DNA of 38,825 bases from a virus: IMG/VR virus record IMGVR_UViG_3300049846_000735, positions 1 to 38,825 of that record; one strand, written 5' to 3'. Both the position numbers and the translations under genes were made by a program. The notes beneath the pieces are model-generated. The model saw only the letters and a program-made list of their open reading frames with translations. It was not told the DNA's origin and searched no databases. This document shows, in pieces, positions 1 through 38,825 of the stretch (position 1 is the stretch's first letter; every line of letters starts with the position of its first letter).

Positions 1-101
1 ACAATTTTCTTTTCAGCTGGATCAAAATATCCAGCCAAACCACGAACATCACAAAGACCTTTTTCACGAATAACTTTCACATCCAAGCCAAAAATATTCA
101 T
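1..101 (-). CDS. Metallopeptidase gene, 5' part (duplicate of the copy at 38491-38799)
   Basis: This is the N-terminal third of the same gene that is complete at 38491-38799, cut by the window edge. The ATG at 99-101 overlaps the stop of the HNH gene by four bases (ATGA), so the two are likely translationally coupled. It is not a separate gene: on the circle there is only one. Confidence 0.85.
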   Translation of the reverse strand, partial: MNIFGLDVKVIREKGLCDVRGLAGYFDPAEKKI

Positions 102-127
102 GTGACCACCTTTCCTGTTGAACCAAC
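1..127. repeat. Left copy of 127-bp end overlap (circular contig)
   Basis: Bases 1-127 match 38699-38825 except at position 87 (G) versus 38785 (C). A gene runs unbroken across the joined ends, so this is most simply the overlap of a circular or circularly permuted assembly rather than a biological terminal repeat. The length 127 is a common assembler k-mer size. The mismatch is synonymous (GGC/GGG glycine) in the metallopeptidase gene and suggests population variation. Confidence 0.9.
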
Positions 128-604
128 CTTGATGATCAAAGGTTTTCTGGAACCAAAACTGATTCCATTGCCATTCCATTTTATGATTTTTTGAATGTGT
201 TTTTTAAGTCCAGAAAGTGTTGAATCCACTTTCATCATGTTGCATTTCTTGCAGCACGGCTTCACATTGCCTTCCACATATCCAAGCTTGTTGTTCACCC
301 TATCAATTCCCTGATAGATGATGACGCGACCTTCCCAAGTACCACGTTTTAGTGATTTGAATCTATTGGAAGGTGGTGCACCACAAAGATAACAAGGTTG
401 CTTTATTAGCTTCAGCACCAGTTCAGGTTCAAGCATCCATGCCAGTCCCCTGTGTCTGGCCTTCTTTGACAATTGTTGAATCAGGTGGTTGTAAAAACCC
501 CTGGTATGTTTGCCACGCCTAGTGGCTTTTTGTCTGAAGGTGTTCCCCATGCTGCACATCCATGTTGAAGAAGAACCATCTTCATCAATGATGTCACAGC
601 ACAA
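98..604 (-). CDS. HNH endonuclease-like protein
   Basis: A 168-residue protein. Residues 71-74 form a CxxC, and a second Cys cluster lies at 117, 118 and 121 (KPCCKKC). Between them is the YQGIDR...GYVEGNVKPCC block (residues 97-118) typical of phage HNH proteins, in which Asp/Asn replace the first His and the cysteines bind structural zinc. Such proteins nick or cut DNA; some act in packaging and some are homing enzymes. It follows the primase gene and overlaps the metallopeptidase gene by ATGA. The start is uncertain: the longest frame begins with TTG and has no clear ribosome-binding site; ATGs at residues 16 and 19 are alternatives. I see no intron or split gene, so a homing role is not supported. 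Confidence 0.75.
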   Translation of the reverse strand: MCCDIIDEDGSSSTWMCSMGNTFRQKATRRGKHTRGFYNHLIQQLSKKARHRGLAWMLEPELVLKLIKQPCYLCGAPPSNRFKSLKRGTWEGRVIIYQGIDRVNNKLGYVEGNVKPCCKKCNMMKVDSTLSGLKKHIQKIIKWNGNGISFGSRKPLIIKVGSTGKVVT

Positions 605-630
605 AATTATGACAAGAACTTAAATCAAAC

Positions 631-835
631 ACTATGACCGGAAATGACCAAATGACTGCTATTTTTCAACCTTTAAAACTTTCTAGGGTAACCAATTTCC
701 AGAAATTCATACTCCAAATACTTTTTCTTTTTATCGGTCATTCGGTCATTTTTAAAAAAAAAGATAAATAGAATATATATATCAACTAGTTATCTATGAC
801 CGGAACTATGACCGGAACTTTTTCAATGACCGGAA
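631..835. other. Iteron cluster, candidate replication origin
   Basis: Direct copies of ATGACCGGAA lie at 634-643, 796-805, 808-817 and 826-835. Degenerate copies (ATGACCAA, ATGACTGC) are at 644 and 652. Two inverted copies (CGGTCAT) are at 735-741 and 743-749, eight bases apart. The inverted pair and the downstream direct copies flank an AT-rich run at 750-795 with an A tract and a TATATATAT stretch. Repeats around an easily melted segment, next to the primase-helicase gene, are the usual plan of an iteron origin. The last three direct copies lie inside the 3' end of the primase gene and encode its final valine/proline/isoleucine-rich residues. Function is inferred. Confidence 0.55.
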
Positions 836-2864
836 AATTGGCCAAATCTAGCAAATTTTGTCTGCTTGCAACATAATATCTGGCATTTGTTTTCCTGACC
901 TGAAATTTCTTTTTGATCAAACCCTTAACCATCTTTTGTGGAATGCCTAGAATATAGGCAATATCTTGAACCACTGCTGCAATTTCTGGATAAGAAAACT
1001 TCCGATCATGCCGTATGCCGTCAATACCACGTTCAAGTTCCCCAACCCTACTGATCCAAAGTTCTTCAGCATCTTCTTCCCATGAATCAGGTGTCATGTC
1101 AGACACGACTAAATTCATTGCATTAAGCGCATCCTGTGAAGCCATGAACCCTTCAAAAGCAAGTTGTCTGGCCTGACTAAGAATTTGCAAAGAAATTCCT
1201 TTTGGATATTTCCAATCAATGCCACGAAGCGCAAAGAACATATATCTTCGATTGCCTGTTTCATCACGGAAGATGTCATCAATATTACATGAAGAAATGA
1301 ATGAAGTTCTGAAGGTCACAGATGAAGATTCTTTTGCATAAGGTGCACGGAAAGTTGCTTCAGCAGCTGTGATGATATTTTTAAGCTGTGAAACCTGCAA
1401 TCGACTTGTCCTGTCAAATTCAGAAACATTGATCACAACCGACCGACTCATGGTTGAAAAGTTGTCCTTTTCATTTTCATAAATTCCAGATGATGTGAAG
1501 TATGGTCTGAAATCTTTGAACAAATTTTCAATGAAGGTGTCTTTTCCAATTCCCTGACCACCACCAAAGATGACCATTTTGTTCTGATAGAATGGATCAG
1601 CCACACGCATGAAAATTCCTGCAAACCATTCCTTCATCAGTTCAACAAAGAACCCATGGTCAATATTTCCAACATCAACAAATGAAAGCACGTTGCCAAT
1701 ATGATCAACACCATCATGTTCAGGAATATCAACCAGCATTGATGGCTTCATCAGCTTGATCCATTTTTCCAAATAGTCTTGAACTTTTTCTTTTGGCAAA
1801 CCTGCAATGATAGCATCAGCACGAATGACACCAAGTTCATTCAATATTGGCTTCCTAACACCACAATCAAGATATGAAACTGAACCAGTCAGGAAACATT
1901 TCTTTGCTGTTGGATAGGCCAGTTCAAAAAAGTTTTTGAATGCCAGATATTCTTCAGAAGAAAATCCTGATGAAGAAGTGTCACCAGAAAGTTGTCTTCT
2001 GACTTCATCCACAGATGACAGGCAAAACAAATCATTGAAATCTGTTGGACGATAGTCTTTCAGTCCATCACCAAACACAGGCAAAATAAATTCAACACCA
2101 TGTTTGACTTTGCAATCTTGTGCTGCCTTTAGACCTGGATTTTCTTTTCCAAATTGATCATTGTCTGCTGCAACAATGATCTTTGGAAACTTGCCTTTGA
2201 TTTCAGAAACAACTGAAGCAAGATTACCAGCATCAAAAGCAACAAAAACCATTGCACCTGTGGCTTCATGAATCGAATGTCCGGTTGCATATCCTTCACA
2301 TACATAGACCACCTGTTCTGTTCCAACAAATTTGAAGAAACAGCCTTTCTTTTTGCTACCTGTAATAAATAATTTCACACCATCTTCATAGATTTTCTGC
2401 AAAGACCAAAGCTTTCCATTCACATCATAAAGTGGCACAGCAAGGTGAACACCAAATTCATCTTCACAGATGAATGCACCATCAATTGAAGTGATCTTTT
2501 TCTTTCTGCAATATTGAAATGATTCAACACCAACTTGAATTTGATTCTTTGAAATAATTCTTGCAGCTTCAACTGATGCTTCTTCTTGTGCACGAATTCT
2601 GAATTCAATACTCTTTTTAATTGCAGAATCTTGAAAATTTTTAAATTCTTCAGACTTAAAAAGTCCTTTTTTTGATGACCATTTTAGTGGTTCTTTTGAA
2701 ACAGCCCAATCACCAACAAGCAGGAATTTCTTATCACCAACTTCATTTCCAATGAACCAACCTGATTTTGATTTCTTAGATTGACCAGCAAATCTATGAA
2801 CTTCACCATCAAATATTGGCATGAATTCAAAGCCATGATCAGAAAGAAACTTGAACAAATCCAT
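786..2864 (-). CDS. DNA primase-helicase (Toprim plus VirE/SF3-like ATPase)
   Basis: A 692-residue replication protein. A Toprim-like primase core spans about residues 180-260, with CEG (Glu190) and the DxD-like ADND (Asp233, Asp235). The helicase part has a Walker A at 434-443 (GGGQGIGKDT), a hydrophobic strand ending in acidic residues at 476-484 (VVINVSEFD) and the SCNIDDIFRDETGNRRY block at about 525-541, matching phage ATPases of the virulence-associated E (PF05272) type. It would prime and unwind DNA at the phage origin. The ATG at 2864 follows GGATGGGGAAGT. The gene starts the minus-strand replication block, and its C terminus is encoded by the iteron repeats. No separate helicase loader or polymerase is seen, so host polymerase is presumably used. 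Confidence 0.88.
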   Translation of the reverse strand: MDLFKFLSDHGFEFMPIFDGEVHRFAGQSKKSKSGWFIGNEVGDKKFLLVGDWAVSKEPLKWSSKKGLFKSEEFKNFQDSAIKKSIEFRIRAQEEASVEAARIISKNQIQVGVESFQYCRKKKITSIDGAFICEDEFGVHLAVPLYDVNGKLWSLQKIYEDGVKLFITGSKKKGCFFKFVGTEQVVYVCEGYATGHSIHEATGAMVFVAFDAGNLASVVSEIKGKFPKIIVAADNDQFGKENPGLKAAQDCKVKHGVEFILPVFGDGLKDYRPTDFNDLFCLSSVDEVRRQLSGDTSSSGFSSEEYLAFKNFFELAYPTAKKCFLTGSVSYLDCGVRKPILNELGVIRADAIIAGLPKEKVQDYLEKWIKLMKPSMLVDIPEHDGVDHIGNVLSFVDVGNIDHGFFVELMKEWFAGIFMRVADPFYQNKMVIFGGGQGIGKDTFIENLFKDFRPYFTSSGIYENEKDNFSTMSRSVVINVSEFDRTSRLQVSQLKNIITAAEATFRAPYAKESSSVTFRTSFISSCNIDDIFRDETGNRRYMFFALRGIDWKYPKGISLQILSQARQLAFEGFMASQDALNAMNLVVSDMTPDSWEEDAEELWISRVGELERGIDGIRHDRKFSYPEIAAVVQDIAYILGIPQKMVKGLIKKKFQVRKTNARYYVASRQNLLDLANFPVIEKVPVIVPVIDN

Positions 2865-3132
2865 ACTTCCCCATCCTTATATATAGATGCTGAAACCATG
2901 GTCCAACCTGATGAAAAATCAAAGGTGCTGGCCATGTGATGTTGAATCAAAGATGAAAGGACCATGGCTCCAGCAGGTTCAAATTGTGACATCAATGTTC
3001 GCAAGTCATCACAAAAATGTGATCATGACGCGACAATAAATTCACTTTTTTGTTGAAACAACCAAACTCAAATGCAAATTTGCTTTTGCTGGCAACAATA
3101 AAAACGAACAACAAAAAGAAGGAAAACAGAAT
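2865..3132. promoter_or_regulatory. Divergent control region between primase and recombinase operons
   Basis: 268 bases without a gene, between the primase (minus) and the Sak4-like gene (plus). It holds a 9-bp inverted repeat (CCATGGTCC 2896-2904, GGACCATGG 2959-2967), a dyad ATCACA-N4-TGTGAT at 3008-3023, a short TTGTT-GA-AACAA dyad near 3050, and the palindrome GCAAATTTGC at 3074-3083. The plus gene has a good ribosome-binding site (AAGGAAAA). These look like operators for early control, but no repressor gene was identified. I could not pick a convincing plus-strand promoter. Confidence 0.5.
2878..2906 (-). promoter_or_regulatory. Candidate sigma70-like promoter for the primase gene
   Basis: On the minus strand, TTGGAC (2906-2901) is followed after 17 bases by TATATA (2883-2878). 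The 8-bp palindrome ACCATGGT (2895-2902) overlaps the end of the -35 and the spacer, a position where a bound protein would block polymerase. Caveat: the expected start of transcription would lie only about seven bases before the ATG at 2864, leaving most of the ribosome-binding site in a very short leader. Confidence 0.35.
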
Positions 3133-3987
3133 ATGTTAGCAACACAAAAGACCACCAAAAAGGCAGACTTTTTGACAACAAGAACATTGATCACAGGGGA
3201 ACCAAAGGTTGGAAAATCAACTTTTGCAAGTGAACTTGGTGAAGGTGTTTATTTTTTGGCAACAGAAAAAGGCCATGAATATCTTGAAGTTTATAAGAGT
3301 GACATCAACACAATTCAAGACTTCCACAAAGCAGTTGATGAATTGATCACAACAAAAGACAAGCATCCATATAGAACAATTGTGATCGACGTTGTGGACA
3401 AATTGATGAAGCTTGCTGAAGAAGAAATTTGTCAGAAGAACGCTGTGCCACAGCAAGTGAAAGATGCAAGTGGACAAATGGTCACAACATTCAACATTCC
3501 ATCAATCAACAATGTTGGTGGTGGATTTGGTGAAGGACAAAAAGCATCAATGAAATTGGTGATGCCATATCTTGATAAGCTTTATGCAGCTGGCTTTGGT
3601 GTGACTCTTATCTGTCACCCTAAAGAAAAAGAAATCAAAAAAGAATCAATTGCTTGGACTGCAATGGGTTTGAACATGGGTGCAAGTTATGAAAAAGCTT
3701 TCACTGGTTGGGTTGATTTGATGTTGTATATTTTCATCAATCAAGCTGATCAAAGAATGATCAGAACAAAGCCAAATAAGTATATCACTTGTGCTGGTGA
3801 CAGATCAAAAGTCCTTCCTGAAACAATGCCACTTGATGCAAAGCAAGTGATGGATTTGATGTCTGCTGGAAAGAAAATTGAAGCACCAAAACCAGCAGTT
3901 GGACCTGCACCATCAGTAAAACCAGCTGTGAAAAATTATGCACCACAAACACAAGCAGCAGCTGTTGCAGAACAGGTGAAGCAATGA
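3133..3987 (+). CDS. Sak4-like recombinase / AAA_24-type phage ATPase
   Basis: A 284-residue RecA-core ATPase. Walker A is GEPKVGKST at residues 22-30 and Walker B is RTIVIDVVD at 81-89 (Asp86). The layout matches the phage nucleotide-binding family (AAA_24, PF13479) that includes Sak4 single-strand annealing proteins. It would pair single-stranded DNA during recombination-dependent replication. The C terminus is Ala/Pro/Gln-rich and looks disordered. A DUF669 protein follows two genes on, the usual Sak4 and SSB-like pairing, which supports the call. It is the first gene of the early plus operon; AAGGAAAA precedes the ATG, and the stop overlaps the next start by four bases. Confidence 0.8.
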   Translation: MLATQKTTKKADFLTTRTLITGEPKVGKSTFASELGEGVYFLATEKGHEYLEVYKSDINTIQDFHKAVDELITTKDKHPYRTIVIDVVDKLMKLAEEEICQKNAVPQQVKDASGQMVTTFNIPSINNVGGGFGEGQKASMKLVMPYLDKLYAAGFGVTLICHPKEKEIKKESIAWTAMGLNMGASYEKAFTGWVDLMLYIFINQADQRMIRTKPNKYITCAGDRSKVLPETMPLDAKQVMDLMSAGKKIEAPKPAVGPAPSVKPAVKNYAPQTQAAAVAEQVKQ

Positions 3988-4241
3988 TGACAACAGAACT
4001 AAAACCAAAACCACGTGTTAGAATTTCATATTATTATTTCGACAAACATCCAAATGGAAGTGAATTCATTGTTGGAAAATTTGGCCATGGCCATCCAACA
4101 GTTGAAGCTGGTGAAATCGGAAGATCATCACCAATTCTTGTCAAAGACAAAGGTATAGTGGAAACCAAGAACACCATTTTCATTCTTGATCAACCACTGG
4201 CAAAAACAACTGATGACACAACCAATGGCCTATTGGCCTAA
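3984..4241 (+). CDS. Hypothetical protein
   Basis: An 85-residue protein I do not recognise. It begins within the stop of the recombinase gene (ATGA) and ends 16 bases before the DUF669 gene, so it lies inside the recombination module. It is mixed charged and hydrophobic, with a YYYF cluster near the N terminus and no membrane segment or cysteine motif. Position suggests an accessory recombination or DNA-binding role, but nothing in the sequence shows this. Confidence 0.65.
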   Translation: MMTTELKPKPRVRISYYYFDKHPNGSEFIVGKFGHGHPTVEAGEIGRSSPILVKDKGIVETKNTIFILDQPLAKTTDDTTNGLLA

Positions 4242-4257
4242 ACAACAAGGGGAACAC

Positions 4258-4677
4258 ATGAATATTTTAGACAGAATTGATTCAGCACAAGCAGCAGAAG
4301 GAAAGTCATTCACACTTATTCCTGAAGGGGAATATGTTGCACAGGTGACTGATGTCACAATCAAAAGTGATGCAGCAGAAACAAAATTGAACGTGGAATT
4401 CACAATCACCAAAGGTGAATACACAGGAAGAAAATGCTGGTGGTCTTCAAATCTTAAAGACACAGCAACAGACAAACAACTTGGTTTTGTGAAAGGCCAA
4501 ATTCAACGTCTTGCTGGTGTTGAATCAACCAATGGTGATGTGCTTGGAACTTTGTCCAATGCAAAAGGCAACTATGTTGCATTGAACATTGGCCACAAAC
4601 CAGGATTCAAAGATCCATCAAAGACATACCTTGATGTTTATGTTCAAGGTGTCACTGATGACACAATTCCATTTTAG
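4258..4677 (+). CDS. DUF669 protein, probable single-stranded DNA-binding protein
   Basis: A 139-residue protein with the pattern of DUF669 (PF05037): an N-terminal IPEGEYVAQVTD strand (residues 21-32), then NVEFTITKGEYTGRKCWW, and a C-terminal YLDVYVQG strand with an acidic TDDTIPF tail. Family members are linked to phage recombinases and probably coat single-stranded DNA; the acidic tip resembles SSB tails. The start at 4258 is chosen over an upstream in-frame ATG (4186) because AAGGGGAACAC lies just before it. Its stop overlaps by three bases the stop of the convergent nuclease gene. Confidence 0.75.
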   Translation: MNILDRIDSAQAAEGKSFTLIPEGEYVAQVTDVTIKSDAAETKLNVEFTITKGEYTGRKCWWSSNLKDTATDKQLGFVKGQIQRLAGVESTNGDVLGTLSNAKGNYVALNIGHKPGFKDPSKTYLDVYVQGVTDDTIPF

Positions 4678-5192
4678 AAACCCATTTCAGCATTGAATCC
4701 ATGATCAATGGGTTCAGGTGGAAGGTCCTTCAACAGAAGGGCCTTTCTTAAAGCAGCAGGAGTGTTCCAATATGAAGCCCACAAAGAAGAAAGATGTGAA
4801 ACAGAATCAGTCACACAAGCAAAACCATTCTGTGCAATCACCTTCAAGGCAAATTCACGTTGTGCGTATCGAAGATTTGAAGCATTTCTTTTCCCTGGTG
4901 CTTTGCACTCAACGGACACAAACAAACCAGAACAGTGAACTGCAAGTTCATCTGCAACACCTGGTTCAGTCTGTGAATAAACTTTCACTTCAGCTTCAAC
5001 ATCAAACATTGCCTTTGACTCAACCCGAAAAGCAAAACAGCCATTTTCTTCCAACCAAGAATGAACTGCTTTTTGGACTTCAGCTTCTGGCTTCTGGTTC
5101 ACTCGTTTTGGTTGGAATTGTTCTTCTGGCAACTGCCTTGCGTGGAATTTTTCAATGGCATTTCTAATTCTTTGTTTTCTTTCTTCATCCAT
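4674..5192 (-). CDS. VRR-NUC domain nuclease
   Basis: A 172-residue protein with a VRR-NUC (PF08774) core: an early acidic helix (Glu36, Glu38), GVADE at 78-82, VECKAPGKR at 93-101 (Glu95, Lys97) and QREF at 111-114. This is the GxxD...ExK...Q pattern of PD-(D/E)XK nucleases. Relatives include Holliday-junction resolvases and structure-specific nucleases, so a role in resolving recombination intermediates is likely. It is the only minus-strand gene inside the early plus operon and converges directly on the DUF669 gene. Its start is nine bases from the divergent gene at 5202, so its promoter must lie inside that gene. The ribosome-binding site is weak. Confidence 0.75.
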   Translation of the reverse strand: MDEERKQRIRNAIEKFHARQLPEEQFQPKRVNQKPEAEVQKAVHSWLEENGCFAFRVESKAMFDVEAEVKVYSQTEPGVADELAVHCSGLFVSVECKAPGKRNASNLRYAQREFALKVIAQNGFACVTDSVSHLSSLWASYWNTPAALRKALLLKDLPPEPIDHGFNAEMGF

Positions 5193-5201
5193 AGGAACAC
5201 C

Positions 5202-5747
5202 ATGACAGCCACAAAAGAACCTTTCATCCTAAAACGCTTTGCAACAGTACAATTTGAACCAAGCTTTGAAGACTACATGAATGAACTTGCAAAGAAGAAA
5301 TTGGCAATCATGTTGAACAAAGGAAGATCAATCAAAAATTGGTCACTAAGAATGTCACCAATTCAGAAAGAAATGATTGGCATTGCAGGGGAATTTGCAG
5401 CTGCAAAGCTGCTTAATCTTCCAGCACCTGATCCAGAACTTATTGCATCAACAGAAAACTATGATCTTGTGTTCAACAATTTGACAATTGATGTAAAAGC
5501 TACAACAGCAACCAGCCCACACCTTGCTTGTCCTAAGCATATTATTGACAGAAAAGAAAGTTTTGCAGACCACTATTTTTTAATTAAACAAAATTCATTT
5601 TTAAAGTACACCTTCTTTGGTTCGTGCAAAAAAGAAGACCTAATCAGGCCTGAAAACCTTGGGTTTTTTAAAGGTTACACCAGGGAAAGTTACATGATGA
5701 AGTACACCAAATTGACTGATTTTATTTGTGAAAGGAACAATGAATGA
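5202..5747 (+). CDS. PD-(D/E)XK-like protein of unknown function
   Basis: A 181-residue protein. Residues 62-67 (AGEFAA) give a helix with Glu64; YDLVFNN at 87-93 and TIDVKATT at 95-102 (Asp97, Lys99) look like the D...DxK active-site strand of a restriction-endonuclease-like fold. Phage proteins of this kind are often annotated as nuclease-like or HNH-associated. The start at 5202 follows ATAGGAACACC; longer frames run back into sequence antisense to the neighbouring nuclease gene and are unlikely. The stop overlaps the next start by four bases. Nuclease activity is an inference from these few residues. Confidence 0.6.
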   Translation: MTATKEPFILKRFATVQFEPSFEDYMNELAKKKLAIMLNKGRSIKNWSLRMSPIQKEMIGIAGEFAAAKLLNLPAPDPELIASTENYDLVFNNLTIDVKATTATSPHLACPKHIIDRKESFADHYFLIKQNSFLKYTFFGSCKKEDLIRPENLGFFKGYTRESYMMKYTKLTDFICERNNE

Positions 5748-5992
5748 AAACATATTGGAATGGTAAACCATGCAATGTAAAAAAAGTTAAAATTATTGTT
5801 GGAAAAGCCCTTCGTCCAACTTGGTGGTGTGCAGAATTTGAAGGTCAAATCAGAAATGCACTTGAAGTTGAACAGAGTGGCGAAAAATTTTATTTAGAAG
5901 ATGACTATGATTCAAATTTTAAATTGACTGCTGGAATGGGAAGCCCTTCATATGGACACAAGTCATTGCCTTGTGCTTGCGTGATTGAATGA
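5744..5992 (+). CDS. Hypothetical protein
   Basis: An 82-residue soluble protein, not recognised. It has a TWWCAEF motif near residue 30, an acidic YLEDDYD stretch and a C-terminal CAC. It overlaps both neighbours by four bases (ATGA junctions), so it belongs to a translationally coupled run of small early genes. Confidence 0.6.
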   Translation: MKTYWNGKPCNVKKVKIIVGKALRPTWWCAEFEGQIRNALEVEQSGEKFYLEDDYDSNFKLTAGMGSPSYGHKSLPCACVIE

Positions 5993-6261
5993 AAACAATC
6001 TGGAAGTTCGTCATAGGATTTTCATCAACCCTGGAAATTCCAAAGGGTGCTGAATTCAGATTCCTTTGTGTTCAAGACACAGCTGTTGGAAGTGATCTTT
6101 GTTTGTGGTTTGAAGTTGATCCATCACAACCAAAAGAACCAAGAAAATTCCATGTTGTTGGAACTGGACATCATGTTCGTGGAAATAAATATCTAGGAAG
6201 CTTTCAGAATACACCATTTGTTTGGCACGTGTATGAAGACACTGAAGGGAAGATGATATGA
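5989..6261 (+). CDS. DUF7352-like phage protein
   Basis: A 90-residue protein whose order of motifs resembles a widespread small phage protein (DUF7352): an N-terminal WKF strand, IPKGAEFRFL (residues 17-26), CLWFEVDP (38-45), FHVVGTGHHV (54-63) and a terminal FVWHVYE. The role of the family is not known to me. It is coupled at both ends by four-base overlaps. Confidence 0.65.
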   Translation: MKTIWKFVIGFSSTLEIPKGAEFRFLCVQDTAVGSDLCLWFEVDPSQPKEPRKFHVVGTGHHVRGNKYLGSFQNTPFVWHVYEDTEGKMI

Positions 6262-6359
6262 TGGAATTTTGGCAATTTGTTTTTCAAGACTTTGTTCATT
6301 GGCTTGGCTTTTTAATTTTGTTTGCAACTGTTGCTGGCATTAGAATTTTTGGAAGATGA
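6258..6359 (+). CDS. 33-residue single-span membrane protein
   Basis: A short reading frame beginning with tandem ATGs at 6258 and 6261, in an ATGA overlap with the gene before it, and ending in an ATGA overlap with the gene after it. The product is aromatic at the N terminus, then has about 20 hydrophobic residues (WLGFLILFATVAGI) and ends in Arg-Ile-Phe-Gly-Arg. The overlaps on both sides and the clear membrane helix argue that it is translated. Function unknown. Confidence 0.6.
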   Translation: MMEFWQFVFQDFVHWLGFLILFATVAGIRIFGR

Positions 6360-6544
6360 TGGAACCAAAAATATTTCTAACCATTGAAGGAATTGACAAG
6401 CAATTTGAACCAATTGAAATTTCAAAAGAAATATCATTTGGTGAACCACCTTCTGGTGGAATTGTTGTTCACATCAAAAGTTGGTGGCCTTGCTGGATGG
6501 TGAAGATGAAGTTGAAATATGTTTTATGGAAAACTAAAAAGTGA
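6356..6544 (+). CDS. Hypothetical protein
   Basis: A 62-residue protein with a beta-rich start and a Trp-rich, basic C terminus (SWWPCWMVKMK). It overlaps the membrane-protein gene before it and the GTG-started gene after it by four bases each. Not recognised. Confidence 0.55.
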   Translation: MMEPKIFLTIEGIDKQFEPIEISKEISFGEPPSGGIVVHIKSWWPCWMVKMKLKYVLWKTKK

Positions 6545-6699
6545 ACTGGATCAACAAAGGCGACCTTCTGAACTATGAAGGTGAAGTTTTTATTGTGTTG
6601 AATGAACCAAGGCCAAATTTATTTGGCCAAGTGAAATATGAATTGATGCTGCTTTCTGAATTTTGGGAAGCATATAAAGAACATGGGAATGGTGATTAG
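6541..6699 (+). CDS. Hypothetical protein, GTG start
   Basis: A 52-residue protein whose GTG at 6541 overlaps the preceding TGA (GTGA). It fills what would otherwise be a 150-base gap in a run of overlapping genes. The sequence (NKGDLLNYEGEVFIVLNEPRP) reads like a small beta-barrel or SH3-like fold, such as short phage proteins starting with a KGD..Y.G..Y.V pattern. No function can be assigned. Confidence 0.55.
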   Translation: MNWINKGDLLNYEGEVFIVLNEPRPNLFGQVKYELMLLSEFWEAYKEHGNGD

Positions 6700-6700
6700 A

Positions 6701-6949
6701 ATGAAAAAGAAAAAAGAATGGCAACAGATTGAAACTATCAACCCATTTTTAGGGCTTTGTCACATGGCTGTTTGTTGTGAAAAGAACACAACAGCTGCTG
6801 AAATACTTTCACACTGCAACAGAACAAATCCATCAGGAACAACCAATGGATGGTGTGACATCATAGATGCAAAACACAAAGACAAAAAACTAAGACCAGT
6901 TCAATGTTCTGATGACAAAAACAGACTTCATGTATTGGTGGTTTGTTGA
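6701..6949 (+). CDS. Hypothetical Cys-rich protein
   Basis: An 82-residue protein with a basic MKKKKEW start and seven Cys residues including CHMAVCC and a WCDIID. Not recognised. The ATG at 6701 lies one base after the preceding stop, with GGGAA upstream; an in-frame ATG at 6683 is an alternative. Its stop overlaps the next start (TGATG). Confidence 0.5.
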   Translation: MKKKKEWQQIETINPFLGLCHMAVCCEKNTTAAEILSHCNRTNPSGTTNGWCDIIDAKHKDKKLRPVQCSDDKNRLHVLVVC

Positions 6950-7257
6950 TGAATGCACCAAAGAAAAAGCCAAAAACAATCTATAAGAAATGGGTTCACC
7001 ATTTGGGAACACTTAAGGTTGTGAAGTGGAATAATGACATCAGAATGCGTGGTGAATATTCACCTGATCATGCCTGTATGACAGATGGCCACATCATGGA
7101 AGTATTCATTTGGCTTGGAAGATATTTGGCAATGAAGGGAAAATTGCCAAGGCATATGGCTTTGGAAGAATGTGCAATCAGATCAAATTTCAATGCAAAA
7201 GAAATAAGAAAAGTTATAGCAAAAGAAGTGTGGGAACAAAATGCAACAAACGAATGA
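6949..7257 (+). CDS. Hypothetical protein
   Basis: A 102-residue basic protein. The C-terminal half (residues about 45-100) is helical, with an LEECAIRSNFNAKEIRKVIAKEV segment that reads like a helix-turn-helix or other small helical DNA-binding unit. No family recognised. The ATG overlaps the preceding stop by one base, and its 3' end overlaps the MazG-like gene by 17 bases. Confidence 0.5.
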   Translation: MNAPKKKPKTIYKKWVHHLGTLKVVKWNNDIRMRGEYSPDHACMTDGHIMEVFIWLGRYLAMKGKLPRHMALEECAIRSNFNAKEIRKVIAKEVWEQNATNE

Positions 7258-7507
7258 AGTTTTAAGGGAAGTTAAGGAAGAACGTCAAAAGCAAGAAACT
7301 AAATGGGGACAACAGAATCATTTGCCACAAGATTGGTTGATGATTCTTGGTGAAGAAGTTGGTGAAGCAAACAAAGCAGCACTTGAAGCCAAGTTTGGTG
7401 ATGGAAAAATCAATCTTTACAGGGAAGAACTTGTTCAGGTTGCAGCAGTTGCTGTGGCAATGATTGAATCATATGACAGAATGTTTGGTGGACCAACCCA
7501 TGGCTGA
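7241..7507 (+). CDS. MazG-like NTP pyrophosphohydrolase
   Basis: An 88-residue all-helical protein. The GEEVGEANKAALE motif (residues about 37-49) and YREELVQVAAVAVAMIE (about 60-76) supply the Glu-rich metal site of the MazG/dUTPase-like superfamily. Phage members hydrolyse nucleoside triphosphates or alarmones, cleaning nucleotide pools or damping the host stringent response. The size and the E..QxxKWG start match the short single-domain phage form. Substrate cannot be told from sequence. Confidence 0.75.
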   Translation: MQQTNEVLREVKEERQKQETKWGQQNHLPQDWLMILGEEVGEANKAALEAKFGDGKINLYREELVQVAAVAVAMIESYDRMFGGPTHG

Positions 7508-7712
7508 CATTTCCATGTGCATGAATAAGCAATGCAGCAGAAGATTCAATTGCTATCGTTTCACAGCACCTGCAAATGAATTCAGGCAGTCATATATTTT
7601 TTATGAAAAAGACAAAACCAAAGCAAAAGAATTTGCAAAGAACTGCACCATGTTTTGGGACAATGAAGGATGGAAAAAAAATGAATCTAAATTTAGATCC
7701 ACTGTTGCATGA
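7500..7712 (+). CDS. Hypothetical Cys-containing protein
   Basis: A 70-residue protein with CMNKQCSRRFNCYRF near the N terminus (C-x4-C-x5-C) and a later Cys (NCTMFW), a pattern compatible with a metal-binding cluster. The chosen ATG at 7500 follows GGTGG and overlaps the MazG-like gene by eight bases; an upstream in-frame ATG lies deeper inside that gene. Similar short proteins with C-x(4)-C-x(5)-CYRF occur in other phages, with no known function. Confidence 0.5.
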   Translation: MADISMCMNKQCSRRFNCYRFTAPANEFRQSYIFYEKDKTKAKEFAKNCTMFWDNEGWKKNESKFRSTVA

Positions 7713-7953
7713 AAAGATCAAAGTTCTGTTGCTAGTGATGGAAACCAGTGAAGAAGAAATCAAGCTGGCAATTGAACAGCATGAAAGATTGACTGGCAAA
7801 AGACCAAACACCATTGAAATTCCAATAAGCCTGACAATCACTGGTGTGAAGATCAATTTTAGATCAGATAACCATGATGGAAAACTTGTGACACAATTTA
7901 ATAAAGGCCCTGAATTTTTTGAAATTAGACATGAAAGGAATAAAAATGGCTGA
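7681..7953 (+). CDS. Hypothetical protein
   Basis: A 90-residue protein: an N-terminal helical part with SEEEIKLAIEQHERLTG (about residues 19-35), then a beta-rich C-terminal half. The start at 7681 is placed about ten bases after AAGGA; upstream in-frame ATGs overlap the previous gene and look less likely. Not recognised. Confidence 0.45.
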   Translation: MNLNLDPLLHEKIKVLLLVMETSEEEIKLAIEQHERLTGKRPNTIEIPISLTITGVKINFRSDNHDGKLVTQFNKGPEFFEIRHERNKNG

Positions 7954-8275
7954 ACCAATGTTGCCTGAACACATGAAGGGTGCAATGAAAAGATACCTGG
8001 AAGATGGAATTGAACCAGGTGGTTTCTTGTATGCTGTATTGACCAATGATCTGAAGATGGCTGTTGCACAAGCAGACCACATCAACATCAGATTGATTCC
8101 AGAAATAGTTTCTTATTGCTACAACTGCATTCCAGCACCAGCGTGGGGAAGTGTGATGAAGGTGGAAAAATGGATGTTGGAACATGGCCCTTCTGAAGAT
8201 GATGATGAAGATTTTGATCCACAAAATCCTGGTGATGGTTCTGATGATGATGCTTTTGAAGAAGGTTATTTCTAA
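7946..8275 (+). CDS. Conserved phage protein with acidic tail
   Basis: A 109-residue protein. The first 80 residues (LPEHMKGAMKRYLEDGIEPGGFLYAVLTNDL..., then GSVMKVEKWM) match a small helical protein common in phage early regions, whose function I do not know. The last 30 residues are almost all acidic (SEDDDEDFD, DDDAFEE), as in DNA-mimic or protein-binding tails. AAAGGAAT precedes the chosen ATG at 7946. Confidence 0.6.
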   Translation: MAEPMLPEHMKGAMKRYLEDGIEPGGFLYAVLTNDLKMAVAQADHINIRLIPEIVSYCYNCIPAPAWGSVMKVEKWMLEHGPSEDDDEDFDPQNPGDGSDDDAFEEGYF

Positions 8276-8276
8276 A

Positions 8277-8498
8277 ATGAAAATCAATCTTTTCCACATC
8301 CTGATGATTTGCGTGTTCGTGTGGTTCTGTTCAGTGGCCATTGCTTGCAGCAGAAGAAACGAACAGGCACACATCACCAAAAAAGATGGCACCACAGTCA
8401 GCTGCAAGGGCTATTGGCAAGGTGATTGTGGAATGTATTTAAAGCAATGCAGTGATGGCCATGAATACAACTGTGTTCAGAATGTGGAATACTACTGA
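8277..8498 (+). CDS. Small lipoprotein or secreted protein, Cys-rich
   Basis: A 73-residue protein with a hydrophobic signal (residues 4-22) ending in AIAC, with Cys24 as the likely lipidation site. The remaining 49 residues carry four more Cys. The C terminus follows C-x(6)-QCSDGxxYNC, nearly the same as in the lipoprotein at 10159-10539. It would sit in the host envelope. Superinfection exclusion or lysis are possible roles; neither is shown. The lipobox is not ideal (Ala at -3), so a plain secreted or anchored protein is the alternative. Confidence 0.6.
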   Translation: MKINLFHILMICVFVWFCSVAIACSRRNEQAHITKKDGTTVSCKGYWQGDCGMYLKQCSDGHEYNCVQNVEYY

Positions 8499-8860
8499 TG
8501 GATATTGAAACTCAAATCAACTTAAATTCATTCAACAACCTGCAAAGAAAGCTTGCTGAAGCCAATGAAAGAATTGTTGAATTTGAATCAATAAAAGCTG
8601 GTCATCTTCAGGTTCAAAAATATCAGGATGAATGTCTTTTGAATTATGCAAAGCAAAATCAGATTTTGCGTGACACCTTAAAGGAAGCAAAGGAACTTGT
8701 GTCAGACATGATTCTTGCTGTTCATATGCCAGCAAAAATGGCTGGATGGACAGAAATATCAGAACGTGCACTTAAACTTTTGGAAGGGGAAACCAATGGG
8801 AAAAAAGAAAGCAAAACCGACAAAGACAACAAAGAAACCAAAGGGCTGGAAGGCTTATAA
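8498..8860 (+). CDS. Hypothetical coiled-coil protein
   Basis: A 120-residue, mostly helical, charged protein with a likely coiled coil from about residue 10 to 75 (LQRKLAEANERIVEFES and following heptads) and a lysine-rich tail. It overlaps the lipoprotein gene by one base (TGATG) and overlaps the next gene by 65 bases in another frame. This resembles the Ead/Ea22-type coiled-coil proteins of early regions, but no family is certain. Confidence 0.55.
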   Translation: MDIETQINLNSFNNLQRKLAEANERIVEFESIKAGHLQVQKYQDECLLNYAKQNQILRDTLKEAKELVSDMILAVHMPAKMAGWTEISERALKLLEGETNGKKESKTDKDNKETKGLEGL

Positions 8861-9089
8861 AAAGTCAGACAAAATTCCACTCAAGCATGGAATGGGTTTG
8901 GTTCTTTACAATCAAAACTTAAATTCATATGTCACAGTCACAGCACTAAGACATCCATTCATGGACAATGCACTGATCGTTCGTGATACATGGGTTGAAG
9001 ATGATCAAGTGAAAACAAATTTTGATCTTGCTTCAAAGCGTGGAAAAATTGGCTTGATGCCTGGTGTTTCTGTGGTTGGTGAACTGTGA
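8796..9089 (+). CDS. Hypothetical basic protein
   Basis: A 97-residue protein with a very lysine-rich N terminus (MGKKKAKPTKTTKKPKGWK) followed by a beta-rich body. AAGGGGAAACCA precedes the ATG, a strong reason for this start, even though it places the first 65 bases inside the previous gene. The N terminus suggests nucleic-acid binding. Not recognised. Confidence 0.5.
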   Translation: MGKKKAKPTKTTKKPKGWKAYKKSDKIPLKHGMGLVLYNQNLNSYVTVTALRHPFMDNALIVRDTWVEDDQVKTNFDLASKRGKIGLMPGVSVVGEL

Positions 9090-9400
9090 AAGAAAATGAT
9101 TTGGCAATAAAGATTCTTGGATTTATTTTTGGAATTCCATTCATTGTTGCAACATTATTTTTGTTCATTTTGCTTGATGGACTTGTGATCAAAGATGTTT
9201 GGAATTGGCTTGCAGTTCCAGTGATGAATTGGAAACCACTTTCAACAGTTCAAGCCGTTTCACTTTCAACAGTTTACAATGCCTTTTCATATAAAGTTGC
9301 ACCAAAAGAAAATGACAAATGGTATTTGTTGAAGTGGCTTGTTGGAATGTTTGCAATTTGGTTGGTTGCTTTTGTGATCAAAACCTATTTCTTGGTGTAA
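9086..9400 (+). CDS. Two-span membrane protein, possible holin
   Basis: A 104-residue protein starting with GTG in a GTGA overlap. Hydrophobic helices lie at about residues 8-32 and 80-102, with a 45-residue polar stretch between. Two short helices and this size would fit a class II holin, and a DUF5675 protein follows one gene later. It could equally be an unrelated inner-membrane protein; the loop is longer than in most holins. Confidence 0.5.
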   Translation: MKENDLAIKILGFIFGIPFIVATLFLFILLDGLVIKDVWNWLAVPVMNWKPLSTVQAVSLSTVYNAFSYKVAPKENDKWYLLKWLVGMFAIWLVAFVIKTYFLV

Positions 9401-9401
9401 A

Positions 9402-9692
9402 ATGAAATCAAAATTCATTCCAAAAACAGCACAGATCAAAGACAAGAAAAGACAAATTGGAATTAAGTTTGAAAAAGAACCACCTGAAATGATCAAGCAA
9501 ATTATTTTTGGTGAAGAAATGTGGATGACAAAAAGGCAATATCAACAATTCAGAAAACTTGAAGAAGATATTGAAAAATCAATTTCAAAGCGTGTTGATG
9601 ATGCTTTGTTGAAAGGTCTTTCACCACAACAAGTGGAAGACACAGTGACAATGCAATTGATGGATGAAGCAAAGATCAGGGTTGCAATATGA
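9402..9692 (+). CDS. Hypothetical charged helical protein
   Basis: A 96-residue, very charged protein, basic at the N terminus and helical after about residue 40 (KLEEDIEKSISKRVDDALLKGLSP). It lies between the membrane protein and the DUF5675 gene, starting one base after the first and overlapping the second by four bases. Not recognised. Confidence 0.5.
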   Translation: MKSKFIPKTAQIKDKKRQIGIKFEKEPPEMIKQIIFGEEMWMTKRQYQQFRKLEEDIEKSISKRVDDALLKGLSPQQVEDTVTMQLMDEAKIRVAI

Positions 9693-10081
9693 TGAAATTG
9701 AAACGAATTTCATTCACAACATTTGGAACTTTTGGTGTGCTTTTTAAAGTGACAGAATATGGCGCACTTCCAATTGCCACAACACTTGAACCAAATTGGA
9801 TAGACAATGAAGAAAACAAATCCTGCATTCCACCTGGAAACTATGTGTGCAGAAGAATAACTTCACCAAAATTTGGTGAAACTTTTGAAATCACTGGTGT
9901 GCAAGATCGGACCAACATCCTGTTTCACAAAGGAAACACATTCAAAGACACTCATGGTTGTGTTTTAGTTGCTGAAGGCTTTAGGGAATCTTATGTTTCA
10001 AACAGTTTGAATGGCTACACAGCATTTATGGATAGTTTGAAGGGGCAGTCAGAAGCTTTGCTTGTGATTGAAAATCCATAA
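9689..10081 (+). CDS. DUF5675 protein, possible cell-wall enzyme
   Basis: A 130-residue protein of the DUF5675 type: FGTFGVL and TLEPNW near the start, CIPPGNY at 46-52, a strand ending in NILFHKGN (76-83) and DTHGCVLV (87-94). The H...GN and HGC elements (His80, His89, Cys91) resemble the active site of YkuD L,D-transpeptidases, which act on peptidoglycan, but this link is my inference. It is the last gene of the plus operon, close to a two-span membrane protein and just before a terminator, a position where a lysis enzyme could lie. Confidence 0.65.
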   Translation: MMKLKRISFTTFGTFGVLFKVTEYGALPIATTLEPNWIDNEENKSCIPPGNYVCRRITSPKFGETFEITGVQDRTNILFHKGNTFKDTHGCVLVAEGFRESYVSNSLNGYTAFMDSLKGQSEALLVIENP

Positions 10082-10086
10082 AAAGA

Positions 10087-10118
10087 AGCCCTGGAAGAAG
10101 ACTAAAACTTCCAGGGCT
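10087..10118 (-). terminator. Rho-independent terminator of the lipoprotein gene
   Basis: Perfect 11-bp arms, AGCCCTGGAAG (10087-10097) and CTTCCAGGGCT (10108-10118), with a ten-base loop. Read on the minus strand the stem is followed by TCTTTTTA, so it ends the transcript of the minus-strand lipoprotein gene. It may also slow plus-strand transcripts leaving the DUF5675 gene. Confidence 0.8.
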
Positions 10119-10158
10119 GTCACGCTCAACCGTCGCAAAAAAGGATGTTCTTAGTTTA

Positions 10159-10539
10159 TTATTTTTTCGGATTTTTGCAATACTTTACACCATCAATTTC
10201 AATGCATCTTCCTGCCATCATCATTGATTTCATTCCAGATTCACAAGTGTAAACTAGACCAGAAGAACAGGCTTTGAAACCAATGTCACAAGCTTCACCA
10301 GCAAGTGGTGGAACAAATCCAGGCTTTGCTGGACACATTGGTGAAAAGTCACCACTGATCACAATGTGACCTTTTGCAACTGGAACAGGTGTGGCTGTTG
10401 CACTTGGTGTTGGTGTTTCAATCACACCTGGTGTTGGTGTGGTGACAACTGGATCAACCACTGGTGGTTTGACTTCATCTTTTTTTGAACAGGCCATGGT
10501 GAATGATAGTGCAATGCACATCAAGATCATTTTTTTCAT
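10159..10539 (-). CDS. Lipoprotein with Pro/Thr linker and Cys motif
   Basis: A 126-residue protein. A signal sequence (residues 1-16) ends in FTMAC with Cys17 as the lipid site; a Pro/Thr/Val-rich linker (about 24-58) follows, then a globular part with six Cys. The pattern KACSSGLVYTC is shared with the small lipoprotein at 8277-8498. AAAGGAAG lies before the chosen ATG at 10539; longer frames are unlikely. It stands alone on the minus strand with its own terminator, which is typical of a cargo gene. Phage lipoproteins of this kind often block infection by related phages, which is a guess here. Confidence 0.7.
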   Translation of the reverse strand: MKKMILMCIALSFTMACSKKDEVKPPVVDPVVTTPTPGVIETPTPSATATPVPVAKGHIVISGDFSPMCPAKPGFVPPLAGEACDIGFKACSSGLVYTCESGMKSMMMAGRCIEIDGVKYCKNPKK

Positions 10540-10609
10540 TTTGACTTCCTTTTGTTGAATTTGCATTGTGCAAATTGTGAAGACAACATCACAGCAAAAG
10601 GAAAACAAC
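10540..10609. promoter_or_regulatory. Divergent intergenic region with perfect dyad
   Basis: This 70-bp region separates the lipoprotein gene (minus) from the plus-strand recombination module. It holds AATTTGCA (10558-10565) and TGCAAATT (10569-10576), perfect 8-bp arms around three bases, a likely operator or recognition site. The half-site also occurs in the palindrome at 3074-3083 in the other divergent region. I found no convincing -10/-35 pair. Confidence 0.45.
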
Positions 10610-10813
10610 ATGACAAGGGAAGAATTCAAAAGACTTGCAGCAGGAAACTATGCATTGAACAAATCAACAATTGATCCAAAAGAAATGACCAACTATGTTG
10701 ATGGTGCACTATACACATTTGACTATTTTGAAAAGAAGAATGTGAAAGAAAAAGTCAATGTTCCATCATATGAAACACATGATCAAATCAAAGGAACAAT
10801 GGTGCACCAATGA
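10610..10813 (+). CDS. Hypothetical protein
   Basis: A 67-residue soluble protein, not recognised. AAAAGGAAAACAAC precedes the ATG at 10610. It is the first gene of the short operon ending in the YqaJ-type exonuclease and overlaps the next gene by four bases. Confidence 0.55.
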   Translation: MTREEFKRLAAGNYALNKSTIDPKEMTNYVDGALYTFDYFEKKNVKEKVNVPSYETHDQIKGTMVHQ

Positions 10814-11031
10814 ACAACAAAGATGCACAATCAGCTTTAAGAATTGAAATCATTCATCTTGAAAAAGAAATCCAATTGAAGCAAAGGCTTCTTCAGGATT
10901 TGCGTTCAACATGGACAAAAACATATGCAGTTGGTTTGATTGAAAGAAGAAAAGAATCTGAACCACAGGTTGATGATCAGACAATTGCTGATGGACTAAC
11001 ACCATTCTTGCCTGGAAGGGTGCTGCAATGA
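10810..11031 (+). CDS. Hypothetical helical protein
   Basis: A 73-residue protein with a coiled-coil-like N-terminal helix (residues about 6-34, IEIIHLEKEIQLKQRLLQDL). It is coupled by four-base overlaps to both neighbours. Small helical proteins are often found before phage exonucleases, but no role can be assigned. Confidence 0.55.
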   Translation: MNNKDAQSALRIEIIHLEKEIQLKQRLLQDLRSTWTKTYAVGLIERRKESEPQVDDQTIADGLTPFLPGRVLQ

Positions 11032-11912
11032 AGATCATAAAGCTTGAACAAAAAAGCCCTGAATGGCTTGCTTGGCGTGAAGAAGGAATTGGTGGAAGTG
11101 AAATTGCTTCTGTGGTTGGTTTGAATCCATACCAGACTGAACAGCAGCTTTATGAACTGAAAGCAAAACTGAAACCAGCAGAAGACCTTTCAAAAAACTT
11201 CCACATCAAGCGTGGAAATAGACTTGAACCAATGGCCAGAAAAATGGTCAATGGTGAATTGAATGCAGACTTTGAAGAAATTTGTTTTGAACATGATTCA
11301 CTTTCATGGGCCAGATATTCTTCTGATGGTGTTTCTTTCACCAGGGAAGAAATCATTGAAATAAAAGGCATGGGTGACAAGAACCACCAAATGATTTTGG
11401 ATTTGAAACCTAACTGGAAGTTCCATGAATTGGATGCAAAGCATCCTTTGAAATACTATATGCCACAAATGCAATATGGAATGGCCATCACAGGATTTAA
11501 GAAGTGCCACTTTATTTCATACAACCCTGGTCACCCAATGCCCTATAAGCGTGTGGAAGTTGATGCAGACAAAGACCTTCAGGACTTCATTTTGATTCAA
11601 GGTGGACAATTCTGGAAGCGTGTTTTGGAAAAACAACCACCAGAAGTTCTGTCAAAAGATGAAAAGCTTGATGATCTTGTCAGATCATACAAGTTGAATG
11701 CAGAAGCAAAAAAGAAAGCTGAAGCATTCATGGAAGAAATCAAAAAAGAAATCATGGAACACACCAAGGGAAAAGACATCAAGACTGAAAAATCAAATGT
11801 GTTTTTCACACCAAGAAAAGGTGCAATTGACTATGAAGCAATTCCTGCACTGAAAGGTTTGGACCTTGAACAGTACAGGAAACAGCCGATTCAAATCTTA
11901 AATATCAAGTAA
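11028..11912 (+). CDS. YqaJ-type viral recombinase (lambda exonuclease family)
   Basis: A 294-residue protein. It has PEWLAWREEGIGGSEIA at 11-27, the motif of YqaJ exonucleases, then Glu67 (RGNRLEP), Asp100 (SSDG) and Glu111-x-Lys113 (IEIKG), which together form the metal-binding PD-(D/E)XK active site. It would digest one strand of double-stranded ends to expose single strands for the annealing protein encoded at 3133. A helical C-terminal part (about 205-260) follows. Its stop directly abuts the last codon of the convergent late operon at 11913, with no gap. Confidence 0.85.
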   Translation: MKIIKLEQKSPEWLAWREEGIGGSEIASVVGLNPYQTEQQLYELKAKLKPAEDLSKNFHIKRGNRLEPMARKMVNGELNADFEEICFEHDSLSWARYSSDGVSFTREEIIEIKGMGDKNHQMILDLKPNWKFHELDAKHPLKYYMPQMQYGMAITGFKKCHFISYNPGHPMPYKRVEVDADKDLQDFILIQGGQFWKRVLEKQPPEVLSKDEKLDDLVRSYKLNAEAKKKAEAFMEEIKKEIMEHTKGKDIKTEKSNVFFTPRKGAIDYEAIPALKGLDLEQYRKQPIQILNIK

Positions 11913-12416
11913 CTACAGGCTTGATGAATAAGTTATTGTTGCGTATTGAATTCGCATTGTTCCAGTTCCAAGCTGTGTGGCAAGAACAAGTCTTTCATCA
12001 GGGCCAAGTCTAATTGGTTGAAAAAAGTCTGGTGCTTTTTTAAGTTCAGTTTCTGAATGACGCCATTTTGTGTCTGTTGTTGGAACTTTTGGAAACAGAA
12101 CTGGTGCACCACTTCCTGCTGACAAACCAACAGCTGAACCAATTGAAGATTCAGAAGCACCTGTGAAGGCAACATCTGCACCATTGACCACTTCGATTCC
12201 ATACCATTGGCCATTGATCTTTTTCTGAATGTCCCAATAAGTAAGGAAAGCTGATGTTGGTCCACCTTGTCCTTGGAATGTTCGCATATCAACATCCACA
12301 TAAGTATTTGGCTGTGCTGTTGCAATCACAACACCATTCACACCACCACCTGAAGGTGTGTGATCAACCACTGAAACAACAAATGTTCTTTTTAAAGCAC
12401 CTGAATATGTTGACAT
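11913..12416 (-). CDS. Virion-associated protein, probably tail
   Basis: A 167-residue beta-rich, Gly/Ser/Thr-rich protein, last gene of the late operon. It has no recognised family. Content and position, after the tail tip and another small structural gene, suggest a virion or fibre component. AGGGGAATTTT precedes the ATG. The stop abuts the stop of the convergent exonuclease gene. Confidence 0.55.
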   Translation of the reverse strand: MSTYSGALKRTFVVSVVDHTPSGGGVNGVVIATAQPNTYVDVDMRTFQGQGGPTSAFLTYWDIQKKINGQWYGIEVVNGADVAFTGASESSIGSAVGLSAGSGAPVLFPKVPTTDTKWRHSETELKKAPDFFQPIRLGPDERLVLATQLGTGTMRIQYATITYSSSL

Positions 12417-12425
12417 AAAATTCCC

Positions 12426-12971
12426 CTATCTTGGTCTGAAGTATAAAACCAAGCCACAGTTTTCTGCACCAGCTTGATTTGTGTCCATATCTAAAGTTAA
12501 TAAATCACCAGCATCAAGTTGTGTTACTGACAGAACTGGTGCAACTGTTCCTGATGGATTTTCTAAGATTGTTGGATTGTCACCAAATCTTGAAAACACA
12601 AAAGAATTTGCAGGTGCTGCTGAAGAAATTGAAGGCTTAGTTGAAAAAATACTTGCACCAGTCATTCCAGAAGCTGTGTGGCGTTTCACGTTCAAAGTGG
12701 TTGTTCCTGAAACACCAGGAACAATATTGAACATCATGCAACCAACAATTTCCACATCAAAAAGCATTCCATGTGCACCATCCACAGCAGTCTGTGGTGT
12801 TGGTGCAAGTCCATATGGTCCATTCAAATAAAAAGTTTTGCAGTCATATTGTCTTTTGTTCACGAAGTTCAAAGCTGCTGCAACCCTTGAAAATGTTGCT
12901 TCTGAAACAGCTGCCCTATAAGCAACTTCTTCAGATTGCAGGTTGATTCTTTCTTCAATTACATCAGCCAT
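12426..12971 (-). CDS. Virion-associated protein, probably tail
   Basis: A 181-residue protein with a helical start (residues 1-38) and a beta-rich body with a Gly/Ser/Thr-rich middle; it reads like a small jelly-roll domain. It uses AGGGGAATTTT before the ATG. It sits between the tail tip gene and the last late gene. Specific role unknown. Confidence 0.55.
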   Translation of the reverse strand: MADVIEERINLQSEEVAYRAAVSEATFSRVAAALNFVNKRQYDCKTFYLNGPYGLAPTPQTAVDGAHGMLFDVEIVGCMMFNIVPGVSGTTTLNVKRHTASGMTGASIFSTKPSISSAAPANSFVFSRFGDNPTILENPSGTVAPVLSVTQLDAGDLLTLDMDTNQAGAENCGLVLYFRPR

Positions 12972-12982
12972 AAAATTCCCCT

Positions 12983-15706
12983 TTAGATATATCTATAAGG
13001 CTTGCCTTCATCTGGAAAGCCAATCAGGTCAACCACTTCCAAGTTTGTTGGAACAAAGCCAAGGCTTAGATCAACATTGATGGTGTTTCCAACAATAGAA
13101 TCCACCACACGTTCCACACTGTCCACTGAATAGTTGAAGTTGTGAACACGAACCACTGAACCAACAAAGAACTTTCCAACATCACCAGGTGCAACATCAA
13201 AAGAAGTGGTGGAATTTCCAACCACAATTGGCACCTGTGGATCAAGGAAGGCATGAAGAAGCTTCCAGGTTGCCTGAACATTTTGATCAGTCCCTTGGTC
13301 ATATAAAGGTGCTTCAATGATCATTCCAGAAGTTGGTGGAATTGAAAGTGGTGGATCAACTTCCATTTGATAGTCATCTGTGTCACTAAACTTCACCAAT
13401 GTGGTATTTTCAACAAAGGTCCAATCAAGGTTTCTGACCATGATGGTTTCACCAATGTAGTCACGCCACTTGTCTTTTTCTTTTCTTGGTGCAGTTGTTG
13501 AAAATGAATCAATCACTTTGATTCTGTTTGTTGTGGAACCAACACCAACAATTGTGCTTGGTGCAATGATTGAATATCTTCCATCAAGCGCAAAGTTTGT
13601 GGACAATAAATCCAAAGAAACACTGCCATCACGAATTGAAAGTGATTTGTTCTGAACTTCATAAAGCTTTGGTTCAAATTCACGGCTTCCACGACTAATG
13701 TCAGAAATCTGAAGATCAGGTGAACCAAAAACAACCACATCACCAACTTCAATTGCAAAACCAACTTTTCCAAATACCTTTACACCTGGAATCTTTTCAG
13801 CTGCAAACTGGTATCTTTCAAGCAGCCTTCTGCTGTTGATTCTTAGAAGTGTGTCTGTTTCACCATTGTCACGAAGTCCATCTGAATCAATGACCATTGG
13901 TTTGTTTCCAAAGTTCTTGATTCTATTTTGTGAATCAGCTGAATATCTTGTGTTACCTTTCAAGAACTTATCTTCAACAACATCTTTTTCATACCTGTAT
14001 ATTACAGCATTGTAGAAATTTTGATCTGCTGATCTTTCAGGCACAAGGCCACTTGGCTTCACAACATTTTCTTCATCTAAGAAGACAATGTTCTGATCTG
14101 CAATTGGTGGAACTGTGATTGAAATTGAAGACTTTGATTTTCTTGGCAATGAATAAAAACCACTTGGATAGTATATTTGCTGTGGCAAAAATTCTTCACC
14201 ATTGATGGTGTCTTTCAAATAAAACTTATAGTCAGCCAAATTTGAATTGAATCTTGTTTGCAAATCTTCATGTCTTGCAACATCCACATCTTCTGGTGTC
14301 ATTCCCAAACCATCAGACAAAACATTGTATTTGGATATGAATTCACACTGTGCTGGTGAATCAAGTTCATCATTGAAGTCATAGTCAACTTCAATCCATG
14401 AACCAAATTCATTCTTATCCATAGCAATAATTGGAAGCATGGAAACATCATTTCCTGATGTTGAATCTGTGATGTTGATGAAGTCACCAATAACAGGTCC
14501 ACGCTTTTCAGTTATGTCATAATAGTTGAAAAAGATCACACCACGTCTTGATTCTGTTTCTGAAATTTTATTGAACTGCTGAACAGATTCTGTGCACCAA
14601 ATTTGATCACCACCAGAAAGCATCAGCTTCAAAGCAAGATCAATGCACGAACCTTCAAGCTTATAGAATGAAGTCACATCTTCACCAAGATCATGAAGTT
14701 CTGCAACTGTGTCTAAAGAACCACGTGTGCATCCTGTGAAGCTTGTGCTTGTCATACCTGTAAACTGGATAACTTCATCACCAATTTGAATGAAGCTTTC
14801 AAGTGTTCCAGAATCAGATGGCAAGAAGAAACCTTCTGTTGATGTCACATTGATTGTTGAATCAAGTGCCATTGGAACAGTGGCTTGAAGAACCTGGACT
14901 GTTGCTGATTGTCCATCAAGAATTTTCAATGAAATTCTTGCCATTGCAGCTGCACTTTCTTCAAGTGCATTTCTTATCTGTGAAGCTTTTGAAACACCAC
15001 TTTCAATGGCCACACTGATTGCATCACCAACAACTGTAACAATTTCACTTCCAGCTGTGGCACCAGAAGTGTATGCAATTGAAACCGTTCCACTGTAGTC
15101 AGTTCTTTGTTGATATTGAATTGACTGAACAATGGCTGATTTATAGTGTGCCATTGAAGTCAGATTTGTTTTTGCCTGAACAAAAACCTTTTGTCTTTTC
15201 TGTCTTTCAGGTGAAGCAATTGTCAGCTTTACGCTTGCAGGAAGTGCTGCAACTTTGCTGATGATTCCCCTATGAAAAAGAATGGAATCTTCAGGGTGTG
15301 CACCACCTTTAAAATTAAGATAGCATTTGCACTTCACACCAATGATTTCATCCAGAACAATCCCTGGCGAAATAAGTCTGGTCAATTCCTGGTTTCTATC
15401 AATGATGTCCAGATCAAAAGTTGTGATTGATTGTGTGCTTCCCCTGTCAGGAATAAGCTGTTGAGTCAATTGGCTTGATGAAGAACCAAGTGAAATGTAG
15501 TCACGTGAATGTTCATCAACAATCATTCCACCATAGAACAAACCTTCCATTCCATAGAAAATTCCGTCTTCACCATATCTGCAAAATTTTTCAATATCCA
15601 ATGCACCATAAATTTCAGGCACACCATCAATTTCAAGTATGATGTTTGGTGTTAGGTTTCTTTGTGAAACAAGAAGTTCAGCTGTTGCTGAAAGATTAAC
15701 TGCCAT
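12983..15706 (-). CDS. Large tail-tip / baseplate hub-like protein
   Basis: A 907-residue protein. The N-terminal 180 residues are beta-rich and open with LTPNIILEIDGVPEIYGA, as seen in the first domain of many siphovirus tail proteins. The middle includes an IQIGDEVIQFTGMTSTSFTGCTRG segment (about 320-345), a motif found in tail-tip proteins. The C-terminal part is long and beta-rich. Size and place suggest the central tail-tip protein that contacts the cell. The ATG at 15706 overlaps the lipoprotein stop by 11 bases with GGTG upstream; a GTG nine bases earlier is an alternative. Confidence 0.6.
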   Translation of the reverse strand: MAVNLSATAELLVSQRNLTPNIILEIDGVPEIYGALDIEKFCRYGEDGIFYGMEGLFYGGMIVDEHSRDYISLGSSSSQLTQQLIPDRGSTQSITTFDLDIIDRNQELTRLISPGIVLDEIIGVKCKCYLNFKGGAHPEDSILFHRGIISKVAALPASVKLTIASPERQKRQKVFVQAKTNLTSMAHYKSAIVQSIQYQQRTDYSGTVSIAYTSGATAGSEIVTVVGDAISVAIESGVSKASQIRNALEESAAAMARISLKILDGQSATVQVLQATVPMALDSTINVTSTEGFFLPSDSGTLESFIQIGDEVIQFTGMTSTSFTGCTRGSLDTVAELHDLGEDVTSFYKLEGSCIDLALKLMLSGGDQIWCTESVQQFNKISETESRRGVIFFNYYDITEKRGPVIGDFINITDSTSGNDVSMLPIIAMDKNEFGSWIEVDYDFNDELDSPAQCEFISKYNVLSDGLGMTPEDVDVARHEDLQTRFNSNLADYKFYLKDTINGEEFLPQQIYYPSGFYSLPRKSKSSISITVPPIADQNIVFLDEENVVKPSGLVPERSADQNFYNAVIYRYEKDVVEDKFLKGNTRYSADSQNRIKNFGNKPMVIDSDGLRDNGETDTLLRINSRRLLERYQFAAEKIPGVKVFGKVGFAIEVGDVVVFGSPDLQISDISRGSREFEPKLYEVQNKSLSIRDGSVSLDLLSTNFALDGRYSIIAPSTIVGVGSTTNRIKVIDSFSTTAPRKEKDKWRDYIGETIMVRNLDWTFVENTTLVKFSDTDDYQMEVDPPLSIPPTSGMIIEAPLYDQGTDQNVQATWKLLHAFLDPQVPIVVGNSTTSFDVAPGDVGKFFVGSVVRVHNFNYSVDSVERVVDSIVGNTINVDLSLGFVPTNLEVVDLIGFPDEGKPYRYI

Positions 15707-16034
15707 TTGAATCACCAGGAAATGGTGGAAGTTCAGTGTCTTTAATTTCTTTCTGACAAGCTTTCAATTCTGCAAATTTGATTTTAACTTTGTTCACCCA
15801 TTCAGCAATTTTTGCTTCTGTTGCTGGTGACTGACAAAAATATCCATTCAAACCATCAAGTGAATTTTTAGTTTCACCTTCTGTCCAAATGAAATTTGCT
15901 GGATCAGTCAGCTTGAATTCAGTTGTCTTTTGTTCTTTGGTGTTTACATACCACTTTGTGATGAAAGGGAATGCTGGCATTTTACCACAACCAACACTAA
16001 GGCTTGCCAATAGTATTAAGAAAATTGTTCGCAT
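15696..16034 (-). CDS. Small lipoprotein, candidate outer spanin
   Basis: A 112-residue protein with a signal sequence (residues 1-15) ending in SLSVGC; Cys16 is the likely lipid site. Two further Cys lie at about 71 and 96. AGAAGGTGCAAG precedes the ATG at 16034. Its start lies inside the preceding gene (15997-16224), the overlapping arrangement typical of Rz/Rz1 spanin pairs, and its end overlaps the tail-tip gene. It is longer than most Rz1 proteins and not Pro-rich, so a spanin role is only plausible. Confidence 0.55.
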   Translation of the reverse strand: MRTIFLILLASLSVGCGKMPAFPFITKWYVNTKEQKTTEFKLTDPANFIWTEGETKNSLDGLNGYFCQSPATEAKIAEWVNKVKIKFAELKACQKEIKDTELPPFPGDSNGS

Positions 16035-16224
16035 CTTGCACCTTCTGTGGATGTGGTTTGTCTGAAGCCGATGATTCTTCAATCTTTTCAACCCTGACTT
16101 CATCTTTCTTTTCTATTTTTTTAAATGTGAAAAGATCGGAAACCCATTTTGCAAGCATGGTCCACAGTTTATTCACTTCAATTGAAATAATTTTAGCAAG
16201 TAAAGCTGTCAACCATGCTGGCAT
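15997..16224 (-). CDS. Small membrane-associated protein, lysis candidate
   Basis: A 75-residue protein. Residues 3-33 (WLTALLAKIISIEVNKLWTM and onward) form an amphipathic or membrane helix, followed by a charged Lys/Glu tail. It overlaps the lipoprotein gene by 38 bases in another frame and begins seven bases after the preceding gene, with GTAGG upstream. Could be a small holin or inner spanin partner; neither is proven. Confidence 0.5.
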   Translation of the reverse strand: MPAWLTALLAKIISIEVNKLWTMLAKWVSDLFTFKKIEKKDEVRVEKIEESSASDKPHPQKVQDANNFLNTIGKP

Positions 16225-16231
16225 TTGAAAC

Positions 16232-16405
16232 CTACTTTGAAGCTAATGCTTTAAGTTGTGCAACCAACATATCGTCAATTGGTGTGTTTGTTTCCTTGGC
16301 TTTCTTTTCAAGATAAGGAATCACTTTCAAAAGCGCTAAGTCTTTCATAAGTGCTTCTTCATCAACGTGCTTTCCTACTATTTGCATCACTGACATTTCT
16401 TCCAT
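16232..16405 (-). CDS. Hypothetical 57-residue protein
   Basis: A short frame between two longer genes, preceded by AAAGGGGAACAAA, the late-gene ribosome-binding motif, which is the main reason to call it. The product is acidic at the start and helical (EEMSVMQIVGKHVDEEAL, then PYLEKKAKE), with no membrane segment. Function unknown. Confidence 0.6.
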   Translation of the reverse strand: MEEMSVMQIVGKHVDEEALMKDLALLKVIPYLEKKAKETNTPIDDMLVAQLKALASK

Positions 16406-16419
16406 TTTGTTCCCCTTTT

Positions 16420-16647
16420 CTATTTGGTTAGGTTTTTCAATTGTCCCTTCACTTCACCAAGTCCATCAAGTATTTTCTTCAGGTCTTGATCATAAGTGTC
16501 TTGTCTGTTTTGCAGCGTGGTGATTGCTTGTGCCTGTGCCTTCTGGTCTGCATACATGACCACCAAACCAACAACAGGTGGTGTGGCCAATGTGCCTACA
16601 CCAATGATGAATCCAACTGTGATCTTAGTTTTTTCACTGATTCCCAT
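16420..16647 (-). CDS. Membrane protein with coiled-coil tail, spanin- or holin-like
   Basis: A 75-residue protein with a short cytoplasmic start, one membrane span (about residues 10-32, VGFIIGVGTLATPPVVGLVV) and a charged, heptad-like C terminus (about 38-73). This shape fits an inner spanin or a small XhlA-like membrane protein. The ATG at 16647 overlaps the preceding gene by 14 bases, and AAGG lies eight bases upstream; a TTG six bases earlier is less likely. Confidence 0.55.
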   Translation of the reverse strand: MGISEKTKITVGFIIGVGTLATPPVVGLVVMYADQKAQAQAITTLQNRQDTYDQDLKKILDGLGEVKGQLKNLTK

Positions 16648-17191
16648 ATCCAAGGCCTTTGATGAAGTCGATCACTTCTTCTTTTTCATCTGATGTGTAC
16701 TTATCAGTTTGAAGACCTTGCAATACAGCCAAGGCTGTCAAAATTGAACCATCCTGAAGCAAAGCCCTGATCATCATCAAAGACTGATCAGACATCAATG
16801 CCTGAAGACCTGAAAAGTCTAATTGCTTTCTAAGGTTCACAGCTTTGATTTTGGCAATGACTTTTCTTCCATTGGCCTGATCCATTTCAGCATCTGCAAT
16901 GATTTTTTCTTCAGCAAGTTCTGCACTGATGTCAGAAAATTGAACATTATAAGTTGCAGGAAAAAAATATTCATAAACATTGTTTCCATCTGAATCAACA
17001 TACTTAAGCCTTTCATCAGTTGACTGACTTGAATCTTCATCTGTGAATTCACTTGGTTCAAGCCATCTGTCAGGCTTTCCAAAATTCCATTTGTTTGATT
17101 CAACCCAAGCTTCAGCAAGTTCTTGTGTTTCATGAGTGGAAGCATTTGTGGTGATTCCAAGTTGTTTGTTTTTTACTGCTGCCTTGATCAT
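16634..17191 (-). CDS. Hypothetical protein after the fibre genes
   Basis: A 185-residue protein with an acidic N-terminal half and a helical C-terminal half (about 110-180). It follows the largest fibre gene by five bases. Genes in this place often encode fibre assembly chaperones, and the helical tail would fit, but no such family is recognised. Confidence 0.45.
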   Translation of the reverse strand: MIKAAVKNKQLGITTNASTHETQELAEAWVESNKWNFGKPDRWLEPSEFTDEDSSQSTDERLKYVDSDGNNVYEYFFPATYNVQFSDISAELAEEKIIADAEMDQANGRKVIAKIKAVNLRKQLDFSGLQALMSDQSLMMIRALLQDGSILTALAVLQGLQTDKYTSDEKEEVIDFIKGLGYGNQ

Positions 17192-17196
17192 GTTGT

Positions 17197-19242
17197 TTAC
17201 TCCAATGTTAGTTCAATTTTAACAAAAGCACCTGATGCTGCAAGACTTCTTGCTGAAGATTCATTTTGGTAAACCCTGACATCAACATAGTCCCCTGCAT
17301 TCATTTCAATTTCACACAAGCCCTGAAGGACTGGCTGATTGAAAGCACCACCAGCTTCAGTTCTATGAAAATCAATAACTGTTGAAGATGATCCATTTTT
17401 GAAAAGTTCAATATAACAGTCACCAGTTGTTGTGAATGTTCCTGCTGCAAATGTTACCATTGAATTGATCGTCAAAAATCCATATCTTTGTGCAGTGAAT
17501 TTCCAAGAACCACCAGTTGTCACAGAACCATGGGTGTCATAAACCTTCTGGTTAAAATCAACAATTGTGCTTGAAGCATTTGGAATGCTTTGTCCAGCTG
17601 TTGCAATGTATCTTGCTTTGATTTTTTCAGAAGCTGCAATCTGTGAAGGTCCTAAGTCTAATTTCACTGACATACTTGTGTAGTAAGCATCAGCACCATC
17701 ACCATAGATTGTCAGTGTACTGACAGAATTGTTTCCAGTTCCAAAAATATACAATTCTAGATAGTCACCAACATTCAAATAAAGTGAAGTGACCAAAATT
17801 AAATTTGAAGCAATGCCAGAAACACCAACGTATGATTGTCCACGGGCAATTTCTGAACCGTTCTTTGTCAAAAACAATCTATATTCTGATCCAGCAATAA
17901 TGTTTGCACCTTGCAAAGCTGCCCTTGCATTGATGCTATACATTCCAGAAAACTTTGCTTCATATCTTGTCAGGCCGGAATTAAAAGAACCATGACTGTC
18001 AATTGGTGCATAGTTGATATTTATTTTTGCTGAACTTCCATTGATAGCAATTCCAGTTTGTGAAGAATTCATTGCCATGATTGTGCTGATTTGTCTGGTG
18101 ATTGCATCACTGCTTAAAAGCTGTGAACTTGACCATCCAACAATAGGAACTTTAAAAATTAGTGTAGAATCATCAGCACTTGCCCATGTCTGTGGAACAG
18201 CCTGTGTCCATACAGAAGCAGTTTCACCAATCACATGAACACTGGTTGCTGTTGCAAAAACAACAGTTCCAACATGATAACCAGTTCCAAAATCAGAAGT
18301 CATTGCTGAACCAAATGCCTGAATATCATTTGTTGTTGAAGACAGTTTGCTTGTGTCAATAGAGTAACCTGAAGGCAAATTCACTGAAAACACTGCTGCA
18401 TTTGGACCACCACCAGAAAGTCCAACACGTGCTTGGATTTCCATAGAGTCACCGACTCGTCGCCATTTTCCAGAATAAAAAGTGTTCGTTGTCCAATTTC
18501 CTGTTGGCGTATAGCTGACCCAATCAGTTGCAACACTTCCATAAAGTTTTGCCTGTGGTCCAAAACACAAATCATCAATCTTCATCAAATAGTTTTGTGT
18601 TGAAGTTGAAGCTGTGTGAAAGATCAATCTGATTGTTGAACAGTTATATGGAACCTGAACTTCACAAAAGAATCTGTCACTTGTAAGTGTGTGCTTTTTT
18701 ATTTTGAAAGGAACTGGTTCAAGCAACTGTGAATTTGTGACATCATAAAAATAAATGATTTGATCATCATCAGCATAGTCTGTTGAAACAGCATAGTTCA
18801 TTGTGAAGGCAAGAACTTTTCCACGGTCTGAAACATCAAGTGCAAAATCAATTGATTTTCCCTGGCCCTGCAAATTGGTTGAACCAACCTTATCCAGAAT
18901 TAAAGAATTGTCACCAGAAAGTGGACTTGGTGAAACAATCAATGACAAGCTTCCAGAAGGTGATCCACCAGTTCCATCAACAGGCAATGCACCAGCTGCA
19001 TCAGCATAGGCATTGAAACCATCAGTTGTGTTTCCACGGAATTGATTGAAAGAAAAATAATTCTTTCCACCACCAGAACCCCCACCAATGTCACCATCAG
19101 TGATGGCATCTTTTAAGGTTTTATTTAAGCTGTTGGCTGTGACATAAATCTTGTCATCATTGGGAAGGCTGGCATCAGTTGCACCAGCAGATGCAAGTTC
19201 AGCAGAACTTTTGATGTCTTCATTTTGGATTTTCCCTGCCAT
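17197..19242 (-). CDS. Tail fibre with two C1q-like C-terminal domains
   Basis: A 681-residue protein. Residues about 30-55 (KIYVTANSLNKTLKDAITDG) match the start of the next fibre protein and probably attach it to the virion. A beta-rich jelly-roll region follows. The last 280 residues read as two copies of a C1q/TNF-like domain: both have a GxYSIN/FLTIN strand, a kNGS turn and a NAGDYVDVRV or NVGDYLELYI strand. Such domains bind receptors and trimerise. It is the most likely host-recognition protein. AGGGGAAATTT precedes the ATG. Confidence 0.65.
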   Translation of the reverse strand: MAGKIQNEDIKSSAELASAGATDASLPNDDKIYVTANSLNKTLKDAITDGDIGGGSGGGKNYFSFNQFRGNTTDGFNAYADAAGALPVDGTGGSPSGSLSLIVSPSPLSGDNSLILDKVGSTNLQGQGKSIDFALDVSDRGKVLAFTMNYAVSTDYADDDQIIYFYDVTNSQLLEPVPFKIKKHTLTSDRFFCEVQVPYNCSTIRLIFHTASTSTQNYLMKIDDLCFGPQAKLYGSVATDWVSYTPTGNWTTNTFYSGKWRRVGDSMEIQARVGLSGGGPNAAVFSVNLPSGYSIDTSKLSSTTNDIQAFGSAMTSDFGTGYHVGTVVFATATSVHVIGETASVWTQAVPQTWASADDSTLIFKVPIVGWSSSQLLSSDAITRQISTIMAMNSSQTGIAINGSSAKININYAPIDSHGSFNSGLTRYEAKFSGMYSINARAALQGANIIAGSEYRLFLTKNGSEIARGQSYVGVSGIASNLILVTSLYLNVGDYLELYIFGTGNNSVSTLTIYGDGADAYYTSMSVKLDLGPSQIAASEKIKARYIATAGQSIPNASSTIVDFNQKVYDTHGSVTTGGSWKFTAQRYGFLTINSMVTFAAGTFTTTGDCYIELFKNGSSSTVIDFHRTEAGGAFNQPVLQGLCEIEMNAGDYVDVRVYQNESSARSLAASGAFVKIELTLE

Positions 19243-19291
19243 AAATTTCCCCTATTTATTTATATTAACCAATGAATTTTGTTTGTCATCA

Positions 19292-20188
19292 CTAAACCCT
19301 TGAACCACCGAATGCATACCAGTGATAGAATTCATCAACGTCAAACCCTAAAGATGGACTTGCAGCAGTTGCAGTCCTATCAACTTTAAGCTGAAATCCA
19401 GTCAAATTTGAACCAGTTGGAATGTTTGTTGTGTGTGTTCCTAGACTTGTCCATGCTGAACCAGTCCAAAAAAAGAATTCAGCACTGGTGTTGCTTTTCA
19501 CCTTGCACCAAAGACAATACCAGGTGTTTGCACTAAGTGCTTGTGAAGTGTTGGTTGTGGTTCTTGTTCCACCTTGTGCTGTCACAAGTTGAAGGTTTGC
19601 ACCATTCACTGCACGGTTGTATGAAAAATAAATTCCATCAGTTGCGTGACCATTGCTGTCAAAAGCATTGTTGTCATTCAAACCCAATGTGACAACAAAA
19701 TCTTCTGTTGCAGTTGCAAGTGTTGGAACCCTAAAAATAACTTCAAAATTGTGTTCTGCTGAACCACCTGGTGCAATTGCTGTGCTTCTTAGCGAAATTG
19801 CAGAACGTGTTGATGCAGCTGTGGTTCTTAAAGCAATCACACCCACGTGTGATGAATCACCATTTGATGCAGATGCAGTTCCAACAGCTGTCCAACCAAG
19901 TTGTCCAGTTCCAGCAGGGCTGTCAAAGTCATCAAACTTCACACCACCATATCGAAAATCAGGTGTTCCAAATGGAATCCACCTTTTTCCAACAAACATA
20001 TATTCAATTTTATGATCAGTGTTCCACCATCTGGCAGCATCAGAAGCTGTGGCTGCTGCTGTTTCCATTTGTGCAGTTGTTCCATAACTTAAGTCAGTAG
20101 TGGCCACACCGATGTTTCCATCGGTGATAGCCTGTTGTAAATCTTTAGAAAGACTTGCTATGTAAACAAGATCAGCACGAACTTCCAT
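19292..20188 (-). CDS. Tail fibre-like protein with jelly-roll domain
   Basis: A 298-residue protein. The N-terminal YIASLSKDLQQAITDGNIG (about 9-27) matches the shared fibre motif of the 681-residue protein. Residues about 90-290 look like a laminin-G/concanavalin-like sandwich (NTWYCLWCKVKSNTSAEFFFWTG). It probably joins the tail through the shared motif. AGGGGAATAA precedes the ATG. Confidence 0.55.
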   Translation of the reverse strand: MEVRADLVYIASLSKDLQQAITDGNIGVATTDLSYGTTAQMETAAATASDAARWWNTDHKIEYMFVGKRWIPFGTPDFRYGGVKFDDFDSPAGTGQLGWTAVGTASASNGDSSHVGVIALRTTAASTRSAISLRSTAIAPGGSAEHNFEVIFRVPTLATATEDFVVTLGLNDNNAFDSNGHATDGIYFSYNRAVNGANLQLVTAQGGTRTTTNTSQALSANTWYCLWCKVKSNTSAEFFFWTGSAWTSLGTHTTNIPTGSNLTGFQLKVDRTATAASPSLGFDVDEFYHWYAFGGSRV

Positions 20189-20197
20189 TTATTCCCC

Positions 20198-20659
20198 TTA
20201 GTATTGGTATTGGAAATAAAGAACATCACCAACAACAAGTTCAGAAACTCCACCAGTTGCCAATGGCGTTCCAAAGGTCACGCGTGTGTTTCCACCAGTT
20301 CCACCAGTCAGTGAAATTGTATAGTCAACAGTTTCACCTTGGATCAAACCACTGATCATCAAGCTAAGGCTTGAAGCTTTGATTGGATGTGCAAGATCAA
20401 TATATTGATTTGTGATGTCACCAGAAATCAAAGTCAGTTTTTCTTTGTTCCAAGTTGGTGGTGTGATTGCATTGATCTGTCCTTGGATTCCAGATGTTAC
20501 ACCATCCAAATATCCAAATTCAGTATTTGAAACTGAACCTGCACCGATCTTTGCAGCATCAATTCCAGTTGCAACCTTTGCATCAGTTACAGCACCAGCT
20601 GCAATTTTTGCTGTTGTGACATTTAAGTCCTTTATAAATCTAGTTTCTACTTGTGACAT
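20198..20659 (-). CDS. Short tail fibre-associated protein
   Basis: A 153-residue protein with an N-terminal repetitive part (AAGAVTDAKVATGIDAAKIG and similar) typical of phage fibre shafts, and a beta domain (about 70-153) ending in VVGDVLYFQYQY. That ending matches the last part of the upstream 492-residue protein (TVGDVLRVHYHT), so the two share a domain. AGGGGAATCATC precedes the ATG. Confidence 0.55.
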   Translation of the reverse strand: MSQVETRFIKDLNVTTAKIAAGAVTDAKVATGIDAAKIGAGSVSNTEFGYLDGVTSGIQGQINAITPPTWNKEKLTLISGDITNQYIDLAHPIKASSLSLMISGLIQGETVDYTISLTGGTGGNTRVTFGTPLATGGVSELVVGDVLYFQYQY

Positions 20660-20686
20660 GATGATTCCCCTTTGATGTTAAATTCT

Positions 20687-22165
20687 TTAAGTATGATAGT
20701 GCACCCTAAGCACATCACCAACAGTTAAAAATCCAGCAAGCGTATATCCAGACCAGATCAATTCATTTCCCGTGATGGTGTAGTCAACATTGTAGTGCTG
20801 TGATGTTCCACCAATCAGATCAACCAAAACAGTTGCTGGAAGAACTGGTGTGAATCCAAGAACAAGTTTTCCTGCTATAATTTCAGGATTTGTCACTGAT
20901 CTGAATTCAGTTTTTGGTGTGTATGTTTGTGCAGCACCTGTTGCACCAGAATAGTAAACATAAACATTCTGGCCTGTTGCTGGAATATATCCAGATTGAA
21001 ATTCAATTGAATTTGAAATCAGTTGCCATCCATCTTTTGGAATGATCAATCCATCCACAGTCACAATGATGTTGTCAGGTCCAATTGCAGTTTGTGCAAG
21101 TGGTCCAAATGTATCGTTCACACCATCAACAGTTCCTGTTGGTGTTTCTTGATATGCAGTGGCACCTGATCCACCACCACCAACCAAGCGCCATCTGCTT
21201 GAATTTGTGTCACGAACAAGCAAACAAATTGATCCAGATTTGAAAACAAAATCTTGGCCTGTGCCTGTTTGAATATCAGTTGAAATTGCATTTTGATTTT
21301 TGATTGTTAGATCAGCGCCAGTGCCATTGATTGCAAAAAAGATTCTTGAATCAGCAGCTGCTGAAAATCCAGCTATGGAAGTCAGCCCTGCATTTGTGAA
21401 CTTAATAATCATTTTTGATGGTGATGTCACAACCTGGTCTGCACCAGATGTTGTTGAATCAATTGCTATGTCACCAGAAAAAGTTCCCTGGTCAACAATT
21501 CCAGATGTGAATGTTTTAAGTCCTGTCAGTATTTGTGCAAATGCTGCTGTGATGATTTCAGATTCTGCACCAAGATCACCAACTTTAAATTTTGAAGCAA
21601 GTGCATTTTCATATGCAATAGAACCATCAGTTCCTGTTCTTTCAACAGTTATTCCTGCACCTTCAGAACTTGCATCATCACCACCCTTGTTCACAGTGAT
21701 GTTTTGATCTTCGACTTCAAGATCAGCAGTTGAAAGAGTGGTTGTGTTTCCAAGAACAGTCAAATCACCATTGATAGTCACATCATCAGTGAATGTCTTA
21801 TCACCAGCCAATGATTGTGTTCCAATAGAAACAACACCAGGTGAAACAGCTGTTGCTTCTTGAATTTCTAAAACTTGGCCAGTCAAAATTGCAGCTTCAG
21901 GTGAACCAGTATTTCCAATTGGTGCAAGCGTCAAATCACCAGTGTTGGTTCCAGAAAGATTGTTTCCAAGAATATCACCACCAACATTCAGGTTCTTTTC
22001 AATTCCAACACCACCTTCAACAACCACTGCACCAGTGTCTTTGTCTGTGGATTCAGTTGGATTTGTGAAAGCAACTTCACCAGCAGCAGAAGTGTTCTGT
22101 GTTCGAGACATCAGCTTGCTGTTCGTATATGCTGCATTGACTGGTTTGTTATTCTCAATTGCCAT
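20687..22165 (-). CDS. Tail fibre or tail-associated structural protein
   Basis: A 492-residue protein. It contains TGAVVVEGGVGIEKNLNVGG (about 45-64), a motif widespread in phage fibres, a beta-repeat middle, and two C-terminal beta domains. The last (about 420-492) resembles the end of the next protein. It is the first gene after the distal tail protein. AGGGGAACACAGC precedes the ATG. Confidence 0.55.
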   Translation of the reverse strand: MAIENNKPVNAAYTNSKLMSRTQNTSAAGEVAFTNPTESTDKDTGAVVVEGGVGIEKNLNVGGDILGNNLSGTNTGDLTLAPIGNTGSPEAAILTGQVLEIQEATAVSPGVVSIGTQSLAGDKTFTDDVTINGDLTVLGNTTTLSTADLEVEDQNITVNKGGDDASSEGAGITVERTGTDGSIAYENALASKFKVGDLGAESEIITAAFAQILTGLKTFTSGIVDQGTFSGDIAIDSTTSGADQVVTSPSKMIIKFTNAGLTSIAGFSAAADSRIFFAINGTGADLTIKNQNAISTDIQTGTGQDFVFKSGSICLLVRDTNSSRWRLVGGGGSGATAYQETPTGTVDGVNDTFGPLAQTAIGPDNIIVTVDGLIIPKDGWQLISNSIEFQSGYIPATGQNVYVYYSGATGAAQTYTPKTEFRSVTNPEIIAGKLVLGFTPVLPATVLVDLIGGTSQHYNVDYTITGNELIWSGYTLAGFLTVGDVLRVHYHT

Positions 22166-22176
22166 GCTGTGTTCCC

Positions 22177-22953
22177 CTAGTTGATAAGTCTAAACTTCAA
22201 AATTCCTGTGTCAAAATATCCTGCAAGACCTTTTGAATATTGTTCTTTAAGTTTGAAATTAAGTCCATCCTGACTTTCAGGTGTTGATTCAAGCATCACC
22301 TTATAAAACACTTCAGGGTTGGTCTTGTCTGGAATGAATTCCATATCAGCTTTAGTTGTTGCATATTCCATGAATGCACGACAATTTGCCACACCATCAA
22401 GATCAGTCCTGATCACTGTATTGTCTTTCTGAATGATGTTTGTGTTGAACATGAAATTGATGTCCATGATCTTTTGCGTTCCATATTTCACTGATTCAAC
22501 TTTTCCACTGGCAGACTTCTTCACAGTTCCATCCACAGCTGATTGCTGATCTTCAAAATCAACAAAGTCCTGGCCTTTGAATTGTGGTTCCCAAACAAAT
22601 CCAGAACGCTGTGTTCCAGAATGACTGCTTGCAAAAGAAGTGTCTGCTTGTGCAAAACCTGCAACATCAAGGCAACTGAAAGCAAGGTTGGTTCCAGTTG
22701 CACCAAGGATGCTGAATGTTCCTGCTGCTTTTGAAATGGTAATGATTCCTGTGCTTCTATCAACAGAAACAGAATAGTCATCATCAGCAGAAACTTCATT
22801 CATTGCACGTGAAATTTCAGTGCAAAGATCAGTCAAAGAATATGAATTCACACGAAGTGTTGCAGTTATTTCACCACTGCCTTCATCAAAATCCAAATAT
22901 CTGTTGGTTGATATTTTCTGGCCATAGTAAAAAGCTTGATATGCATCCAACAT
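22177..22953 (-). CDS. Distal tail protein-like structural protein
   Basis: A 258-residue beta-rich protein placed directly after the tape measure gene, where siphoviruses encode the distal tail or tape-measure cap protein. The N terminus includes a domain rich in Ser/Ile/Thr (about 25-90) and the C terminus is mixed alpha/beta. It abuts the tape measure stop by one base. No family was recognised with confidence. Confidence 0.5.
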   Translation of the reverse strand: MLDAYQAFYYGQKISTNRYLDFDEGSGEITATLRVNSYSLTDLCTEISRAMNEVSADDDYSVSVDRSTGIITISKAAGTFSILGATGTNLAFSCLDVAGFAQADTSFASSHSGTQRSGFVWEPQFKGQDFVDFEDQQSAVDGTVKKSASGKVESVKYGTQKIMDINFMFNTNIIQKDNTVIRTDLDGVANCRAFMEYATTKADMEFIPDKTNPEVFYKVMLESTPESQDGLNFKLKEQYSKGLAGYFDTGILKFRLIN

Positions 22954-24968
22954 TAGACTGCCCTTCCTGTGACAACCACACCATTCTGGTCAAAAGCATT
23001 GTTGATCAAATCAACAATCCTGATTCCAGTTTCATGTGAATCAAGAACATCACCTGCAATGTTCACTTCAATTTTTGTTTCTGGCTTTCGTTCTTCAAGC
23101 TTGTCAGGTGCTGAAGAAATTCCACTTGATGGAACACTTGTTTCACCACCTGCAACACCACCACCACCTGCACCTGACTTTCCTGCTGATGCTTTAAGAA
23201 CACCACCAAGAACATTCAATGCAGCACCAGCTGCAATCAATCCTGCACCACTTCCTGGTGTCAATGGATCAGCAGAAAGTGCAATACCTTTTGCAATATA
23301 AAAATTTCCTAATTGAATTGCTATGTCACCAAAGATTCCAACCATTGCATCACCAAAAGCTTGTCCAGCATCTGCACCATCATGCAATGCTTTTCCAAAA
23401 GCCTGGAATGCAGAACCAAGTTCACCAGAAAAAACTTCCCTGGCAACCGAACCTAGTGTCTTGTATGTCTTCTTCTGTGCTTCAGTGAATTTTGTGTTTT
23501 CAGAAAGAACCTGTGCATCATATTTCTTTATGATTGAAGCTTCCAATTGTCTTCTTTCATTCAGATCAATTGTCTTATCATTTTCATTTTGGTTTCTGAT
23601 TGCTTCAAGCTGAAGATTTTTTTCAGTTTCTAAATTCTTAAGAATTTCATTGTGAGTGGCAACATCACGCGCACGTCCTTCATCAAGACCAGCAAGTGTT
23701 GCATTGTGTTCTGCCTTGGCAGCAACTTCTGCTTTTTGTGCTTCAAGTTGTGCCTGAAGAATTGCTTGGTGTCTTTTGAAGATTTCTGATTTCTGTTGAT
23801 CAGTCAAAGCAAGTGGATCTTCACCAGCTGGTTTTTCTGGTGGTTTTTCTTGGTTCCTTTGAATTGCTTTATTGAAAAGTTCCAACTGAAGTTCAGCTGA
23901 ATATAGTGCAGGTTGCAAATCAGCCAAGTCTTCTTTCAATCTTTGAATCTTTGTTCCTGAACCTTTTCCACCAGTTGATTCTTGGAAGATAATTTCAGAC
24001 TGAATCTTTGCAGCTTCAGCACGAAGTTCTTTCAGTTTTTCAGTCACCTTTTCTGTTCCAACAGAAAGTTGTGTCATCTTTTCAGATGAATTGTTTCTGT
24101 TGAATTCACGAAGGAAATTTGCAGCTGCTTGTGTGATTTCAGCAAATGATTGTCCAAATTTGCTGTTGATGAACTTGGCAAATTCTTCACCAGTTTCATG
24201 AAGTGCCACACCAATCTGTTTCAATGCAACAGTATTTGGATTGATGTTTGCTGTGGCATTCTTAAATTTTTCACCACCTTGATCAAGAACTGCATTCAAC
24301 AATGCTTGTTGCTGTTGTGCTTTTGAAAGTGATCCACCAGAAACACCAAGTGTTAGTCCATAGTCACGATAGGCTTTGTTGACATCAAGGATGATGCCTT
24401 GATTCTTTAAAGCTTTTTGATTTCCAGTTTCAATTGCAGTTGTGATTGCAGAAAATCTTTCTTCAAGACTTCCACCAAGTGCACGTGTTGCTTGTCTTGC
24501 AAGTTCTAAAACTTCAGGCAATCTTTCAGCACCTTTTCCAAGGTTGATGATTGATGAAGTTGCTTCTTTCAACAATGTTGTTGTGTCAATCAATCCATTG
24601 GCTGATTCTTCAAGGCCATGCTTTAAAGACTGTGCAGAAATTCCTGCTGATTCAGCAAATGATTTGAATTGATTTTCTGCTGCTGCAATCTTTTCACCTT
24701 CAATTGTCAGATCAAAAGCTTCTTTGACAGCAGCACCAACAGCAAGAATTGCAATGGCAGTTCCTGCAAATGCAATTGGAATTGATTTGATTTTATTTGT
24801 GACCTGTCCAAGAACATCAGCATTTAAAACATCACCAATGGTTTTGAATTCACTTCCCATTTTGTCAGCAGTGGCTTTTGCTTGCTGTTCCATCCTGATG
24901 AATCCACGTTGAACGCTTCCATCATCAAGCACAATGGTGACTTCAATTTTGTTGTCTTGATCTGCCAT
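22953..24968 (-). CDS. Tape measure protein
   Basis: A 671-residue protein: an N-terminal coiled coil, a hydrophobic segment at about 63-87 (AFAGTAIAILAVGAAVKEA), a long helical Ala/Gln/Glu/Lys-rich middle with coiled coils, and a second hydrophobic region near 555-610 before a Gly/Ser-rich end. Length times 0.15 nm predicts a tail of about 100 nm. The ATG at 24968 has the usual spacing from AGGGG; an ATG three bases earlier is too close. The stop abuts the distal tail gene. Confidence 0.8.
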   Translation of the reverse strand: MADQDNKIEVTIVLDDGSVQRGFIRMEQQAKATADKMGSEFKTIGDVLNADVLGQVTNKIKSIPIAFAGTAIAILAVGAAVKEAFDLTIEGEKIAAAENQFKSFAESAGISAQSLKHGLEESANGLIDTTTLLKEATSSIINLGKGAERLPEVLELARQATRALGGSLEERFSAITTAIETGNQKALKNQGIILDVNKAYRDYGLTLGVSGGSLSKAQQQQALLNAVLDQGGEKFKNATANINPNTVALKQIGVALHETGEEFAKFINSKFGQSFAEITQAAANFLREFNRNNSSEKMTQLSVGTEKVTEKLKELRAEAAKIQSEIIFQESTGGKGSGTKIQRLKEDLADLQPALYSAELQLELFNKAIQRNQEKPPEKPAGEDPLALTDQQKSEIFKRHQAILQAQLEAQKAEVAAKAEHNATLAGLDEGRARDVATHNEILKNLETEKNLQLEAIRNQNENDKTIDLNERRQLEASIIKKYDAQVLSENTKFTEAQKKTYKTLGSVAREVFSGELGSAFQAFGKALHDGADAGQAFGDAMVGIFGDIAIQLGNFYIAKGIALSADPLTPGSGAGLIAAGAALNVLGGVLKASAGKSGAGGGGVAGGETSVPSSGISSAPDKLEERKPETKIEVNIAGDVLDSHETGIRIVDLINNAFDQNGVVVTGRAV

Positions 24969-25228
24969 CATTTTCCCCTAAGCAAATTTGCCAAACCAGC
25001 ATTTGTCAGTTGGACTGGTTCAGCAAATGAATCAGGATAAGCTTTTTCTGTCAGTGATCTGTGCAGCTTGTCCCTATCACTTGTTTTTAAATGCCTGAAG
25101 ACTTCAACATCAATCAGGTTCAATATATTTTGTGCTTCAATTGTGGTGATTGCAAGCCAGTATTGTTCAAAGGTGTCAACATCTAAGGACTTTAGATGTT
25201 CATAGGTCCAGCCATAGAAATGTGACAT
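24968..25228 (-). CDS. Tail assembly chaperone, downstream frame (GpT-like)
   Basis: An 86-residue helical protein (AITTIEAQNILNLIDVEVF). It is open in the -1 frame relative to the gene before it and lies just before the tape measure gene, as does lambda T. It probably exists mainly as the C-terminal half of a frameshift fusion made from the slippery site at 25258-25264; the fusion would have 186 residues. No good ribosome-binding site is seen at its own ATG. Confidence 0.65.
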   Translation of the reverse strand: MSHFYGWTYEHLKSLDVDTFEQYWLAITTIEAQNILNLIDVEVFRHLKTSDRDKLHRSLTEKAYPDSFAEPVQLTNAGLANLLRGK

Positions 25229-25254
25229 CTTGGCAAACTTAAAGAATTCAGATT

Positions 25255-25527
25255 CTAGTTTTTTTTTGCAGGTACAGTCACGTATTTGAACAATTCATTG
25301 AACATTTCTGTTTCAAGTTTGTCCATTTCTTCAACTGGCATATCTGAAAGCTTTGAAAGATATTCCTTCATCACTTTGGTGATATTGATTTCACCCTTTT
25401 CTGCCTTGTCATACATATCAGCAACCTGTTCTGACTGTGCAAGAAGTGGTGCATAAAACTTATAAGTCTTTCCACCCATTTCAAGAGTGGCTTTCACTTT
25501 GCGTTCTGATTCAATTTTGAATTGCAT
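25255..25527 (-). CDS. Tail assembly chaperone, upstream frame (GpG-like)
   Basis: A 90-residue protein, helical after about residue 25, between the tail tube and tape measure genes, matching the position of lambda G. Its last codons read GCA AAA AAA AAC TAG, and the A-AAA-AAC heptamer would let ribosomes slip into the -1 frame. It binds the tape measure during tail assembly by analogy with lambda. AAGGGGAAAAA precedes the ATG. Confidence 0.7.
   Translation of the reverse strand: MQFKIESERKVKATLEMGGKTYKFYAPLLAQSEQVADMYDKAEKGEINITKVMKEYLSKLSDMPVEEMDKLETEMFNELFKYVTVPAKKN
25258..25264 (-). other. Slippery heptamer A-AAA-AAC for -1 frameshifting
   Basis: On the minus strand a run of nine A followed by C lies immediately before the TAG (25257-25255) of the upstream chaperone frame. 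In the reading frame the heptamer is A AAA AAC, one of the most efficient -1 sites. After the slip the frame reads LESEFFKFAK and continues into the downstream chaperone. Confidence 0.75.
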
Positions 25528-25546
25528 TTTTTCCCCTTGGAAATAG

Positions 25547-25574
25547 AAAAGGCTTAAGTTTCCCTAAGCCTTTT
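25547..25574 (-). terminator. Terminator or attenuator after the tail tube gene
   Basis: Perfect 10-bp arms AAAAGGCTTA (25547-25556) and TAAGCCTTTT (25565-25574) around eight bases. On the minus strand the GGCTTA/TAAGCC stem is followed by TTTTC, an intrinsic-terminator form. It lies in the 79-bp gap between the tail tube and tail chaperone genes and would lower expression downstream of the abundant tube protein. Confidence 0.7.
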
Positions 25575-25606
25575 CATCAAAGTTCATTCTGTTTTAAGTG
25601 TCAATA

Positions 25607-26512
25607 CTAAAGCTGTGACCAGTCACCATACACCCATGTGTTGATAGCTTTTGGTTTGCTTGGATCATTGAATGCCTTGATCTTGATTGGCAAGTTCTGA
25701 ATCTTTTCAGAAGAAAAAGCCAATTGATCTAGGTCCAAAGTTGTTTTCCAGAAGCAAAGGTCTGCTGACTTATCTGCAACATCAAATCGGATTGGATGAA
25801 GCACACATTTCACAGACTGTGGATTTCCAAATTGTCCTGCTGATCCACCACCAACAAGTTCTTGGCTTCCACCGATTGGAAGATATGCACCAGAACTATA
25901 TCGAAGAAGCTTCTTATAGTTTTCAGTTGTCACTTCCTTCAATGAAGCTGAAAGTTCAGGGTTTCCAGAACCAGAAAGAATCTGGCCAAGGATGTCAGCA
26001 CCATGTTGGTGTGCTGTGATGTCAATAAGCTTTCTGCTTAGACCATTCACAGTCACATCACCATCAAGCAAACCCATTGATTCATATAAGTCACCGACCT
26101 GAACCATGCTGAAAGCAAATTCAGTATCAAATGCATCATCTTCATCATCATGTGCTGGAAGTGCATAGCCTTCATCAGTGTGTGTTAGTGTCACAACATA
26201 TCCTGATGCAGCTGCATCAAAACCTGTCACAGCAGTCAACACAGCTGCAAGTGCTGAAGCAACTGCATTTGCAGAAGCATTTAAAGCAATTGCAACAGGG
26301 TGTGCAGTATAACCAGAAATCACACTTGGTGTTCCTAGTGTTGCCACGTTGAATTGGAAGAAGTGTTTGTTTCCATCTTTGTCATAGAAAAAACCACGCT
26401 TGTTTTGAAGTGATGCATTGTCATCACCAACACAAGAAATTTTTTGGATTTGAACCTGGTCATTTCCAAGATACAAATCTACTGGTTCTAGTTTACAATT
26501 TTCTGCACCCAT
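25607..26512 (-). CDS. Probable tail tube (major tail) protein
   Basis: A 301-residue beta-rich protein placed between the tail-terminator-like gene and the tail chaperones, the standard place of the tube protein. An Ala-rich segment (about 70-105) may be a surface insert. Its leader, AGGGGAATTAAAATG, is identical to that of the capsid gene, as expected for a very abundant product. No family motif proves the call. Confidence 0.65.
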   Translation of the reverse strand: MGAENCKLEPVDLYLGNDQVQIQKISCVGDDNASLQNKRGFFYDKDGNKHFFQFNVATLGTPSVISGYTAHPVAIALNASANAVASALAAVLTAVTGFDAAASGYVVTLTHTDEGYALPAHDDEDDAFDTEFAFSMVQVGDLYESMGLLDGDVTVNGLSRKLIDITAHQHGADILGQILSGSGNPELSASLKEVTTENYKKLLRYSSGAYLPIGGSQELVGGGSAGQFGNPQSVKCVLHPIRFDVADKSADLCFWKTTLDLDQLAFSSEKIQNLPIKIKAFNDPSKPKAINTWVYGDWSQL

Positions 26513-26539
26513 TTTAATTCCCCTTTAAAAAAAGTTTGT

Positions 26540-26953
26540 TTATAAATCCAAATTTATAATTGTTGAAAAGGACAACGTGACCTTCACAACATTGTCATTG
26601 GAACCTGAAGCAGCATCTGTCTTCACGCTTCCAATGAACACGTTCTTTATAAGTGTTCCAAGTCTATTGGCAGGTTTCAAGCATTCTTTCACTAAAGCTT
26701 CAGCCTTCTGGACTGCCTTGTCTAAACCTTCACTCGGATTCTTATATCCTTTAATCCAAAAAGTAACAGTCACAGGGCAGCTGAATTGTTGTTCACGTCC
26801 ACCTTGTGGCATTCCTGAAAAATCACCAAGCAAAACGTGAAACGCTTTGTCAAGTTGTGGAATGTTTTCTTCATTGAAAGCATCCTTGTGTTCAACCAAG
26901 TCAACTGCTTTGCACCTTGCTATAAAATAAGGCTTCAGGGCTGTCATACTCAT
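26540..26953 (-). CDS. Tail terminator/completion-like protein
   Basis: A 137-residue alpha/beta protein directly upstream of the tail tube gene, where siphoviruses encode the tail terminator. It has a VTVTFWIKGY strand (about 61-70) and a final beta strand, in line with that small fold. It overlaps the preceding gene by four bases. Assignment rests on position and size. Confidence 0.5.
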   Translation of the reverse strand: MSMTALKPYFIARCKAVDLVEHKDAFNEENIPQLDKAFHVLLGDFSGMPQGGREQQFSCPVTVTFWIKGYKNPSEGLDKAVQKAEALVKECLKPANRLGTLIKNVFIGSVKTDAASGSNDNVVKVTLSFSTIINLDL

Positions 26954-27681
26954 GCGCGTGAAATCCTTCCAACAATAAGTTCTTCCACTTCATCTTCAGT
27001 CACTTCACCATCTTGGTTCTTGTCCACCTTGATTTTTCCAAGTGAAAGTGAACGCCATTCATTTGCACTGGCCTTGTATGACTTTGCTTTTTCAGCAAAC
27101 ACATCATCCTTGGCATTAGAAATGTCTTCATAGATCATTTGCAGAACCATGAATTTTGACCACTGCCTGACTTCAGCAATGTCCATGATGTCTTCTGGAT
27201 TCAATCTTTCACCATTGATGGTTGTCACACCAGTCTTATAAAGATCATCAAGAATCAATTCCTGTGCACTTCTGTGCACATTTATGAATGAACTTCTTCC
27301 TGGTGAAACATACTTAAGAATATCCTTTTGATGACCAGTCAAATCAGTATCTTTTGAAAATAAATTTTCATCAGCTGCAAGAACGGCTTCAATATCCATT
27401 GTTGAACTTGTTTCAACAGCAGACATTCCTGTTCCAGTTGTGATCTTTAAAGTCACAGTTTTTGTTCCAGCTGAAGAATAAAGCCAATCTAAATAGTATT
27501 TTTCTGAATCAGTTGGATCAGCAGTTGCCACTTCGATGAATGCTGCAAGTCCATCAGGTTGAATTTCAACCTTAGTGACTGCACCAATGTCATCAGATTT
27601 GAATGATTTTGTTGCATCCAATCTTGTCTTATCAAATGTTTGAACTATTTTTTCTAGTTCAAGAACCGGAAAAACTGGCAT
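26950..27681 (-). CDS. Head-tail region protein with EF-hand-like motif
   Basis: A 243-residue protein: a beta-rich first half and a helical second half. Near the C terminus (220-231) the sequence DKNQDGEVTEDE matches all consensus positions of a calcium-binding EF-hand loop (Asp1, Asn3, Asp5, Gly6, Val8, Thr9, Glu12). Only one loop is visible. Similar single loops occur in some phage connector proteins; calcium might stabilise the virion. AAGGGTG lies upstream of the ATG. Confidence 0.6.
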   Translation of the reverse strand: MPVFPVLELEKIVQTFDKTRLDATKSFKSDDIGAVTKVEIQPDGLAAFIEVATADPTDSEKYYLDWLYSSAGTKTVTLKITTGTGMSAVETSSTMDIEAVLAADENLFSKDTDLTGHQKDILKYVSPGRSSFINVHRSAQELILDDLYKTGVTTINGERLNPEDIMDIAEVRQWSKFMVLQMIYEDISNAKDDVFAEKAKSYKASANEWRSLSLGKIKVDKNQDGEVTEDEVEELIVGRISRA

Positions 27682-27683
27682 GA

Positions 27684-28322
27684 CTACACCCTTCCCTTAA
27701 ACTTGGCCACAATTTCAAAGTCACCATACAACAACATTGCTGGTGTCAATTGGCCATATCGTTTCATCATTCTAGATATGATAGGCAATGCATTTGGATT
27801 TGCACGAAGAATCGACCTGACAACAGTTTCAACGCAATTCAGCTGATCATCCTTTTGTTCGTCCATGCAAATATCATAAGGCGTTCCTAACTTATCCTTT
27901 AAATATTGAAGCACATCTTGCCACTGTTCTTCACTTAAATTTTTTGGCTTCAGAAGAATGATTGCATCAGAATTGAAAACCTTCCAGAAAGGTGATTTCA
28001 CCAGTCCAGCTGAAATGGATTCATATATTTCCAAGTCTTTAGAATCTTTGATGTCACCTTCAATATTCATCCACGCATGGCACCATTTGATCCAATGGCC
28101 AGTCATTAGAAAGTGACCAAGCATGATCAAGAAAGAAGTGAAGTGTGTGGACTTATAAGAAAGACCAACACAATTTTGTGCCTTAAGTATTTCACAAGCT
28201 TCTTTGATCTGGTGTGGTTCAAGATCATATTCACGTCCAGTGAATAAATATTTCCAACCAGTCCAGTTCATTTGACCAACAATTCTAAGCATGAAAAATC
28301 TATATATTTTCATCATGGCCAT
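27684..28322 (-). CDS. Permuted papain-like (YiiX/NlpC-P60 type) protein
   Basis: A 212-residue protein. It has KWCHAWMNIEG with His82, a GTPYDICM segment (146-153) and NCVETVVRSIL with Cys163 and Glu165. A His followed far downstream by G.PYD and a C-x-E helix is the circularly permuted NlpC/P60 arrangement of YiiX/YebB-like proteins, which cleave peptide or amide bonds in cell walls or lipids. A virion-borne wall hydrolase is possible, but it sits among connector genes rather than tail-tip genes. The start is uncertain among ATGs at 28322, 28316 and 28313. Confidence 0.55.
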   Translation of the reverse strand: MAMMKIYRFFMLRIVGQMNWTGWKYLFTGREYDLEPHQIKEACEILKAQNCVGLSYKSTHFTSFLIMLGHFLMTGHWIKWCHAWMNIEGDIKDSKDLEIYESISAGLVKSPFWKVFNSDAIILLKPKNLSEEQWQDVLQYLKDKLGTPYDICMDEQKDDQLNCVETVVRSILRANPNALPIISRMMKRYGQLTPAMLLYGDFEIVAKFKGRV

Positions 28323-28858
28323 CCTAGAAAAAGCTTAAGTTCATTTATGATCCAATTCTTTCTTTCAGCTGAAAGCCAATGCCAAGGAAGTGTCATGTCA
28401 TCAGCTGGTGAATACATCAAAGAAAGACAAGCAAGTTCCAAATCACCACTGATCACCATGTTCATCAAGTCAACTGTGAATGTGTATGGCACACCAGGAA
28501 GTGTCACAGACAAAGCCCTGGTTCTTTCATGCACCCAAAGGCCACGTGGACCATTTATGCCTTCAGTGATGTTTTTCTTCTTCAGTCTATCAATCAGATC
28601 ATCAGCAAAAGCTTTCTTTTCTTTGATGGAAATATCCAAATATTTATATGATGGCAGCTGTGCCATGTAGTGAGTTTCCATCTTTACTTTGTTGGTTCTT
28701 TCATATTCAGCAAAAGCTGTTTCAGTGAAAGTTGTCCAACCAGCACCTTGATATTCAGGTGCTTCTTCAGAATCAATTTCAATTTTTTTCCAAATCCAAT
28801 AGTCAGGAATTTCTGCTGTATTGTTTGGATTTTGTGATTGAAATTTGACTGCAATCAT
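28313..28858 (-). CDS. Hypothetical head-tail region protein
   Basis: A 181-residue alpha/beta protein, rich in Trp and Tyr, not recognised. It overlaps the exported fibre-like gene before it by four bases and the papain-like gene after it by ten. The neighbourhood suggests a virion or connector component. Confidence 0.5.
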   Translation of the reverse strand: MIAVKFQSQNPNNTAEIPDYWIWKKIEIDSEEAPEYQGAGWTTFTETAFAEYERTNKVKMETHYMAQLPSYKYLDISIKEKKAFADDLIDRLKKKNITEGINGPRGLWVHERTRALSVTLPGVPYTFTVDLMNMVISGDLELACLSLMYSPADDMTLPWHWLSAERKNWIINELKLFLGWP

Positions 28859-30096
28859 TCATACACCACTGTGATGTTTGATGTTCCAGTTGTCACAATT
28901 GTCAGTCCAGTTGCAAAGGACAAATCAAAAGGCAAACAAACTGGTGCAGATCCATTTGGTGGTGTAATTAAACTGATGGTTGTTCCTGAACCTGCTGTAT
29001 TATCATAAAGCTGCGCTGACGAACCATTGGCTACAGTCCCATAGCAAACACGCTTTAAAACACCAGCACCAGACTTCACAGTTGTTGTTGTTGCTGTGGT
29101 GATGTTTGAAAAAGAACCCTTGTGAGTCACATACCATGGTGTTGTGTTGGCTGTGTTTCCAGGTTGAACAGTCCAAGTTCCACTTTGTGCTGCTGTGGTT
29201 ATATTGTTGGAAGCTGACAATTGATAAGAATTATTCAGTGTGTTTGCAGCAGAAGCAGTCAAAGTCACAACAGCAGTTCCACTAGTAGAAGCTGAAATCC
29301 TTGCACGAAAAGAAACTACAGCACCAGTTTCACACTTCCCTAAAATTGCATTTGTTGTTTGTGTGAAAGAAGCAGCATTTCCAGAACGTGGCAAACAAGT
29401 CATTGAAGACCAGTTGACACCATCATTAGTAGCTTCAAAGACAATAGTCTTCACAAATGTTCCGGTGATTTGAAAGCCAACCATTCCAGCACCATTTGTG
29501 TTCACAGTGACTGCATCATTCACATTCACCAAAGAACCACTTGAAGTTTTGTCTAGAAAAGTATTTGCACCAGACTGCAATTGCAATGAACTTGTGTTTG
29601 AAATTATTGAATCTAGCTTTGTGTTTGCAGCAGTTTGATTTGCAGCAGTGGATGCACCAGTTGTATTGGTAGCAATTGTTGAAAGACTAGAATTTGCAGT
29701 TGTCTGGTTTGCAGCTGTGGCAATACCTGTTGTGTTCGTGGCAATAGTGGAAAGTGTTGAATTGGTTGTTCCAATCAATGATTCCAAGCCATCAACATAT
29801 CCTTCAAGCTGATCTGTATATCCAAGCAATGATGTCCAATTTGAATTTGCTGTTGTCAGCAAACCTTCAACACCATCCACATATCCTTCCAACTGATCAA
29901 CAGCACCTAAAATGCTGACTTGATTTGCAGCTGTACTTGCACCACTTGGCAAACTGAATGACCATGGTGGTGAATTCTGACTGACTGCTTGAACAGCAGG
30001 AAAGTTTGAAACCTGAACCTGATTCAAATAAGCAGCGTGTGCAAGACTTGGACTTAATAGTGTGAAGAATAAAATCTTTTTTAGAAAATGTACCAT
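28855..30096 (-). CDS. Exported fibre-like protein with Sec signal peptide
   Basis: A 413-residue protein. Residues 1-21 form a clear signal peptide (basic start, FFTLL core, AHA before AYLNQ). The mature part begins with a VSNFPAVQAVS motif frequent in phage virion proteins, then carries Ser/Thr/Asn-rich repeats (three versions of ATAANQTTANSSLSTIATN and a doubled DQLEGYVDG), then an Ig- or jelly-roll-like domain (about 190-285) with ATNDGVNW. A virion-type protein with an export signal is unusual; it may act in the periplasm or on the cell surface. GAGGATGG precedes the ATG. Confidence 0.6.
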   Translation of the reverse strand: MVHFLKKILFFTLLSPSLAHAAYLNQVQVSNFPAVQAVSQNSPPWSFSLPSGASTAANQVSILGAVDQLEGYVDGVEGLLTTANSNWTSLLGYTDQLEGYVDGLESLIGTTNSTLSTIATNTTGIATAANQTTANSSLSTIATNTTGASTAANQTAANTKLDSIISNTSSLQLQSGANTFLDKTSSGSLVNVNDAVTVNTNGAGMVGFQITGTFVKTIVFEATNDGVNWSSMTCLPRSGNAASFTQTTNAILGKCETGAVVSFRARISASTSGTAVVTLTASAANTLNNSYQLSASNNITTAAQSGTWTVQPGNTANTTPWYVTHKGSFSNITTATTTTVKSGAGVLKRVCYGTVANGSSAQLYDNTAGSGTTISLITPPNGSAPVCLPFDLSFATGLTIVTTGTSNITVVYE

Positions 30097-30506
30097 GCGC
30101 CATCCTCTGGAACTAATTCCATTGCGTTTGTGTTTACAAGTTGAATATCTGTTTCACCATCAATAAGCTGGCCAGAAAAACCAACAACTGTCAAAACACC
30201 AGAATTGATGTTTTTAATTTTAATTGCTTTATTATATCCGGTTGCATCTGGAAGTGTGAACTGAATTGCACTTGCTGAATTTGCCAGTGCATAGTCTTCA
30301 ACAGTCAGAACTTGGTCTGCTGTATATGTGACAATATTTGGTGTTCCCAATTCACCAGAAAAAGGAATTCCACCATAAGTGGTTCCATTCCCAACAAACA
30401 TCATTTCCAGATCAGTATCAAAAATCAATTCACCAGCAAGCTGAATGAAAGAAATTCTTTGTGCTGTTGTTCCCCTTAAGCATTGAAACCTAGTGACTGG
30501 ACTCAT
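30081..30506 (-). CDS. Virion protein with fibre-type N terminus
   Basis: A 141-residue protein. GELIFDTDLEMMFVGNGTTYGG (residues about 25-46) matches a segment found near the N termini of many phage fibre and head-fibre proteins; the rest is beta-rich. It may be a head fibre or decoration protein, given its place after the capsid gene. AGGGGAAGCAAT precedes the ATG. Confidence 0.5.
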   Translation of the reverse strand: MSPVTRFQCLRGTTAQRISFIQLAGELIFDTDLEMMFVGNGTTYGGIPFSGELGTPNIVTYTADQVLTVEDYALANSASAIQFTLPDATGYNKAIKIKNINSGVLTVVGFSGQLIDGETDIQLVNTNAMELVPEDGAWYIF

Positions 30507-30697
30507 ATTGCTTCCCCTAGATCAATTTTTCTGATCTTTCCTGTTGATGGCATTTCACCACAATCAATCTTGTGAAACCAAGAAGAATCAAATTCTGAAG
30601 CAAGGCCACAATCAAATGTGGTGAATGGTCCAAATGATTTGTCTTCTGGTGTTACAAGATCAAAATTTCCAGTGAATGGATTGAATTCTATATTCAT
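30503..30697 (-). CDS. Hypothetical small protein
   Basis: A 64-residue protein starting MNIEFNPFTGNFDLV, a start common in phage fibre-associated small proteins, and rich in Phe, Asp and Gly. The ATG at 30697 is chosen because it makes an ATGA overlap with the gene before. It overlaps the next gene by four bases. Confidence 0.5.
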   Translation of the reverse strand: MNIEFNPFTGNFDLVTPEDKSFGPFTTFDCGLASEFDSSWFHKIDCGEMPSTGKIRKIDLGEAI

Positions 30698-30939
30698 GTG
30701 ATCACCCAACCAATCAGTGTTTCTTTTTGTGAATCAGAATAATTGAGTGTGACTGTTCTTAGTAAAACTGCATCTTTATAGAATGAATATGCAGTTGAAG
30801 TTGCACTTGGAAAGGTGACTGTTCCTTCATCATAGTCAGAAGGAATTGCACCAACTAAACTGACTGCAACAGCTGTGTCACCATCAATGTTCCTGAACTT
30901 TTCATGTTCACGTTGTTTGATTGAATCATTGAAAGGCAT
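30694..30939 (-). CDS. Hypothetical small protein
   Basis: An 81-residue protein with a short helical start and a beta-rich rest. AAAGGTGGAATAA precedes the ATG, a variant of the late-gene motif. Not recognised; probably a virion component by position. Confidence 0.5.
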   Translation of the reverse strand: MPFNDSIKQREHEKFRNIDGDTAVAVSLVGAIPSDYDEGTVTFPSATSTAYSFYKDAVLLRTVTLNYSDSQKETLIGWVIT

Positions 30940-31149
30940 TTATTCCACCTTTGCTGTTTGCTTTTGCAGTTCCCCTGAAAAATCGACTTCTTCATAATAC
31001 CAAGCAATCCATTCTTTACCGACAAACTGAATGTCAAAATAATGAACCTGCTGGCCAAGTCTTAAGTTGGTTTCAAGCATAAGACCACGAAGTTTTTCCA
31101 ACTTCGTGGCCTTTAAATAATTTGGAATAAGGCTGATGCTTGCTTCCAC
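30940..31149 (-). CDS. Hypothetical small protein after the capsid gene
   Basis: A 69-residue protein with a GTG start (31149) and a weak ribosome-binding site, placed just after the hairpin that follows the capsid gene. It contains a strong internal DNA hairpin (31085-31109). Not recognised. Low expression compared with the capsid gene is likely. Confidence 0.5.
   Translation of the reverse strand: MEASISLIPNYLKATKLEKLRGLMLETNLRLGQQVHYFDIQFVGKEWIAWYYEEVDFSGELQKQTAKVE
31085..31109 (-). other. Strong hairpin inside small gene
   Basis: CCACGAAGTT (31085-31094) and AACTTCGTGG (31100-31109) form a perfect 10-bp stem with a five-base loop, inside the 69-residue gene. It has two CpG in a CpG-poor genome, so it stands out. 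No U-run follows on the minus strand, which argues against a terminator and for an RNA processing or stability element. Confidence 0.5.
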
Positions 31150-31151
31150 AA

Positions 31152-31171
31152 CTTAATTATTTCTAATTAAG
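31152..31171 (-). other. Hairpin at the stop codon of the capsid gene
   Basis: CTTAATTA (31152-31159) and TAATTAAG (31164-31171) form a perfect 8-bp stem; on the minus-strand RNA the loop is GAAA, a stable GNRA tetraloop. It begins at the capsid stop codon. No U-run follows, so it may stabilise the capsid mRNA end or reduce readthrough rather than terminate. Confidence 0.5.
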
Positions 31172-32009
31172 CCATTTTTGCAATCAATGCCGACTTGCCT
31201 ACACCAGATGATAGTGTATCAGTCTGCATGACTTGTTTGCCCCAAAGCATATCAAGCACAGCAGTTTTTGAACCAACACCATAAAGTGGTGAATCAACTT
31301 CCCCATACTTAGCAACACGTTGAAAGCCTACTGCAATTGCAGACTTTTCATACATATATGCTTCACCTACTGGAACACCAGCGTGAACGATAACTGGAAC
31401 GCCGAAAACACGTCCAATTTCACCTGATGGCAAGTTTGGTGATCCATACTTGCTTGCATCAATGAAATTAGAAATCTTCAACATTGCCTTTTCGTTGTCT
31501 GGTCCAACAAGGAATGTCAGTGCATTCTTGTCAGCATGATTCTTGATAAGGTATTCACGCATATCAAGGATGATGTCTTCTGTGACAACTGTTGCAGCAC
31601 CCTGATCAAAGCCAGCATTTTCAAGCAAGCTGATGATCTGTGTGTCCACTTCATTTGCCAAACCAGTTGATGCACGTTTGATATACTCTGATTGAACTTC
31701 TACAGTTGACTGTAGTTCGTCCATAGAGTCGATCAACCATGCAACAGTTGAACGCTGGTCTAAAGCCAATGTGTCAACAGCTGCTGTCAGGTTCTGCAAT
31801 GAAGCAGCTGCACCTGATGCACGGTTTTCAACTGTGAATCCACCAAACTTTGGAAAGCTGATAGACTTGGCACCTTTTGCAGCACCAAATTGTGTTACAT
31901 CCATTACTGATCCAAGCAACTTAGCTTGGAAAGCAAGGTGTTTCTGAACTAGAGCAGAAACAATGGCAGCTTTTGATGCCAATAATTCTGTATTCCCTGT
32001 CACTCCCAT
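31167..32009 (-). CDS. Major capsid protein (HK97-fold-like)
   Basis: A 280-residue protein directly after the scaffold gene. It has a long N-terminal helix region, a central spine-helix segment (about 95-130), and a C-terminal beta part with GEIGRVFGVPVIVHAGVPV (about 197-215), the GxxxGxPVI pattern common in phage capsids. Its codon usage is less restricted than that of neighbours, with more CpG and C-ending codons, as for a highly expressed gene. The leader AGGGGAATTAAAATG equals that of the tail tube gene. Hairpins flank the gene on both sides. Confidence 0.82.
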   Translation of the reverse strand: MGVTGNTELLASKAAIVSALVQKHLAFQAKLLGSVMDVTQFGAAKGAKSISFPKFGGFTVENRASGAAASLQNLTAAVDTLALDQRSTVAWLIDSMDELQSTVEVQSEYIKRASTGLANEVDTQIISLLENAGFDQGAATVVTEDIILDMREYLIKNHADKNALTFLVGPDNEKAMLKISNFIDASKYGSPNLPSGEIGRVFGVPVIVHAGVPVGEAYMYEKSAIAVGFQRVAKYGEVDSPLYGVGSKTAVLDMLWGKQVMQTDTLSSGVGKSALIAKMA

Positions 32010-32028
32010 TTTAATTCCCCTTAAAATT

Positions 32029-32048
32029 TTTGAAGATCATTCTTCAAA
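32029..32048 (-). other. Hairpin in the leader of the capsid gene
   Basis: TTTGAAGA (32029-32036) and TCTTCAAA (32041-32048) form a perfect 8-bp stem with a four-base loop in the 49-bp gap between scaffold and capsid genes. It lies just before the AGGGGAA ribosome-binding motif, where a 5' hairpin could protect the capsid mRNA from decay. Confidence 0.45.
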
Positions 32049-32058
32049 TTTAATTTAA

Positions 32059-32664
32059 TCAAACACCAAGTCTTTTCCACTCTGCAAGAATATCTTCTTC
32101 CTTCATGGCAGATGTTATTTCAACCTTCTGTTCCTTCTTGTTCTTTGGAAGACCATCATTGAATTTTGGTCCACCAGCTTTGAACAAGTATGGATGCTTA
32201 GTTGCAACTTCACCCAAAACTTTTTGAACTTGTTCAGAATCAACAGAAAAGTCTTCCTTGTTGACTTCCAAACCATCCAAATCAGCAATCTTCATAAGCA
32301 CAGCAGGATCAAGACAACCCATTTTTGCAGCTTCAGCTTCCAAAGTTTGTTTCACTGTCTTAGTGGCAAAATTGCCAAAAATGTCAGTGATCTGTGACTG
32401 AAGTTTCAAATTTTCTTTCTTCAAAGCTTCAATTGCTTCATCCTTCTTTCCAGAAGTCTGAAGTTTTTCTGTTTCTAGATCAGCAAGCTTTTTTTCTAAA
32501 GCTTCCTTGTCAGACTGAACCTTCTTCTTTTCAGCAAGAAGTTTCTTGTGTGACTCAAATGAAACAGAATCTTTTGTTTCTTTGGTTTCCTTATTGTCAT
32601 TGTCTTGATTTTCGCCACTGGCGTTTTGATCATCGGTTCCACCGGAACCATTTGCTTTACTCAT
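32059..32664 (-). CDS. Scaffolding protein
   Basis: A 201-residue, highly charged, helical protein. The N-terminal 30 residues are disordered (Asn/Asp/Gly/Glu-rich). Coiled coil spans about 30-95 (KKVQSDKEALEKKLADLETE). The C terminus is basic to mixed (KNKKEQKVEITSAMKEEDIL), as needed to contact the capsid. Position before the capsid gene and composition fit GP20-type scaffolds. AAAGGGGAAGCAAC precedes the ATG. Confidence 0.75.
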   Translation of the reverse strand: MSKANGSGGTDDQNASGENQDNDNKETKETKDSVSFESHKKLLAEKKKVQSDKEALEKKLADLETEKLQTSGKKDEAIEALKKENLKLQSQITDIFGNFATKTVKQTLEAEAAKMGCLDPAVLMKIADLDGLEVNKEDFSVDSEQVQKVLGEVATKHPYLFKAGGPKFNDGLPKNKKEQKVEITSAMKEEDILAEWKRLGV

Positions 32665-32688
32665 GTTGCTTCCCCTTTGTTGTTATTG

Positions 32689-33261
32689 TCAACCCTTCCT
32701 AGACTGGAAGATTGAACTTTTTATTTTCTTATTTAAAAACTTCCTGACAATTGCCTTCAGCACATTGTCGATTTGCTTGTTCACGCCAAGGATGTTGCGT
32801 TGTTTCAATTCACCATGTTGGGTGATCACGCCTTTCTTTAAAAAGTCAGCAACCTGCTTATTTGTCAGGTCTTTTCCTGATGTGCCTTTATACTTTTTCC
32901 TAACATTGTCCCTAATTAAAACTTCATAGAAACCTTTTGCAGCATTCACTTTGAAATAGATTGCATTCAACAGTTGTCCTGTGAAAGTCAGGTTTGAAGC
33001 ACCATGTGAATAATATGGTGAAGGATTGTTTCCTTTTGCAATCAATTCAGACTTCCTATCAATCCAACTTTGTTCAAGTGGCAAGTGCTTTTTTCCAGTT
33101 GCACTTTCACCAGCACGGTTGAAGTTTTGTGTTAGTTTCACGTGTTCAGTTGCCATGTCAGTCAATAGTCCCTTGTCATGCTTTACTTCTTCAAACAAAG
33201 CACGAACAGCACCCTTCACATTGTCAAAACCTTCAATGGTCACCTTTGCCATGAATGCCAT
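32689..33261 (-). CDS. Virion morphogenesis-like protein
   Basis: A 190-residue protein with FTGQLLNAI (about residues 91-99), a following beta hairpin and a late RNILGV. This resembles the LTGxMLxSI ... R.FLGL layout of phage virion-morphogenesis or HK97 gp10-like proteins, also seen in the gene at 33449. It lies between portal and scaffold. The ATG at 33261 or 33252 could be the start. Confidence 0.5.
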   Translation of the reverse strand: MAFMAKVTIEGFDNVKGAVRALFEEVKHDKGLLTDMATEHVKLTQNFNRAGESATGKKHLPLEQSWIDRKSELIAKGNNPSPYYSHGASNLTFTGQLLNAIYFKVNAAKGFYEVLIRDNVRKKYKGTSGKDLTNKQVADFLKKGVITQHGELKQRNILGVNKQIDNVLKAIVRKFLNKKIKSSIFQSRKG

Positions 33262-33452
33262 TCTGTCATTTTGTCTTTATAAAGATCAATTGTCAGTGCT
33301 CTATCAAGCAAAGGCTTTTCTGTTTTTTCATCTTTCCACATGATCACCAGGTGCCAATATTCTTCTTTGTCTTCAGCCTTTAAGACTTCAATGAATGCAT
33401 CTTTCCAATACATATTCTTGTACTTGCAACCTTCTATAAATGCTCTGATCAT
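33240..33452 (-). CDS. Hypothetical small protein
   Basis: A 70-residue protein rich in Trp, Lys and Glu, with a helical start, not recognised. It overlaps the upstream gene by four bases (ATGA) and the downstream gene by about 22 bases. It lies between the two morphogenesis-like genes. Confidence 0.5.
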   Translation of the reverse strand: MIRAFIEGCKYKNMYWKDAFIEVLKAEDKEEYWHLVIMWKDEKTEKPLLDRALTIDLYKDKMTEWHSWQR

Positions 33453-34027
33453 TCTTCAAATCCTGTTCTGAATGTTGGACCTGGTGAAAAGAATTTGATC
33501 AGTTTCACAAGGTCGTTTCTTTCCTTTAAATCTTTGAAAGTTATTTTTGAATTGTCACCAATTTTGTCTGCATACTTGTCACGCACTTCATCCAAATCAG
33601 CAGCTGTCAAACCAAGGAATGGACGCACTGGCAAATTCCCATTTGCACCAGTCATGTGGCCATGCGCTTTTGGTGCTTCTTCATTGTCTATTCCAATGAC
33701 AATTTTTGAACCTTCTTCACCAATCAAATCAATTGATGAAAGCATTGATCCAGTCAGCTTCATGTTGACCTTGTTTGGCTTTTTTCCAAATGCTTTGAAC
33801 TTCAGGCTTTCAGAATATTCTTTTGAATATGGTGCTGGCAGTTCAACCACTTGGCCACGACCATTCACGCCTTGGCCTTTTGCTGTTCTTGCTTGAATGA
33901 TTTCAATCAGATCATCAGCAATTGCAGACCTGATTCCCTTATCTGAAACATTGGTTCCAAATAGCTTTTTTAAGTCTATTTCCAAACCAACACTTTCAGT
34001 GGAATCAAGCCTTCTTTTCGGAATCAA
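33449..34027 (-). CDS. Phage virion morphogenesis (gpS-like) protein
   Basis: A 192-residue protein. It has ARTAKGQGVNGRGQ (about 46-60), KLTGSMLSSID (90-100), then AHGHMTGANGNLPVRPFLGLT (about 121-141), the order seen in Phage_tail_S/virion-morphogenesis proteins that complete the head-tail joint. It starts with TTG overlapping the portal stop (TTGA), AAGG upstream. Its place right after portal rather than after capsid is unusual for a tail-completion protein. Confidence 0.6.
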   Translation of the reverse strand: MIPKRRLDSTESVGLEIDLKKLFGTNVSDKGIRSAIADDLIEIIQARTAKGQGVNGRGQVVELPAPYSKEYSESLKFKAFGKKPNKVNMKLTGSMLSSIDLIGEEGSKIVIGIDNEEAPKAHGHMTGANGNLPVRPFLGLTAADLDEVRDKYADKIGDNSKITFKDLKERNDLVKLIKFFSPGPTFRTGFEE

Positions 34028-35538
34028 GCAGCACCTTTTTCCTTTGGTTGAAATGGTGGTTTTTGTCCTGGTTGTGCACCAGGCATTTGTCCCATGGCTT
34101 TCATATTGGCAATTTGTTTCTTAAGTGCATCAGCACCTTCAGCTTCAATCTTGCTTAACATTTCCTGTGCCTTTTCTTCATCAACTTCATAGATGTCCAT
34201 TACAGCTTGAAGCTTAGTCATCACACCCATGTCCAATTTCAATTGGATGTCAGCAAGCTTTTCAGATTGTGACTGAACCTGTTCAGGCTTTTCAAACTTC
34301 ACTTGGATTTCACAGTCGTCTGGAATCACAAAAGACAAAAACTTATCTTCAGTTGAATTCATCACCTGTGACCACTTTTTAAATAATTCAAAAAGCTTCT
34401 TTTCCACTTTCATAAACAAATCATAGTCCTGTTTTGTTGCTTCAAACTGATCAATCATGGCAAGAAGTCGATCAAGCCCTGAATTGTATTTTGAAGACAT
34501 CATCTTTCCATTCACCACATTTGGATCAAGTCCACGTGATGTCAGGAAGTGTGAAAGCAGCATTTCAATATAAGAAATTCCACCAGCAATGTCAGAATTT
34601 GGATTTGCAAAACCAAATTCAGCAGAACTGCCAGTCAATTCATCAGTTGGAAGATGAATGATTGATGTTGGTCCAATTTTTATGTTCTTTACTTGTGCAG
34701 CTTTTGGACCTTTCATCCACGCAACTGCATATCCTTGCATTTTGACGATGTTTCCAAGATCAGACAATGCACCAGAAAACTGGATTGCAAAATCAGTCAG
34801 TGCCTGTCCAGCACGAACGAAGAATTCAAAATCTTTGTCTGCACAAATATCAATGAATGGAAGTTCAGAAATTGGATTTGGCAACACTTCACCAACAAGA
34901 TCACCTTTTCCATTGAAGATCAGGTTTGATTGTTCGTCCCATGCAAGATTTCTTTCAAGTGTTGACCTGTAGTCATCCTTGTCAGCAATCTGATCATTGA
35001 TTCCATCTGAATTAAGTGGAACATCCATACTTCTGTCAAATGTGCTGATCACATATGCATTTGCCTTTTCTGGGTTTTCATCTTTTGGCACAACATCATA
35101 GTGATGAAGAAGAAGAACGCGAACATCCATCTTCCCTTCCTTTGGAACCACCATCAAACATGATTGTTTTTGGTTCTTATAGTAAAGATTGGCCTTGTAA
35201 AGTTTTTGGTTCACACACCATTCTTCATATTTCTGAAGAAGTTCAGCTTTCTGTTCATCAGAAATGACAGTGAAGTCACGTTCTGGTGCACACTTATATA
35301 TTGATGCTTCCTTTTCACAAACACGTTTTGAAATATTTATTGATGTCACCAAAGGCATGGAAGCAACTGTTTCAGCACTAAGCTGATCACTCATGTAGTC
35401 CTTCACATATTCTTTCATGTTATCGTTCAACACATCATAGTCACGAATTGATTGTGACTTTCTGATTCTGTTTTCATGAGTGTTTTTTTCTTTGATGAAC
35501 GCTTTTCTGTCCCCAATATTTTTCAAGTCTAATGCCAT
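34024..35538 (-). CDS. Portal protein
   Basis: A 504-residue protein right after TerL. The N-terminal part is alpha/beta; a clip/stem region lies around 240-340, with long helices after it (about 380-480) ending in a Pro/Gln/Lys-rich tail. Residues 430-480 (EKLADIQLKLDMGVMTKLQAVMDIYEVDEEKAQEMLSKI) resemble the C-terminal helices of SPP1-type (gp6) portals. It forms the 12-subunit DNA gate in the capsid. AAGGTAGGCATC precedes the ATG. Confidence 0.78.
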   Translation of the reverse strand: MALDLKNIGDRKAFIKEKNTHENRIRKSQSIRDYDVLNDNMKEYVKDYMSDQLSAETVASMPLVTSINISKRVCEKEASIYKCAPERDFTVISDEQKAELLQKYEEWCVNQKLYKANLYYKNQKQSCLMVVPKEGKMDVRVLLLHHYDVVPKDENPEKANAYVISTFDRSMDVPLNSDGINDQIADKDDYRSTLERNLAWDEQSNLIFNGKGDLVGEVLPNPISELPFIDICADKDFEFFVRAGQALTDFAIQFSGALSDLGNIVKMQGYAVAWMKGPKAAQVKNIKIGPTSIIHLPTDELTGSSAEFGFANPNSDIAGGISYIEMLLSHFLTSRGLDPNVVNGKMMSSKYNSGLDRLLAMIDQFEATKQDYDLFMKVEKKLFELFKKWSQVMNSTEDKFLSFVIPDDCEIQVKFEKPEQVQSQSEKLADIQLKLDMGVMTKLQAVMDIYEVDEEKAQEMLSKIEAEGADALKKQIANMKAMGQMPGAQPGQKPPFQPKEKGAA

Positions 35539-35543
35539 GATGC

Positions 35544-36929
35544 CTACCTTGGTGTTGTATAAACTTCTGAAGTTCTATTTTCACGGACCTGCTGAACCAC
35601 TCGATAACCAGCTGCTGTGGTGATATGTTGAAAATGTTTTGAATCATCTTCAATATAGTTTCCACCTTTTTTCAAAGCAGTCAGCCTTAGTCCTTCATCA
35701 AGTGTTTTGCATTTTTCATAAACTTGCAACCTAATTTGACCAGCTTCATTGAAGCAATATGCGTTCACCATGTTGTGGCGTTCACGAATTGGCGGATTGG
35801 CTTTTGGAACCTTAAATTCAAAACGAACCTTTCCAACTGGACTATTTGGTGGACGATAGTTTTCTAAAAACTTTTTTATGATTCCATAGTCAGACAAAAT
35901 TGATCTGGTGGAATTACTTCCACCACTTGCATCACCATGAATTTGATATAAAGCGTTGAAGTTGAACAACCCACGGCTGGCCAATTCTTCCATGATGTCT
36001 TCAGTCCTTGCACCCATGACAACAGCTTCTTCAAAGAAGTGGAAGACATCATTGTGTGGATCATACTGACTAAGAACGCATGACATCGGCTTACCTTCAC
36101 CAATGTTGAAGTCAAATGCAATACTGATTGGCCATCTAAGATTGATCTTGTAAACTTCTTTTTTGAAATTCCTGTCACGCTTGTAACAGCTATAGATCAC
36201 TTCTTCATCCACTTCAATCCATTCACCATAGATGTATCGACGTGCATTTTTTGGATCAAGGTCCTTCTTCAGCTGTTCAATATAAATTGGATCAAGGAAT
36301 GGATTGTCAGTTGTGACAGAATAAAAAACTTTCCTGGTTGGTGAATCAGATTCCATCCAATACTTGTGCACCCAATGTGATGGTGCACCAGGATTTGTTG
36401 CAGCAATCAGGAAATTTTCTTTCACTGTTGGAATACGACGAAGCCTTGCTTTCAAAGCCATGAATGCTGCCCTGTCTTTGTCATCATTTTCAGACAATTC
36501 TTCAAACACCAAACCACTAAGCTTAAGTGATTTTCCTTTTTCATATCTTTTGTCAGCCCAGGAAATGGAAATGATTTCACTTCCGGTCTTTAAGAATTTT
36601 ATTGTGGCTGTGGTGTTGTTGACTTCATAGTCTTCACCATCAACCAGGTCTTCTTTGATATGTTCAAGAACTTCATTGAAAATAGTTCTTCTTAAATCAG
36701 GCATTGACCTTCTTGCCAAACACACACGTGCAGCATTGTTCATAAGACAATGGGTGACAGCAATGTGTGCCATCAATATGGATTTTGCTGATCCATAGGA
36801 ACCACTAAGAAGAATTTCTGGTGTTCCAATTGCAAAATCAAAGTCACGTCTTAAATAGCAAATGACCTTTCCCTGATAAGGAATGGCAAATGGATTGAAG
36901 TCCAAAAGGTTTGGCTTTGATGTCTTCAC
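35544..36929 (-). CDS. terL: Terminase large subunit
   Basis: A 461-residue packaging motor. The ATPase has Walker A SGSYGSAKS (42-50), Walker B SGLVFEEL (138-145) and a coupling TNP (178-180). The nuclease has Asp273 (IAFDFN) and Asp333 (HGDASG). It fits the Terminase_6/PBSX type. The GTG at 36929 is chosen: it overlaps the previous TGA (GTGA) and has AGGAA at good distance; a TTG 18 bases upstream is less likely. It cuts and pumps DNA through the portal encoded next. Confidence 0.88.
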   Translation of the reverse strand: MKTSKPNLLDFNPFAIPYQGKVICYLRRDFDFAIGTPEILLSGSYGSAKSILMAHIAVTHCLMNNAARVCLARRSMPDLRRTIFNEVLEHIKEDLVDGEDYEVNNTTATIKFLKTGSEIISISWADKRYEKGKSLKLSGLVFEELSENDDKDRAAFMALKARLRRIPTVKENFLIAATNPGAPSHWVHKYWMESDSPTRKVFYSVTTDNPFLDPIYIEQLKKDLDPKNARRYIYGEWIEVDEEVIYSCYKRDRNFKKEVYKINLRWPISIAFDFNIGEGKPMSCVLSQYDPHNDVFHFFEEAVVMGARTEDIMEELASRGLFNFNALYQIHGDASGGSNSTRSILSDYGIIKKFLENYRPPNSPVGKVRFEFKVPKANPPIRERHNMVNAYCFNEAGQIRLQVYEKCKTLDEGLRLTALKKGGNYIEDDSKHFQHITTAAGYRVVQQVRENRTSEVYTTPR

Positions 36930-37099
36930 CAACCATAGTTCCTGCAAGTGTTTTTGATCACTGCTTTTGCCACTGATGGATGATACATTTTCATCAATTC
37001 AACTTCTGTTTTCTTAATTCCCATGGTCTTGATCATTCCAAGAATTGTCATTCTTTCTTGAACTGTGAATGGTGCTATGAATACATTTTCAGGAATCAT
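36926..37099 (-). CDS. Hypothetical 57-residue protein between terminase subunits
   Basis: A 57-residue protein with QERMTILGMIKTMGIKKTEVELMKMYHPSVAKAVIKNT, a helix-turn-helix-like layout. The ATG at 37099 follows AAGGTGAAGAAC. It overlaps TerS by 11 bases and TerL by four. Perhaps a packaging accessory; function unknown. Confidence 0.55.
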   Translation of the reverse strand: MIPENVFIAPFTVQERMTILGMIKTMGIKKTEVELMKMYHPSVAKAVIKNTCRNYGW

Positions 37100-37613
37100 G
37101 TTCTTCACCTTCCACTTCCTGCACTTCCCTTTCAGGAATTGCATATGACAAAGCCATTGGTGGTTTTTCACCATTCTTCACTGAATGGTCCACTTCTTGT
37201 TTGTCACGCCATTCATCACGGAATCTGTTTTTCATGTTGAAAATCCACACTGCACTGTTCAGTGATTTGGATGTTGTGATTTGATCTTTTCCTTCACGGA
37301 CACTTTCACTGACATTGATGATGTGATCCACACCAAGCTTTTCCCAAAATCTTCTGTTCAGTTCAGTTCCACGTCTTTTGGCGTCTAAAAACTCTGGATA
37401 TTGATCAACCCATGAATATAAAGTTTGTTTGCAAATTCCAATAGCACCAGCACAAGCTTCAAATGAAAATCCTGAAGCCATTTCGGTTTCAACCAAGTCA
37501 CAATATTCAGGCTTGAATTCTATTCGTGGCCGTCCAACAGGACGTTTTTCTGTGGCAACTGTCAAAGAATTTGACACTGCTGATTTGTTTTTTGTCACAG
37601 GTTCTTTTGCCAC
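37089..37613 (-). CDS. terS: Terminase small subunit
   Basis: A 174-residue protein. A GRPRIEFKPEYCDLVETEMASG start (27-48) leads into a helix-turn-helix (about 48-76, FEACAGAIGICKQTLYSWV) and a helical body with NMKNRFRDEWRDK (about 136-148), all typical of TerS proteins of this class. It recognises phage DNA and loads TerL. The start is GTG with AAAGGGGAATAGCCT upstream. It opens the late operon. Confidence 0.8.
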   Translation of the reverse strand: MAKEPVTKNKSAVSNSLTVATEKRPVGRPRIEFKPEYCDLVETEMASGFSFEACAGAIGICKQTLYSWVDQYPEFLDAKRRGTELNRRFWEKLGVDHIINVSESVREGKDQITTSKSLNSAVWIFNMKNRFRDEWRDKQEVDHSVKNGEKPPMALSYAIPEREVQEVEGEEHDS

Positions 37614-37741
37614 AGGCTATTCCCCTTTGAACCACTGGTTCAGTTAAATTGTGACTCAAAATAAGAAAAACATTCAAGCACAAACCTTGCAATGGTCTAG
37701 GTGTGTTAAGATACAGATTGACCACCATGAAAGGAAACCAA
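37614..37741. promoter_or_regulatory. Divergent control region upstream of the late operon
   Basis: 128 bases between TerS (minus) and a small plus gene. The perfect dyad GAACCA-C-TGGTTC (37629-37641) lies directly before the TerS ribosome-binding site and may be an operator or activator site for the late operon. The rest is AT-rich; I could not choose convincing promoter hexamers for either strand. Confidence 0.45.
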
Positions 37742-37954
37742 GTGAAAACAATTGATATTCAAATCCAGTGCATTCAATGCAAAAAAATCCACACCATCAC
37801 TGTTGATTCTTTGAAGTATGAATCATGGATGGAAGGTCTTGAACACATTCAAGATGCTTTTCCAATGTTAAGTGTTGATGACAGGGAACTTATGATTTCT
37901 AAAATCTGTGGCAAATGCTATGACAACCTTTTTGCTGGACCTGAATATGACTAA
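37742..37954 (+). CDS. Zinc-ribbon-like small phage protein
   Basis: A 70-residue protein with CIQCKK (10-13) and ICGKCYDNLF (about 56-65), two CxxC pairs that could hold zinc, around IQDAFPMLSVDDRELMIS, a sequence widespread in small phage proteins. GTG at 37742 is preferred because AAAGGA lies at the right distance; an ATG at 37727 lacks one. Function unknown. The next gene starts inside its end. Confidence 0.6.
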   Translation: MKTIDIQIQCIQCKKIHTITVDSLKYESWMEGLEHIQDAFPMLSVDDRELMISKICGKCYDNLFAGPEYD

Positions 37955-38153
37955 AACAAAACTTCAACAAATATCACACCAGCTTAGAAAGCAAAATTCC
38001 CAATTGCTTTGCAATGTTAAAACAGAAAATCCAATGATGGGAATCAAAGTCCAAAGGGCTATGTTTGCAATCGACACTGCCCTTGAAGAAATTGATGGCA
38101 TTCTTTATTTGATGGAAGTCGAAAAAGAAAAGAAGAGAAAAGAAAGATCATGA
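37947..38153 (+). CDS. Hypothetical helical protein
   Basis: A 68-residue, mostly helical, basic protein ending in KEKKRKERS. The ATG at 37947 lies inside the end of the previous gene; the next gene overlaps by four bases. Not recognised. Confidence 0.5.
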   Translation: MTKTKLQQISHQLRKQNSQLLCNVKTENPMMGIKVQRAMFAIDTALEEIDGILYLMEVEKEKKRKERS

Positions 38154-38413
38154 CCAATCTTCGTGGCAAATATTTAATTGCAAGGGTTGATCACCAGGGA
38201 AAGAAAACTTATGTGCAAGGTCCAAATAATAATGCAACGGCAGCTGGTGGTCCAAGAATGGTTTGGGTGAAAACAAAATCAAAAGCACAAGCCTTTGACC
38301 AGGAATGGATTGCAAGATCAATTGCAAACCATATTGACATAGATAGAAACACACACGAGTGCATTCAGATCATTTATATCCAACCATTTGATGGAAAAGA
38401 ATTTGTTTGTTAA
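38150..38413 (+). CDS. Hypothetical protein
   Basis: An 87-residue protein with a beta-rich start (YLIARVDHQGKKTYVQGP) and a helical middle. ATGA overlap with the gene before. It is the last of three plus-strand genes here. Not recognised. Confidence 0.5.
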   Translation: MTNLRGKYLIARVDHQGKKTYVQGPNNNATAAGGPRMVWVKTKSKAQAFDQEWIARSIANHIDIDRNTHECIQIIYIQPFDGKEFVC

Positions 38414-38430
38414 TTAGTAACTATCACAAC

Positions 38431-38470
38431 AAAAAAAGTGCAAATGACCATTAAAATGGTCATATAGCAC
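38431..38470 (-). terminator. Terminator of the metallopeptidase gene, also iteron-like dyad
   Basis: GTGC and GCAC (38438-38441, 38467-38470) enclose the perfect inner arms ATGACCATT (38444-38452) and AATGGTCAT (38455-38463). On the minus strand the hairpin is followed by seven T (38437-38431), so it ends transcripts from the metallopeptidase side. A further AATGGTCA lies at 38486. The ATGACC core equals that of the iteron repeats, so a protein-binding role is also possible. Confidence 0.65.
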
Positions 38471-38490
38471 CTTAAAGCCTATTATAATGG

Positions 38491-38799
38491 TCAATTCTTC
38501 AAAAACTTCTTGATCAATCTTTTCACTTCAGCATCAGACAAATTTTCAACAACAAAAGTGGTGAAAGTTTCTGCCTTAATTTCATGCACATCAGAAGAAA
38601 TTCTTGCTTGAAATAAACCAATCCGATGTGACAAAGCGTGATCAAATTCATGCAAAAGTGTTTGCAGAAGTTCACGACCTTTAAGTTCAGCATCAATCAC
38701 AATTTTCTTTTCAGCTGGATCAAAATATCCAGCCAAACCACGAACATCACAAAGACCTTTTTCACGAATAACTTTCACATCCAACCCAAAAATATTCAT
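38491..38799 (-). CDS. Small HEXXH metallopeptidase (ImmA/IrrE- or SprT-like)
   Basis: A 102-residue protein. LLQTLLHEFDHAL carries HEFDH (about residues 50-54), a zinc-peptidase active site, with YFDPAEKKIVIDAELKG before it and a Glu-rich helix (HEIKAETFTTFVVEN) after it that may give the third ligand. This is the short phage version of ImmA/IrrE-like peptidases, which cleave repressors in some mobile elements. No repressor gene is seen. It spans the circle junction and follows the HNH gene with an ATGA overlap. Confidence 0.7.
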   Translation of the reverse strand: MNIFGLDVKVIREKGLCDVRGLAGYFDPAEKKIVIDAELKGRELLQTLLHEFDHALSHRIGLFQARISSDVHEIKAETFTTFVVENLSDAEVKRLIKKFLKN

Positions 38800-38825
38800 G
38801 TGACCACCTTTCCTGTTGAACCAAC
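38699..38825. repeat. Right copy of 127-bp end overlap
   Basis: Repeats bases 1-127 with one difference (C at 38785, G at 87). It lies inside the metallopeptidase and HNH region and shows that the window closes into a circle of about 38,698 bp. Confidence 0.9.

What the first reader, a model, noticed from the sequence alone, without database searches (positions are those of the whole stretch)
28855..30096. Sec signal peptide on a virion-type protein inside the late operon
Virion proteins assemble in the cytoplasm, yet this 413-residue protein starts with a clean signal peptide ending AHA. The mature part carries repeats and domains usually seen in fibres. It may be displayed on or released from the infected cell, for example as a decoy or a wall binder.
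Basis: partly seen in the sequence, partly recalled or inferred. Interest (0 to 1): 0.6.

Follow-up and report, generated by a model that had tools for sequence, protein, structure and literature searches.

The report
Phage protein exported from infected cells
A virus of bacteria makes, together with its shell proteins, a fibre-like protein with an export tag that should send it out of the cell's interior, and relatives with such a tag carry matching cysteine pairs, a sign that they really work outside the cytoplasm rather than being ordinary virus particle parts.

Summary
Window 28855-30096 (minus strand) encodes 413 residues starting with a Sec/signal-peptidase-I signal (MVHFLKKILFFTLLSPSLAHA|AYLNQ), then a repeat stalk and two beta-sandwich domains. 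The gene lies between head and tail genes and overlaps both neighbours. The two closest relatives (L090, L091) keep the cassette and the signal's form, but not its letters, although their head modules differ.

Export is supported independently. In 112 distinct relatives of the C-terminal domain, the cysteine pair C351/C387 occurs in 19 of 36 signal-bearing proteins and 0 of 76 without a signal. Cysteine totals are almost always even in the signal-bearing set. The signal came or went at least six times on supported branches.

The middle domain's predicted fold matches XepA and YomS (Z 15.1 and 14.0). XepA is a Bacillus prophage late protein that leaves the cytoplasm and is absent from particles. 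I read the window protein as an exported, disulfide-stapled adhesin-like protein acting at the envelope of the infected (probably Gram-negative) cell. Receptor or surface masking, lysis help and joining virions after lysis cannot be separated with these data. Export is likely (about 0.85); the specific role is open.

The parts
28855..30096 (-). Whole gene, 413 aa, Sec-exported two-sandwich stalked protein
   Evidence: no significant Pfam/PHROGs hit (6, 7)
30103..30108 (-). Shine-Dalgarno-like AGAGGA, 6 bases before the ATG
   Evidence: read
30034..30096 (-). Signal peptide, residues 1-21, predicted cut after AHA
   Evidence: form kept in L090 and L091 (43)
29602..29919 (-). Repeat stalk, residues about 60-165 (LEGYVDG and STIATNTTG..TAANQT units)
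   Evidence: similar stalk in L001-L003 without signal
29248..29571 (-). Domain A, residues about 176-283, beta-sandwich of XepA C-terminal/YomS fold; holds C234 and C255
28858..29133 (-). Domain B, residues 322-413, eight-stranded beta-sandwich; holds C351 and C387
   Evidence: cysteine pair
30081..30506 (-). Upstream cassette gene, 141 aa, Mtd_N domain; overlaps the target by 16 bases
   Evidence: Pfam PF18454 E 5e-6; 57% and 48% identical in L090 and L091
30503..30709 (-). Small cassette gene (FNPFTG motif); in L090 and L091 it matches the C-terminal part of a collagen-like protein
28313..28858 (-). Downstream cassette gene, 181 aa, unknown; overlaps the target by 4 bases
   Evidence: 49-50% identical in L090/L091, the only loci the scan confirmed
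27684..28322 (-). Downstream cassette gene, 212 aa, weak YaeF/YiiX-type (Peptidase_C92) similarity
   Evidence: Pfam E 0.027 in the window, 5.7e-4 in L090, both below Pfam's cut-off; scan

Best explanation
A late protein of a tailed phage, made alongside head proteins by overlapping translation, is sent through Sec, cut after AHA-21, and folds outside the cytoplasm, probably in the periplasm of a Gram-negative host, with two disulfides (C234-C255 and C351-C387 by position). It is a stalked protein with two beta-sandwich domains; the first has the XepA/YomS fold, so it probably forms a ring-like oligomer. It then acts at the envelope of the infected cell. My first choice of role is binding or coating an envelope or surface component, so that further phage do not attach and progeny do not stick to debris. 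Shown here: gene, signal form, its conservation, the cysteine pattern, the domain-A fold match. Inferred: cleavage, compartment, disulfides, oligomer, envelope target. The masking role is a guess at about 0.35; export alone I would put at about 0.85.
For: Signal form and start position kept in L090 (MFFRILFGLLFFTSTAFA|AYINEV) and L091 (MVKLIFCLLFSLSANA|AFINQV) while letters diverge. Among 23 signal-bearing proteins of the first set, -1 is A in 21 and -3 is A in 19. Cysteine pair at C351/C387 positions: 11/23 with signal against 0/41 without in the first set; 8/13 against 0/35 in a second scan. Parity among proteins with cysteine, first set: 0 odd/20 even with signal, 18 odd/6 even without, p 1.6e-7; automated rule on the second set p 0.011. 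Tree with cysteines masked: label changes at least 6 times on supported branches, 13 on the best tree; even cysteine sets go with the signal in 5.1 of 6 independent pairs and almost never the other way. One relative (L168) lies among portal and head genes in Asticcacaulis biprosthecium, Gram-negative. Domain A matches XepA Z 15.1, rmsd 2.0 over 105 residues, next other fold 9.4. XepA is exported and not in particles (PMC6834076).
Against: No experiment. The signal caller is my own heuristic and several labels were set by reading (L093, L095, L098, L174 to signal, L203 to none); L098 and L174 were re-read because they held the cysteine pair, so the test is not fully blind. Two signal-bearing relatives have an odd total (L180, L237; both keep the pair). 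With supported branches only, the tree-corrected sign test reaches a median p of 0.06. About half of signal-bearing relatives lack the C351/C387 pair. Host of the window is unknown. Cysteine distances in the model could not be measured. Nothing tests masking.
Confidence: 0.6

Rival explanations
1. XepA-like lysis helper: the exported oligomer binds or destabilises the membranes or wall and speeds release.
For: Domain A has the XepA C-terminal fold; full-length XepA is cytotoxic on Bacillus plates and is exported during development (PMC6834076). Two sandwiches joined by a linker of about 38 residues recall XepA's two discs with a 30-residue linker.
Against: The gene is not in a lysis cassette but among head genes, as in L090, L091 and L168. 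YomS, of the same fold, showed no toxicity (PMC6834076). In XepA the N-terminal disc was needed too, and domain B is not clearly that disc.
Confidence: 0.25
2. Virion part with a detour: the protein matures outside the inner membrane and joins capsids or tails when the cell bursts.
For: Encoded with a collagen-like and an Mtd_N protein, which are virion-adhesin types; the fold family includes the HFTV1 turret base on capsid hexamers (PMC12494034); a single-domain relative without signal sits next to the capsid gene (L008).
Against: No precedent that I know of for tailed phages; XepA is absent from particles (PMC6834076).
Confidence: 0.2
3. Not exported: the hydrophobic N terminus is an uncut membrane anchor or a buried virion segment.
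For: Export was not measured; the N-terminus is hydrophobic enough that shuffles of it score as high in 2.4%.
Against: A-X-A cleavage motif kept across diverged relatives, and the cysteine pattern tied to the signal.
Confidence: 0.07
4. Chance or wrong start codon.
For: None found.
Against: Good ribosome site and gene overlaps, same start and signal in L090 and L091, chance about 0.1%.
Confidence: 0.02

Closest known systems
XepA of Bacillus subtilis prophage PBSX (PDB 6i56; PMC6834076)
   Same: Late phage protein, reported to leave the cytoplasm, two beta-sandwich domains; domain A superposes on its C-terminal domain (Z 15.1, rmsd 2.0, 105 residues).
   Different: Gram-positive host, lysis cassette, no Sec signal described (the paper reports no transmembrane region and treats it as soluble); no repeat stalk; no sequence match found by profile.
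YomS of SP-beta (PDB 6i5o)
   Same: Single-domain version of the same fold (Z 14.0); encoded next to tail genes.
   Different: 112 residues, no stalk, no second domain, no toxicity in the assay.
HFTV1 turret base protein (PDB 8qpg; PMC12494034)
   Same: Same broad fold; the turret entry is matched by both domains (Z about 7); XepA is the turret base's only probable homolog according to that paper.
   Different: A capsid part of an archaeal virus; the match here is at the level of a common arrangement.
T5 Llp superinfection-exclusion lipoprotein (PMC9586334)
   Same: Phage protein sent to the periplasm, where it blocks a receptor; the functional analogy for my first-choice role.
   Different: Small, lipid-anchored, binds FhuA; the window protein has no cysteine at +1.
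Pentameric metagenomic phage capsid protein (PDB 4dmi)
   Same: Weak fold likeness to domain B (Z 6.2).
   Different: Not distinguishable from a common sandwich at this score.

Membership tests
Sec/signal peptidase I substrate | Charged n-region, hydrophobic core, A-X-A cut site | tested here: met
Sec/signal peptidase I substrate | Signal kept in homologs of the same gene | tested here: met
   L090 and L091
Sec/signal peptidase I substrate | Cleavage and export observed | not testable with these tools
   needs N-terminal sequencing or fractionation
XepA/YomS | XepA C-terminal/YomS beta-sandwich fold | tested here: met
   domain A, Z 15.1 and 14.0, clear of the next fold at 9.4
XepA/YomS | Sequence relationship | tested here: inconclusive
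   profile of 35 domain-A sequences finds no XepA or YomS in the PDB sequences
XepA/YomS | Pentameric assembly, two discs with linker | not testable with these tools
   two sandwiches and a linker of about 38 residues seen; oligomer not modelled
XepA | Gene in a lysis cassette | tested here: not met
   gene lies among head and tail genes; YomS too lies away from its lysis genes
XepA | Absent from mature virions | not testable with these tools
   needs virion mass spectrometry
Llp/Cor-type superinfection-exclusion lipoprotein | Lipobox with cysteine at +1 | tested here: not met
   +1 residue is alanine
Llp/Cor-type superinfection-exclusion lipoprotein | Blocks a receptor | not testable with these tools
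   no assay
Ordinary cytoplasm-assembled virion fibre | No signal peptide | tested here: not met
Known anti-phage defence family | PADLOC model match | tested here: inconclusive
   no match for the target or its neighbours

The most novel reading that the evidence does not exclude
Tailed phages repeatedly move one family of turret/fibre beta-sandwich proteins between the cytoplasm and the Sec pathway. Moves to export bring disulfide staples, and the exported forms sit in head modules, sometimes in rows of two to four signal-bearing fibre, lectin or tailspike-like genes. This would be a widespread, undescribed exported arm of infection in environmental phages.
Probability: 0.45. Interest if true: 0.75.

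Novelty: new variant of a known kind. Interest (0 to 1): 0.58.

Why it matters
Tailed-phage structural genes are assumed to work in the cytoplasm. A gene in the head module that is built for the periplasm, and a family that switches compartment many times with matching cysteine chemistry, means annotation as 'structural' can be wrong and that phages export more than lysis proteins, receptor blockers and membrane proteins. The cysteine pair gives a cheap test for which relatives are exported; reading relatives that held it exposed two missed signal peptides here (L098, L174).

Tried and rejected
Pfam, PHROGs and PADLOC gave nothing useful for the target. Whole-protein scans found only stalk-level relatives or weak partial hits. 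Scans with the downstream 181- and 212-aa genes found only L090 and L091. A joint alignment of both domains misplaced domain-A pieces on domain B and was dropped. Idea that the phage's own fibres carry the same domain (a copy-decoy): no other window protein matches either profile. Chance/wrong-start reading: rejected. Genome searches for named hosts gave few hits: one Gram-negative carrier with the signal (L168), three loci read without (L165-L167), and few more in the same family or class (the new hits L172 and L173 were not read). L203 was a false signal call inside a repeat. Paper searches found no description of signal-bearing fibre-like proteins in head modules; the library lacks most subscription journals.

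Full report
What is there. The window is a whole IMG/VR virus record of 38,825 bases. Its minus strand carries a late operon: terminase, portal, neck-type gene, scaffold, major capsid protein, small ORFs, then the gene in question, then tail-type genes. The gene (28855-30096) has a ribosome site AGAGGA six bases before its ATG, overlaps the gene before it by 16 bases and the gene after it by 4. The protein has a Sec/SPI-type signal, a repeat stalk and two domains.

Is the signal real? By a heuristic checked on a few known E. coli exported and cytosolic proteins, the score is matched by 0.1% of random N-termini of the window's composition and by about 2% of 1,283 other genes in the related loci. 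Two relatives share a cassette with the window: a collagen-like or FNPFTG protein, an Mtd_N protein (57 and 48% identical), the signal protein, a 181-aa protein (49-50%) and, in L090, a 212-aa protein (52%); L091's contig ends inside the 181-aa gene. In both, the signal is kept in form but not in letters, and the mature protein begins AYINEV or AFINQV against AYLNQV here. The cassette sits between portal and protease in L090 and downstream of capsid and portal genes in L091, with capsid families other than the window's, so it moves as a module.

Independent test of compartment. The C-terminal domain is shared by many phage proteins, some with and some without a signal. After reading frames for ambiguous starts, the first set had 23 distinct proteins with a signal and 41 without. 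A cysteine pair at positions C351 and C387 occurs in 11 of 23 and 0 of 41. Counting cysteines after the cut site, all 23 are even (20 with two or more, 3 with none); of the 41, 18 are odd, 6 even, 17 zero (p 1.6e-7 among those with cysteine). A second scan with another pattern gave 48 new distinct proteins. With a fixed rule the parity difference held (p 0.011). Reading L174, which held the pair but was called signal-less, showed a start with AAGGA five bases upstream and the signal MFFKTLFLLLTMSSKAFA; L203's call was an internal repeat. Corrected, the pair is in 8 of 13 with a signal and 0 of 35 without (L180 counted by eye because the alignment slid). Two signal proteins, L180 and L237, have one extra cysteine. 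Relabelling was not blind, which I count against myself. A tree with cysteines masked needs 13 changes of the label, at least 6 on supported branches; in independent pairs the even cysteine set goes with the signal in 5.1 of 6 and almost never against it (median sign-test p 0.06, since six pairs cannot give much less). The simplest reading is that signal-bearing versions fold where disulfides form.

Fold. Domain A (residues 176-283) was predicted with mean pLDDT 85.5 and matches the XepA C-terminal domain (Z 15.1, rmsd 2.0, 105 residues) and YomS (Z 14.0), well above the next fold at 9.4 (Foldseek). Domain B (322-413) was predicted with pLDDT 91.5 and resembles pentameric nucleoplasmin-like rings and several phage sandwiches at Z 6-8, which is not diagnostic. 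A sequence profile of domain A does not find XepA, so the link is at fold level. XepA appears after PBSX induction, is exported beyond the membrane, is absent from mature particles, forms a dumbbell pentamer and is cytotoxic only as the full protein (PMC6834076). The HFTV1 turret base has XepA as its only probable homolog (PMC12494034), so the fold serves both in and off virions.

Neighbours elsewhere. Several signal-bearing relatives lie near portal, terminase, head-tail adaptor or capsid genes. Several have further signal-bearing genes alongside: L007 has four in a row, including a laminin-G-type lectin and a pectate-lyase/tailspike-type protein; [quoted passage not shown] One carrier (L168) lies in Asticcacaulis biprosthecium, a Gram-negative bacterium.

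Mechanism. Shown: gene, signal, conservation, cysteine pattern, fold match. Inferred: cutting at AHA, periplasmic folding, disulfides, ring assembly, and action on the envelope. As the specific job I favour surface or receptor masking, with T5 Llp as working analogy (PMC9586334), but only at about 0.35. XepA-like help in lysis and binding to virions after lysis are real rivals. No other window protein carries domain A or B, so there is no sign of a decoy that copies the phage's own tip.

Verdict. The protein is best filed as an exported phage late protein with a XepA-like domain, a new variant of a known kind, not as a member of the XepA family proper: the fold feature is met, lysis-cassette location is not, and sequence kinship and oligomer are inconclusive or untested.

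Noticed in passing
L007 4410-9910 (MW202554.1): Four consecutive late genes with signal peptides, including a Laminin_G_3 lectin and a pectate-lyase/tailspike-like protein, right after the portal gene.
   Followed up: partly
L180 865-3282: Three signal-bearing genes in tandem; [quoted passage not shown]
   Followed up: partly
window 27684-28322: Cassette protein with weak permuted-papain (YaeF/YiiX, C92) similarity and candidate H and NCVE residues; conserved with the signal protein in L090.
   Followed up: partly
window 15696-16034 (minus): Short ORF with a lipoprotein-type signal (LASLSVGC) after a small membrane-type ORF; could be an outer-membrane spanin or other lipoprotein.
   Followed up: no
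window 10159-10539 (minus): ORF with lipoprotein-type start MKKMILMCIALSFTMAC and a proline/threonine-rich stretch, on the strand opposite to the early genes around it.
   Followed up: no
L010-L089: Domain A also exists as a stand-alone protein of about 108 aa in many viral contigs, without signal.
   Followed up: partly
window 30503-30709: 68-aa ORF looks like the C-terminal remnant of the collagen-like protein that is longer in L090 and L091.
   Followed up: partly
window 19292-20188: Protein with an SO2946-like C-terminal domain (Pfam PF22237, E 6e-18) in the tail region.
   Followed up: no
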